A DNA stretch of 64,000 bases from Lepidurus packardi (taxonomy: Eukaryota > Arthropoda > Branchiopoda > Notostraca > Triopsidae), in NCBI GenBank assembly GCA_023053545.1, contig JAKZAN010000069.1, forward strand, positions 62,001 to 126,000, read 5' to 3'. Within the stretch, counting starts at the first letter, position 1; each line of letters starts with the position of its first letter. Below the pieces are notes generated by a model that saw only the letters and a list, made by a program, of their open reading frames with translations, did not search any database and had not been told where the DNA came from. The position numbers and the translations under genes were made by a program. Below, piece by piece: positions 1 to 64,000 of the stretch.

Positions 1-1473
1 GAGCTAAGCGATCAAATTCTCAAAGGTTTTAATAACCGTAACGTCACGTCAGCCCTGTTGTTAGATATTGAAGGTGCATTTGACAATGTGAACCACAAAA
101 AACTTCTACAAATTACAAAAAAGAAGGGACTCAACCCCATTATAATTAAGTGGCTTAAAAGTTTTCTATCTGAACGCCAAATTTATTTTCAACATGATAA
201 TACCACAAGCCAATGCTATTACGTATCCAAGGGTGTTCCTCAGGGCTCCCCTTTATCCCCAATTTTGTTCCTTTTATATATAGATGGCGCCCTTAACCTA
301 CTAAGAAGCAAACGTATCCGAGTAAGAGCTTTCGCCGATGATCTACTGATTGCTGTGACAGGATCATCTGGACAAATAAACGTCAGATTGCTGAGTAGTG
401 CCATTAAATCACTAGAAAAATGGAGCATTAATGTAAAACTCAAGTTCAACCGCAAGAAAACAGAATTAATCCATTTTTCGAGGAAGCAACTACCAGAAAA
501 TACTCCGCTTCATTGGGGAGAAACTACCATTATCCCGCAAACACAAATTCGATACCTTGGCCTCATATATAACAACAGATTAACTTGGACTAGCCATGTG
601 GCACAAATATCTTCCGAAGCTAATAAAACACTGCAGCGAATAAAAAAGCTGTCACATGATTTCAAAGCAATCGAAGCTAACCAAATAAGAACTTTGACAT
701 TAGCTACGGTTTACTCGAAAATGTTATACGGATTCCCGGCATGGTGTAATTATAATGTATCCAGCTCCTCCCCTTTAAAACTTATCCATCGCCAAACGTT
801 ATTAACAATAACAGGAGCCCTTAAAACATCTCCAACAAGTTCACTTGAAGTTGAAAGTGGTATTCTCCCTTTAGATCTCTTGTTAAAACATAGACTACTC
901 AAATATGCACTGTCAAAACCACTCCCAACTCCACAAACAGAATTTCTAGTTAAACACCCAAAATATACCCCATGTTCAATCCTAATTGAGAAATATGTAT
1001 CGTCTCTAAATTTACCATTAATTTCTTCAAAGAAACTCCCTACGGAACTTAAAAAATACTTTCAGCAAATTTGGACTGCAAAATGGAATGAAAGCGTCTC
1101 CCCCCTACACAATTTAGGAGTCACTCCTTCGTATAAACCAATATGTAAACTCAATTCTGACAGGTCCAATATTTCTACTATGATTAAACTTAGATGTGCA
1201 CATTTCCCAACCCGATGTTACCTTCACAAAATTAAAAAAATAGATAAGCCTATCTGCCCCTGTTCCGATCACACTAAACAAGATTTACAACATATATTTT
1301 TCCACTGTAGATGGCTAAACAAAATAAGAGCAGTACTACTAAGGCAACTTTCCAAATTAAAGATACATTTTAATGCAAACCTTTTCCTTTGCAATCCCAA
1401 AGCCTTCCCGGCAATAGTTTCTTTTGTTAACAACGCAACTTACCTCCTCAAAGAAGCTAGAGCCATTTTATAG
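1..1473 (+). CDS. Non-LTR retrotransposon ORF2 polyprotein, C-terminal part (reverse transcriptase)
   Basis: The frame is open at the left window edge, so this is the C-terminal 490 codons of a longer ORF2. The protein copies the element's RNA into DNA at a nicked chromosomal target. Motif A is seen as LDIEGAFDNV (about codons 21-30 of the fragment), motif B as GVPQGSPLSP and the catalytic motif C as FADD near nucleotide 331. Near the C-terminus a CPC...H...C cluster (about 1255-1305) matches the Cys/His motif that jockey-type elements carry after the thumb region. No RNase H domain is visible. The frame has no stop before TAG at 1471. The apurinic-type endonuclease expected upstream is outside the window. 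The jockey or a related clade is the best guess; a tree would be needed to settle the clade. Confidence 0.88.
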   Translation, partial: ELSDQILKGFNNRNVTSALLLDIEGAFDNVNHKKLLQITKKKGLNPIIIKWLKSFLSERQIYFQHDNTTSQCYYVSKGVPQGSPLSPILFLLYIDGALNLLRSKRIRVRAFADDLLIAVTGSSGQINVRLLSSAIKSLEKWSINVKLKFNRKKTELIHFSRKQLPENTPLHWGETTIIPQTQIRYLGLIYNNRLTWTSHVAQISSEANKTLQRIKKLSHDFKAIEANQIRTLTLATVYSKMLYGFPAWCNYNVSSSSPLKLIHRQTLLTITGALKTSPTSSLEVESGILPLDLLLKHRLLKYALSKPLPTPQTEFLVKHPKYTPCSILIEKYVSSLNLPLISSKKLPTELKKYFQQIWTAKWNESVSPLHNLGVTPSYKPICKLNSDRSNISTMIKLRCAHFPTRCYLHKIKKIDKPICPCSDHTKQDLQHIFFHCRWLNKIRAVLLRQLSKLKIHFNANLFLCNPKAFPAIVSFVNNATYLLKEARAIL

Positions 1474-1522
1474 TTCGCTATAATTGGCCCAATGTAATAA
1501 GTCCTATACCAAAATATGTATG

Positions 1523-1633
1523 TGTGTGATGTATGATTGTATACGATTGAATCTCCCTTATGTAACCCGGTTCACGGTTCACTATCATCTCCCCCATAGT
1601 GAACCGCAATACAACACAATCTCGATTCAAACA
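1523..1633 (+). repeat. 5' LTR of gypsy-1
   Basis: This 111-bp terminal repeat starts TG and ends CA, and matches 6102-6212 base for base as far as I can compare. It is very short for a gypsy LTR. I see no obvious TATA box or AATAAA inside it. Confidence 0.95.
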
Positions 1634-1748
1634 TGGCGCAGCCTTAGGTGTGTTTTCGTGGAGACAAGAATAAAAAGTGTTAATACGGTGGTAAATCCCG
1701 ATATCTCTTTCCAAAACTTTATCAGCTAGTCAGATTGAGCGTCCCGTC

Positions 1749-4700
1749 ATGCCGAAAACCAGAAGTGGTAGTCAGAGAGCCGCAGCAGACGACGATGACA
1801 GTGACCAGGAAAACGACAACGTGGTCGACCAAGCCACAGGTCGTGGGCCAGGCATACACCGCGCTGAGCTTATGGAGCTCCTGGCTGATCAGGAAAGAAG
1901 GTTCCGTCGAGAGCAAGAAGCCATACAGGAGACACTTTTACGTGCCATTCGTGAAATGACGGCAGCTGGAATCAACGAAACCGCAGCGTCAATTCCAGAG
2001 GCATCGTCCCAGTTAACCGGACCTACCACGAGGGGCCAGACCGCGACTCGAAGCAATTGGCGTCCAGAGCCGGATCGGCACATCAACGTTGCAAATATGG
2101 ATATGTTGGACGCTGAGATTAGCCTTCGGGATTTCCAGGCGTGGAGGGAGAAATGGTCAAACTTTTCCACCCTGGAACGCATCCAGTCGTACCCCCGTGA
2201 AGTTCAGGTTTCCGCACTAAACTCCCGTTTGTCATTAGGAATGATGAGCATCGTGCGGAAGGTCCTGAAGATCGAGCCCGAAGATGCTTTGACGCCGAGT
2301 CAAATCTTGGACCGCATTGGAGAGCACATTCAAAAAAACCGAAGCGTTGCCCTCGACCGGGTGGAATTTGAGGAATGCACCCAAGGCCTATCCGAGTCCT
2401 TCGACGAGTTTTATATCCGTCTACAAGGTATTGCAGACTTTTCAGACCTGTGTGTGCATTGCCGCGACACAAGGATCACCACAAGAATTATGTCTGGCGT
2501 CAGAGACAGGCCGATGCGCAAGAAACTCATCAAGATTATCCCGTTTCCAACTCTTGAGCAAGCCGTAAACCTATGCAGATCAGAAGAGTCAGCGGAAAAG
2601 AATGAGGCCAACTTGAGCAAGTCAAGCATCAACACAATCAAAAGCGACAAGCAGCGTCGTACCAGGGGCCGGCGAAGCAGCCCTAGCACCAACAACAAGA
2701 ACTGCTCGCAGTGTAAGCGTTGCGGAGCTGCAGAGCATCAGAACGGCAAGCAATGTCCGGCCAAAGGACAAACGTGCAACAAGTGCAAGAAGCAAGGGCA
2801 TTTTGCAAAGGTTTGCAAATCGTCGGATAAATCTACGGATGGCACGTCGGATAAATGGTTGGCAGTCGGAAGTGTCCATATTGCGGAGGTTGCGCATATC
2901 CAGCGCGCACCAACCATTACCGTAGACCTGAGACACTCCGGGACGGGCCAACGAGCGAAAGTCCAAGCCCTACCGGACACGGGTGCAGACGTGACCATAG
3001 CCGGTATGGACATCATGCGCAGCATAGGCAAGCTGGAGAGTAACCTTAGAGGTCGAGTCAGCCACGACCTATACGCTGCAAACGAAACCCCGATGGAAGC
3101 CATTGGGGAGCTAAAACTCCAAATCCGGTATGGTAATCGAAGTATCGACGAGCCCATTGTGTTCTGCAAGCAAAAGAGCGGTTTGTTATTGTCTTGGATG
3201 GCATGCCAGAAGCTTGGAATCATTCACGACGATTACCCAAAACCCATTCACGTCAAGGCCGCTAAAGCAAGCGAAATCGACCGTAAGCAGGTTAAGGATG
3301 AAATTCTACGTGAATTTGCAGATGTGTTCGGTGGAGATGGCACCCTGAAGACAATGTCGGGTCCACCCATGCGAATTGAGTTGAAGGACGGTGCAATTCC
3401 GTTCGCAGTAAACGGTGCCCGCCCAATACCGTTCGCCCAAAGGACGGAAGTAAAACATATGTTGGACGAGATGGAGAAAAACGGCGTCATCAAACCCGTT
3501 TCGGAACCCACCGAGTGGATCCATCCTCTCGTTGTCGTGCAGAAGCCGAGTGGCAAGTTAAGGCTTTGCGTAGACCTTACGAAGCTCAACGCCCACGTCA
3601 AAAGGCCAATCCATCCGCTACGCTCCCCAAAGGATGCCGTAGCAGGAATATCAAGGCGCGCGAGATATTTCTCAACTTTTGACGCGACGAACGGCTACTG
3701 GCAAATACCCCTTGAAGAAGCCAGCCAGGCCTACACGACTTTTATCACTCCTTGGGGAAGGTACAAGTTCCTCCGGGCAACCATGGGACTGACGTCCGCC
3801 GGAGATGAATATTGCCGAAGGACAGACCAGGCACTGGAAGACCTGGAAAGGCTGTCGAAAGTGGTCGACGACATTTTACTATTTGATGAAGACCTGGAAG
3901 AGCACATTCAAAGAATCAAAGCCTTTCTAGTCAGGTGCAGGGAACACCACATCACCCTCAGCGCAGGAAAATTCGTCTTGGCTGAGAAAGAAGTAAAGTG
4001 GGCCGGATACATGGTTGGGCAAAACGGAATTGCCGCCGATCCCGCCAAAGTGGAAGCTATTGCGAAATTCCCTTGTCCCACAAACATCACGGGCCTAAGA
4101 TCGTTTATGGGCCTGGTGGAACAGCTTACGGATTTTTCGCAGGAAATTAGTGCGAAAGCGGCACCCTTAAGGCCACTGATGAGGACGTCAAACACGTTCC
4201 AGTGGACTACGGACCACGATGTCGCATTTCAAGCCGTAAAGCAAGCCTTAGTGGAACCCCCCGTCCTGAGCCAATTCGATCCTGTCCTGAAGACGGTTCT
4301 GCAAACAGACGCTTCGAGGAAGAATGGATTGGGATTCGCTTTGCTCCAGGAGCACAAGGAAGGATGGAAGCTGGTTCAGTGTGGCTCTCGCTTCGTCACG
4401 GGCACGGAGAGTCGTTACGCAATGGTAGAGCTGGAGCTCCGAGCGGTCGAATGGGCGATGAAGAAATGCCGCCTATATCTATTAGGTCTCCCAATTTTTA
4501 CGTTGGTGGTAGATCACCAACCGCTTGTCACCATCTTAGACAAATATACATTAGACGCTGTCGAGAACCCGAGACTCCAGCGCATGAAGGAGCGGTTAGC
4601 CCCATTCGTGTTCCGCACAGAGTGGCGGAAGGGGAAGCTCCACGCAATCCCGGATGCCTTGAGTAGAGCACCGGTCAGGGATCCGACCCCAGAGGACGAC

Positions 4701-6071
4701 GAAGAAGATGTCGCCGCAATGGAAGTGTCGAGGACATCCCTACGAGTACGAGCCATCACGCTAAGCAGTGAAGACGTCCCAGACATGACGCTGCAGAAGC
4801 TGAAGGCAATGGCCCAAGAAGACGAGGGGTATCAAGCCCTCCACACAGCAGTCGAGGACGGTTTCCCGAAGAGTGTGGACAGAGCGGACCCGGCCATACG
4901 TCCCTTTTGGAATGTAAGGGAAAACCTATCTACGGCAGATGGTTTTGTGCTGTTGGGCGCGAGAATTGTCGTTCCTAAAAACGCCAGGAAGACGGTACTC
5001 ACCAAACTCCATGCGGCGCATCAAGGAATTGAGCGCACGAAAAGGAGAGCCCGCCAAACGGTATACTGGCCAGGCTTAGGGAACGATATCGCCACAACTG
5101 TTCAGGCTTGTGAAGCATGCCAGGAATCACGGCCGAGTCAACCCCCGGAACCCATTTTGTCAGATCCGAGGCCCAAAAGAGTTTTCGAGGATGTTGCTGT
5201 CGACCTGTTTCAAATAGGAAACAACACCTACCTTGTTTACACCGATCGACTTTCCGGATGGCCGGCAGTTGATGCTTGGTATGGCAAACACCCTACAAGC
5301 CGCGACGTCATCAGCGCAGTCGTCGAGAAGTTTACGGACCTTGGCGTGCCATGCCGACTACGTTCGGATGGCGGTCCACAATTTAAATCACAAGAATTCG
5401 CAGAATTTTTGTTGAAGTGGGGAGTAGCCCACTCCATGTCCTCACCTCATTACCCGCAGAGTAATGGGTTGGCGGAGGCAGCGGTGAAGGCCATGAAGGC
5501 ACTTGTAATCAAGACGTCTCCGTCTGGAAGATTAAGCATCGACGCCTTCAGGGAGGGTCTGCTGGAATGGAGAAACACCCCCAGAGCCGGCGGGAAATCC
5601 CCAGCACAAATTGTGTTTGGGCACCCTCTAAGGTCATGCCTACCCGCACATTACACCTCGTTCGCACCTGAATGGCAGAAGCCCGATGCGGAATGGGAGG
5701 AAGCGGAGATGAAGAGGCAAAGGGATATGGTGGAACGGTACGACAAGCGTACTAAAGAGCTCCCGAAGCTATCTGTTGGTCAGAAGGTCCGCATACAAGA
5801 TAGCACTACCAAACGGTGGGACCAAACCGGAGTGGTGGCGAAGACGGAAAGCAGCCGCAGCTACAAAGTTCAATTGCCGAATGGTAAATGGATGTGGAGG
5901 AACCGAAGATACCTCCGTCCGGACCTGACCAAAGATGAACAGCCTGAAGAGCCCGATCGAGAGGAACCGTCACCACCGGTGCCTAAGCGAGCCCAGTTCG
6001 CGGGTGAAACACCAGAGCCCGTGAGGAGAGGTGCGCGTCAAAGAACGACACCTAGTCGGCTGGATTTATGA
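1749..6071 (+). CDS. gypsy-1 Gag-Pol polyprotein
   Basis: Single 1440-residue ORF starting at ATG 1749, 115 bases after the 5' LTR. In order: a Gag region; CCHC-type zinc knuckles (about residues 318-360); an aspartic protease with DTGA at about 410; reverse transcriptase with [11 protein letters not shown], a YWQIPL block and an active-site box reading VVDD at about 705 in place of the usual YVDD; RNase H with TDAS; and integrase. The integrase has an HHCC finger (from about 1088), [13 protein letters not shown] and a [10 protein letters not shown] block, then a C-terminal tail. It would package, copy and integrate the element. Gag and Pol share one frame, so no frameshift signal is needed. 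There is no envelope gene. It resembles the K02A2.6-like group of invertebrate gypsy elements, a placement from memory. Confidence 0.95.
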
Positions 6072-6101
6072 AGCTTGAGCCCACAAGCTTAAAAAGGGAG
6101 T

Positions 6102-6212
6102 TGTGTGATGTATGATTGTATACGATTGAATCTCCCTTATGTAACCCGGTTCACGGTTCACTATCATCTCCCCCATAGTGAACCGCAATACAACACAATC
6201 TCGATTCAAACA
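6102..6212 (+). repeat. 3' LTR of gypsy-1
   Basis: Same 111-bp sequence as 1523-1633, preceded by the polypurine tract and followed by GTATG. After it the sequence returns to the 3' UTR and poly(A) tail of the host non-LTR element. Confidence 0.95.
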
Positions 6213-6293
6213 GTATGTACTTAGAACTTTAAGCCAGCAAAGAGCAAACGCTCACGCTGGTAGTATAAATAAAAAAAAAAAAAAAAAAAAAAA

Positions 6294-6795
6294 CCCAGTT
6301 TGATCTCGTTTTTGTATAATTGCCTTATGCAGCCATGGAATGTCAAAGGACTTAATTTTGACAACCTATTTGAATCTCATCTCATGTGCGTTCCTTATGT
6401 TCCATCCTGCGTTATGTTCCTTGTTCAATTGATCTATCAAATGTTTTGTCCAATGAACCCAATCGAATCTCACTTCGTTAACTTTTAAGTCTGCCCAATT
6501 ATCTGTGATCAGCACTAGGGTCAGTTTATGTTGTGGTCGCCGTAATTCGAGAATGACCAAATTCAAAATACAAATATAAATATCACGGTGTTCTTTTTTG
6601 CTTGGTTTTTAGTAATAAAACTGCCCTAAACTTGTTCGAATAAGATGTGATCAGCGTTCGCTATCAACTTCCATAATGTTTTTCGAGGATTGAGCAATAC
6701 AAATACGCTGATTATAGATTGGAACTATTTTGGTGAAATTAGTACGTTTTCAAATTGTGCGCCAAACAGCTTTCTGAATGTTCTAGCGTCTAAAA
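6294..6795. other. AT-rich stretch with no recognisable gene
   Basis: About 500 bp between the poly(A) tail of the non-LTR element and the terminal repeat of Harbinger-A. The short open frames here have no familiar motif and I see no repeat shared with the rest of the window. It may be the original host sequence or old decayed repeat. Confidence 0.4.
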
Positions 6796-7015
6796 GGGTG
6801 TGTTCCAATTGCGAATTCGACTAGGCAGTTGAGTTTTCCGGACTTCTGGGCAAACCCGCGTCCCAATAGAGTGTTTGCCAAATTACGCCTCTGGTGGCAC
6901 GAAGTGACAAGTCCGCCATCTTGCGCAATGCCTCTTTTGTTTGGTATACGGCCGTGTAGTGAGTGCCTCGTTTATTCTCGAAAATAAACATATTTAGCAA
7001 CAAGTTTGTTCCGAA

Positions 7016-8515
7016 ATGCCTAACTGCTGTGTTCCTCTGTGTACGTCGCGCACGTGGGAGTCAAATCGGTTGAATCAGAGCACGAAAATCTCGGTCCATA
7101 AAGTTCCAAAAGATCAGCAGTTACTAAAGAAATTTGTCTTGCGGATTAGGCGACACGTTGGTCCAAATTTCACGGTATATTTACTCAAATCCACAATGTT
7201 TCATTTATAAATGACTAATTTTTTTAACAAAATTTTCAGGTCACTGAAGGAACAGTGATATGTTTCAGGCATTATGAAGAAAAGACTTTTATGTTTACGA
7301 ACCTCCATCAGGAAAAAGAGGATTAAAACCAGGGGTTTTGCCCTCAGACTTTAAACCAAAAGCCAAACCTAGGAAATCACCAAAGAAGCGAGAGTTACCC
7401 AGCGAAATATTTCCTGGGCACTAAGATCTCAGCCTTCATGTAGAGACTCCTTTGCCAGAGGACGAAATCGCTTCCTCTTCCAGCTGCGAATGTGTTGAGC
7501 CTGCTGATCAACCGGAAAAATTTCCTGAGACATGCAATATGAAACCAGAAGACCCTACAGGCGATGAATTAAAGTCCCAGTTAGAAGAAATGAGGAAAGA
7601 GAAATTCTCTTTACTCCACGTTTTGGCAAAAGAAAAACACGCTAGGAACAACGCTGAAAATCAAATCGCTGCACTTCAAGATTCTTTGCAAGTAGCGCGA
7701 AAAGAACTTTCAACGGCTCGTGTTGAAATAGAACTTTTGAAATCATGCCAAATGTCGTACGCAAGATTGAAAGATAACCGAAACTTGCTTAAGTTATACA
7801 CCGGCATGGAATCCGATAAGGAGTTTGAGGTCTTGTTGAATTACTTAGATCCCGGGAAGAACGGCGAAAATATCATCCAGTGGCGCGGGCCTGAAGCCAC
7901 AAACCTGAATGCCTTACCTACGTCACGAAGGAGACCGCGAAAGATGAGTTCTGCTGACCAGTTTTGGTTGGTGCTTTCTCGGCTTCGCTTAAACTTTTTA
8001 GAGAAGGACCTGGCGCATCGATTTGGTATTAGTTTATCTACAGGCAGTAGGACATTCACCAGCTGGATAAACTTTCTGTATTATCGCCTTGGATGCTTAT
8101 AGCTGTGGCCACCGAAGAAGTACATTGAAAAAACGATGCCAAAGGAATTCCAGGAAAATTATCCATCTACAAGGGTGATTATCGACGCAACGGAACTCAA
8201 GTACGAAAACCCTTCTTGTTTCATGCTCAAGACTGGCCTGCACTCGTTCTACAAGGGAACGCATACTTTTAAGGGCCTCCTCGGAATTGCACCAAATGGA
8301 CTTGTAACTTTTGTTTCCGCGCTTTATTCTGGGTCAATCAGCGACGAATAAATCACAAAACGATCCGTAATCTTTAATCAGGTTTATGACGACGGAGACT
8401 CGATCATGGCGGATAAGGGTTTCAATATAGAAAAGGCTTTGCAGCAGACGGAAGATCCACTGGAGCCTGTAGTATATTTTTCGGACGCATACTGTAGTGA
8501 TTCAGAGGAAGATTG
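7016..8515 (+). pseudogene. THAP-domain DDE transposase of ISL2EU-1, inactivated
   Basis: Starts with a THAP-like MPNCCVPLC (7016), an exon ending at GTATAT near 7174, and a second exon opening at TTTTCAG about 7239 with a CFRHYEE block that completes the C2CH zinc module. Frame changes near 7310 and a stop at about 7422 follow. The frame then continues from 7452 with a coiled-coil region, a helix-turn-helix-like DLAHRFGIS block, a TAG at 8100 and the catalytic RVIIDATELK region (after 8136). After MADKGFNIEK near 8410 roughly a hundred residues including the last catalytic acid are missing. Comparison with the intact relative at 38922-40763 makes each lesion clear. It should be inactive. Confidence 0.8.
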
Positions 8516-8699
8516 ACAGCGTTTCATAGCAAATTATGCAAATTCATACAACTTTGTATTATTGCGGTACAAATTAATAAAGTGCATTAAGTCAACTTTA
8601 GTTTAAATATACATCTGCATTGTTCACTCATAAATTTTTTATTGCACTTTAGAAAAAAACTTATTGCGAAGAATTATCACAAAACGTAGGAATTATTAA

Positions 8700-10445
8700 C
8701 TGGACGTTGCATTAGATGATAATTGAAGACTATTTTTTGGCAGTCGTTGACGGCTCCGGAGCTTCAATTTTGGTGAAGTAAGGGAGCAGAATAAGGGAAT
8801 AGAACTATTCAACTTCAATGACATCTCTTTCCATTTTCTGAAATCAAAAGCTATACGTTCTATAATCAAACCTTTGTAGGTAAACACGACAAAGTCGCAT
8901 CACTGAGTGCCAGACAAAGCCATTTGGCCCATTACTTGGAAATAATATCCATGAGAGGGATCTAAGCAAGGAGACCCGTTAACTAATTTCATGTAGAAAT
9001 TGGGAGATGACAAACACATTTTGGCAGTTTGGTTCCGTAGCGAGTAAGGGCACTTAAACTCAGCCAAGCCATGAGGAGGATTCTCCAAAGGATCAAATAC
9101 TCTTCTATCGGGACTTGCAGCTAGCCAAAAACACTTCGGATTTATCACAAGGCCGCAGAAGTCCACGGTGACACGATGACCAAGGCGATACATAGTACCC
9201 TGATAACGGGCCTGCTGCTATTACTTCAAACTTCTGACCAAACCTGACCTGCCTTATTCCACTCAAGTCATTGTCCTCTAGGATATTCAACAATCCTGCC
9301 GATGTCCACACTGTGCACCGTTTCACTACCTGTCCAAAGGTAGTCGCCGTTAGTCTGCAGAATCGAGTAAATTCATCAGTGTATGTAAATGTCTGGGTAC
9401 TGCACCTTTGTTTCTTTACCTTAATAAACGTTCTTGTTCCCATAAATCGCTGGATGACTGTGAGCGGCTGTATTTCTCTACGTGTCTTGCCTTGGTAATG
9501 TCCAGTTTAATTTCTTTAGCAAAGCACATTCGGACGGATTTTTTGGTGAGTATCCAGATTCTTGTTACGTGTGCTGAAAACCCGTTCCAAGCGTTTTGGG
9601 GTAAAGAAGGAATTGCCACGGACAGTGTTTGGCGGATGTTTGTTTGGATCTACGAAGATAATGACTTCAGTCATTGCATACTCATAATGGATTAAAACGG
9701 ATAGTTACTTACGTCGTATTCAGACTCGTTAGTATTTAGTTGGTACGTAAATGTAGACGACCTTGGTACCTCCCCGAGACAGGTTAGCTCTCCCGAAGTG
9801 GAGGCCAGTGTTGCTGCGGTCTTAAGCATTTTTTGCAAAATCGCTGTTCTCTGATTTAATAACCTCATTTAGCCCGATCATAGCATCCTTGTGTTCCAAA
9901 CCAAACCGAGGCTTCTTGCATGGCTGGTACGAGGAGCAACCGGTATGGCTTCCGTCAGTAATATGGAACGTAAAATCATTCCGATTTCGGTAGCGGCCCC
10001 ATTGCTGTGGTTTGCTTGTACAAGAAAGCTCTGGGGGTACTTCATTGAATCCCTCTTTCTGACAATTATGCAGCAGTTTTAAGACAGCAATTACATGGTT
10101 GCAGTATCCGAGCTGTCCCACAGTGCATAAACAAGTGGCTGATTCAATTGCATCTCGCCACGAGTTGCAGACTAATGATGGTTTAAACGCAAGCTCTACT
10201 TGATGTGGTGCATCGTTTTTTCTGAAACTTCTAAAGCATTTTGCCCGAGCGCATAGTGTTTTTCCACAAGGAAGAAGTAGGGTCTCAACTTCCGTAACAT
10301 AGTGGTCTTTTAAGAAAAGCTCGCTACGGTTAAAATACCTATCCGATGTAGTTTGTGACTGGAAATACTCTTTGATCAACTGCTCTGAGATCCCTGGAAG
10401 CTTTTCTATAAATTTAGACCACACTTGACTATTCACATGACTCAT
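8700..10445 (-). pseudogene. SWIM-finger/YqaJ-exonuclease accessory protein of ISL2EU-1, broken
   Basis: Exon one (10445-9822, 207 residues) carries a SWIM-type zinc finger seen as CTVGQLGYCNHV. Separate downstream pieces (about 9443-8700) carry the YqaJ lambda-exonuclease-like fold with WLAASPD and AEFKCPYS motifs. An in-frame TGA near 8907 replaces the Trp of the sister copy (ALSGADW at 41130-41150), so this copy is broken. It is transcribed towards the transposase gene. YqaJ proteins degrade DNA ends in phage recombination; their role in these transposons is unknown. The gene order and orientation are the same as in ISL2EU-2. Confidence 0.75.
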
Positions 10446-10589
10446 AGTTGTGCTAAAAGTAAAAAGAAGAAAAAATAGGAATTACTACACTGAACCTTAA
10501 AGGACTAGGGAGTGCTATTGCGCAAGATGGCGGATCCATAGTTTACATGCGCTTCACTAGATGCCACTGGTGAATTTGGCAAACGCTCT

Positions 10590-10881
10590 CAACACATTAT
10601 CAGATAGAAATCCTGTGCGAAGCCACAGGATCGCCTTGCATTCATCCTGTTCGTACGCACAGGATTATATGCCCACGGCTTTCGCTTCAGCGCGGGATCA
10701 CGTGACTTTGTTTTGTTTACATTTCACGTGACGTTGTTTTGTTTAGTAGTTAAATTTTTTGTCATGGGTAAAACAAAGAAAAACGAAGCAGCGGTAAAGG
10801 CAGTTCTTTTAAAAGCAAAGGAGCGACAAGAAGAGTTCGAAAGACGAAAAAAAGAGGCCAGGAGGATTAAAGAACGCGAAC
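10590..10881 (+). repeat. Left long terminal inverted repeat of the KDZ element
   Basis: Matches the reverse complement of 21584-21848 with scattered substitutions and about 27 extra bases around 10715-10755. It includes an internal hairpin-like pair of ACAGGAT/ATCCTGT motifs. It runs into coding sequence: the first roughly 39 codons of the transposase gene (start 10763) lie inside it. Confidence 0.9.
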
Positions 10882-12860
10882 CTTCCTTTATAATTTTTAA
10901 ATAAGACGGTTGACAGCGAAATATTTATGTACTTTTGTTTTTCAGTTATACCTCATGGGTTTCTTGTTTCTCAAGCACTTTCAGTGGGTGAAAACTGCTT
11001 TTAAGTTTAACAACAGACGTTCCTGACAGTGATCATAAACTGAGCCGAGGAACCTAACCTAACCCTCTCACTTGGCGGTCGTGTAGCAGATTTTTTTTTC
11101 ACATCCGTACGAGAGATGAACAGACCCGCGTAGCGAAGGTAGTATTTGTTTCAGTATTTTAATCAAAATCTTACAAATGTTCACTTTGCTAGTAATAGGT
11201 CTGTCTGACCAGCAGCTGCAAGGTGTCTCGTTGGTAAGCGGCATGAGCCGAACGGCAATCGCTTGCAAAAAATTGGTACGAGTCGAAAGAGGCCTAACCT
11301 AAACGAGCCCACGCGGTACTTTTTGATAATATACCTGTCTGGTCACCTTTTGCCCATTATAACCCAACGAAAACTAACTTATAACTAGTTCCAGCATAAA
11401 TTATAACTAGACCTAAAGAAACCAAACCTAATAAAAAAAATCTTAACCTATTTTAATGCACTAAACCCAGGCGCGTTAAAACCACACGGGCAAGTTAATG
11501 GACTAGTGATTTAGCGTAGATTAGGTTAGGTTATTAAGTAAAGGCAAGTTATGACCAGGTTAAAATCATGAATGTTTGTAATGAACTTAGTGCAGATTTT
11601 TTCAAACTGATAGTGATTATGAGAGAAGAAACTTGAAGGAGGAGTACAACACCAAACGTACTGCGCACGCCGTAGAACAAATAAGCAGCCCGATGACCTT
11701 CATTAATTACAATAAACATATTCTTATCTGATCTCTGTGGGACGACCTAAGGATATTTAAAGGATAAATTTTTCTTTTCAATTTTTCTTTTCGTCGTCCT
11801 TTTTTCTGGCTTTAAAGAGTTTTTTTATCAGAAAGGTTTAATTTTAAAGATATTCGGTTAATTAGCTCTTTCTTGGGCAGAATGCTATACTGGTCACTCT
11901 GCTTCCTCTGTGTTTTTTTCGTTTCCATAGTTTCTATTTTATATTTTATTTATCGTGAAGCTGCTGGTGAGAAGTGTCCTAGCATAGGGTATAGGTCATC
12001 GGCCACTACAACGGGGTAGGTTAAACCTCTTTTTAGCTGCATTTTTTTAAGTTATTGAACCTTAAATTTAAAAACGCTAATGAAATAAACAAAAAGGTCA
12101 CTTTCAATCCTTCTATGGTACTATGTGAAAGAATTTTTACACTGTGTTGGGGCAATTTTTTTTTTTTTTTTTAAACTCGCCTTACTTGTTGACTTGGGTT
12201 GTTTACTTGTAAGATTCTGGTTGGTAGGGATACTATATAAATGTGGTGCCCATTAACGTGTCAGAATTAATTTTGCCAGTTGCCCCGCTGTTGCCTGTGT
12301 CAGAACAGAAAGCGAGAAATTTAAAGGAAAGTAAACGTAATAATGAGCAGTTTGTGGCTTATTTTATTCCATAGTGGTGTAACTTTTCTCACAAATGTCA
12401 CAGATTAGTAACTTAATTATTGTTCGGTAAAGATGTCCTTTTCTACGCAGCAATTCAATTTGTATTTTGTAAATATACAGCATTGTTCCAATCGCTAAAA
12501 AATGTTGTGGTTATTTTTGTGCATGGCTTAAAGAATATTTAAAGATCATTCCTAACTCTCTTTATGGACGTAATTATGAAATCGCACTAATTTTGGTAGA
12601 AAAGTTAAATAATTCACTTCGGGGTGTTTACTTAAAATTATGACAATCCTAAGACCTTCCTGAAGTTTAAGACAATGCGTTTGATCATTTCGAGTTTTCT
12701 AAATTGGAATATGACGTTGTGAAGGAAATGACCTTTACAAAAATCGAGAGGATTCGCGAAGAGCCAGCAATCGTTGAAAGAGCACGAAGACGACGAACCT
12801 ACAGATGACAGCGGATGGAACGATGTGGGAATATTCCTGGAAGCAAACCCCAGCGTGTAG
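10763..12860 (+). pseudogene. Degenerate, internally deleted, inverted copy of the KDZ transposase gene
   Basis: The plus strand from 10763 encodes the same N-terminus as the real gene (MGKTKKNEAAVKAVLL...) until about 10881, where similarity stops. Near 12690-12860 coding scraps resemble the real gene's C-terminus: FTKIERIREEP against FTKVERIREEP in the minus-strand gene, then DDSGWNDV against EDSDWDDV before a stop. Between the two there is no recognisable homology, only AT-rich DNA. I infer that the left arm was once a second copy of the gene facing the opposite way, now deleted and frameshifted. An alternative is a gene-converted terminal repeat plus chance resemblance at the acidic tail, which I consider less likely. 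Confidence 0.65.
10905..12680. other. KDZ left arm: no recognisable gene
   Basis: AT-rich sequence with several short CCTAACCTAA/TTAGGTTAGG runs (about 11046, 11293, 11521) and a T-run at 12162. One possible exon-like stretch ends in GGGGTAGGT near 12015. No frame matches the transposase exons of the right arm. Probably eroded remains of the inverted gene copy. Confidence 0.4.
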
Positions 12861-13321
12861 AAAATGAAGTTCTATTATTTTTGGCAGTTTTGCACATTAT
12901 GATGGCAGTACAGAAATCAGGTAACTGGCAGAAACACAGATCTTGATTAGATTGTTTGATTTGGCATACTGATTGGCTGGGTGTTCACGCGGCCTCCAGT
13001 ATTACGTGAACATCCTCCCCTTCATCGTCTTCCACTTCTTAATGCTACACCACCTATTAATCAAGAAATCTGTCAACTGAATCGCTAAAATCTGTTCCGT
13101 TGCTACATAAATCATAACGATAATTTTGTCGTTACCTCTGGACAAAATATGTTGTCTTCTGGAATTTCCATATGTAGAGTAAACACGTGCTCCACTTCCT
13201 GTTCAACAGTTCCCTGAAATGAATAAAGCGCTAAGTGAATCGGAAAAAAGTCGCAAATTAACGTTTACTCTTGTACCTCGTCTTCTAACGTGATCTGTGC
13301 CAAAGTGGAATGACCAATCAC

Positions 13322-14837
13322 CTAAAGAAAAAATTTATTCTTGCAACCTGTATGTTTGTAATTGGATATACTTACAGTGGCATTTGAGTTTCCTTCTTGG
13401 TAAACTGGAGGTGGATCTACTTTAGTTCTCTTCCCTGTAATAAAGTGTATAAATAGGAATTCAGAATACACATACACACAAAAAGCAGTTATACTGGAGT
13501 AAGTTTTTCCCTGATATCCAACAATAGCTTCCTCTGGCTTTTTCTCTGCCATCTTTGAGGGTCCACGGGGAAGTTCCACATGTTTTTTCTACAATCAAGC
13601 AATACATTTATACGGTAAGGGCTACGAAATATCATCCCAGGATATGAAACCTAATAAACGTATCTACATACTTGACGGTCCAAAGCGATAAAACCACTTT
13701 CCTTTTTGTTGCCATCGTCGCATTTTTTCTTCAGGTTTCCTATAAAAAGAACCAATCAACAATACAATATACGATAAGAACGCAGTCACCTGTTCCGCTT
13801 CTTTTCGGTGCTCCGCGAGCAGCGACATTTCTAGGTTTAAAAGAGACAGCAGGAATATTCTTCCCTAATGAATTGGCTTGTAACAGCCCAGAGGTTACCT
13901 AAGTATACAATCACACGACTGGATGTAACGGTACGTTTACTTTTCTCGAATTACTTCAGTGGTCTCCGAACGTGTGCTTATTGCCCGGTCCAAAGTAGCA
14001 CACCATACATCCTGTAAAATCGGGTCCTTTAATGCAGCGTTTTTTGGTGTGACCATAACAGCTGCAGGGTTTTCTTGAGTTATCATAACAGCAGCAGATG
14101 CAGCAGCCTCTTTGTCCTCTGGTTCCCTTATCGATTCCACAAGGCTCTCCTGGGGTAAACTGTAAACAATCGCTTCTAAAAATTACTTAACTTTGGTCGA
14201 CTCACTTGGGTTGTTGGAACGGAGTTGTGGAAGCCATCGATCTCTTCCAGATTCATTGTATTTTCACATTCCACCCATTTATTGGGAAGTTCACCTCTAT
14301 AATTACAGGCTGAATTATTATTGTGAAGATCGATATTTTAAGACAAAAACATTACTTCTTTATTCTTGAGACGTACTCATCCCTCAAGTTATTACACATT
14401 GTGCTTATCTCTGCAGCGAAGTTACTATTTCCCGAATCTTGTTTTTCTTTAAATAAGCTGTGCATTATGTCATTACATGTGAGGTACGTGAACCGGTAGC
14501 TTGGTTCTTTCCCTATCACAAGAAGGACACAAGCGTTGCCTGAACCTTCCAACTCTGCCAACTATATACAGAAGTGTTGAGCAACTAAAATTTGTTGTGC
14601 TAATTATATTTTGCTTACCATTCTCTGAACTATCTTCTTTTTGGCATAAGCATCGTCCCACTTCTGAGATTGCAACTTCGCTTTTAGGTAATGTTGTCGC
14701 ATGTTGTCGGATCTTTTTTGGTCCATTTGGTCCCTAAAACGTGTTTGCTCTCCACACGCGCTGCACTGTTTACGCATGTAATTCTGTTCCACATTGCAAT
14801 GAGGACAGCGTCGATTCTGCCTCCACTTCGTCTCCAT
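13322..14837 (-). CDS. Second (passenger) gene of the KDZ element: spliced zinc-ribbon protein of unknown function
   Basis: Starts at ATG 14837 with METKWRQNRR and a zinc ribbon (CPHC...CSAC within about 35 residues), then a basic helix-rich stretch to about 14620. Exons then follow with consistent GT-AG borders: about 14567-14357 (SGNACVLLVIGKEPSYRFTY), about 14296-14207 (GELPNKWVECEN), about 14153-13940 (rich in Ala, Glu and Thr), and probably a basic exon around 13579-13500. Exact 3' exons are uncertain. The pattern LVIG...YRFTYLT after a basic region faintly recalls the strand part of MADS/SRF-type DNA-binding domains; this is only a suggestion. It lies in the same direction as the transposase and has its own TATA-like motif upstream. 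It may be a transposition helper, a regulator or a captured host gene. Confidence 0.55.
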
Positions 14838-15005
14838 TTTCGTTTCTATGAAATAGCTCGTAAAATCATAAATCGTTTACGAATTCGATACTTGTTTATT
14901 ACACAAGACAAACGGTAGGGAGTAGGCTAATAAGAGAAACCAAAACGACACTGTTTTTCTTATGGAATGAAGAATCACTCCGTTACTATAGCAACATGCT
15001 ACCTT

Positions 15006-15016
15006 GCATATATAGT
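15006..15016 (-). promoter_or_regulatory. TATA-like motif upstream of the KDZ passenger gene
   Basis: On the minus strand CACTATATATGCAAGG lies about 170 bases before ATG 14837. About 15-20 bases after it comes GTTGCTATAGTAACGGAGTGA, which is very similar to the block after the TATAAA at 16801 on the plus strand. The shared TATA-plus-block arrangement suggests two related core promoters. Confidence 0.35.
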
Positions 15017-15379
15017 GACGTATATGAGTGGCGTCGAGGGGCAACATCGTGACGTCTAAGGGGCGTCATAGCCATACAGATTGGATACCCGACTCGGACA
15101 TAGTGTGACGTCAGAGTTGCAGCACTGAGAAGCCGTAGAATACACTCAAGATTCTACAAACTGCTCCCTCCGGAAATTCAGATTCAAAATGCGAGTAACT
15201 GAAAAAGCCCAGAAGTCACCAAAAGTGAAACCGGGGGTGAGGGTAGAGGCGAAATGAAATTTGATATGGGAACCTGCAAGAGCTGCGTCACGGATCACAA
15301 TGGCCACTTTATGAAAACATAATATTGAAACGATTACGCTTATAATCACGGGAGTATCCACGGAGGTTAGGCGATCCCC

Positions 15380-15514
15380 TAACCCCCCACCCCCATGCAC
15401 CCCCTGAAATGATTTTTGTATATTGGTGAACAAAGGGAAACCCAAGTGTAAAAAATTGCACATGGCACCCTCCCCCCCCCCCTCCCACGAACCAAAGTCC
15501 TGTATACGCCACTG
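15380..15514 (-). repeat. G-rich hAT/MITE-like terminus inside the KDZ element
   Basis: On the minus strand the sequence starts CAGTGGCGTATACAGGACTT (from 15514), followed by a long G run and GGTGCATGGGGGTGGGGGG. The CAG-start plus G-run design is like the terminus at 35442. I did not find the opposite end, so this is either one end of a small hAT-like element or a truncated copy. Confidence 0.4.
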
Positions 15515-16780
15515 TTTATGTTGCATCCTACCAACAATAACCAACTTAATCGCTATGGATGATATGATGAAGGTTTGACTTACAGGCCTACTGATAAAAA
15601 GGGCATTGATCGCCTAGTAATCTACGTCACCAGAAAAGGATAACAAAACGTTAGGTTTCGCTCATCTATGTAACGCCCCGTCACAATCTGAAATAATCAC
15701 CAAACACTGTACGATGATTGCGAAAAATAGCAAAAATAAAATAGCGATTAGCCTGGTGATTCCGTGCAATTTTATCTAACTGTTAAAATAAAATTCAGTA
15801 ATTAACTGATTCGGGTCTTGGTATCTGCAGATTCAAAAATCGAAGTATTTTTTATGTAATTTTATTAAGGCATGCGTAACAGGGGTAGCGTAGTAGATAG
15901 ATGTCATACATAATTTATCTTAATGCCTCATGCGTGTACGTCTTTTTGCAAACTTGTGCGTCTTGAGGTATCTCGGTTTATGCTGGAGAGATTGTCCCAA
16001 TATATGAATTATATATTTGCGGGAAAAAAGGTTCGATATAAAATTTCAGAAACAGGAAACACTAAGCCTATTCCTTCCCTTTTATCCTTTCGTTCGTTCA
16101 GCCCTTGGATGTCCATACGTTTAAGCGCGAATTTGGTGTATGCTTCACACGTATTTTCTGTGCCCACCCCCATACCGCGAAGTTCTCATGAAGACAATTC
16201 ACTAATATTATAATGTATAACTCCTTTATGATGTCATCTGACTTGAATATTGCCTTTTTGCCTTCTGAAAAGTCATCATAGCCTCACGATGGAAGGCATC
16301 TATTACGTATCAGATTTCTTTAGATTTAATGGCTGTTCCGCTAGCTAAATGCGAATCTTCAGGCATCGACTAATACGATAGACTGACTAAACCAAAAAAT
16401 CTGGAAGCTTTTTATGTGCTAAAAGACAGCAGTGTACGGAGCTGCAAACCGTAATACCTAGGCTAGACGGGACAAGTTAATGATAATCAACACCGACTAC
16501 CTGAGTTAAATATGTTTAAGTGAGTCGTCTAGAGACAAGAACATTAACGCTAATGAAAATCAACTGTTAACGAAGTTTCCGAATTGAAGAAGTTGTTACA
16601 AGTTCATTAACTATGACTAACATTAGCTAATGCCTAATTAAAGTCCCGTCTAGACAACTTATAAGACTGCTTTTACCATACAAAAGAACATGCAACCATC
16701 ACGTGCTTATAGCGTGCAGCATCCGGATTCTCACGTGTATAGCACGTACACACCACGTGAACATCCATTATGTTATGACG
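15515..16780. other. KDZ central spacer with no recognisable gene
   Basis: About 1.2 kb of AT-rich DNA between the passenger gene and the transposase gene. The longest open frame (15923-16213) has no motif I recognise, and no introns or repeats stand out. Confidence 0.4.
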
Positions 16781-16800
16781 TCACTGAATACGTCAGTCTG

Positions 16801-16806
16801 TATAAA
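16801..16806 (+). promoter_or_regulatory. Candidate TATA box pointing to the plus strand
   Basis: TATAAA within GTCTGTATAAACCGG, followed by GTTGCTACGGTAACTGAGTGA. This block is almost the same as the one after the minus-strand TATA at 15006-15016. No convincing ORF follows on the plus strand; the nearest ATG (about 16870) closes quickly. Confidence 0.3.
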
Positions 16807-17268
16807 CCGGATACCTTGTTGCTACGGTAACTGAGTGACATCTGTACGAATTGTTTCATTGAATTGAATATGACGAGCTGAAAACTATGATGATGAGCAA
16901 GCTGATCAAAACGATGATGAGTAAACAATGTTTACTCACTTGAGGGACGAGTATATCGTAAAAATAAAGAACAGTATGTATTTTTGCATACATCATTTGG
17001 AACACAGGAGCACATTTATGTTTGTTTCCCATTCATTTTCGCTTTAGTTGTTTCAGAAAAATGTTGTATAGGAAAGGAACCACGCATTTTTTGTCGTTAT
17101 CAAAATCATAGAAAAAAACTTGAATTATTCAGTTACAGAACTACTGTCATTATTGAGTTACCATCTTCATTGAGTTATGTAGTAACCGAACGTAATTTTG
17201 TAATTCAGATGAAAATCCTTTGATTTCTAGATTAACAGGTTATGCTTGAAATAAAATAGTTTCGTATT

Positions 17269-20200
17269 CTACAGGACGAAACTTTCTTCCAGGAATAAGT
17301 CTTCCACGTCATCCCAATCGCTGTCCTCTATCGGTTCGGCTTCATCGTCCTCTTCACGTACCAGTACGTTGGTCTCAGTACTAACAGATGGGCAATCTTT
17401 GACGGCTTGAAATTGCCGTATGGCGTCTTCTCTGAATAAAGAAATATGACGTTGTCTCTTAATAACCAACGCCTTCAGGCCGTCCAGAGTAACTTCGTCA
17501 CTGGTTTCTGGTAAACAGTATTTTTTAAGTCCGTAAGCGGGCCAAAGCATGCTAGGATGAAAATTTGCGAGCGCCTTCTCTTTTTCTTCGTAGTATCGGC
17601 TCAAATCGGGCATTTCCTTATCAAGTATTTCCGGCTCTTCCCGGATTCTCTCTACTTTAGTGAAGAGATCGATGGCTTTGGTCAGTCGGTCGCGGTCGCC
17701 TAGACACATCAGCACACATCAGTATATGTATACGTGCTATCGAATTATTCGTATTACTGTGCACATCAGTCACGTCAGCTTCTGCCAACTTGGGGAATTC
17801 CGAAGCGTCGGGGACGTAATTCCTCAGTTTATTGTACCACTCCACGTGTTGCATCCATTTTTGTTTCTCGCTTGCGGCTTGCAGGCATTTTTGTCGCCTC
17901 AATTTGCTCGTGTCTTCAAAAGTAGAAAAGATGCTTGAATATTAGCTGCGGTTCCCGTAGTTCTTTTCAAAATAACGGTCTGTTGCAGAAGGGATACTTC
18001 AATCCCAAGAAGCTACTTATTTACAGCGATTCACGGGCGTCAGCAAGTGACTGTCTGAATATACCCCACCCTTGTAAGCCATGCATTCAACTACTATACT
18101 ACCGATTTTTTTAACGAAGAAGGATTTGTATTGACATTATTATACAACACCCATAATTGCGCAGAAGCTGTCACTTTCATTTAAGAAGTGAGATCCTTAA
18201 ATTAATTTATTTTCACCCCAAGTAAGCCGTGAATTAACAAATTCACAATACTTTTAGCAATAAGATAGATTCTGTATAACTATAAAAATACAACTTGTAT
18301 TGTTGCCAAAAATGGACAACTTTACCGGGAAACAGTTGACATATCCTCTAATCGTTTCGCCTTTGGAGCACGGCACACTTACATAAAGCGGTTACATAAA
18401 GCAGAAGACGAGGAACACGAATGAACGAAGCATTTTTAATTCCTAAAAGCTCATGCACACCTGAAAAGCTACATACGTGCTCTGACTACGTTGCTACGAC
18501 AAAATGCTTCTCCTTAGGCAAAGCGGACAATCACATATTACAGATAAAGATATCAATTCATTCAGATAGACATTAAAAAAGCAAAAAAATACATCAGGGT
18601 CAGCATGACTTACCTTTTCTATGAGTGGACGGAAGATATGTTCCGATTAAACCGAATGAAAAACTTACCAGCTGCAGCTGACGCTTCAATTTTCAAACTC
18701 TTGATACGAGCCGCTGCAACACCATCCGTGATGGATCGATGGACGTACCGCAGGAATTTCCGGACAGGACAAACGCGCCTCGATTCGCTGCTTAACAGGT
18801 CAAACACTTCAGTAGGCTCGACTGACAAACTAATAAGATTCAGATGTTACGTTTTTAATGCATAACACAATAAAAAAAAAAACAGAAAAAAGGGAACTAC
18901 TTGTCTAGAAATTCCTGAACGGCTTCCATGTCCTTCTTTGTAGGCGCGGGAGCAGGATCAGCCAAGTTAGCTGCAAAATATGATTAATTAGTTTTGCACT
19001 TAAAAATGTTTTCAGGCAATCACCGCCGCTCTGTCTTTCATGCTCGTACGCTCCTCCCGCAACTGCTCTTCCGAATAGCCAAACTTGTCGAGTTCTTTTT
19101 GATGGTACGCCAATAAGCGAGGAACCTGTCGCGCAAACAGATAAAAAGTTACCCCACTCAAGCCAGGAAGCCAAAATAAAATAGCAATGCATGAACACCT
19201 ACCATTGGATACTTCTCTGTCAGAGCTTTCACCAACGCTTCTATTTTTTTGGTGTTCCAATAGATAACGTGATCGGTTAACATCTCATTTCGACCCGAGA
19301 TTCATAAATATTAATTCAAGAAAGTAAATCCATCACCCCAAAATACTCACCTGCTTTGTCCATTCTTTTCGTAGTTTGCGCAGTCTTTGAAATGTAGGCG
19401 AAGCATAACTCGCAATGTTCCCCTGTCAACATGCCCAGCCCAAGCACATGACGAGCGCTCCAGCAAAGCTAGGCATGAAATATTTACAAAACTTGCTACA
19501 TTATTTTGGAGTTTTACCTGGCAATTGAGGCAGTGTCCATGCGCATGCCAGACGGGAACAAAGTGCTTTGAGTTCTCCAGAATTTGCGGAAGGTCGTTTA
19601 GGGGATGGTCTTCACGTTCAGCTGTGTCCCTCATGAACGGGTAGAGCTGGCACATAACATCACTGGATACAAAGCATATTCGTCTTTGCTTTCCAAGCTC
19701 GTACTGGAGCAGCAGGGGGTACGAATAAATTTCCCCTCGGAACATGTTCAATCCTCCCAGTATGATTTCGTGCCGACACGCCACAATGCAGATGCCGTTT
19801 CGTCCAATTTTGCAAACGACTGACATTCTGCACGCGCTGCTTTCCAGTCCGATGCTTTGCAGGTACTGGTCTGAGAGCCCTATAATCGGAAGAGAAGACC
19901 ACTCGTAAGGTTTCGTTTGTGAATACTGAAATAATTACTACCTTTGCTACACGCGTTTGTTTGAGCTGTCGTATGCTTGTATCAAAATCCGCTACGTGAG
20001 CGTCCGGTAAAAGGAATGCACTTTTCATATAAGATTCTCGAATAGAGCTGACAGTCTGATTCAGAAAATTTGTTTGAGAAATATAGAAAACTTACTCGGA
20101 ATTGTGCTTCCATCTAAATACTTTCTTATTTCCATCAACGTGGACTACATGGCACGTCTCCCAGCATGAAGGGCACTGGAGTAAAGTCCAAGGAGCTTCA

Positions 20201-21700
20201 CAGTCTTCATCAGTTGTCGGAGACGTTTCCATTTTTGCAATAAGGCTTAACAATCCGAACTTACAACGCCTCCACTCCTGATAGGCATCTCTAAACAATG
20301 TCGGGCAAATCTGCGTGACCTATGGTGTATTTGAATGAGCTTGTGACAAGCACAATCCTTTTAGAGCACAATAAAGGATACTTACATATGCATTCAAGTC
20401 TTTCGACTTGCGTTCCAGAGTGGACAGAAGGGCTTTCGCTGAAAATCCCGGATTTTCCATTTTTGAATAGTGGAAGTCACGGAGCAATTCCACGCTGTAA
20501 ACGGTGCACCCTAAGGAAAGCCCCACAATTAGGTTTCACTAATGGGTAGAGTCGTAGGATACCTTTGTAAAAATACGACGACGCTAAAAAATAATCTGAA
20601 AATATCAGACTGTCCCATTCCACTTTGGACATCGAACTGCAGCTCTTACATTTCAGTCCAGGAAGGAAGGTATCATGCCGACCTAAAAATAAACGGTTAG
20701 CGAAATAAAAGAGAAGCAGTACTAGTAGATACCTCGATTACACACGTATACACAAGGGAGATCGAATACATCTTCGACTTCCTCAGAGCCACAATGTTTA
20801 CAAACTCGAGCCATGTCGATTGGAATTGCTCGACCTGGAAAAAGACAAGAAATGCAACAAATGTAAACGACTGAAATAATATCGTAAGTTACAACATACT
20901 TTCAGTGGAAATGCTATAAGAACCATCGCTTTCTGCTTTAAGCACTTGACAGGGCTGGAGGGGCATTAGATAGCCACACACCCAAGTATGGCGCAAATGT
21001 GTCGCCAAGAAAGTATGTTTCAGGGCGTCACATTCGATACATAAAGCGCCGCATCCGTCACTGCATCTAAAGTCAGAGTTTATTAAGTGATTTAGGGAGA
21101 AAGACATTACTTACCGGAGGACACTTGAAGACTTTTTACAGTTGAAGCAAATTTGCTTCGAGCGCAGGGCGGGCGACTCTTTTTTTATGATGCCGGTAAA
21201 AATTGTGGGTCGGACGGTTTTCCAACCAGCTGCTAGTCTATCGCGCCTTTCACGCCAACTTTCGGCTGGGCGAGTTGACGTACGGTTCACATTGCTAGTA
21301 AATGTTTGCCTTGTGCTCCTGTTGTCTCCGGAATCGTTCTTCGGGTCTAAATTACAGAAAGAATTATAATTTTGATCAGTTTGCGTTACACAGTTCCAAG
21401 CTGAAATTACGTCTTACTTTCTTGAGAATCGATGAGCGTTTCCTGTACATCCGGAGCATGGCCATTCGTTCGCTTCGCACGAGAATGATTACCCACCTTT
21501 TGACGAGGTTTGGTGCGCGAATGTAACATTCCCGTAGTGGTAGTAAGGGACGCATGAAGAAACACTTGCTTTTTTCTATAGCGTTCGCGTTCTTTAATCC
21601 TCCTGGCCTCTTTTTTTTGTCTTTCGAACTCTTCTTGCCGCTCCTTTGCTCTTAAAAGGACTGCCTTTACCGCTGCTTCGTTTTTCTTTGTTTTACCCAT
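17269..21700 (-). CDS. KDZ-family DDE transposase, multi-exon
   Basis: Start ATG at 21700 (MGKTKKNEAAV). Exons read on the minus strand with GT-AG borders: 21700-21418, 21346-21115, 21066-20900, 20834-20733, 20682-20563, 20510-20386, 20319-20096, about 20036-19942, 19879-19518, 19468-19351, then about 19283-19203, 19125-19024, one near 18970, one near 18830-18669, about 17920-17750 and 17699-17269. Introns are mostly 48-71 bp. Domains in order: basic N-terminus; Cys/His finger CFNC...CSDGCGALCIEC...H...H; a second Cys pair CKHC...CKSC; CPSCWE followed by HVDGNKK (first Asp); CRHE and FRGEIYSY; SDVMCQ (second Asp); HGHCLNC; GMLTGEHCE (Glu); and an acidic tail ending EESFVL. This order fits KDZ transposases. 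The 20.0-19.9 kb and 19.3-18.7 kb junctions do not resolve cleanly in frame, so a lesion there is possible. Confidence 0.85.
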
Positions 21701-21848
21701 GACAAAAATTTTACGTACGTAAACAAAACAAAGTCGCGTGATCCCGCGCTGAAGCGAAACTTGTGGGTATATAATCCTGTACGTATGAACAGGATGAGTG
21801 CAAGGCGATCCTGTGGTTTCGCACAGGATCCCGTCTGATAATGTGTTG
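21584..21848 (-). repeat. Right long terminal inverted repeat of the KDZ element
   Basis: Reverse-complement partner of 10590-10881, about 265 bp. It contains the promoter-proximal region and the first 39 codons of the working transposase gene. It is directly followed by the target duplication AACGCTCT. Confidence 0.9.
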
Positions 21849-22137
21849 AACGCTCTATAGGCACATGTACTATTCAATCGGGTTATGGTTGGAATCGATA
21901 TTACTTGTAATCAGAGACAATGAATCGCTGTATTGCACTCAAATGATAAATACTACTTCACTCAAAATTGTAAACAAAAACAAAGTGTTTGGAATATTGC
22001 AACGTGCGTTTTCTTATAATAAATAAATTGAATGATGGACGAAACATCTATATTTCTTTTTCTTCAAAAAATGGTTATGGACTTTTCAGCAAAGTAATAA
22101 ATTTAAATTAGGAATGAAATATGGACTACTACACTGA

Positions 22138-22347
22138 ATAGGAACTACTACACTGAACCTTAAAGGACTAGGGAGTGCTATTGCGCAAGATGGCGGATCC
22201 ATAGTTTACATGCGCTTCACTAGATGCCACTGGTGAATTTCGCAAACGCTCTATAGGCACATGTACTATTCAATCGGGTTATGGTTGGAATCTATATTAC
22301 TTGTAATCAGAGACAATGAATCGCTGTATTGCACTCAAATGATAAAT
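22138..22347 (+). repeat. Second copy of the ISL2EU-1 right end plus Harbinger-A flank (empty KDZ target)
   Basis: This stretch repeats 10476-10589 joined to 21857-21951 with only a few substitutions (for example TTTCGC for TTTGGC). The KDZ element and one copy of AACGCTCT are absent; the single AACGCTCT is at 22245-22252. The two copies are separated by about 190 bp of unshared sequence (21952-22137). It shows a local duplication that includes the transposon junction. Confidence 0.9.
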
Positions 22348-22840
22348 GGTATTCACCCTGGCTTTAGAAATCTTGACAATAAAAGCTGCTCGTCGATCAC
22401 TTCGTAAAATTCACAGGACGGAAACTTTCTGGACGGAGATCATGAACAAGACCTGGACTGACAAAGAATGGAAAACCAACATCCGTGTAACGCGACGCAC
22501 TTTCCAGTACATTTGTGATCTCCTGCGAGAAAACCTAACCAAAAAGAAAACCAATTTCTGTGTACCCATCTCTGGTGAAAAACAAGTTGCCCTCACGCTA
22601 CGGCGCCTAGGAACAAATATCGAATTTCGGTCTCTGGCTACCATTTTTGGTGCAAGAAAAAACAACAGCATCCATGAAACTTGCGACGCCCTGGTTGTTC
22701 TCCTAGGGTACTCTATAATAACAATGCCTAAAGGTGACCGGTTGCAAGAAATTATATCGAGCTTTCAGAGGAGAAACTTGCCCCAGTGTGTTGGAGCCAT
22801 TGATGGTACACATATCCCTATTTTGGTACCGAAATAACAC
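22346..22840 (+). pseudogene. PIF/Harbinger transposase N-terminal fragment (element A)
   Basis: A 163-codon frame with the Harbinger layout: WTDKEWKTNIRVTRRTFQYI near the start, FRSLATIFGARKNNSIHETC (the helix region before catalysis) and VGAIDGTHIPI, which holds the first catalytic Asp. It stops at 22838 immediately after this motif. The second Asp and the Glu are missing, and nothing homologous follows. It should not be functional. It directly follows the terminal repeat of element A. Confidence 0.8.
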
Positions 22841-23215
22841 AGTTCTGACTATTACTGTGTACGAAAGGGTACGTACACGGTTGTACTTCAAGCTACTTCT
22901 TCCTTTCTTTCCAGCAAGCTGTCATTAAGCAGATCCCAGCCACATAATCCAGATAGTCTGGTTAAATCCCCCCCCCCCTTTGTTTTCCCCTTTTCTCTCA
23001 GTTTCGAACTCACACAGGAGGTATCGAGCACGTGGCCATACCCTGTTTGTTCTTTTCTTCCCGTTTGAACTCACACAGGTGAAGTCGGGTATTCTCATAT
23101 TCGTGCCTTTTTCCTTGTTGTTTTCAAAACAGATACCCTGGCTTTTTTTTCTTTTCAGCCTTTATTTCAAATTTAATTTTTGATCCTTTTCCTTCTACTT
23201 TCTATAAAAAAAAAA
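22841..23215. other. Pyrimidine-rich stretch without a gene
   Basis: Contains a C-run at 22968-22978 and T/C-rich tracts. It probably includes the 5' untranslated region of the non-LTR element whose ORF1 begins at 23216. The 5' boundary of that element is not visible. Confidence 0.35.
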
Positions 23216-23758
23216 ATGGATAACACGGGAATTGGTCCAAAATTATCTCGATTGAACACGGCTTTCATTAACATAGCACAGTTACCGTGGAACGACCTAC
23301 CATCCCATTCCTTTTTCCATTAAAAATTAATGAAGGAGTACGGAGTGAAAGAAGAAGAGTTAGCGTGCATTGATATCGACAAGTACAACAAGACCTGGAA
23401 CTTAAAATTAAGTTTTGCCTTTAGTGCCTTTTTGCCTTTTAGTGCCTTTTTGCCTTAAAATTGCTTTTAGTCGTTAACAGTGCTAACGCAGATTGTCGAA
23501 CAGTGGGAGAAGGGCATAGTACATCGGCAACTCTTGAACCCTTTGGCAAAGTAGTAGAAGAGAATGACGGGTCGAAGGACTAACCAACCGGTGTAGACAC
23601 AGATTTGAATACTCTGGAGTTAGAACCTCCGGTAACACAAGACATGGAGGTGCAGGAGAGCACAACCAAAGTACCAGATTCAGAAGCGTTTTTGATAACA
23701 GAAGAGGAGGAGGCCGAGGAGCCAACTCTAGAAGTGCAGAATCGATTCCAGTTATTAG
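23216..23758 (+). pseudogene. ORF1 of a second non-LTR retrotransposon, 5' part, decayed
   Basis: ATG at 23216 opens MDNTGIGPKLSRLN and stays open for 36 codons. A shifted frame then reads KEYGVKEEELACIDIDKYNK, and a further frame near 23590-23758 reads a Glu-rich segment ending EVQNRFQLL. Several frame breaks and one small tandem repeat (TTTTTGCCTTTTAGTGCC, about 23420-23455) interrupt it. I infer an ORF1 nucleic-acid-binding protein of a LINE because the continuation after the gypsy insertion (34655-34848) ends just before an endonuclease-type ORF2. The domain type of this ORF1 is not recognisable by eye. Confidence 0.5.
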
Positions 23759-23977
23759 TGTAAACTTGTGTGCGATGCAAGGTTGAATTACAACTAACTT
23801 TATTGACCCCAGAGTCAGCTTATTTGTACCAGTGTAAGTTAATTTGCAACATCATAGAAATTATTTGAAAGTTAACGCAACATTCACTCGAAGACAAAGC
23901 CACTTGCTAAACCCCACGACATTCGATCAACACAGCATAGCAAAACATTTAAAATATATATATATATCTATACTACA
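23759..23977 (-). repeat. 3' LTR of gypsy-2
   Basis: On the minus strand it begins TGTAGTATAG right after the polypurine tract and ends AAGTTTACA, 219 bp. It contains AATAAA in GGGTCAATAAAGTTAG, a plausible polyadenylation signal. Its 5' partner is absent. Confidence 0.75.
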
Positions 23978-24037
23978 CTCTCTCCCTTCATAAAATTTTC
24001 ATTATCTAATCCCAAGTGACCGTCCAGGTTCCAAATA

Positions 24038-25559
24038 TTATAATCGTTCTGGCGGATTTATTAACCGTGCAGGCCGACGCGAGAACACTTCCGCAGAGCC
24101 ACCACTTAACCCCGAATGGTCATTAGCAAGTTGCTGGGTTTCTGCGGTGACTTCGGTTCCGGATGATGCGTCGCCATCGTCTTCGATATCATCCCATATC
24201 ACAACCCATTCCGTCATATCGGTGTTGGTCTCTTCATGTCTTCCATTCGCCGGTTCAGGTTGTCTTTGTTCAGGTTGTCTCTCCACCCTTGTAGCTCCTT
24301 CGATTTGGGGTACATCTCCACTTTGAGGAAGACACTTATGTCATATCCTGAGGCATCCTCATATCCTGACACTTGTCATATCCTGAGGCAAAATAAGGTT
24401 TTACACTGTTAAAATGGACGACTTTACGACGTCCTGACACATCGTGCTTGATCCGGAGGACTTCTTCACTAATCACCTTAATCACCGTATATGGACCTTT
24501 CCATGGCCGGTGAAACTTCACAAACTTTCCCCTTTTAGGGACGGACTTCAGCAATACTCTATCGCCGACCACGATCTTTTGTCCATGAACAAGTTTATTT
24601 TGATCCTTTTGTCTTCCGTAAGAAACGTTTAAATTTTTCTGAGCTACTTTATATACATCAAGAAGATTCTCTTTTAATTGGGACACAAATTCTGTTTCAG
24701 TAATCTCACCACTAGTCTCTTCAGTCATATTTGCCCTTTGAAAAATCAGGTCTTCATGCAGCCGCAATTCCCGTCCGAACATCAACATTGCTGGAGAAAA
24801 GTTAGTTGATGCCTGTACTCCAGACCTGTAAGCCAGTAACACCTTGGGCAATAACTCATCCCAAGAATCGTCTCCTGACTCAATTAATTTACTTAGCCCC
24901 GCCAAAATAGTTCTGTTGGCACGTTCTACAACCCTATCACTTTGTGGATGATACGGAGTCGGACGGGTCTTCTGAATATCCAGTTTTTGACACACTTCAG
25001 CCAGTAATCTTGATTCAAAGTTCCTTCCTTGATCCGTGTGTAACTGAAGTGGTGCCCCAAAGCGACAAATGTACTCGTATAGGAATTTGCTGGCCATCGT
25101 TGTACTTTCTTGGTCACAAATAGGGTACGCCTCCAAGCATTTAGTGAATAAATCCCCCTCTACTTAGATGTATCGATAACCGCGTACCGTTTCAGGAAGC
25201 GGTCCTAAGATGTCCATGGCGACAATATGATTTGGGAATTCAGCTCGCAGATTTCTTAGAGGGGCTCTACGAGTTTTTTGCACTGGATTTCTTTGTTGAC
25301 AAGTCAGACATTTTTTACACCATTCTGCCACATCAGACCTCATCCGAGGCCAGTAAAACCTTTCTCTAAGCTTTTCCAAGGTTTTTTCAAACCCCATATG
25401 AGCTGCAGTGTCATTATTGTGGTAAGCTTCTAGAATGGCCATCTTCTGCTTGTCCGCCACCAATGGTAAGTATAATTCACGCTTACCTGACATTTGCCAT
25501 CTTCTGAACAACCCGCCGTTCCGAAGGCATAGCAGGTCCCTTTGAGTCCAGTAGCTGCG
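24038..25559 (-). pseudogene. gypsy-2 integrase and C-terminal domain
   Basis: Continues the pol frame interrupted at 32132 by BEL-1. It shows an HHCC finger (HMGFEKTLEKL...CKKCLTCQQ), the first catalytic Asp in AMDILGPLPE, an in-frame TAA at about 25164, the second Asp in LHTDQGRNFE and the third acid in HPQSDRVVERANRT. A GPY/F-like region (RPWKGPYTVIK) follows. The tail (24286-24038) is acidic and separated by a frame change. The premature stop inside the catalytic core makes it inactive. Confidence 0.85.
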
Positions 25560-25875
25560 TGTTACCAACAGTTATGGCCAACACCGTTGGGCAATTGGCG
25601 ATCGAGGTTCGTGTTAAGGGAGAAAAGTCAGGTCGAATGTATTTAACTCGAACGTAACACAAAGCTCCAAACTCAAGTAACCCCCACCCAACACCCACGT
25701 CACTTAGATTACCTTTTATCAAAACCTTTCTACAACCTTCTTTCTCACTGTTCAATCGCAACTAACTTTCTCCCTTTCGAGACAACCGCGAGCTCCCCTT
25801 TGTCCCTCTTTCTCTTTCCCTTCCATTCCCTTTCCTTTCATTCTTTCCCCTTCCGGACTGTACTTGTCCGGAACA
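25560..25875 (-). repeat. 3' LTR of BEL-1
   Basis: 316 bp, same sequence as 31811-32126. It is pyrimidine-rich on the plus strand near its end. It contains a palindromic tip TCCGGACTGTACTTGTCCGGA. Confidence 0.93.
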
Positions 25876-25905
25876 ACGCCGGCCCAGTTTTGTTCCCAAA
25901 ACTTA

Positions 25906-28800
25906 TTAAACAGCCGAGTCTTCTGGGGTGGCGTCTTCAGCTTCTTCAAGTAGGCACAGTTTCGTCACGGGTCTAACATATTCACCGCTCACAGTCTTGA
26001 TGACCGCGGTGCGAACGACACCATCCGGTCCCGGGATGGTTTCAGTAACACGGCCTAAAGGCCACCGCCCTCGGGGACTATTGTTGTCCACTACAATTAC
26101 GACGTCTCCCGGTCGTAAATTTCGCCGAGCCTTAAGCCATGTCCGACGCTCGATCAAGTTGGGAACGTATTCCCTTAACCAACGTCGCCAAAATCCATTA
26201 GCAATGATTTGTGAAGAACGCCAACGCTTCCGGGAGCTAACTTCCTCCTCGCAGAAGATGTCAGGGGGAATGTTGGGATTAGCCCTCCCCAAGAGAAAGT
26301 GGTTCGGCGTTAGCGGCTGCAGGTCACGATGGTCCAGGCTAACGTGAGTTAAGGGGCGGCTGTTGATAAGCGACTCAACCTCTACCATTACGGTGGCGAG
26401 TACCTCGTCGGTTACCGTTCGGTTTTTTAAGGTAGCACGCAAGGCGACCTTGGCAGAGCGAACCATCCGCTCCCATGCACCCCCAAAGTGTGGAGCCGCA
26501 GGGGGGGAGAAGTGCCAAGTAATTCCCCTCTCGGAAACGTCATTTAGCAACTTGTCAGATTTTAGGTTTTGCAAACCTTCTCGTAGTATCCTTTCGCCCG
26601 CTACTAAATTGGTTCCGTTGTCGCTGTAGCAGGTAACGGGGCAGCCACGCCTACCGATAAACCGTCGTAGGGCCATTAAAAACGAGTCGGCATCCAACGA
26701 TTCGGTGAGTTCAATATGGACGGCCCGCGTGACTAAGCAGGTAAAAATGCATCCATAGCGTTTGTGTATTCTGCGGTGAATAACTACTTGCAAAGGGCCA
26801 AAAAAGTCGACGCCTGTGTTCGTAAATGCTGGCATGGACGATTGCAGACGATCCTTTGGTAGGGCCGCCATCATGGGAATTTGCGGCTGACTCCTTGCCT
26901 TCCGACAAGTTACACACTTCCGTACCATGCCTTGTACTGTTGACCGTCCACGTAACACCCAATATGTCTGCTGTAATTCGCAAAGCGTGCGTTCAGTAGA
27001 GGGGTACAATAAACGTTCGTGGATATCGCGGATTATCAGAGTTGTGAGTGGATGGTTCGGGCATAAAAGAATCGGGTTGCGAGTATCGGGATCAACTTGG
27101 GCGTGCTGGATTCTTCCATCCGCTCGGATCAGCCCGTCATGGTCGATGACTGGGTTCAGCTTTGAGAGACGTGAGCTGACCTTAATTCCATTGCCGTCTT
27201 GTAAGGCCTTATGCTCTTCGGCGAAAGAAGAAAGCTGGGCCGTCTTGAGGCATATTATCATAGCCCCTCTCAGCTCCACAGCATCAAGGCATCCGCGTTT
27301 TCTGTTTTCGGAGTTTACCCGGCAGTTTCGGGCGAAGCGAAGAATGTATGCGACAACACGCCTGATTCGCGCGAGACGGGATGACTTCTCGAACAGGTCG
27401 TCTATCTCCTTTGTGGGTTCCTCTATAAGGCCGGCCCATTTCGTTAGGACGACTTCCGGATCGTGAATCGGACTTTGCTCGAACGTGTCTTGGTTCGACC
27501 AGGTGATTTGCGGAGTAAGCAGGAAGTCGGGGCCGCTGAACCAGCGTTTTCCATTAACGAAGTCTCGAGCCAACAGTCCACGGCTGCATTCGTCAGCTGG
27601 GTTCTGCTTCCCGGCAATGTGACGCCACTGTGTAGGGTCCGTAAGCTCTAGTATCTCTCCGACCCTGTTAGCCACGAATGTAGTAAGACGATGGGTTGAA
27701 CGCAACCATTTTAATACTGTCGTGGAGTCGGTCCAGAGGTAGGACTCCTGTACGGGCATCGCGAGCTCCTTCATAACTGTACAAGACAAACGTGCCGCCA
27801 CCAGTGCTCCAAGAAGTTCGAGTCTCGGAATCGTTAGTTGTTTTATGGGGGCAACGCGAGACTTAGACATGACAAATACCACTGACCGTTCTCCAGAAGT
27901 GTAGAACAATCTCAGGTAACTCACCGCGCCGTATCCTATTTCGGAAGCGTCACTGAACGTGTGGAGTTGGGCGGAGGAAATCGGAGTGTCATCTCTTCTG
28001 AAACAGCGGTCGATGGATAACGAATTCAGACATTCGAGTTCGCTTAGCCAAGACTCCCAGGTGTTCGCGAGCCCTGATGGCAGGTTTTCGTCCCAATCGA
28101 TGTTGAGACGCCAAATCTCCTGGAGGAGGGATTTTGCCACAAGTATCACCGGTGACAGGAAGCCAAGCGGATCGAAAATGCTTGATACCGTCCTTAGGAC
28201 ATTCCTTTTGGTGTACTTGCACTCTCCAATGGTGATCTTGAAAGACAATGTGTCCCTTTCGGCGTTCCATAGCATTCCAAGCGTCCGTTCAATCGGGAGT
28301 TCATCTAGGTCGAGGTCCAGCTTCGGGTCCAAACGTTCGACGCTTGGAAGAGATCCCATCACCCTTCTAGAGCTGGACAGCCACTTAGTCAGTTTGAACC
28401 CACCGCGACGCAACAGGTTAGATAGCTCACTACAGGTTGCAATCACCTGTTCCTCCGTATTACTGGAGTCCAGTAAGTTATCAACATACATGTTTGCTTT
28501 GATTTTTTCGATGAGGTCTGGCCGGTCAGGTGAAAAGGCTTCCGCCGTCCTTCGCAGAGCAAACATGCAGATTGAGGGTGATGATACCGCTCCAAAGATT
28601 TGGACGGTCATCTGATAAGTGCGTGGGGCCGACGTCTCTCCGGGTGACCTCCAAAGGAAGCGGAGAGCAGCTTGATCTTCCGGTTTCACCCTAACTTGGT
28701 GGAACATTTTTTCCACGTCCGACGAAACAGCAACAAGACCTTCACGGAGTCTAGTCCGGGTAAACTGACGATGAAATCGGGACCTCGAAGTAGGCAGCAA
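25906..28800 (-). CDS. BEL-1 Pol, C-terminal part: RT core, RNase H, integrase
   Basis: A frame of about 950 codons. It contains the RT block SSDVEKMFHQV, a TYQMTVQIFGAVSSP block, and an active-site box reading YVDN (about 28480), where many RTs have YVDD. Then come the BEL-type GFLSPVILVAKSLLQEIW linker, RNase H (FSDASEIGYGAVSY, LWTDSTTVLKWL), and an integrase finger (H...H...CVTCRKA). The integrase core has VDFFGPL, YSDNGTNLVAGE and PHFGGAWERMVRSAK. It ends at 25906, just before the LTR. The reading frame overlaps the upstream gag-RT frame (28686-31229) by 115 bp in another phase. RT continuity is broken near 28750, so the two frames are halves of one polyprotein. Confidence 0.9.
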   Translation of the reverse strand: MLPTSRSRFHRQFTRTRLREGLVAVSSDVEKMFHQVRVKPEDQAALRFLWRSPGETSAPRTYQMTVQIFGAVSSPSICMFALRRTAEAFSPDRPDLIEKIKANMYVDNLLDSSNTEEQVIATCSELSNLLRRGGFKLTKWLSSSRRVMGSLPSVERLDPKLDLDLDELPIERTLGMLWNAERDTLSFKITIGECKYTKRNVLRTVSSIFDPLGFLSPVILVAKSLLQEIWRLNIDWDENLPSGLANTWESWLSELECLNSLSIDRCFRRDDTPISSAQLHTFSDASEIGYGAVSYLRLFYTSGERSVVFVMSKSRVAPIKQLTIPRLELLGALVAARLSCTVMKELAMPVQESYLWTDSTTVLKWLRSTHRLTTFVANRVGEILELTDPTQWRHIAGKQNPADECSRGLLARDFVNGKRWFSGPDFLLTPQITWSNQDTFEQSPIHDPEVVLTKWAGLIEEPTKEIDDLFEKSSRLARIRRVVAYILRFARNCRVNSENRKRGCLDAVELRGAMIICLKTAQLSSFAEEHKALQDGNGIKVSSRLSKLNPVIDHDGLIRADGRIQHAQVDPDTRNPILLCPNHPLTTLIIRDIHERLLYPSTERTLCELQQTYWVLRGRSTVQGMVRKCVTCRKARSQPQIPMMAALPKDRLQSSMPAFTNTGVDFFGPLQVVIHRRIHKRYGCIFTCLVTRAVHIELTESLDADSFLMALRRFIGRRGCPVTCYSDNGTNLVAGERILREGLQNLKSDKLLNDVSERGITWHFSPPAAPHFGGAWERMVRSAKVALRATLKNRTVTDEVLATVMVEVESLINSRPLTHVSLDHRDLQPLTPNHFLLGRANPNIPPDIFCEEEVSSRKRWRSSQIIANGFWRRWLREYVPNLIERRTWLKARRNLRPGDVVIVVDNNSPRGRWPLGRVTETIPGPDGVVRTAVIKTVSGEYVRPVTKLCLLEEAEDATPEDSAV

Positions 28801-31763
28801 TTTAGGGAAACACCATCGTGTTTCGCTGAGGCATCGAAGACTACGCGTATCTTATCGGGCTTGTTGGGGTTGATCACCCCATGATGGGGAAGAAACCAAG
28901 TTCGACCCTTGGGGCCTTCGAGTTCGTTGGGCTGCAGTGGTCTCGCGTGTCCGAGGGAGATGTATTCGTCGATTACTGCCTCGTATCTTATAGCGAATTC
29001 GGGGTCCCGAGCAAATCTCCTCTCCATCGTGAATAAACGCTTCAGGGCGGAACTTCGATTGTTAGGTAGGGTAGTTTCTGGAGACTTCCATGGCAAGCCG
29101 ATCTCGAAGCGTTCTCCGTCATGGTAGATGGAACTCTCGAAGACTTGCAAGGCCTTCGTGTCTTCTGGACTAGCTGGAATATCCTTTTTTGCGATCCCTA
29201 GCGTTTCTATGGTCCAGAATTTCTCCACCAATCCGTGGAGGTCTTGTAGTTCGGGTGAGGGCTCACATCTAATCATGTTGCAGCTGGCAGGACGCGATTC
29301 CGGGGTCCAGAAAGGGTAGCACCCAACGACGGACCAACCAAAACGTGTTAACATAGCGGTCGGGGCTGATACACCTGGAGGTGGTTCGCGCCAATCGAGT
29401 TGTTTGTGCGCTCTGATCGCATCGTGGCCCACGAGTACGGTAACCTGAGACGCGTCGACTTCAGGTAGGTCGAGATCTGCCAAGTGAGACCATTTCTTCT
29501 TTTCTTCGGGCCAATTAATATACCATCGCGAAACGTTCACTCGGGGAACGGAGAGTGCCTTTGGAATTTCGATTGTCGTTGTCCGGTCTATGGATTCGAT
29601 GGAAAAGTTCACCCTGTGCGCATCTACTTCTGGATCTTGACCATGATATGTTCCGAGTTGCAGGCGTACCGGATCTCCTTGTAGTCCAAGCTGTGCTGCT
29701 GCGTCGTTTCGGATTAGGGTGACCTCGCTACCAGGGTCAAATAAGGCGAAGGTGTCGAAGTACCTGCCTTCTGCCTTAAGCCTCACTGGGGTTACGTAGA
29801 GCAGCGTTCGGCCGACTGCCCTATTAGAAGCCACAGCGTTGATCATCGGGACGGCTGGTTTCTCTTCGCTGTTCGGTGAGTTTCCAGTTCTGATGGTCGT
29901 AGCGGAATTTGCTTCGTAACTGCTTCGGGGTGCACCATGTAGTAGCTTGTGGTGCAAGGACTTACAGCCGTTAACCTCGCAAATGTCTGTTCGGTTACAT
30001 TGTCTGCCTAGGTGCCCATTGCGGAGGCACCTAAAACAGAGACCCTTGCGCTTCGCCACTGAAATCCGCTCGGTTGGCGAAAGACCTGTGAACTTGTCAC
30101 AGTCTTCGATCGGGTGCTGCTCGTTGCAGACAATACATTCATTTGTCGTGTTATCGCGATTGTCGATACTCGTTGCTAGTACGGTCGGGGAGAAACGCGG
30201 TTTCGTTGTGTTGGGAGTCTTCGGAACACTCCCTTCTCGTTTTGTCGGTTCTGGCTTACACGTAGGCCGTACCAGCCTTTCCGCCATGACTTGGTCGGCC
30301 AACCATGCGTCAAAATCAGGAAGCGTCGGGGAACGCGGTCGGAGGCGGAGCATATGGTGTCCCCACTTGCTTCGTAAACGTGGAGGTAACTTCTGGACCA
30401 ACTGCTCAAGGGTCGCCACAGACGCGAGCTCTTGACTATATCCGCTGCTATGCAGAGTGTTAATGGATCCGCGAATTTTACGAGAGAAGGACTGAAGGGC
30501 TTCAAACTCCTCGTTTCTGAGCGGTGGAATCTCCAGCATGGTCCGTATGTAGGCGCGGGCGATTAACTGGGGGTGTCCATAGTTCTTGCGGAGTTCCTGG
30601 AGCGCTTGTCGATATAACAACGGGCTGTGTAGGCTTTCAGCTATACTCTCTCTGATCTCGGGAGTCAGCATTTCTCGGAGCATGGCAATCCTTTGCGCGT
30701 CATTGGGTATGACGTCGTGCACCAGACTCTTGAAACTGTCGATAAAAAGCGTCCAGTTTTTTGGGTCGCCATCGAAAGGTTTCAATTCTAGCTTGGGCAT
30801 GACTCCCATAATCCAGGGCGCGTACGCAAAGATGGAGGGAGGCGGAGCAATGTTGTTGGAGCTGTCTTGTTGAGTAGCCCATGACGTAAAGTCGTCCCTC
30901 TGTCGCGTGCGGTTCGCCCTTAAACTGTCGATCCACCCGTCCGGTCGGGCGGCTGACGTCATGGGTTCAGGTAAGACGGCCGGCCCGTTCAGTGTCACAC
31001 CGAAGAAATCGCCCTGTACTGCCTGAGGCCTAGTCTCCGACCACACTGTTCGAGGCTTCGGGGGTATGAGTGTAGCGTGTCTCATACCGTTTGCCGCTGA
31101 GGCAGCCTCGTCGGGGTAATCTTCGGCTTCAATGGTCTGCAGGTGCTCGATTTCGGCCCTCTTCTGTTCCACCTCGGTAGCAGCCTTGCGTATCTCGCGG
31201 TTGCGCTCCACATGTGTACGAAGTTGCACGATTTCCTGATGATTTCATTGATTTGTCAGGATGAGGTCGTGAAGTCGTCGGGTGGTCTGAATTTCTTCTT
31301 CGGCTGCAATCTTCAATTCCTGAAGCCGTATGGCTCTTTGGTCGTGTTCAAGTTTGGCTTCCTGAAGGCGTGTGCTAACGGCTGATTTCGCGGACGTAGA
31401 GGAAGAGGAACCTTCGGAGGGGGGTCGGTTCTTCAGGTATTCGTCGACCTTGTCCAGGCAATCGTGCAGTTCTTTCCGTAAGCTTTCAGCCCACGTGGCT
31501 TGCGAAAGTTCTGTAATCTCTTCGATCCGGTTATTCAGCCGGAGGCATTGCTCATGCAGGTCGGTGAGTTGGTATCGCAATGTTCGGATTTCTGAACGTC
31601 GTTTTTGAGCATTTATTGTATCCAGGATAAAGTTTATGTGCTTGGTGTGTTGGGTTTTGCCGATTCTACGTTGAATTTTGAGGCTTTCCACACTAATTAA
31701 GTCTATAACTTCGTCATCCCTCTCGGGGTTCAAAGACGTCGTAGGGATCTTCGCGGTGGCCAT
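28686..31763 (-). pseudogene. BEL-1 Gag, protease and N-terminal RT, with internal stop and frameshift
   Basis: ATG at 31763 (MATAKIPTTS). A coiled-coil-rich N-terminus is interrupted by TGA at 31247-31245 in frame with the downstream 847-codon stretch. That stretch has a BEL Gag domain (PKLELKPFDGDPKNW), zinc knuckles (CIVC...CFRCLRNGHLGRQC), and an aspartic protease with DPGS instead of DTGS or DSGS (about 29725). An RT N-terminus with VVFDASAKHDGVSLN follows. The frame leaves the RT reading phase near 28750. The TGA could be a read-through site, but the RT frameshift cannot be programmed in this position, so I call it defective. Confidence 0.85.
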
Positions 31764-31810
31764 TTTCGGGTGTTAACGGTTTCGGTTCCCGGGTTTCGGC
31801 ACCAGCAAAT

Positions 31811-32126
31811 TGTTACCAACAGTTATGGCCAACACCGTTGGGCAATTGGCGATCGAGGTTCGTGTTAAGGGAGAAAAGTCAGGTCGAATGTATTTAACTC
31901 GAACGTAACACAAAGCTCCAAACTCAAGTAACCCCCACCCAACACCCACGTCACTTAGATTACCTTTTATCAAAACCTTTCTACAACCTTCTTTCTCACT
32001 GTTCAATCGCAACTAACTTTCTCCCTTTCGAGACAACCGCGAGCTCCCCTTTGTCCCTCTTTCTCTTTCCCTTCCATTCCCTTTCCTTTCATTCTTTCCC
32101 CTTCCGGACTGTACTTGTCCGGAACA
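31811..32126 (-). repeat. 5' LTR of BEL-1
   Basis: 316 bp, partner of 25560-25875. On the minus strand it is followed by the putative primer-binding site. On its outer side lies CTGCG and the interrupted gypsy-2 RNase H frame. Confidence 0.93.
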
Positions 32127-32131
32127 CTGCG

Positions 32132-33836
32132 TAACGTGGGGTTCAAACCTTGTGCAGACTTCGGTATATTGACTGCATTTTTCAACCAATTTCTCACAAT
32201 CCGAAGATTTGCATCGTCGTTCTGTTGCATCAACACTGGTGACAAATCATGACTTGCTATAGTTGAGACCCCAAAACGATCTCCCAAAGGTGAAACACAA
32301 GGTATTTCACCATATTCTTCATCTTCTTCTTCCTCATTTCCATCCGTCACTTGGCCACACTGAGAACAGGGTCTTCGCGAAAGGGCATCCGCATTCGTAT
32401 GCTTCTTACCGGGACTATGTATAATTGAAAATTGATAACTCTCCAATTCCTGCAACCATCTCAGCATCTGGCCAGTCGGATTCTTACAAGTTTTTAACCA
32501 CGCCACTGCACTGTTGTCAGTTCGTAGAGTGAAAGGTCGTCCTAAAAGGTAGTGCCCAAATTGGGACATGGCAAATTTCACAGCTAACAATTCCTTTCTA
32601 GTAACACAGTACTTCGATTCAGGCCTTGTTAAAGACCTACTGGCGTAAGCTACGGGCTTTTCCTCGCTATCCACCAATTGATTCAACACCGCATCCGGCC
32701 CAACATTACTGGCGTCGTGTCCACTATAAATGGTTTCGTCAGCTCTGGATACGTTAGAACGGGAGCTTCGCTCAGTTTCTCTTTTAGCTCCGTAAAAGCG
32801 TTTTTACACTCTTCTGTCCAGTCAAATTGCACACTTTTCTCAGTAAGATGATACAATGGCTTTGCAATGTCTGCGAATCGCGGAACAAACCTTCCTTAGT
32901 ATGAGGCTAAACCCAAAAACCGATGAATCTCATCCGCAGATTTCGGTTGAGGCCATTCAGATATTGCCAAGGTCTTGTGTGGATCGGTGTGTACACCCGC
33001 CTTGCTTATTACATGTCCTAAAAATGGGACCTCGGAACACAACAATTTACAGTTGGAAGGTTTTATCTTCAAATTACTGTCTTCAACACTTTGAAAAACT
33101 TCACTAAGGCGTTGAAGATGTTCGTCAAACGTCTTACTAAAAACTATCACATCGTCCAGGTAGATTAAGCATATCTTCCATTGAAGACCTTTTAGAACCA
33201 ATTTCATCAGTCGTTGGAACGAGCTAGGTCCATTACACAAGCCAAATGGCGTGACATTGAACTCATATACTCCACTGGTTGTTTGAAATGCCGTTTTTTC
33301 TTTTGATGATTCCTCCAATTCGAGCTGATTGTAACCGCTGACTAGATCTAATGTCGAAAAATACTTTGACCCCGCGAGAGCATCAAGAGTGTCATCTATC
33401 CTTGGTAGAGGATATGCGTCTTTAGTTGTCAAATTGTTTAGGCCTCTGTAATCCACGCATAAGCGTAGAGTCCCATCCTTTTTTTTACCATCACGACAGG
33501 TGAACTCCAAGGGCTATTTCAAGGAGTAATTATGACCTTCTGATCGAGAAGATCTGTCACCATCTCCTCCAACTGAGGTTTCCAGTGAGCCGGGACCCTC
33601 CGAGGATGAACTCTCAGAGGTGGGTTGAAACCCGTGTGGATTTCGTGACGTAACAAGGATGTCCGTCCCAGGTCTTTCTTATGAAGAGAAATCACTTTTT
33701 TGTGCTTCTGTAAAAGCTCTTCTAATTTGCCTTTCTCCAGTGGCGAAAGTCCTTCTGAGACTTCAAACAAGTTCAACAACGCAGAATTTTCTAGCTCTTC
33801 TACAGGTCGATTTTCGACATTACAAATTCCCTTCAC
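32132..33836 (-). pseudogene. gypsy-2 reverse transcriptase and RNase H
   Basis: Reads on the minus strand from 33836. An RT N-terminal region ends at a TGA near 33519, and the frame shifts at an A-run near 33490. The RT palm has LRLCVDYRGLN, YFSTLDLVSGYNQL, FNVTPFGLCNGPSSFQRL and the intact active site YLDD (about 33165). A TAA sits at about 32896, then the frame shifts near 32715. RNase H has EKPVAYASRSL, LRTDNSAVAWL and a C-terminal HTNADALSRRP. The frame then reaches the BEL-1 junction at 32132. Motifs place it in Ty3/gypsy; at least four lesions make it non-functional. Confidence 0.85.
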
Positions 33837-33963
33837 ATTTGTGCTCTCAGAATACAGTGATAGAGCGTCACATTCGCTTTTAACCGAACCGGAAAAGGTG
33901 CAGAATTAACTACTCTTACCGGAATTCTTCCGTCAGACCTGGTAACAAGGGCTTTACCAACCA

Positions 33964-34654
33964 TCACATTTTTTTCCAAAGCTGCCTGTCTCCCTCAAAA
34001 ATACCGGAATATCCCTTCCAATGGGGAACTTGAACTGCAACCACCATTTCGTGATGAGCTGGAATTAGCAATTGTTTATCCGCAACCACAGCCACCGTAA
34101 AACAAGATTCACTGATTAAAGGAGTAGTTACGGACTTGTACTTGAGAAGCATCTGCTCAAAGTCTACCACCATTTTATTGCGACGCAGGAAATCTCGTCC
34201 CAAGATAAAATCCGGAAAGATGTCAGAACTCAAAAACACTTCGTGTTCAAAATCTGTCCCCAGCACACCAAACTTCAGTTTCACTTTTCCGAGCAATGGT
34301 AACGTATCATTGTTCGCCGTTTTTGCACTGATATTAGCTGGTTCTATTTTTGGTACTGGATTAAATAGTTTTAACACGCAAGGTTTTACAAGTGTAATGG
34401 CTGAACCAGAGTCTACAAGAAAGGGCACAGAAATATCATTCACTGTTCCTTCAACATAAGCCGGCACTACCCCCACATTCATTACTGAAGCTGATTTCCT
34501 TTGCGATTTGACTCCTTTACCACGATTGAAGCAACGGTTGTCCTTCTTTCCACCCAATCTTGTCAAAATTAATTCCATGTTTTTTTCCATATTAGCCATC
34601 CTCTGGTATAAATCAGAAGGTGCCGAAAAATCAGGACTCAACCTTCCGTTAAAA
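33964..34654 (-). pseudogene. gypsy-2 Gag remnant and aspartic protease
   Basis: About 225 codons open on the minus strand up to the truncation point near 34654. A short basic Gag tail (CFNRGKGVKSQRKS) is followed by the retropepsin active site FLVDSGSAITLV (about 34410), a flap region and FILGRDFLRR. There is no ATG at the first codon, so the N-terminus was lost when the element was truncated. A stop at 33964 separates it from the RT part, which begins in a different phase. Confidence 0.8.
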
Positions 34655-34848
34655 AAATGCGTACAGATGAATATGAAAATTCAAAAACCCCAGTGAAATC
34701 GATGGCCAGTCAAGAAGTTGAAAAGGAAGGAAATGCAGAAAGAACCAATTTTACCAGTAAAACGATCAACAAGTACAAAAAAAAGAACGTACCAACTACC
34801 AAATCACAGAGAACTGCTGCGACGAGGGCAGGCAGAACCCCACGCTAA
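34655..34848 (+). pseudogene. C-terminal part of the second non-LTR element's ORF1
   Basis: A basic, Lys/Arg/Thr-rich frame (MRTDEYENSKTP ... RAGRTPR) that ends in TAA at 34846-34848, directly before the ATG of the endonuclease ORF. Together with 23216-23758 it would form one ORF1 split by gypsy-2. The basic tail fits an RNA-binding role. No zinc knuckle is visible. Confidence 0.5.
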
Positions 34849-34849
34849 T

Positions 34850-35090
34850 ATGGATGCTTTAAACGAAGAAATTAAAACATGTAGTTTAAATGTCAGAGGA
34901 CTGAAACAATCGATGAAACAAAAACTCATGACAAACTGTATAGAACAGTATGAACTAGATGTAGTGTGCCTTCAGGAACTCAATACGGATTTCAAGCCAA
35001 ATCCTGATAGGTTCAATCTTATTTGTGATGTGGGACTGGAAAACCAGGTATAGGTATTCTCGTCATTGCCAGACCGAACATGCCCACCGA
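34850..35090 (+). pseudogene. ORF2 start (endonuclease domain) of the second non-LTR element
   Basis: ATG two bases after the ORF1 stop. The frame reads MDALNEEIKTCSLNVRGLKQ, then LDVVCLQEL, which are the Asn and Glu motifs of the apurinic-type endonuclease that nicks target DNA. A frame change near 35045 leads to GIGILVIARP and then stops. The rest of ORF2 is not present downstream. ORF1/ORF2 almost touching is usual in LINEs. Confidence 0.65.
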
Positions 35091-35099
35091 GGAATAGGT

Positions 35100-35441
35100 G
35101 GGCTAAGCGAAGCAAAACAGGAGAGAAATGCATGCGAATGGAAAAGCATTTAAGTACACCCGAACGCAAAACAACGACGAAAGCTTAAGCCTGCCAAGAA
35201 GTTAGAAAACAAAAGAAGCCGTTCAAGTTGTCTGGGACACAGGCATAGAGGTCTTCCAGTACTTCTGAGATAAGGCTCCCCGAATATTGTGACTTTCATC
35301 AAACCCAGAACATACTCATCAGAGAGGCTAACAACGCAGGCAATAAATGTTATTCATGGGCAAACGCGAATATAGTGACAAGTTGTTAGGAAAACTGAGG
35401 CGACCATGCGTCCCCCTGTATCACAGAAAGTAACCTGCAAG
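35100..35441. other. Gene-free stretch between the LINE fragment and the hAT candidate
   Basis: No open frame with a familiar motif. It may be divergent ORF2 remnants. I see no repeat shared with other parts of the window. Confidence 0.3.
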
Positions 35442-36222
35442 CAGGCCCGTACCCAGGGGGGGGGGTTCGGGGGGTTTAAACCCCCCCCCCGAAATGTGTC
35501 CGCAAATGAAAAATATAAGTTTTTCTAGCATATGGTACTTGAGAAGTTTATTTCGAATGGAGCTTTGGTTTTGTTTGACTGTTTTGAAGCTCGAACAACG
35601 CGATAACTTTTCTCCTTTTTCGTATCCTCCTTTGCTTTTTCCTTACCGGAAAGCTGTGCAAATGGAGGCGAGCTGGAGAAACCTTCATATTTTCTTTTTG
35701 CGTTACGTTCCTTCGGGCCTTCGCTGTTTCTCCCCCACAAGTAACATTTTTGTAACTTTTTCTTTCCCCCGTGTTATCCCCTTCCTGTCTTGCAGAAAGG
35801 AGTGGAAAGGAAAACACGGGAGTTTTTAAACGTGGTCGAAGTCAAGCTAGCTCAGTTTCATATCTGAGACTTCCCAGACAACAAGCTTAGCGTGTTAGGT
35901 CGTATTCGCTAGTTTCTCGATTCGTTACCTCAGTTTAGGTCTGTGATCATTTCACAGGTTGAGTTACGAAGCGCAAAGTAGACATCAAATCTTACTTCCT
36001 ACCTAAGGCAGTAAAGGTGGAAAATTCTGTGACACCTGGACCTGGGTGTTCAACTACTCGAGAGGACTTGGCAGCTAACCAGCAAGAGGCCACAGGCGAT
36101 TCCAGTGGATCGCAACCAGGTACTTCTCTGCTATGTCAGGTAGCTCGTCCACTTCTCGGGTTTCCGCTTTTCCAAACGACATAGGAAAATTTCTTAGCAT
36201 GTAATCTGAGCTAGACTCCACT

Positions 36223-38378
36223 ATGAAACTTAGCTTACTTAAATATCCATGGGTACCTGATTTTTCTTACCGCTTCCCCGTTACGGGACCAAGAAACCTA
36301 AAATTTCAAATTGGCTGGCTTAGCCGTTTCTCGTGGCTTTCCTATTCTCCGTCTGAAGACGGAGCATTCTGTAGGCCCTGTGTGTTCTTCGCGGCAGAAA
36401 AAGGGGGTAAGGGTTCGCATCAGAAACTGTCTCTATTTGTTTCTAAGCCTTTTAATAATTGAAAAAAAGCGCTCGGAGAATTCAAACGCCATAGTGAAGC
36501 GCAGTTTCATCGAGATTCTATGGTTTGCGCAGAGAACTTTGTTTATGTTTGCGAAAACCGTCAGGGTAGTATTATCGAGCAGCTGGACACAGCTAGGAGA
36601 ACACAAGTCCAAGAAAACCGACAAAGGCTAAAACCTATTGTCGAGACGATTATTTTCTGTGGACGGCAACAACTTGCCCTTCGAGGCTCGAACGATTCCG
36701 GTCCTATTTTGATTGACGAGCCGGAACCTCTTATTAATGACGGCAATTTCCGCGCTCTCCTAAGAATGCGCGCTAAAAGCGGCGACGAGATTCTTAAGGA
36801 ACACCTCCGTTCTGCTTCTGCAAACGCTATGTATATTTCAACGAGAATCCAGAACGGGTTAATAGCGGTGTGAGGAGAGTTGATCCAGCAGGCTATAGTC
36901 AGGAACATTAGCGCAAGCCCTTGCTTCTCTATTCTCGCTGACGAAACAGCGGACATTTCTAACATTGAACAACTTTCAATTTGTGTTCGTTACTTAACAA
37001 GTGGCAATCTGCAAGAGGATTTTCTAGGCTTTGTTCACGTTGATGACTTAACAGGGCAGGGTCTTGCTAATACTATCCTCCAGTACTTAGAAAATCTCGG
37101 ATTAGAAATGCATAAGCTTGTCGGACAGGGCTACGATGGGGCTGCCTCAATGAGTGGCCATCTCAGGGGTGTCCAAGCTATCATACGCGAGAAGTACAAA
37201 AAAGCAACTTATCTGCACTGCAGTGAACACAGCTTAAATTTAATTATATCTTCAGCTTGCTCGATTGCAGCTATTAAACAATGCTTTGGAACGTTGTCAC
37301 TTATCTGTAATTTTTCGGCTCCTCGCGGCTTCGTACTCATGTCCTGAGACAGAAAATTCAGCAGTTTATGCCCGATAACCGTAAGCAAAGTCTGGTCAAC
37401 CTTTGTGAAATCAGGTGGGTGGAGCGCCACGATGCCGTTATCCGCCTTCTCGAGCTTTACGAGCCCGTCCTACGATCCCTCGAATATCTTAAACAAAATG
37501 CAAGCAACGCCGAGACTTCTGCGAAAGCTGTACAGTTGTTGGATGCTATGCACCAAAGTCAATTCATCGTCACTCTTCATGTCGCTAGAGAACTCTTTTC
37601 TCTTACGCTTCCTCTTTGTAAAGTTATCCAGTCTACTGACTGTGACTTAGCGGATGCTTGCAAACACGTTGAAACGGTCTTGAGCAGCGTCAAGGAAATG
37701 CGACAGAATGCAGACACCTCTTTCACTTCGATCGTTAGCGATTCGAAGAGCTTAGCTGCTAAGTTAGGCATTGAAATGACTCATCCGCGTACAAGAGGCA
37801 AGTTAAGTACAGACAATGACTCAAGCTTAAATGATTTCTACAGAAGAACGATTTTCATTCCGTTCCTTGATCATTTTATAGGCGAGCTTGAACGACGATT
37901 TATTGTTCATCAGAGTCTCCTTTCTTCGCTTAGCTCGATAATCCCCTCAAAAATTACAGGGGCAGAAATCGCGCAACTTGATACGAAATCTTTAGAAGAT
38001 TTTTATGGTGACATTCTTCCCGAAGCAGATTGCTTAAAGCAAGAGATTGCTCTCTGGCGTTCAAAGTGGGAAAATATTCCACAAGTCGATAGGCCATCTT
38101 CTGCATTGACTGCACTTGAGGCATGTAATCCGGCATACTTTCCGAATGTTTCTCTTTTGCTTGCAGTTATCGCCACATGGCCGGTTAGTACGGCGACAGC
38201 GGAAAGAAGTTTTTCGAGCCTGAGAAGGCTAAAAACATGGTTGAGAAGCTCAACCGGAGAGGACAGACTAACAGGCCTAGCTCTTCTGTCTGTACACAGA
38301 ACTGTTCCTCTCTGTTCTGAAGAAGTTATAAATGTATTTGCAGGGAAGAAAAATCGTCGTTTAGATTTCGTCTTGTAA
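36223..38378 (+). pseudogene. hAT transposase (TTF zinc finger, DUF4371-like), inactivated
   Basis: The first frame has the TTF-type finger (FQIGWLSRFSWLSYSPSEDG, FCRPCVFF). TGA at 36460 and TGA at 36871 lie in frame. The catalytic part follows: SILADETADISNIEQL with the Asp, GQGYDGAASMSG, and HCSEHSLNLI. The frame shifts between 37300 and 37368, then runs open to 38378 with RWVERHDAV and the C-terminal dimerisation block (STATAERSFSSLRRLKTWLR). The domain order is that of hAT elements related to ZMYM-type and 52-kDa-repressor-like proteins. Two stops plus one frameshift make it a pseudogene. Confidence 0.9.
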
Positions 38379-38921
38379 CTTTCTTTTTGAGAATCAACAA
38401 TAGCTTTTGCGGATGGCTCTTTTATTTTGACATTCTATTTATAATATGTATTACTTAGTATGGTATTTTAGCATAACAGTACTAGAAGCTTCATATTTCT
38501 CGTTAGTAGTAATTCATGGCAAATAATTATATTGGTAACATTACTTAGTTATCGTTATTAAACTACTTTCATAATTTTCTGCATTTTTATTTTGTTTATG
38601 ACAATTTATACTATTATTTAAATTTATATGTTTATATTAATATTATGTTTTTGCAAAATAGTGCACTTCATGTTTATAAATGTTACACTCATAGGGCTTA
38701 TTCCACGAGCAGTTTCCTGGGTTAATAAACCAGATGCGACACTGTAGAAACCGTACGACGCTAGCATAGCAGGGAACCAGGCTGAGGCCGCCATTTCTTG
38801 AGAGTTTATATTTGGGTTCCCAGTTGTTACTAGGATACCGCTGACGCTTCGTCAGACAAGTCATTGTATTGTAAACAACAGTTGATATTATTGTAAAGTT
38901 AAACTGTGAAGAATTTGGAGA

Positions 38922-40763
38922 ATGAAGAGGTGCTGGGTACCTGGATGTAAGTCAGAGTCCGGAAAGAAGCTGTCCAAGTTTATGAAGGACACGGGACTAA
39001 ATATATCGTTTCATGAAGTTCCGAAAGATTATGTGTTATTAGAGGAGTTCTGTAGAAGAATCGAGCGAGAGATTGGTCCGCACAGGCACGTAAATAAAGT
39101 TTCCTTGAATAACACAACTATAGAATATGCTTACATCGCTTGCCTCGAAAAAGAACTTGACGAAGAAAGGAAAAGAAACCTTGAATACGAAGCACTCCTA
39201 GAGAAACGGTCTATCGACATGCTGAAAATCCGTGAAGATCTAGTCCGTACGAAAACGAAGATTTCCATGTCAAAAATCAAAATTGCGGAACTGAAGTCCA
39301 AATTGAAAAGCGCACAGGCGAACATTCAGCTAGTTAAAAAAGAAAGGGAAAATTTAAAGTTTCAACTTGAAGTGGCAAATTTACGCTTTGATCATCGGGT
39401 GTTACAAGGAGAAATAGAACTAGCAAAGGAGCAAAATTAGAAGCAGGATTTGGTTGCGGAGCTTACAGACCTGAAGACAAATGAGCAAAAAATCACAGCA
39501 GACATTGAAGCAAGCCTTAAAACTTTATCACTGTGCAGATTAAGTTTCAACGATATTAAGGATGACCCGAACCTCCTCAAGTTTTATGCAGGGATGGAAC
39601 AAGTAGAAGTGTTTAACGCACTTTATGAGTATCTAGGCGCTGGAGAAAACGGCGCAAATGTTTTCATGTGGCGTGGTGATGCCGAGTGTAAGGAAATTCT
39701 TTCGCCGCCCAGGATCGGAAAAAGAAAATTAAGCGGGAAAGATCAACTTCTCGTCGTTTTATGTCGCCTTCGTCTCAACTTATGCGAGCAAGACCTAGCT
39801 CACAGATTTGGCATTAGTCAATCAACTGTTAGCCGTACGTTAATAAGTTGGATTCAGTATATGTATCTCCGACTCGGTTCCATGAAAATTTGGCCTTCAA
39901 AAGATTTCGTTGTGCAAACAATGCCGGAGGACTTTAAGGCGAAGTATCCGTCAACGCGCGTGATCATTGACGCGACCGAACTAAAATGCGAAAGCCCAAA
40001 TAGTTTTATGCTAAAAACTGGACTGTACTCATTTTACAATTCGACGCACACATTTAAAGGGCTTATTGGAATAGCACCAAATGGCACTCTAACGTTTGTT
40101 TCTGGCCTTCATTCGGGATCAATTTCAGACAAGAAAATTACATTACAAAGTGGACTCCTAGATCAAGAATTTAGCATTGGCGATAGCATTATGGCAGATA
40201 AGGGGTTTGATATAGAAAAAATCTTACCCAACGGAGTGACCCTTAACATACCGCCATTTAGAGGGACAGGTCGCCAGTTTTCTCTGGACGAGGTTAAAGA
40301 AACTGAAGAAATAGCAAGACTACGAATTCATGTAGAACGTCGAATTGGACGAATTAAGACATTCAAAATTCTGTTTCACATGGTACCAATGTCTTTAGCT
40401 CCAGTTATAAACCAAATTTGGACCGTTTGTGCGTTGCTCACAAATTTTCAAACGCCGTTGATGCAACAGAAGATTGAAGATCCCATGGAATTGCCAGTTT
40501 ATGTGGAAGAAATAGAAACTGAGATAAGTTCTGTACTGGAAGTAGGAATGGAAAATAGAGGAGGTAGTGATGACGAAACTGAGCACGAAAACTCGATTGA
40601 GGAAGGCTTCGAAGGTAAGCTGTATTTCGACTTTATCTACTACACTAGCTTATTTGTATTTCTACTTTTCCGTAGTAATTAAATCGTACGTACTTCTTGG
40701 CAGTAAATAATTTGAAAATATTTTATTGAACTTACAGATGGCTTGGTTAATTTTTCTGAGTGA
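38922..40763 (+). CDS. THAP/DDE transposase of ISL2EU-2 (one internal TAG)
   Basis: ATG 38922 gives MKRCWVPGC, the first half of a THAP finger with the SFHEVPKD motif. The second half of the THAP domain, present in ISL2EU-1 as a separate exon, is missing. A long coiled coil (about residues 70-170) ends at TAG 39438, after which the same frame continues to 40610. The catalytic domain shows DLAHRFGISQSTVSRT, RVIIDATELK (Asp), FKGLIGIAPNG, IMADKGFDI (Asp) and HVERRIGRIK (Glu), so the triad is complete. A last intron (GTAAGC near 40614 to TTACAG near 40738) gives a short acidic end with a stop at 40763. The single stop and THAP loss suggest a nearly intact but probably inactive copy. Confidence 0.82.
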
Positions 40764-40949
40764 GTCATGGATGACATATCATATGAGGAACAACATCCCG
40801 GAAACGTTAAATATAAAAACAATCAGTTGAATAATTTGGGACTAATGTTGGAGAAGTAAAACCAAGGCAAACTTTAGGATACCTACAACTATACTTGGTA
40901 ACACTAGGATATAAAACTGGGTAACTTGTATATTTGAAATTTGTTTGAG

Positions 40950-42685
40950 TCAGAGTTCAGGTGACTTCGAGAGATTTTGTTCGGACTCTCTTTGGTTTGA
41001 ATAAAACGGAATTGCGTATTGCACATAGAAGTCAGTCAATTTTATACTGATTTCGTTCCACTTGTCTTGGTCGAAATGAATTCTTTCGATTATAAGACCT
41101 TTGTACGTGTAAACTACAAAATCACACCAGTCGGCACCTGACAAGGCCATTTGTCCTAATACTTGGTAATAATAATCATAGTTTCTTTTGAGTTTAGGTT
41201 TCTCGTCGACTAGGCTAACGTAGAAATTTTTGCAAGAAAGGCACTCTTGGGGCTTTTTTGTCCTGATTGAATAAGGACATTTTATTTCAATAATTCCATG
41301 TGGGGACAGTTCTGCGGAATCGTAGACCCGACTGTCTGGACTAGCAGCAAGCCAGGGCGTTTGCGGGTTCACGACGAGACCAACATAGTCTTCTACGTAA
41401 TGTAGAACGTAACTTCTACGTAATGGCCCAAACGTGTTAGCTCTGCCTGATAGCGTTTTGCGGCTACGGATTCATTTTTCTTGCCAAAACTAACGGCTCT
41501 AATTCCGTTAAGATTCTTTGACAGCAGGACGTTCTTTACTCCTGTCTCTGTCCATGGTGCAACCCGGTTGACTACCAGTCCAAATTTACTCGCTGTCAGC
41601 CTAAATATGAATAGAAGAGGTTTTTAAAATTAAGCTTTTTACTATTGGCGTTTTTTTTGCCTCAGCTTTCGTGAAATTTTCCCTGTATGACTGTCGGATT
41701 GTGCCCTACTATTCTTCTCGATTTCTCGCGACTCAGCAGCTGATACTCTAATAAGACTGAGGAAACCTTCCCTGAAACGCTCTAGTAGAGAGTTTCCACG
41801 GACCGGTAATGAAAAGCCGTCCCAACCGGAGCTTTGAAATTGTGTGCGAGTGGAGATTTGACAAGGGTCAATGTTCGTGACAACCTATTAATTCAAATCA
41901 CCTAAAATTTGTAACAATTCTTTGTTTAGAGTAGTAACGAATCATACCGAGTAATCTGAGGCATTACTACGAAGTTGGTAATATAAAGTGCAATCCTCAC
42001 GAACATCTCCGATTCGTGTATATTGTAAGGGTACAGACGTGGACGAAGTGTCTGGCAAAACTTCGGCCATGACATTCTTTCTTGATTGAAAGCTTTCCGC
42101 CAGTTTATCTAGGGCTTCGTGTTGTTCAGTAGTGGAGAAAGTTTTCACTGAAGGACGAAAAATGAGGGAACGCGTGTGACTATTATCGCTTAAGCGAAAA
42201 TAAAATTGTTCTCTGGAACGGATTACACCCCATTGCTGGGGACGGCTAGTGCATGTTATCTCTGGGGGAACTTCCTCAAACCCAGAGCATTTGTAGGAAC
42301 TTAGCACCTTCAAAGTTGCTATAATATGGTTACAGTAACCACTAATGCCTACAGCACAAGTACATGAGGCTTTCTTTATTACGTCTTGCCATGTTTGTAT
42401 GGACAATGCGGTTTTTAAAAATAGCATAACATCGTGAGGCTTCTCATTCTTTCGGAAACTCCGAAAGCATTTAGCTCGTACCTGAATACAGTTATCTTCT
42501 GTCTGCGAAGTTTGGACCTTACTAATATACTGTTCTTTTTGGAATGTTTCGCTTCTCCTATAATGCCTTTTTCCTTCAGTGCACTGATTAAAGTAGTCCT
42601 TAATTACACTCTCACTAAGAAAAGGAACGTAAGTCAGGCAAGTTGTCCAATCTGAATTTTTATTTAGTTCCATATTGTCACGCAA
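40950..42685 (-). pseudogene. SWIM/YqaJ accessory protein of ISL2EU-2, with a small insertion
   Basis: Exon 1 (42685-41942, 247 residues, MRDNMELN at the start) has a SWIM finger (CAVGISGYCNHI). The intermediate exon near 41600-41400 reads LTASKFGLVVNRV and FGKKNESVAAKRY. A small duplication near 41390-41415 repeats ACGTAGAA and shifts the frame. The YqaJ core then follows (41372-40950): WLAASPDSRVYD, GIIEIKCPYS, YYQVLGQMALSGADWCDF. The EIKC and Q residues match the nuclease active site of YqaJ/lambda exonuclease. It converges on the transposase gene with only about 190 bp between them. Confidence 0.8.
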
Positions 42686-43611
42686 TTTTTCTACTCACAG
42701 AAAAATAAATACGTAACTAGAGTTCGGAAAGTCGTGTATATTTGACTAATTTTCCCAATTATCACTCTCTGACTGTCCCCACCAACCACGCTCACTATCC
42801 CCTTAGTACTCACTTCTGGCTCTCTCTCTCTACCACCCACCAAAACCATACCCCTTTTATAGGAATAGAGTATAACCTCAGGTCAAGAATGTAGGAAGAA
42901 TGACCCAAGGTTACTAAAAAAATAAGCAGGAAAGGTGAAGGTTAAGTAGTTAAAGGAAGGAAAGATTAAAGTGAAGGACAAGGACAAATACCACCACCAT
43001 TACAACAATTTCGTCACAATATTACAAAAAATAACAACACAGAAGGAATCGCACTGGGTCTCTTTCATGTGTATCACAGACTAAATGGGTAAATAGTGAA
43101 TTCCCGCCACTGTTATTCTAGTGACAGTGGCGAACGTAAATATAAACTCTCCAGAAATGGCTGCTTTTCTCTAGTTCTCACGGTAGCCACCGCCGTACGG
43201 TTTCTACAATGTCGCATCTGGTGGATTAACCCAGGAAACTGCTCGTGGAATTGGCCCTATTAGCAAGTTAATTTTATTTAAATTTATTGCCGCTGACGTC
43301 GACTCCTCCTAGTGGTGGCGGTGGGAAACACCTCTGCGACACGGGTTAAATACGAGGAAACCAACCGGATATTACCTCCGTAAGGTGTAACATGAACCAA
43401 CGTCTCAGTGGCAGGCTAAACGTCGACAAAAAAAGTCTCGCTAGTTTGAATGTGAAAATTAACTGTATGTGTATATAGTTATCGTCTAACTCTCTACATT
43501 CTATATGGAAAACTTGATAGATTAAGATGGTATACGAAAAAAATAGGATTTCAAATTCTCGGGTTAACCCCTCCCCCCCCCCCCCGAAAAAAAATCCTGG
43601 GTACGGGCCTG

Positions 43612-46193
43612 CCAACGACGATTGTTTCGGATTCAAAACCCCTTTTGATAACGAAGATTTTGAAAGCAAGCCACTAACGAAACGTCTGGTGACGAGCTGG
43701 TCCTTCAAAATGTATGATGCCTTAGCGTGTCCACTCTTCTGCTCTTTCTGGCGTAAGTTATTTATTCAAAAATCCTTTATTCAAATAAGTTCTTTTATTC
43801 AAAAATCATTTATTCAAATAAGTTCTTTTATTCAAAAATCCTTTATTCAAGAATTCTGTCGCGAAGGTAAAGATTGGGATGAAGAACTTACGCCAGAAAG
43901 AGCAGAAGAGTGGACACGCTGGTTGCTTGAATCGAAAGATTTGCCACTCGTGAAGATTACGCGGATAATCCTTGTTACAACAAATCCTGAGAAGATCAAA
44001 CTGCATATCTTTTGCGATGCGAGCGAGAAATCTTACGGAGCCGTGTCCTACTTAAGAACTGAAATGAATGACAAAACTGAAGTCGGTTTTCTCTTGTCCA
44101 AAATTCTCGTCGCCAATTAAAGGTAAACTCACTATCCCGAAATTGGAACTCATGTCCTGCCTCATGTCGGCAAGAATTGAGAAATCGATAAAAGAATATC
44201 TCAATCTAAGCCAAAACGTAGTTACGTACTACTGGTCAGATTCGGAAGTAGCTTTGAATTGGATTCGCTCAGACACACATAGCCTACCACCCTTTGTGGC
44301 TAACCGTGTATCTGAAATTCAAACCTTAACTAATCCTGACGGATGGAAGCATTGCCCTGGGAAACTAAATCCCGCGACAATGTTCCAGGGGACTCTCCAT
44401 AAAACACCTAGCCGACGATCGAATTTGGTGCGAAGGACCCGCCTTCCTTAGAAAACCCAAAGAAGACTGGCCTAAACCGAAACCCCAGAAAGTCAAAAAA
44501 GCGAAAGAAGAGTCTTGTCTTATAAAAAGCAGTTATCGATGAAACTCGATTCAGCCATTGGACAAGATTGTTGAATACCACTGCCAGAACCTTCCGAACC
44601 ATTCGACATTGGAAGAACAAACGGCCTGAAACCCAAAGAAACGTTCCATTTTCGCTGTCGGAAATAGAGGAAGCAGAAGTTTATTGGATTAAAGAAATTC
44701 AGCGAAAAACGTACAGCAAAGAAATTCTCAACCTAACGAAGGGGAAGACATTGGAAAATTTAAAAATATCAGTTTTCTTACCCTTGCTGGACTCGAAAGG
44801 AATACTGCGAATCGGAGGGCGTCTAAACTTTGCTCCGGACCTCACTGAAGACGAAATTCATCCAATCCTGCTACCCAGCGAAAATTACGCAACAACTCTG
44901 TTGATCAGGCATTACCAGGAAAAGAATTGTCATGCCGGCACCAACGATACTCTCAACCTTCTGAGAAAGAAATACTGGATCGCGCAAGGCCGAAGAAAAG
45001 TCAAGGCTTTAGTGAAACACTGCACGACATGCAGAAAAATCCTAACAAAACCAGTGAACCAACAAATAGCGCCACTTCCAGTAGACAGAGTAACACGTCA
45101 CCGTCCATTTGAAGTTACCGGCCTAGACTTTGCCGGACCACTGTATGTCACAACAGGCCAAGAAATGAAGGTGTATATCTGTCTCTTCACCTGTTTGACA
45201 GAAAGAGCTGTACACCTTGAACTTTGCCCAAGTATAGATTCAAAAGCGTTCTGGTGCGCTTTGAAAAGGTTTCAAGCCACCAGAGGGCCTTGCAAAACCT
45301 TGCTGTCAGATAACGCCAAGACATTCAAAAGAGCAAACGAAGAATTACTAGACGTATGGAACGATATCGCATCTCTAAAAGAGAACGAAGAATTTACATC
45401 GTACCTGAACATGAAACGAATAGAATGGAAATTTATCGTGGAAAGAGCACCCTGGTGGGGTGGCGTGTATGAACGCATGGTTAAGACAGTAAAAGTCGCC
45501 TTAAGAAAAGTCTTAATGCGCAGCTCGGTTGACGAAGAAAATTTAAGAACCTTACTGAAGGAAGTCGAATGTTTTGTAAATTCTAGACTCACTACCTTCA
45601 GTAGCAATGATCCCTTCGAGCCAAAACCTTTGTCACCCGCTCATTTCCTAATCCCAAATACCTTTTGTTTATTACCTGATTCAATCCCAAAAAATGACCC
45701 TGATTATCTAAGTCAAATTGATGTCTTCAAACAATTCCTAGAAAACCGAGAGAAAATTTTGGAAACCCTCTGGAAGCGTTGGACCGAAGATTACCTGAAA
45801 GAACTCAATTTGACCGCTAAATGGCGGAAACGTAACGAAATGACTGTGCAACCTGGAGATGTAGTCCTCATCTCGGACGACAACTTACGCAGAATGCAGT
45901 GGAAATTAGGAGTAATTGAAGACGTTCACGAAGGAGTAGACAAGCTGGTCCGCAGTTGCCGGATTCGTACGAAACGTGTAATTATACGGCGTCGCGTTCA
46001 GAGAATCCGCCCCCTTGAACTCAACATCCGTGAATCCGAAGCGTTTCAGAAAAGAAAAGACCGTTCTCCTAGCCCACCACTTGAAGAACTTGATGATGAG
46101 AAACCTTCACCGAATTCTCATGGCAGGGAAGATGTCATGGAACGAACCACACGGAGAGGGAGGAAAGTTAAACTTCCCTCCAGATATGTCTGA
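43612..46193 (+). pseudogene. BEL-2 Pol, 3' half (RT end, RNase H, integrase)
   Basis: Begins at the hAT boundary with an RT-end segment (KPLTKRLVTSW), then a scrambled patch (43727-43922). Next come WDEELTPERAEEWTRW and RNase H (FCDASEKSYGAVSYL, KLTIPKLELMSCLMSARIEK, YYWSDSEVALNWIRS). Frame changes occur near 44110 and 44385. The last 541 codons (44568-46193) are open: an integrase finger (H...H...CTTCRK), GLDFAGPL, LLSDNAKTF, APWWGGVYERMVKTVK and a C-terminal DVVLISDDN domain. The 5' half and LTRs are not identified. It is a different, more diverged family than BEL-1. Confidence 0.85.
43727..43922. repeat. Inverted repeat flanking a TTTATTCAAA tandem array inside BEL-2
   Basis: The 35-bp GCGTGTCCACTCTTCTGCTC... 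at 43727 is the exact reverse complement of the real coding segment at about 43888-43922. Between them lie about two and a half copies of a 36-bp unit built from TTTATTCAAAAATC and TTTATTCAAATAAGTTCT (43758-43852). The duplicated, inverted piece interrupts RT-RNase H coding, so it arose after the element decayed or caused its decay. Confidence 0.9.
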
Positions 46194-46945
46194 GGTAGCC
46201 ACAAGCGGCGCTGTCGCCTCCTGGGGACGGGCCCGATGATCGCCCTCCTTAAAGAAACCGGTTCCTATAGACGGGCAGAGAAACAACACGTTGTGAAACG
46301 TGACGGCAGAGAAACAACACTAAATTAGTGTTCCGAAGAGATTCAAGTTATCCTCGTTTAACAATCTCCGTTTTGTATTCAAGTAAAAATACAGTTTTAA
46401 TTGCATGTCCTCTGACTCTCAGACATCGCCTAATGCCTTGTAGTCTGTAGAAGCGCGCATTATTTGATATTTTAGAACGTGATAAATAATCCTTACCTAG
46501 TTCAGCAAGCAATTGTCAAATGGCTGATGGAAAATCGGTTTTGCAGCCAGCCGATTTGTTGTAACGTCAACTGGCCTGATATCTATGCGCAAAGGTAGGC
46601 GACAAGTTACTGAATAATAACTGACAATAAGTGTAAGTTACAATAAGACTTTGGGCCAAATTTGCTGGAAGCCAAAGAAAAATCGTCCGATTTGGAATTA
46701 TCACAGTAACTTGAAGTAATGTATGTGACATTATTTTAACAAAGTTTTGTCACTGTTCCTTACAAATCCTACTTACGATTTAGTATTTACAAATCCACTG
46801 GAATCTAAAGAAAGTAAATTTTAAGTAAACAAAAGAAAAAGGCAAGCACGAGAATAACCATGACGTTCAAGACAACCGTTTTGTGTTGTGCTAATGGATT
46901 TAGTGTTGATTTTGCGTAGTTTTACCTTCGGAATCCTTTTGTTGT
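46194..46945. other. BEL-2 3' flank, no gene found
   Basis: Directly after the pol stop a polypurine-like CCTGGGGACGGGCCCGA may begin a 3' LTR. A 16-bp direct repeat GGCAGAGAAACAACAC occurs twice (about 46274-46320). No matching LTR partner is in the window. The rest to 46945 is AT-rich and without motifs. Confidence 0.35.
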
Positions 46946-47322
46946 CGTCTTTATACTCGAAGGCGTTTATTGTCAATGGGGGAGGTAGCTTACACAAGGG
47001 GAATAGCAACGGGATAAAGGGAGCAAGGGAAACTCTCTAATCATCGACTAACCAACTTACTTAACAACTAACCAACATGGTTCCGACTGACTAACCAACT
47101 TGCTTACGACTAACGGACAGAACTACGGCAGCTTTTCGACAGCCCCCGTTTGCGACTTGGGGTCTGCTTTTATTCTGGGGAACACAACCAAAGGGGAAAA
47201 ACCAACATGGGGACAGGAAGAAACTTTATAAAGGCAACTGCACGTGCCACAAAACCAAACCCTATACTAAAAATAACTTATAACCGACTTTCTAACCCTA
47301 ACACATTTCAACAATCGTAACA
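46946..47322 (-). repeat. 3' LTR of gypsy-3
   Basis: 377 bp; its outer end reads CGTCTTTATAC where the partner has TGTCTTTATAC. Contains repeated ACTAACCAAC motifs (about 47046-47105). Confidence 0.9.
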
Positions 47323-47386
47323 TTCCCCACCACTGAAAGAAACTACCAGTTTCACATACAGACAAGAACAACATGAATACGAAGCT

Positions 47387-50300
47387 TCAACAGATGTAAT
47401 CTTGAAGACGGACGTTAGGCATCCTTCGCCGTCCACGGCTGCTGACCGCTGGGGGGTGCAAGACTTCTTCCTCTTCGGGGTACGTCTCTTCTTCGGGTTC
47501 TTCGCCCATAGGGGATAGGTTTAGCTCCGTCTCGTCATCCATATCTGGCTCGCCGACCACTGCTTGACTTGGATCTTCACGTACGCCCGCAGGTGCTCTT
47601 CGTAGATTTGAGCCATGCACCAAGCGCTTAACGCGACCACGCTGGATTACATAATTGGGCCGCTGGATTTGTACAATACGATAAGGGCCGTCTGCCCTTT
47701 TGGCTAGCTTCGGAGATAACCCTCGTTTAACCTGTTTTACCTTTAGGAACACCGAATCTCCTACTGAGAACAACCCTTTCTCGCCGAGGCGAGCTTGAAT
47801 TACCACCTGACTCTGATTGATGTTCACCAACGCCTTCTCAGACAATGCTTCCGACGTTTCCCGCATACGCTTGACGTACTCGTCATACCTTTCAACTGTA
47901 AACGTAGCGTCGTCACCTATTACCTCATGCTCCACAGGAGTCCGCAAGTTCCGACCAAACGCCAACTCCGCCGGGGAGTAACCTGTAGTGGAATGTTGCG
48001 CACTGCGATAAGCTAACAAAACTGAGGGCAAGAACTCGTCCCAATCATCTTGATAACGGTTTACATACTGGGATAACATTTCGCACAATGTGCGATTAAA
48101 ACGTTCCGTTTGACCATTCCCTTGAGGATGATACGGGGACGTGCGAATTTTTGTTACTCCAAGCTTCTCACACAGACTCTTGACCAAACGGGATTCAAAA
48201 TTGGTACCTTGGTCAGTTAAAAGCACCTTGGGAACCCCAAATCTACCTATGAAATCTAGCACACACTGACTGATAGTCTTAGCCAACTGATCAGCCATGG
48301 CGTAACACTCGACCCATTTCGTATAAAGATCAGACACGACGAGAACATAACGACAACCAGAATTTGACATTGGCATAGACAACACGTCCATCGATATTTG
48401 ACTAAATGGCATGCCAATCACAGGAACGTTTCGTAAAGCCTCACGAACGGGATTAGGGTCAACTTTAATTTCCAAGCAGCTCTTACAACTTCGACAATAC
48501 AACCTTATGTCATGTTTCATATTGAACCAAAAGAACAATGGACTAATACGAGCTAACGTCCTCTTAAACCCAAGATGACCGGACGCTGGAACATCGTGAG
48601 CTAACTTCAAAATTTCTGCGCGTCTTGCGGGATGCGGTACCACTAAGAGCTTCTCCGCTCCTTGCTGATTACTTCTGTAAACCACCGAACCTTCTACAAA
48701 GTACTCGGCTTTATCCTTCCGATAAAACTCGACTTCCGGACCGAAGGTCTCAGACGCTAAATCTTCTTTCGGTCTACCGCTTTCCAAATGCGACACAAAC
48801 GACTCAAATTCCTCAACATTTTCTTCACCCGCACCCACTTGCAGCTGACGACATTGTCTTGACAGAGCGTCGGCATGGGGGATTGCTTTCCCGGCCTTGT
48901 GCCGTATCTCAAAGCTGTACTGACTTAACCAAGTTACCCAGCGGGATAACCTCGGGGACCGTCCCCCCAACGACTTCCAATACTTTAGGGCCTGATGATC
49001 CGTCACAAGGAGAAACGCGCGACCTAACAGAAAATGTCTAAACTTCTCGATACCACTTAATAACGCAAGAAACTCTTGCTCGGTCGTGCTGTAATTCCTT
49101 TCCGCGGGTTTCCATAACCCTGACGCATAGGCTATTGCAAACTCATGACCGTTGTCATCCTCTTGTGCCAACACGGCACCCCACCCTGACTGGCATGCAT
49201 CAGTCGTCAACACGAAAGTTTTCTTTACATCGGGGCTTCTTAACACAGGTTCCGCACATAACACCCGCTTAAGCGACTGGAAAGACTTTTCGCAAGGGTC
49301 AGACCAGAGAAAGGGTTCATCTTTCTTCGTTAACCTAAATAACGGTTCGGCTAACTGTGCAAATAGAGGAACAAAATGCCTGTAATATCCGCCGAACCCT
49401 AAAAACTGTCTAACCTGCCTTATATCACGGGGTTGAGGCCACTGCCGAATTGCTTCCGTCTTCTGGTGCGTTGGTCTAACCCCCTCAGGGCTCAATGCAT
49501 GACCCAGGAACTCAACTTTCTTCGCAAAGAACTTACATTTCTGTGGGTTCAGCTTAACACCACTTACATTCAAACGCTCTAAAACAACTTCCACATCAGC
49601 CATGTGCTGTTCAAACGAGTTGCTAAAAATAAGAACGTCATCTAGATACACCAACACCGAGTGCCAGGTCAGACCCATAAGCACTCTATTCATCAAACGC
49701 TGAAACGTACCAGGGGCGTTACAAAGCCCGAACGGGAGAACGTTAAACTGATAGAGGTTGTCACCAGTTGTGAAGGCTGTAATCTCCTTTGAGTCTTCAG
49801 CTAAAGGCACTTGCCAGTAGCCACTCTTCTGATCAAGGCTTGTAAACCACGTCGCCTTTCCTACCGCCCCTAACAGATCGTCCATCCTGGGTAACGGGAA
49901 ACTGTCCTTCTTGGTGACTGCGTTCACTTTCCTAAAGTCTACACAGAAACGGTAGGTTCCGTCTTTTTTGTGAACCAGTACAATTGGACTCGCCCAGGGG
50001 GAACTACTAGGCTCGATGATCCTGCTCTCAAGCATCTCGCTAATCTGCGTGTTGATCACGTCTTTTAAATGTATGGGAATCCTATACGGAGCTTGCTTAA
50101 TAGGCTTAGCTGTAGTCTCAATCTTATGAGTTACCCCTTCCACTCTACCAACTTGACCGCTTAGAGCGAAAATTTCTTTAAACCTACTGAGTAAACCACT
50201 AGCTTGCCGCAATTGTTTACCCCTTAACTCAGGCAATGGGGGTAACCACCCCTGCTTCGCATCTACACTACCCTTTAACGGTGGGAGAATTTCATCTGCC

Positions 50301-51790
50301 ATCATAGCCACGGAAACTGCACCTAACATTTCACCCTCTTCCAGGCTAACGGGGCTTTCACTCACATTACATACAACAATGGGCACACTCACGGCGGTGT
50401 CGGATACACACGCTCTCGCTACCAACAAACCTTTTTCAAGGAGGTTAGTACCCGGTTCAATCAACATGGTTTCGCCTCCCGTCAACCGCCTACAACCAAA
50501 AGGCTTACGGAGAGTGGCTGAAATAACCATCTCCGTGTCAGGATCAAGCACAACTGTTTCGCGTACTTCAATGACGCCATTAAAGTTTACCTCTGGGACA
50601 ACCTCGCCATCCAGCTCTAACACACCTTGACCGATATCGATCCTAGCATTGCATGTTTTCAGGAAGTCCATACCGATAATAACATCATCAGAGCAATCGA
50701 CTATCAGAACATCTACTGTCCAGCAACCACGTGGTCCCCACTTAAGCTCTATAGTCGTCTCACCCCTTGTCTCTAGTCTGGTACTACGCTTAGCAGTAGA
50801 TACTTCTCGCGTCGTATCCCTAACTGCCAATCTCGAGATCCTGTCGGCATAGGCCTCGCTAATTAGGGAACTTTGGCTACCTGTGTCAACCACAGCGTTA
50901 CCGCTGACACCGTTTACTTTTACCGTCAACATAGGACATGGTTCCGTGACCAAACGACGTACTACCGGCTGATTACCATTACCCTGCTTTGGGCAAACCT
51001 TGGCTAAATGCCCGACTTCTTTGCACTTTCGACAACGCGTGCGACAATTACCAGCCTCGTGACCCTTCAGGGTACACTTGCTACACAACACAGGACAGTT
51101 CTTTCGAACGTGTCCTTCACCATTACACCCGTAACAACGAAAGGGCTTGTGACTTACGGCTTTGCGTTCACCCTCGGCCTCGTTACCTACTGAGACTTGA
51201 CGGTTTGCGACTCCAGACGCAGAACCAGACGAACCAGACACACCAGACGAACCAAACAAACCAGACGAACCAGGCTTTTTCGCTGCCAAACGAGAGGAAC
51301 GAATCGAATTCACCATCTCGATATACCCCTCCAAACACTCCAACCGCACGTCGTAGACCTGTACACGCCATCCTTCGGGCAATCCCTGGACAAACCGTTC
51401 CATTACAAAACGGTCCACGATCTTCTCGTCGGTAATCTCTGGAGTCGACATCTTGAACAGGTGCCGCAGGTCACTGGCGTATGCTCGGGCGGATTCTTCA
51501 CGACGCAACATCCTCCGGTTGAAATCCATAAGCCTTAGGCGGCGAGATGTCTTCGGCTGAAATATCTTCTCCAAACTCTCGACAAGAGTTGCATACGACG
51601 AAGGTGGCTCGGCCACAGTATCCAAAACACACTCGGCATCACCTCTCAACAACGCGGGAAGAACTTTAAAACACTGCAGGTCTGTCCATCCATTTGCGGT
51701 AGCAACCTTGCGAAATCGGTCCATAAACCTAGTAAAGTCCGTCGTTCCATTAAATTCCGGGGGTATGATCAAAGGCTTATTTGCCGACAT
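47387..51790 (-). CDS. gypsy-3 Gag-Pol polyprotein
   Basis: The open frame extends up to 51850, but the first codons lack an ATG. The first ATG is at 51790 (MSANKPLIIPPEFNG), giving about 1467 residues. Gag has a retrotransposon-gag helical domain, a Gly/Ser-rich linker, then three CCHC knuckles (CYGCNGEGHVRKNC, CSKCTLKGHEAGNC, CRKCKEVGHLAKVC). Protease has VVDTGSQSSL, then RT with YRFCVDFRKVN, LPFGLCNAPGTFQRL and an intact YLDD (about residue 715). RNase H has TTDACQSGWGAVLAQ. Integrase has HLGFKRTL...CKSCLEIK, DVLSMPM, LLTDQGTNFESRL and YHPQGNGQTERFNRTL, then a GPYRIVQ module and an acidic tail. No stops or shifts are seen, and it has no envelope gene. It looks potentially competent. Confidence 0.95.
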   Translation of the reverse strand: MSANKPLIIPPEFNGTTDFTRFMDRFRKVATANGWTDLQCFKVLPALLRGDAECVLDTVAEPPSSYATLVESLEKIFQPKTSRRLRLMDFNRRMLRREESARAYASDLRHLFKMSTPEITDEKIVDRFVMERFVQGLPEGWRVQVYDVRLECLEGYIEMVNSIRSSRLAAKKPGSSGLFGSSGVSGSSGSASGVANRQVSVGNEAEGERKAVSHKPFRCYGCNGEGHVRKNCPVLCSKCTLKGHEAGNCRTRCRKCKEVGHLAKVCPKQGNGNQPVVRRLVTEPCPMLTVKVNGVSGNAVVDTGSQSSLISEAYADRISRLAVRDTTREVSTAKRSTRLETRGETTIELKWGPRGCWTVDVLIVDCSDDVIIGMDFLKTCNARIDIGQGVLELDGEVVPEVNFNGVIEVRETVVLDPDTEMVISATLRKPFGCRRLTGGETMLIEPGTNLLEKGLLVARACVSDTAVSVPIVVCNVSESPVSLEEGEMLGAVSVAMMADEILPPLKGSVDAKQGWLPPLPELRGKQLRQASGLLSRFKEIFALSGQVGRVEGVTHKIETTAKPIKQAPYRIPIHLKDVINTQISEMLESRIIEPSSSPWASPIVLVHKKDGTYRFCVDFRKVNAVTKKDSFPLPRMDDLLGAVGKATWFTSLDQKSGYWQVPLAEDSKEITAFTTGDNLYQFNVLPFGLCNAPGTFQRLMNRVLMGLTWHSVLVYLDDVLIFSNSFEQHMADVEVVLERLNVSGVKLNPQKCKFFAKKVEFLGHALSPEGVRPTHQKTEAIRQWPQPRDIRQVRQFLGFGGYYRHFVPLFAQLAEPLFRLTKKDEPFLWSDPCEKSFQSLKRVLCAEPVLRSPDVKKTFVLTTDACQSGWGAVLAQEDDNGHEFAIAYASGLWKPAERNYSTTEQEFLALLSGIEKFRHFLLGRAFLLVTDHQALKYWKSLGGRSPRLSRWVTWLSQYSFEIRHKAGKAIPHADALSRQCRQLQVGAGEENVEEFESFVSHLESGRPKEDLASETFGPEVEFYRKDKAEYFVEGSVVYRSNQQGAEKLLVVPHPARRAEILKLAHDVPASGHLGFKRTLARISPLFFWFNMKHDIRLYCRSCKSCLEIKVDPNPVREALRNVPVIGMPFSQISMDVLSMPMSNSGCRYVLVVSDLYTKWVECYAMADQLAKTISQCVLDFIGRFGVPKVLLTDQGTNFESRLVKSLCEKLGVTKIRTSPYHPQGNGQTERFNRTLCEMLSQYVNRYQDDWDEFLPSVLLAYRSAQHSTTGYSPAELAFGRNLRTPVEHEVIGDDATFTVERYDEYVKRMRETSEALSEKALVNINQSQVVIQARLGEKGLFSVGDSVFLKVKQVKRGLSPKLAKRADGPYRIVQIQRPNYVIQRGRVKRLVHGSNLRRAPAGVREDPSQAVVGEPDMDDETELNLSPMGEEPEEETYPEEEEVLHPPAVSSRGRRRMPNVRLQDYIC

Positions 51791-52006
51791 AGCGAAACCG
51801 TAATCCACCAAGGCAAACGGCAAAACTCCCCACAGTGATTGGGAATCCACGTTTTTTTAACTCGCAGGTAACACGCCAACCGATCACGTTCACCAGTTCT
51901 GGTCACAACTGTTAGAGCTACCGGATAACTCTTCCACAGGCAAGGTCACTGTTCGACGCCACTACACGGTCACAATCCGGGCTGCTATCCCACCGCTGAA
52001 TGTCAT

Positions 52007-52383
52007 TGTCTTTATACTCGAAGGCGTTTATTGTCAATGGGGGAGGTAACTTACACAAGGGGAATAGCAACGGGATAAAGGGAGCAAGGGAAACTTTCTA
52101 ATCATCGACTAACCAACTTACTTAACAACTAACCAACATGGTTCCGACTGACTAACCAACTTGCTTACGACTAACGGACAGAACTACGGCAGCTTTTCGA
52201 CAGCCCCCGTTTGCGACTTGGGGTCTGCTTTTATTCTGGGGAACACAACCAAAGGGGAAAAACCAACATGGGGACAGGAAGAAACTTTATAAAGGCAACT
52301 GCACGTGCCACAAAACCAAACCCTATACTAAAAATAACTTATAACCGACTTTCTAACCCTAACACATTTCAACAATCGTAACA
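52007..52383 (-). repeat. 5' LTR of gypsy-3
   Basis: 377 bp, partner of 46946-47322. Inside it on the minus strand, downstream of ...AAGACA, is ATGACATTCAGCGGTGGG, where a primer-binding site would be expected but is not obvious. Confidence 0.9.
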
Positions 52384-52523
52384 CTAGTAAATAAATGAGT
52401 GTCCGCGGCCAAAGCCAAAAAGATATTTATTGGATTTTTTTTATAGTCGACAATTTACAGCAGCAACTTGAGGATATAGTCAACGTTTCGCAAGAATCGT
52501 GCCACCCCTATGACCGCACTACA

Positions 52524-53085
52524 GGCAAGTAATCCGTCGCTTTGATCAATTTATTATTAATTTAGAATCTCTAAGGCTTCATTACCAGTACATAAAGAAA
52601 TGGCTTGAGTTAAACCTTTTGCTAAAATACCATTTTTACATGAGTTGGTAAACAGTTTATTTCTTACTTGTCTAGTCGTTAGTTGATTGACTCATTTAAA
52701 TTAGCTCCCTATAATTTATTTTTTGAATAAAATTAAATTTAAAATCTCCTTCCATTCCCACCAATTTCAGAGAGTGCAGTTAAAGAAACATTTGACTACA
52801 ATTACATGGCAAGTAATCCGTCGTTTTGATCAATTTATTATTAATTTAGAATCGCTAAGGATTCATTACCTGTACATAATGAAATGTCCTGAGTTAGACC
52901 TTTTGCTAAAATACCATTTTTACGTGTAGTTGGGAATCAGTTTATTTCTTACTTGGCTAATCGTTAGTTAATTGAGTTATTTCAATTAGCTCTCTACAAT
53001 TAAATTTTTTATTTCATTTAAAATCTCATCCCATTGCCATCCATTTCAGAGAGCGCAGTTAAATTAAACAGTTGATTGTCATTAT
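52524..53085. repeat. Two-copy tandem repeat of about 285 bp
   Basis: GGCAAGTAATCCGTCG at about 52523 recurs at about 52808, and the following 270 bp match with scattered differences to TTTCAGAGAGYGCAGTTAAA. AT-rich, no coding. The next region to 53760 holds no gene that I can see. Confidence 0.85.
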
Positions 53086-53766
53086 TGAAGAACTGAGTTA
53101 GGAAAAGGGAAATATTTCAAAACTAACTAGTTCTGTTTGCACCGTTAATGCCCAAAAGCTCTCATAATGGCGCTCCAGTCGTATTACGAAATTAGAACGC
53201 AGCTGTGCCTAGGTGGCAACCCCTAAGGAAGCCTCTCCTGTTGGCGTTTAGCGTGTTTTGTCAGAATAAGTGGCTTAAAAAGTGGAACTTTTTGGAAGTT
53301 TTAGAGGTAAGAAACAAGTGGAGAATACTCGCATTCACTTAGACTTAATTAATGTACCAAGTTTAACCTCTAAGTATTCCAGTTAAGCCCGTTCTTGCCA
53401 TTTTTTAAGAGCGATAACAGGCTGTCCGTTGCCTCCACACTCCAACGTTTAGACAACATTTAGATTTTTCTAAACAAACGAAATGTTTAGAAAAATGAAA
53501 GATTTTTGTATTTTTACTTTTTTTTTCTATTTAACATAAGGAGAGCTTACTAGCATACAATGGGATAGAGTGGCGCGTTGAAATTGGGGTAATAAATTGC
53601 ACGTGGTAAGCGTTCACTTTTGCGGGGAATTTTTCAGCACGATAGTGGAAAAACGTCAGTACTTTCCAGTTTCATTGCCATTTTTTATTGGTAGATTGGT
53701 TTGATTTCCATGTAATACTATTTAATTTAATGCTATTTAAACATTATTCGTACAATGCATCCTAGC
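53086..53766. other. AT-rich stretch without gene
   Basis: No long open frame and no motif. Contains an AAATGTTTAGAAAAATGAAA patch and a T-run at 53510. Possibly unannotated host or old repeat DNA. Confidence 0.3.
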
Positions 53767-53774
53767 TTTAATTT

Positions 53775-54438
53775 GGTAATAAGATATCAATAATTGTTTT
53801 CATAGAGTTTTTGTTTCTCTTGGCAAATAGGTACCGCCCAGGGCAGCTAACTTTGCAGTGAACCAGCAGCCTTTTGCAGCCATCTAGGTTCTTCTCTGCT
53901 TTGTACTTTTGTTGAGCTTGTCTGGATTCTTCAAAGGTTGTTTTAGCCGAGAGTGTTCGTGTCTTGACACGAGGTGTCTCAGCTGCTGCTAAATTTGGTA
54001 ATAAGATATCAATAATTGTTTTCATAGAGTTTTTGTTTCTCTTGGCAAATAGGTACCGCCCAGGGCAGCTAACTTTGCAGTGAACCAGCAGCCTTTTTGC
54101 AGCCATCTGGGTTCTTCTCTGCGTTGTACTTTTGTTGAGTATGTCTGGATTCTTCAAAGGTTGTTTTAGCCGAGAGTTTTCGTGTCTTGACACGAGGTGT
54201 CTCAGCTGCTGCTAAATTTGGTAATAAGATATCAATAATTGTTTTCGTAGAGTTTTTGTTTCTCTTGGCAAATAGGTACCGCCCAGGGCAGCTAACGTTG
54301 CAGTGAACCAGCAGCCTTTTTGCAGCCATCTGGGTTCTTCTCTGCGTTGTACTGTTGTTGAGTTTGTCTGGATTCTTCAAAGGTTGTTTTCGCCGAGAGT
54401 GTTCGTGTCTTGACACGAGGTGTCTCAGCTGCTGCTAA
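53775..54438 (-). repeat. Three tandem units of 222-223 bp with coding-like minus strand
   Basis: GGTAATAAGATATCAATAATTG starts at 53775, 53997 and 54220, giving steps of 222 and 223 bp. Units are over 95% alike by eye, ending near GCTGCTGCTAAAA (54438). On the minus strand each unit keeps an open frame reading about AAETPRVKTRTLSAKTTF and CPGRYLFAKRNKNS. The 1-bp length difference (a T-run of 4 or 5) shifts the frame between units, so a continuous protein is unlikely. It may be a minisatellite born from a coding fragment. Confidence 0.9.
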
Positions 54439-55259
54439 AACATTCGAGTTATTATTTTCGTCGAAGCATTTAACGTCGAAGTCGGCTATTACTAGGTGTT
54501 GTAGTAAGAATGAATCAGGGTTTTTGAGGTTTTGGTGGTCTCTGACTTATGTGTTTTTTTCATTTAAATGACCTCTTAGGCCTCGGCTATTGACAGCTAC
54601 TTTTATTGAAATTGCATTGTTATTACGTCATATAGTGTTTATGGCTTGGAACATTTCCATATAAGGAAGGCCGTTCCTTTGCTCAAGGGTACTTTTCGGT
54701 TTTAATTTTGACATTTTCGACATTGTGTAAAGTTCAGGGCTTGGATCGGGAAAGGTGACGGAATATATAATGGCGTCCGGGAGTTTTCTTTTTTTTTGGT
54801 TGTTGATTAAACCCAAAAAGGCTGTGGTATGTGGGATTTGACAGAATTGTTAAGTGCTACAGTGTAAACGGTTTCTCCACAAAATTCTTAGGGGATGGAT
54901 TGGTCTTGTAAGGGGTTCTCAATTGTTTCCCATCGACTTTTCCTCTTTTTGTTACTGATTCCTTGATCCATTTCAGGGCTTCTGCTTGGCGTGTAGGTGT
55001 ATACCTGTCCAGGCGTTCGACAGTAGGCACCTTGCTCTCCGAGCAGGTGTGCGACTTGTGTCTCGGCTGCTTCGGTGCAAAGTATCTTAATACCGTACTT
55101 TCCAGGAGCAGCTCGATAGTATCTTATCCTAATCCGGCGTTAGGGGTCTCCGGTCAGTGTTAGTGATGGGAATAGAGCACGCCCACCAAATGGGAAGTCC
55201 CTCCTTTTGTGCAGGAACTCCCTAAACCCCCAACACTATACAAAATTTCAATACCCTTG
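54439..55259. other. Unassigned stretch, possible minus-strand coding fragment
   Basis: The minus-strand frame 54816-54628 (MGLINNQKKRKLPDAI...) and scraps near 54900 (NPSPKNFVEKPF) look like coding remnants in different frames, perhaps of a non-LTR ORF1. I cannot name it. Confidence 0.3.
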
Positions 55260-55607
55260 GGGTGCGCTCCAATTGCGAACTCGACTAGGGAGTTGAGTTT
55301 TCCGGACTCGGGCTGAGTAAACCCGCGTCCCAATATGCACATTTACTATTCAATCGGGTTATGGTTGGAATCGATATAACTTGTAATTAGAGACAATGAA
55401 TCGCTGTATTGCACTCAATGAATCCAAAATTTCAACGGGATTCGAACTTGGACGATGCCCCAATACTTTGTTCATATCTTCGAAGAATGGATTAGCGTCC
55501 ATATTGAGGTCACCAGCACCACTTTGTGAAATTTTCTTTAACGTTTCCCGATAATCCCTTTTGAGGTTCTTGAGTTTCTCCTTAATTTTATCCGACGAAC
55601 GGACGTA
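55260..55607 (-). pseudogene. Harbinger-A-type terminus with a Myb/SANT-like gene fragment
   Basis: 55260-55420 is the terminus GGGTGCGCTCCAATTGCG... to GCACTCAA, the same as 6796-6867 plus 21857-21945 but without an insertion. From 55607 to 55420 on the minus strand the frame reads SSDKIKEKLKNLKRDYRETL, then FFEDMNKVLGHRP. This is the pattern of the Myb/SANT-like (trihelix) accessory protein encoded by PIF/Harbinger transposons. It is cut upstream by the Tc1 insertion. Frame continuity beyond is not visible. Confidence 0.6.
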
Positions 55608-55796
55608 CAGTCATGAGCAAAAAAAACTGCTCAGCCAAAGCGCAGAGGTCTAATTAGGCCTCTTGAGACTGATTTACCTTCATTAGTGGGTGAAAGAGCT
55701 TGAACCAATCGGTTACAAGGGGCGCCCGAGAAATTCAAAGGTTTTGTTGATATACAAAAATATGTATGACTATATTCCTTCGTTTCATGTGATCTG

Positions 55797-56955
55797 TTAA
55801 TACTTTGTTATACCACCATTATTTTTAATACACGCATGTAGTCTCCGTGGCATAGAGTCAACCAGCTTTAGCCAGAAATCTGAATTATCAGCTAATTGTT
55901 CCCATACTCGGCTTGCCTCTTCGAAGAGCGTATCTTCGTTTCTTATGTCGGATTGGCTAAAAAGGCACGTTATTGGAGTTTAAAATAAAGGAAATTAAAA
56001 TTACTTAATTTCTCGTTTAAGCATGGCCCAGATATGCTCAATAGGGTTCAAGTCTGGCGACCTCGGTGGGTGGGGTAAAAGTGGCACCCCTTCTTTCTCA
56101 AGATAGGTCATAACCGTGTTCACCTTATGAATCGGCGAATTGTCTTGCTGAAATACAAGTGCATTACCTAAAAGCGTGCGCATGACAGGAATTTCGCTTG
56201 CCAGAATTTCGCGATATTCGACTCCGTGAAACTTCTTCGGTAGTCTTATTAGCGGGCTTAACCCGGTTACCGCCGAAAACCATGCGAATACTGGAACTGA
56301 ATACCGCCCGCTCCTGCCGTTTTCCCGAACCATTTGCTCTGAAAATCGCTGATTTTTCTAACGAACAGAAAGCTTATTTTTAAAAACTACTACTCAAAAT
56401 CTAACCTTACTTCTCTGTAAACACGAACTGGACCATTTGGTTCAGAGGAAATCGTGCTTTCGTCAGAAAAAACGACAGACATCCAGTAGTTCTCGTCGAC
56501 GTTAACGAAATTCTCACAAAACCGCATCCTTGCTTCCTTATGTCTCTCAGACAGTAAGAACTTACGAGCTGGCCTTCTCGAGTTAAACCCAGCCTCACTT
56601 AACACACGGTATCCCGTAAACCTGGAGGCACTAACGCCAACCATATCGATAACTTTATTCATACTTGAGTGCCGGGTTCGAGACACTTGCTGCAATCAAG
56701 TTTATTTTTTCGTCATCACTTAAATTGTGTGAACGACCTGATCCTGCCTAATTATAACAAAATAAGATAGAAGGTAATTTCCCAAAATATTTTTACCTTT
56801 CGGTTCACGTTGCCTTCATTCCAAAATCTGTTGAGCCACTTGTTAACAGTGTTTTTACTCACATTGAGTCTTCTTGCTATCTCCCATGAAGATTCTCCCG
56901 AAATTCCCAGCCCAATAATTAGACCTTTCTGTTCTTTACTAAGATGCGGTGCCAT
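55797..56955 (-). CDS. Tc1/mariner DD34E transposase with three short introns
   Basis: ATG 56955 (MAPHLSKEQKG). Exons are 56955-56797, 56747-56411, 56357-56005 and 55956-55797, separated by GT-AG introns of 49, 53 and 48 bp. The exon total of 1009 bases is one base over a multiple of three. The frame change falls near 56670 in exon 2, so there is one 1-bp insertion. Corrected for that, the length is 335 residues, usual for Tc1. Paired helix-turn-helix region (SWEIARRLNVSKNTVNKWL), catalytic FSDEST (Asp), FQQDNSPIH (Asp) and LNPIEHIW (Glu) with 34 residues between the last two. The C-terminus ends at TAA 55797. Introns are rare in this family. The gene should give a working enzyme apart from the 1-bp lesion. 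Confidence 0.9.
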
Positions 56956-57295
56956 TTTCAAACTAAAACTGATTCGAAACTGCCACGTTACTCCTATACA
57001 CTCAACGACTCAGCTTATTCGAATGATCCCTATCGCTCCGCACTCGCGAACAAACCGTTGGAAACTAATTGAATCCGCAACGGAGATTATAACATATCCG
57101 CTTTCTCGCTTAATTTTAGAATTTTAACCAACGAAGGGATTTAGTCATACATATTTTTATATATCAACAAAACCTTTGAATTTCCCGGGCGCACCTTATA
57201 GCGTTTTCAACTGGGAGCACTGGTGCAACATTTCCTAGCACTGAGTGCCAGAAACGTATTCAACTGCTAAGTGCTGTACGGTGCGGTAGCACTGA

Positions 57296-57381
57296 ACGTG
57301 TTCAACTGGGGCAGGGCGCACTGAGTCAGTTGACAACAACGTGTTCAACTGGGGCAGGGCGCACTGAGTCAGTTGACAACA
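57296..57381 (+). repeat. Subterminal 43-bp direct repeat of Harbinger-B
   Basis: Two head-to-tail copies of ACGTGTTCAACTGGGGCAGG... about 43 bp apart. Each contains GTTCAACTGGG, a variant of the terminal TTTTCAACTGGGA. Repeated terminal motifs near the ends are likely binding sites for transposase or the Myb-like protein. Confidence 0.8.
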
Positions 57382-57521
57382 AGGCAACTTTTGCTGCACT
57401 GACTATTTTGTCAGTGCTGGGTTTACGTGCTGCAACTTTTGGCGCCAAATATGAGTCTCACTGTTAAACAAAAACAATATCGCCTTTAAGAGGAAATTTC
57501 ATCATCTAGTTCAAGTGAAGT

Positions 57522-58799
57522 GATACTGACGAACTTGTTGCGGTGCTACTTTTGGATTCAAAAATTCCGAGGCCGAAAATACAAAATTACGAATTCATTA
57601 TAGGGTTGTACTCAGAAGAAGAGGTAAATTATAGTTATGATATGTTTACGTTATCCGTTTAAGAGTACTGCTTTTTAGTTTAGGAAAAATTTCCGAATGT
57701 CGCGGCGGGTGTGTAACCGGCTTATTTACTTATTTGCCAATTCTTCGCATTACCCGAATTGTCGCGAAAAAGGGGGAAGCCCACCAAACTCAGCAGACAA
57801 CCATATTTTGTCTTTCTTATGGTAATGTCCTAAAATGTTTCTATGTAGATTTTAAGGGATGATTTTATAGGTTTGCAGGTAATAAATCGTGTCTGCGAGA
57901 TACCGCTGGGCGGTTTGGTATTGGAGAGTCATCCTTGTTTAACCAAGTAGAAAGAGTAATGAATTTCCTGGTTGAAATCGCTCCGGAATATATGTTTCCC
58001 TCGCACTTCGGAAGCTAAACAAAAAGTAGCGGACGAATTTCAAAGGGTAAATACTTATATATTACAGCATAAGAGGCTATGCAGAAAATGTTTCTAGATT
58101 TCTGGGTTCCCCGGTGTGCTTGGGTGTATTGATGGAAGCTATATATCCATTAGAAAACCTGTCCATAAAATACGGTCAACATATATAAATCGTCATGACC
58201 AGCTGTCCGTAACTTTACAAGGCATCTGCGATGCAAACAAATCATTTATTGACGTATTCACGGGAACCTCCAGTAAAATTCATCACGCCAGGGTCTACAA
58301 GTTGTCGTTTATTTCGAACGACTTGCCGGTAATCTGCAACGGCGGGGATTACCATCTTCTGGGTAAACGTTTAAAGCTGTAACTAAAATATTAACAGTTT
58401 TGTTCAGGAGATTCAGCATACCCTTTATCCGAATGGCTGTTAACTCCTTATAAAAATTTTGGAAACTTGACCCCTCAGCAGCAAGGCTTCAATCGCAAGC
58501 TATGTTCAACAAGGGTCGTAATTGAAAATGCCTTTGGAATCTTAAAGCAGAGATTCCGACAACTAATGCACCTCGAATTCCATTCTGTTGATAAAATTAC
58601 CAAGTTCATAATTTCTTGTTGTGTACTGCACAATTTGTGCATACGATTCAATGACTTGACGGATGATTTTGATGCGGACATCGTAGACAGCAACTCTATT
58701 GACGAAAACCACCCACCCGATGGCAGCCATCAGGAAGCACCATCACGGCAGTTTGGAGAAGCAAAGCGGCAGCGCATTGCCTTACAAATGGCTGGTTAA
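57522..58799 (+). CDS. Harbinger-B transposase, five-exon DDE nuclease
   Basis: Exons as read: about 57522-57623, 57679-57821, 57879-58046, 58098-58362 and 58408-58799, with introns of 55, 57, 51 and 45 bp and GT-AG ends. Exon 2 holds FRKNFRMSRR and exon 3 holds GRFGIGESSLFNQVERVM, the helix-turn-helix-like part. Exon 4 has GCIDGSYISI (first Asp) and exon 5 has GDSAYPLSEW (second Asp) and RVVIENAFGILKQRF (Glu). One base seems off near 57998 in exon 3, and the N-terminus is unclear because frames change near 57520. The catalytic triad is complete. It is clearly different from the element-A transposase at 22346. Confidence 0.87.
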
Positions 58800-59331
58800 T
58801 ATTTTCTTTGAATTATAAGGTGTACAAATTTTCGTTCTAACGCAATTTTCTGCAAAACTTGTATTTTAAAATTAAACGTTGCTATACTCAAAGAACATGG
58901 GAAAATTCAAGTGATGCCATATAACTGAATACAATTATCTCTTGGACAAAATTCTTACAACACTTTAGTTTTTGTGCATTGAGCAAACAGTGAATATTCG
59001 GACAATCATTACTTTGGTTTTCAGAACATTTGCGAACTTCACAGACTCCACAAGGCAGCAGTTTTAAATCACCTTTGTAAATCACTTATCTAAAATCACC
59101 AGTACAATAAATCACGAAAGAAAAACGACGTATGCAAAAAACTCTATTATAAGAATACCCATATAAAATCACAAAATTGAGAACAAATGATTTTCCAATT
59201 GCTACAAAAAACGAGTCTTAGAGACGAGCTTTGAACGGGCAATGAACGAGTGTTAAACGAGCCTTTTACTGTTATTTTCGTATTCTTCAATCACAAACAA
59301 TCAGAGCAAATAGGGACTAGCAAACAAGTAT
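58800..59331. other. Harbinger-B intergenic stretch
   Basis: About 530 bp between the convergent transposase and Myb-like genes. No coding frame of note; AT-rich. It should hold the 3' untranslated regions of both genes. Confidence 0.4.
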
Positions 59332-60174
59332 TTATTTTTCAAAGAGGGATTTAATTAATGCTAAACGCTCCTTGTGGCGCTCCTGCTTCAATTCTTCTTT
59401 TATCTTCGAAGAAACTTGTTTCTCCTGAAGCACCTGAAGTATTAAACTCTGTGTGGTAGAGTACTTTCCTTTCTTTGAGACAGGTTCTTCCTCCGGCGAA
59501 CTCAACCATGCGTTGGGCGACACAACACGCGGTTCCTTTTCCAAGGTATTGGCGTCTTTTTTATATTGAACAATACCAACACCTCGTCTTACCTCCGGTT
59601 CAATGGAATCATCAAGGGCAGCCAACTTACTCAATTCTTCTTCGTATGCAATCGAGGTCCTGGTATTGCCGGTCATCTTGTTGGCATCAACAGCACCCTT
59701 CTTACGTTTCATGAGTGTTTTGTACCGGTTTTCACACTGCACGCCGCTTTTTAAAGATGAAATCTCGACAAGATCTTGCGAAATTCTCTCCCACATGGAC
59801 TTCTTGTTCCGAAACTTCCTTAGGGGCCCAATCTGGTCCATGTATTCATGGTATTTATTGAGAAGAAATCGTGTCTCTCCTTCCAACCACTCATTCTTCA
59901 TATTAGCAGTAGGGACAGTCAGAGATATATCATCAGCTTCATCAGCTTCACTTTCAAGTATTCCAAGTTCACCCAAGCGCTGTCTTGATAGCGCTTGAAT
60001 TTGATATTGTCCTAAAGATGTATCAGATAAGAATTATATTTATATATACATATTACAAGAAAATTGTGTACCATTAACTACAACTGCACATAGGAAATCA
60101 TTTCCATTCATAGCCAACTCGCCGCTTTCGTTACGGACAAAATCATTAAAAGTAAAACACATTGCGTCAGCCAT
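59332..60174 (-). CDS. Myb/SANT-like DNA-binding protein of Harbinger-B
   Basis: ATG 60174 (MADAMCFTFNDFV). An intron of about 60 bp (GTACAC near 60072 to TTTAG near 60013) joins to the long exon ending at 59332. The trihelix-type domain reads NEWLEGETRFLLNKYHEYM, FRNKKSMWERISQDL and QCENRYKTLMKRKK. The C-terminal half is helical and charged (LKQERHKERLALIKSLFEK). In PIF/Harbinger systems the Myb-like partner helps nuclear import of the transposase and DNA binding. The frame is intact. It starts about 150 bp from the right terminus. Confidence 0.88.
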
Positions 60175-60440
60175 GTTTACAAGCGAGAATGAAAACAGTG
60201 GTACCCGTTCCACTAACCCAGTTTTAACTGGGTTTTGTTTTTGTTGTTTTGTGACGTCACAGGGCAAAAAACTAAGTTCCTGGTGCAACACTCAAACGCC
60301 ACTCAGTGTTCCCAGTTGAAAACGCTATTATAACCGATTGGTTCAAGCTCTTTCACCCACTAATGAAGGTAAATAAGCCTCAAGAGGCCTAATTAGACCT
60401 CTGCGCTTTGGCTGAGCAGTTTTTTTTGCTCATGACTGTA

Positions 60441-60964
60441 CACATGTACACATTTACGATTTTCAGTTACTAGAATCCCCGCTTAATCCAAGTAATATTC
60501 ACTTGAAAAACGTGATCACAATAAGCGACATCTACTCTGATGAAAATGGTATAAAAAACACCTGCACTAAAATGGATAAACTATATTTTACTCTTATTTT
60601 TAAGCTTACGAATGTTGTTGACAAAGGAGACTTGGCTTCATTAAACCATGCAGGAAACAAATCTTTAACGTCCAGAAAAATGGCACCCTATTTAGAAAAA
60701 TTATGAGTTGTGCTCTTACCATTAAAAAATATAAATTAAAAAACTCACGTTGATAAAATCAAATTCTTGGTCACTTGATCAATCGGTGCAAGCATCCAGA
60801 ATTCCGAAATGGGAAGGAGACTTGTATTGCATTTCCTGAATTTAAATTAGTATTTTTTTTTACTCGATATTGAGCTTATTTTTAACTGACGTGTGTCGTT
60901 TAATGAAGCCGGCCACCTTGTGGCCACCGGCCACCACCAACTCTTCGCGTTGTCTTTCCAGCCA
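60441..60964. other. Stretch after the Tc1 element, no recognised gene
   Basis: By position this is the continuation of the Harbinger-A-like fragment broken by Tc1. The longest plus-strand frame (60503-60706) has no motif. Likely decayed. Confidence 0.3.
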
Positions 60965-62578
60965 TTACGCTGGGGATAACTCTGCGCCCACCGGGCAATA
61001 GCGTGGACCGTGAAACTGTGACTGTCCTCCGGTACTAACGGACTGCCCACATTTGCTATAATTGTAAGTCCGAGGAATGTTGCCAGCAGAAGCATCGTCC
61101 GGTTCGGCAGCCGCCTTTTTTCGGTGCCTCCAAGCCGTCGTCCTTAACATCGGTGGCGGGGTGGCGAACACCGAAGGTGGTGGAGGCGGCGCAGATACTG
61201 GCCTGGAGGGGCCTTCACCGGGGTCTTCCACTGCGGGTGCAGCTTCTGTCCCCAATGGAGGCAACGTCACCCGGCGACGTTTAACTTTTGCCTGACAGAC
61301 CGTGTTTAGTACTTCCTCAAAAACAAGCGGCTCGTGAGCTGGTCGAGGTGCTGTTTGAGGAAGCTGGAAGCGAAGCGAGGGCAAAAGCGGCATCGCACTC
61401 GTTAATGCGGGTTGAGGCAGGTTAATACCCTGCAGTAGCATACTGATGTTGCTAAAGCGGGTCTTATCCTTGTACCTAAGAGTTTAAAAGAAATGTGTTA
61501 TTATTAACCTCGACATGTGCCGGGCGCTAATAAAGCTCAAAACTTACCACAGGCTCAAGGTAGTCTCGTTAATGGGATACAAAACCAGGCCGGTACCTTC
61601 TAAGAGGGTGCCACTTAGAAGGACACGACTCCGTATCTCGTTGTACTTGCCCAGAATGAGCTTCCAGCGAGACAAGTAAGGAGGACCTCGGACTGGTGAC
61701 GTGTATGTGTTGCAAAGGCCAATGCAAATTGCCTCCACTACACGACTCTTGGAAGGAGAGAGGGCAGGCAAACCATCGCTTATAAAGCACCTACAAATCG
61801 GAAGCAAGCGTTTTAGATTCCAAAGAATGCTTAAAGAACCAGACGACATAACAACGCTTACCTCTGCATGGCCTCCACTCCAACGTATCCAGTCCTATAC
61901 TGGGACCGAGCAAAACGGCTCCGAGGGTCGTGGCGCAGGATGCGCCCGTACTTCAGAGGCCGTTTGTCGTACTCCTCCAACGCCTCGTAGAGGCGAATGA
62001 CTTCGTCAGCCTGGCTTTTGCTGATAGCAAGGCCTTCTGTCTTGATCAACGCCGCTACCAACTGATCAACATTGTCCCAGCTACCGATAAATCGGTAATC
62101 CAAGGCTTCTTCAGTTGGTTCTGGCATTGCCTCGACAGTCAGCTCGCTGTCCCTGTCGTCTTCCGGTTCTTCGGTTTCCACCGGATTCCCCGGAATGGTG
62201 TCGTCCAGCTCTTCCGGCTCCTGTAGCACGGTGAGGGAATCGGGTTCCAAAAAGACATCCATGTCCTGAACACCCTCGTCAATCCCTTCATCGACTGCAG
62301 TATCATCCGTGGGAAGGGTCCAGCCAGTTTGCTGGTAGAGGAATTCCACTCCCAGCAGCTCCCCTGTATACTGGCCTGGAGCGCGATACTCTGGCAACAA
62401 TGGATGCTCAGTACTTGCTCATACAGCGTGTTGACTCGCTGCATCGACTTGGCGTCGAAGCAACGCAGTGGCGAGGGTCGAGAGTTGGCAACGGCTGCAG
62501 AAGCTCTGGCAGCGTTCCAGCGTGTGACGCCATCCAAAAGGTACGCCTGGAAGTTGTACGCGTTCGCGCTGGTTCCTA
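60965..62578 (-). CDS. Spliced gene of an unnamed repetitive family, 5'-truncated
   Basis: An exon begins at acceptor CGTATCGTAG (about 62579) with VTRWNAARASAAV and MQRVNTLYEQV. One frameshift near 62400 then leads into LLPEYRAPGQYTGELLGVEFLYQQTG (to about 61862). A GTAAGC intron follows to about 61794, then CFISDG...SRWKLILGKYNEIRSRVLL to 61547, an intron to about 61477, and WYKDKTRFSNISMLLQGINLPQP with a Pro-rich middle. It ends in a zinc-ribbon-like CGQ...GPRYCP at 60965. I recall similar repetitive, probably transposon-linked proteins in fish and invertebrates, but I cannot give the family a name or function. The 5' exons are missing near 62640. Confidence 0.5.
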
Positions 62579-62639
62579 CGATACGAAATAAAGGAACTTA
62601 TCAAACATTATCCAACAAAAGTCATACAATGTAATGCCT

Positions 62640-62760
62640 TAAGCCTGGTGCACACTGGAGTGTCAGGCGTGCCGTGTATGTTGGCACAGCTGACACGTCT
62701 CGACACACGTCGACTTACACTGGAATGTTGGCACAAGCCAGGAGGTGTGTCTTTCTTGTT
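62640..62760. repeat. Candidate terminal or MITE-like sequence
   Basis: TAAGCCTGGTGCACACTGGAGTGTC... with imperfect repeats (TGTTGGCACA twice, ACACTGGA twice) sits exactly where the 60965-62578 gene loses its upstream exons. It may be the end of another element. No partner was found. Confidence 0.35.
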
Positions 62761-63061
62761 GTGTTGTTGAAAATTATTGTTGTTATTTCTATTATTGTCA
62801 TTATTGTTTCTTGTTGAAAATAAACACTGGTCAGCCCAAATATCGTGAGCTGGCTGGGAAACGTTACGATATCACTCTAATGATTTTAATAACAAACACG
62901 ACTATATTTCGTCAATCGTGTGTACAGAAACAAAGAAATTTTTGGGGGTTACGATGGTCGACTAACCGTTGTCGAGAACGGAACGAGAGTAACTTGCCTT
63001 AACGAGAACATGTAATAGTAACAATGAATTTTTGCAATATTGAAATCTACCTTCCGTATCT
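62761..63061. other. Probable 3' LTR region of BEL-3
   Basis: Just downstream (minus strand) of the BEL-3 stop. On the minus strand TGTTCCGTACTAGATACGG (from 63072) resembles the LTR start TGTTCCGGACAAGTACAG of BEL-1. The other LTR edge cannot be placed without its partner. The coding sequence ends just inside this LTR. Confidence 0.45.
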
Positions 63062-64000
63062 AGTACGGAACATCGCCAGCCCCGTTACTAGTCACAGTAA
63101 CAGCTTCAGATACCGCTTCCAGGAGGCAAAGTTTTGCGACAGGCCGAACGTACTCTCCGTGCCTAGTTTTCACCAAAGCTGTCCGCGTAATGCTGTCCTT
63201 GCCCGGGAAGGTCTCCAAGACTCGTCCAATCGGCCACTGACCTCGGGGAGAATTCTGGTCCACAACAAGAACGATATCATCCTTCTGCAGATTTCGCCTT
63301 TCGGACAGCCATTTTCGCCATTCGATGAGATAGGGGGCGTACTCGCGAATCCATCTCTTCCAGAAATGCTCTATTATCACTTGCGCTGCACGCCATTTCT
63401 TCGTAAGGTTAATTTCTTCAGGCAGGAGAATATCAGAAGGTAATCTAGGATTAGGTCGTCCCAGCAAAAAATGATTTGGCGTCAAAGATTCGGGCTCGTT
63501 CGGATCGACTGTGACATGCGTGAGTGGTCTTCCGTTCAGCAGACTTTCGATCCCAGTCATGGCGGTCAACAGGACTTCGTCCGTCAGCGTCCTTTTATTT
63601 AAAACGCTCCGAAGAGCTACCTTAGCAGATTTAACAAGGCTTTCCCAAACGCCACCAAAGTGTGGCGCTGCGGGAGGTGAAAAATGCCATTCAATGCTGT
63701 CCAAAGCCAATGAATGCACAAGCCTTTCTTCATTCAAATTTGCAATCAGATTACGCAGCTCGCGTTCTCCTGCAACAAAATTTGTACCATTATCCGAGTA
63801 GACTACCTTCGGTTTTCCGCGTCTGTCACAAAACCGACTAAAGGCTTGCAGGAACGAATCAGTATCGAGACTGTGAGCCACTTCGATATGAACTGCCCTG
63901 GTCACCAAACAGGTGAAGAGGCAGCCATATCTTTTTACCGTCCGTCTTAAGATCGTCACGTGGAAGGGGCCAAAGTAATCAATCCCCGTATGCGTGAAAG
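63060..64000 (-). CDS. BEL-3 Pol C-terminus (integrase), runs off the right edge
   Basis: Open on the minus strand from the window edge (HTGIDYFGPF, first catalytic Asp) to TAG at 63060. It shows CLFTCLVTRAVHIEV, YSDNGTNFVAGE (second Asp), HFSPPAAPHFGGVWESLVKSAK (catalytic Glu) and RPLTHVTVDPNEPESLTPNHF. The C-terminal domain has DDIVLVVDQNSPRGQWPIGRV. It is close to BEL-1 in sequence, so the same clade. It inserts DNA copies into the genome. The frame is uninterrupted within the window. Confidence 0.93.
   Translation of the reverse strand, partial: FTHTGIDYFGPFHVTILRRTVKRYGCLFTCLVTRAVHIEVAHSLDTDSFLQAFSRFCDRRGKPKVVYSDNGTNFVAGERELRNLIANLNEERLVHSLALDSIEWHFSPPAAPHFGGVWESLVKSAKVALRSVLNKRTLTDEVLLTAMTGIESLLNGRPLTHVTVDPNEPESLTPNHFLLGRPNPRLPSDILLPEEINLTKKWRAAQVIIEHFWKRWIREYAPYLIEWRKWLSERRNLQKDDIVLVVDQNSPRGQWPIGRVLETFPGKDSITRTALVKTRHGEYVRPVAKLCLLEAVSEAVTVTSNGAGDVPY

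Follow-up and report, generated by a model that had tools for sequence, protein, structure and literature searches.

A probable composite, double-ended KDZ (Zisupton-type) DNA transposon with a conserved zinc-ribbon gene

Introduction

KDZ elements have received comparatively little study among animal DNA transposons, and a locus that appears to hold one raises two questions: does it belong to this superfamily, and how is it built? The locus discussed here lies in a 64-kb stretch of DNA from an animal genome, and we call this whole stretch the window. Wnt matches support an animal host, and COX1 pieces containing TGA are consistent with the mitochondrion of an animal. We answer from its borders, its genes, and its relatives elsewhere in the genome.

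Results

The element runs from 10590 to 21848 in the window and has the termini CA..TG (Table 1). An initial annotation of this DNA had claimed exact borders, inverted repeats of about 265-292 bp, and an empty copy of the target nearby, and all three were confirmed: the 8-mer AACGCTCT abuts both ends, alignment of the terminal inverted repeats (TIRs) gives 247 identical columns out of 266, plus some 26 columns with gaps, and the empty copy, which repeats part of the target in tandem, aligns to the joined flanks with 97.3% identity (221 columns, 1 gap). By itself, the 8-mer is no rarity in the window (5 matches vs 2.1 expected, with at least 5 in 3 of 100 shuffles); the evidence is its exact placing at both ends together with the uninterrupted copy. 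The palindrome ATCCTGT-N8-ACAGGAT, allowing up to two mismatches, is expected 0.15 times in 64 kb and matches four times, each time perfectly and within a TIR. These palindromes are likely to be transposase-binding sites.

Table 1. Features of the element and its surroundings, in window coordinates
Feature	Position	Strand	Details
Left target-site duplication	10582..10589	.	AACGCTCT
Left TIR	10590..10881	+	292 bp; holds copy of transposase coding start (MGKTKKNEAAVK...)
Two palindromes ATCCTGT-N8-ACAGGAT, left TIR	10610..10665	+	10610-10631 and 10644-10665
Remnant of inverted second transposase gene	11064..11281	+	Left-copy gene position 1835-2049, 68.8%
Remnant of second transposase gene	12425..12530	+	Gene position 3522-3626, 72%
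Remnant of second transposase gene, C-terminal end	12733..12880	+	Gene positions 4184-4228 and 4495-4600, 71-76%
Accessory gene exon 2	14358..14561	-	Open; LAELEGSG...DEYVSRIK
Accessory gene exon 1	14619..14837	-	Open frame; zinc ribbon (CPHC...CSAC)
Short dispersed repeat nested in element	16446..16661	.	At least 26 other genomic places, 88-91% identity
Broken KDZ transposase gene	17272..21700	-	Exon modelling and Pfam
Modelled transposase exons, 3' set	19942-20047, 19518-19879, 19351-19468, 19203-19294, 19024-19125, 18669-18821	-	
Modelled transposase exons, 5' set	21115-21400, 20900-21066, 20733-20834, 20563-20682, 20386-20510, 20096-20319	-	
KDZ catalytic domain match, PF18758	19455..19802	-	E 1.5e-11, over cut-off
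CxC3-type cysteine cluster	20096..20834	-	Pfam 1.4e-9, four window exons joined with X
Right TIR	21583..21848	-	266 bp; transposase start codon at ~21700 inside
Two palindromes ATCCTGT-N8-ACAGGAT, right TIR	21774..21829	-	21774-21795 and 21808-21829
Right target-site duplication	21849..21856	.	AACGCTCT
Uninterrupted (empty) paralogous copy of target	22137..22356	.	

The minus-strand gene carries Cys/His motifs followed by HVDGN, SDVMCQ, HGHCLNC, and GEHCE, all present and in the order previously put forward as that of KDZ transposases; we take HVDGN, SDVMCQ, and GEHCE to be the putative D, D, E catalytic triad. A profile search of the spliced protein, set beforehand as the check on KDZ (Zisupton-like) identity, bore that identity out. 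The spliced protein of a sister copy matched PF18758 (KDZ) at E 3.7e-34 (118.7 bits) and PF18804 (CxC3) at E 3.4e-10 (40.1 bits); these were its sole Pfam families at E up to 0.05, and no MULE transposase was found at that threshold. The window copy itself also exceeds the cut-off of 26.6 for both families, with 50 bits for PF18758 at the locus, 47.2 bits (2.8e-12) for the exon, and 38.2 bits (1.4e-9) for PF18804 across the window exons. The transposase had been described as readable and many-exon, and it can indeed be read exon by exon, but it is not intact: compared with sister copy C4c, the core exon is frame-shifted once and lacks 15 bases in frame, and one of the modelled acceptors departs from AG. 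The window copy is inactivated and has lost the ability to encode an intact transposase. The exon list in Table 1 is partial: it starts after the first exon or exons, may skip a small one between 18821 and 19024, and stops short of the C-terminal exons, which fall within 17272-17941.

Further copies end at the same positions with 8-bp duplications, as a check proposed in the initial annotation required. Five of six end pairs of the window family (family A) have identical 8-bp flanks, representing four sites (AACGCTCT in the window, ATCTCCCT, CAAGATTT, and TTACCATC) that are independent because the flanks are unlike one another. A copy in another contig, C100, occupies the window site AACGCTCT, and the C4 copy, at CAAGATTT, has the same composite structure as the window element in one 8.3-kb alignment at 98.4%. 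The pair with unlike flanks (GGACGAAT and AATGGGCT) lies at 4536593 and 4568376 of contig C1, 31.8 kb apart, and the genome search gave five more transposase-side ends without a partner. No copy of the family was seen both complete and intact, and its active form was therefore not observed. The ancestral 3' end was sought in two copies, C1b and C4c, and was not found there: C1b matches the window element up to gene position 4842, and in C4c a family C end intervenes at position 4085 of the window gene.

The architecture, described earlier as unusual and palindromic, is real: the right half contains a second copy of the transposase, in inverted orientation. Comparison of the left, transposase half with the reverse complement of the right half gave the TIR and four more collinear matches. 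With the TIR excluded, the top four matches score 103, 62.5, 61.1, and 35.4 bits; 200 shuffles reach 34.0 bits at most, a value that the fourth block exceeds only narrowly. At the DNA level, the remnant blocks match the family's own transposase and not that of two sister families, B and C; at the protein level, some remnants match families B and C as well, and the transposase start region within the TIR is matched in family B. Judged by its sequence, the right half holds a second transposase gene that is inverted, degraded, and collinear with that on the left, and the element is composite; both TIRs are therefore transposase-side ends. A search for two terminal motifs, allowing up to 4 mismatches, found no buried accessory-side end inside the element.

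The second gene that had been claimed is also real. It is a zinc-ribbon gene conserved in three KDZ families, with intron positions in common; the first intron, of phase 0, and a possible second donor are placed as in families B and C. In those two of the three families, the zinc-ribbon and transposase genes converge, each beginning next to a TIR. The zinc-ribbon protein gave only weak Pfam matches, below the cut-off, and two PDB matches (E 0.1 and 0.15), which we set aside. Three pairs of family B exon 2 have 5-6 synonymous vs 10-12 non-synonymous changes (dN/dS of about 0.4-0.6), and two family C pairs gave dN/dS of 0.8 over 88 codons and of 0.2 over just 20. A third C pair gave no value, and four pairs from family A and one from family B were uninformative. 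A TET/JBP gene was also considered as the second gene and rejected, with no Pfam match in the seven right-half open reading frames scanned.

Family B has 8-bp duplications, AATTTCTT and GGTCTATC, recognized by eye. Family C showed no 8-bp duplication: the flanks of copy C1x are unlike, and those of a palindrome, L079, have 7 bp in common. The family C palindrome is recent and formed from the accessory-gene end, opposite to the end doubled in family A. A 99.9% palindrome lies at C1:8354078-8359048.

Discussion

The window element, which lies in an animal genome, is very probably a cut-and-paste KDZ (Zisupton-type) DNA transposon with a composite, double-ended build. Exact 8-bp duplications, common ends at independent sites, KDZ together with CxC3, an inverted degraded transposase copy, and a conserved zinc-ribbon gene were all observed. 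Since 8-bp duplications occur in hAT elements too (PMC12730594), and long TIRs with convergent genes in MuDR (PMC3440606), each in the parts cited here, one might think of a hAT or Mutator-like element; yet the spliced protein gave KDZ and CxC3 only (Pfam, E up to 0.05), and membership of either superfamily is hardly credible. If it were an ordinary KDZ transposon that has long inverted repeats and unrelated filler for a right half, this would explain why likeness beyond the TIRs is patchy (four blocks of 45-221 columns, 69-76%) and why the right half is for the most part unmatched in the left. We regard this as unlikely, however, as the blocks are collinear, all inverted, above 200 shuffles, and extend to the transposase C-terminal end, the TIRs contain transposase coding sequence, and the zinc-ribbon gene sits where a second, inverted element would put it. 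It is very improbable that the locus is a tail-to-tail pair of separate KDZ insertions and no mobile unit: nested KDZ insertions do exist here (e.g., a family C element in a family A transposase), but one end pair, with the same structure or deletion derivatives, recurs between four different matching 8-bp duplications.

The zinc-ribbon gene could possibly have been captured from the host, or be a passenger that plays no part in transposition. It has no known experimental role, the three zinc-ribbon proteins tried matched no Pfam family over the cut-off, there are too few synonymous and non-synonymous changes within families to prove selection, and three of nine transposase loci outside family A are without a nearby zinc-ribbon gene among the matches listed. 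On the other hand, the other six have the gene 5.6-6.3 kb off, pointing at the transposase; its exons in the window have 24-38% identity with their counterparts in families B and C, with shared intron positions; and the genomic matches examined (22 of 24) lie in KDZ elements or derivatives (20) or beside an unread KDZ gene (2). We favor the zinc-ribbon protein as a candidate accessory protein.

How might the composite element have moved and formed? A many-exon KDZ transposase, probably aided by the zinc-ribbon protein, would bind the paired ATCCTGT-N8-ACAGGAT in each end, and its DDE core would cut both ends, with insertion at an 8-bp stagger. Two family A elements in opposite orientation may once have fused, with loss of the accessory-gene end, so that both ends are now transposase-gene ends. 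The fused unit presumably went on transposing in trans and would have given rise to internally deleted derivatives, the smallest of 1.3 kb. It is tempting to go further, though we hold the following joint reading to be doubtful: KDZ elements would repeatedly become mobile palindromes by doubling one of their own ends (the transposase end in A, the accessory-gene end in C); these units would move in trans, and young ones would yield hairpin RNA by which the parent family is silenced, as a self-spreading animal Mu killer independent of that of maize; the active forms would be KDZ transposons with two genes, similar to MuDR, that need the zinc-ribbon partner for transposition.

To call the element as such an undescribed system, as was done initially, is too strong, because the superfamily has already been described, invertebrates included (PMC9297572, in the part cited). 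In the literature searched, we found neither a zinc-ribbon gene nor a double-ended form in KDZ transposons, a weak absence, with the founding KDZ papers outside the search. With complete borders, four independently marked sites, and deletion derivatives, and with a candidate accessory protein and two sister families besides, this genome suggests what a functional animal KDZ transposon looks like, and the double-ended units show a route from transposon to mobile, potentially self-silencing palindromes.

The cited parts of PMC12730594 give TIRs and 8-bp duplications for Zisupton, both of which are found in the window family, and 8-bp duplications for the Dileera-lineage Zisupton-1_PGr. The window element resembles these in its KDZ transposase, TIRs (Zisupton), and 8-bp duplications, and has many exons as in Pristionchus, where Zisupton elements have 18 and 31 exons; unlike the undetectable target duplications given there, those of the window element are exact (PMC9297572, in the part cited). 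It further differs from Zisupton and Dileera in its two transposase-side ends, its zinc-ribbon gene, and the lack of a TET/JBP match in the seven right-half frames. Kyakuja is alike in KDZ transposase and CA..TG termini, but Kyakuja-1_LB and -2_LB are described with 7-bp duplications and without TIRs (PMC12730594, in the part cited), in contrast to 8 bp and TIRs of 266-292 bp here. Among other animal DDE transposons with an extra protein, Kolobok lineages are known with accessory proteins, namely nucleases and KolX, whose fold holds two zinc ions (PMC9587614, in the part cited), a likeness by description only. Kolobok is another superfamily.

Target duplications of maize MuDR are 9 bp, and its transposase family and second protein are others than those found here. 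The likeness is in layout only: MuDR has two convergently transcribed genes and TIRs of about 215 bp (PMC3440606, in the part cited), and families B and C have a convergent gene pair, each gene beginning beside a TIR. The closest case we found for the mobile palindrome arrangement is Mu killer of maize, a single locus that silences MuDR, with both TIRs from the transposase-gene end and part of the transposase gene duplicated in inverted orientation (same source and part). The window family likewise has two transposase-side ends and an inverted partial transposase duplication. The likeness is one of architecture only, and the window unit is instead mobile, multi-copy, and old, with internal arms about 70% alike.

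Borders, target site and mobility

The window element spans 11,259 bp with exact ends, and the borders claimed in the initial annotation, together with their 8-bp target duplication and empty copy, were borne out. The 8-mer AACGCTCT lies directly outside both ends. An element-free, partial tandem repeat of the target aligns to the joined flanks with 97.3% identity and one gap. This 8-mer is not rare by itself (5 occurrences in the window versus 2.1 expected), so the evidence for the borders is its position and the empty copy. Two ORFs adjoin the target; a Pfam scan of both gave no match at E 0.01, and the upstream one has a SWIM-like Cys/His pattern by eye.

Further copies with 8-bp duplications, which the initial annotation left to a genome search, do exist. 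A terminal-repeat search of the host genome gave 22 matches, 12 of which make six pairs, and identical 8-mers flank five of these; in the sixth, on contig C1, the ends are 31.8 kb apart and the flanking 8-mers are unlike. The other 10 matches comprise a C16 copy with one complete and one broken end, two broken C1 matches, an end on C2 at the target that the window copy occupies, and five transposase-side ends that stayed unpaired in this search (two on C1, one on C4, two on C38). Because the flanks are unlike among four sites, the family (family A) has moved as a unit with these two ends.

The window insertion itself occurs with identical flanks in three contigs (C58, which holds the window, C100:55527-77041 and C2:63379), reflecting either uncollapsed haplotypes or a segmental duplication. 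Extra sequence, ~10 kb in all, lies at two places within the copy on C100.

COX1 is uninterrupted on three contigs, probably bacterial (C52, C214 and C43), and many COX1 pieces with internal TGA lie on C6, C4, C2, C1, C5, C38 and C21. The assembly looks like that of an animal, with many mitochondrial insertions and some bacterial contigs besides.

Features of the window element and paired family A ends in the host genome
Feature	Position	Detail
Element (pair)	window 10590-21848	AACGCTCT both sides
Inverted repeats (TIRs)	window 10590-10881 and 21583-21848	247/266 aligned columns identical, plus ~26 gap columns
Empty target	window 22137-22356	
Target-side ORFs	window 9822-10481; 22346-22837	219 aa; 163 aa
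Zinc-ribbon ORF	window 14607-14876	zinc ribbon present
Nested dispersed repeat	window 16446-16661	~210 bp; at least 26 further genomic places, 88-91%
Pair	C100, 55527-77041	window's site in reverse, identical 8-mers
Pair	C6	ATCTCCCT both sides; 4,181 bp
Pair	C4	CAAGATTT both sides; 9,193 bp
Pair	C4	TTACCATC both sides; 1,289 bp
Block 1	left 1835-2049, right 475-692	68.8%
Block 2	left 3522-3626, right 1836-1941	72%
Block 3	left 4184-4228, right 2144-2188	75.6%
Block 4	left 4495-4600, right 2189-2291	70.8%

An inactivated, many-exon KDZ transposase

A Pfam KDZ profile search over the host genome (108.56 Mb) matched 16 places, 15 of them above the cut-off, with E 1.5e-11 for the window gene. The spliced protein of a sister copy matches KDZ at 3.7e-34, covering positions 4-217 of the 217-position profile, and CxC3 at 3.4e-10. 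The window exons by themselves give 2.8e-12 and 1.4e-9, supporting the proposed kinship. The exon outline comes from comparison with ~43% identical relatives in the host genome. For family A copy C4c the splice model predicts 15 introns, of which 13 measure 48-96 bases; all are GT..AG because the model demands it, and the model is weak at the first two and last two exons.

The core exon of the window transposase is frame-shifted, as is the C100 copy at the same site. Among nine other aligned copies, the five that span this place (C4c, C38a, C38b, C1a and C4d) are all open there, and four do not include it; a family C end interrupts C4c and C1a, and C38b extends past its contig end. The initial reading of a many-exon KDZ gene is supported, except that the window copy is inactivated. 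At C4:1201939 and C1:4240868, a family C end cuts into the C-terminal region of the family A transposase at one shared position, and probably does so too at C38:222821, whose sequence is almost that of the C4 copy. A single event, later copied to several places, probably accounts for this.

A composite, double-ended element

We aligned the left transposase half against the reverse complement of the right half, and beyond the TIRs four blocks align collinearly. With the TIR excluded, the top four scores are 103, 62.5, 61.1 and 35.4 bits, the last only narrowly above the maximum of 200 dinucleotide-preserving shuffles (34.0). At the DNA level, with sister families B and C included, the blocks match family A transposase only; a TIR query additionally gives one 29-base match to C16y, a locus on C16 outside family A. 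At the protein level, some right-half remnants also have matches in families B and C. The right half is therefore a second element of the same lineage, inverted, internally deleted and decayed. This composite origin explains why the TIRs enter coding sequence with a start codon at both ends, why the zinc-ribbon gene shares a strand with the transposase, and why the element is so long. The TIRs are 92.9% alike versus ~70% for the internal remnants, as would be expected if the ends were kept for mobility. The window holds four copies of the palindrome ATCCTGT-N8-ACAGGAT, two per TIR, with tip distances agreeing within one base, and no others with up to two mismatches (0.15 expected; a count of 4 was reached in 0 of 100 shuffles). 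They are the leading candidates for sites bound by the transposase.

Another palindrome, L079 (C1:8354078-8359048), has family C ends at both borders and is made up of the accessory-gene end in two inverted copies. Between its arms, a 698-bp stretch is 99.86% identical and a 970-bp stretch 99.90%, one arm carries a 1.29-kb insert, and the flanks share CAACCGG, 7 bp rather than 8. With the family A composite, end duplication has thus occurred two or more times, in separate families and from opposite ends. At all three of the C2 loci L080, L081 and L082 (6.62, 7.28 and 7.53 Mb), inverted family B transposase sequence adjoins accessory-gene ends that belong to a relative of family B; these may be rearranged KDZ units of a third type.

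A conserved accessory gene

Exon 1 of the accessory zinc-ribbon gene has 24 matches in the host genome, 10 inside family A elements. At six of the nine KDZ places (of 16) outside family A, an accessory match lies 5.6-6.3 kb away, pointing towards the transposase; none is listed among the exon 1 matches near C4:1205264, C3:352999 or C1:10725918. Four of the six loci were read (C5, C16 twice, C1), and the gene starts ~180-245 bases from the far end; for one of these, C16y, no transposase-side end was located. Exon 2 is likewise conserved. Families A, B and C share the position of intron 1, which is in phase 0, and also have a possible second donor in common, both as read from the sequence. Pfam gave no family above its cut-off for the three families' accessory proteins. 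Other DNA transposons with two genes suggest, by analogy, that the zinc-ribbon protein may be a transposition cofactor.

Comparison with known systems

PMC12730594 describes TIRs and 8-bp duplications in Zisupton, both of which the window element has, and 7-bp duplications without TIRs in two characterised Kyakuja families of Laccaria. For Pristionchus Zisupton genes of 18 and 31 exons, PMC9297572 gives TIR evidence, with target duplications not found. Mu killer, as described in PMC3440606, has two TIRs of transposase-end origin and an inverted transposase duplication, an arrangement like that of the window element. MuDR, described there too, has two convergent genes, a layout resembled by relatives of the window element. 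From these comparisons, the window element is a KDZ member with Zisupton-like borders, a Mu killer-like arrangement and MuDR-like relatives. The KDZ assignment is supported by the Pfam KDZ and CxC3 matches, and the likeness of the borders to Zisupton by the 8-bp duplications and the TIRs. The class is already known; what is new is a mobile form that is double-ended, and an accessory gene that is conserved.
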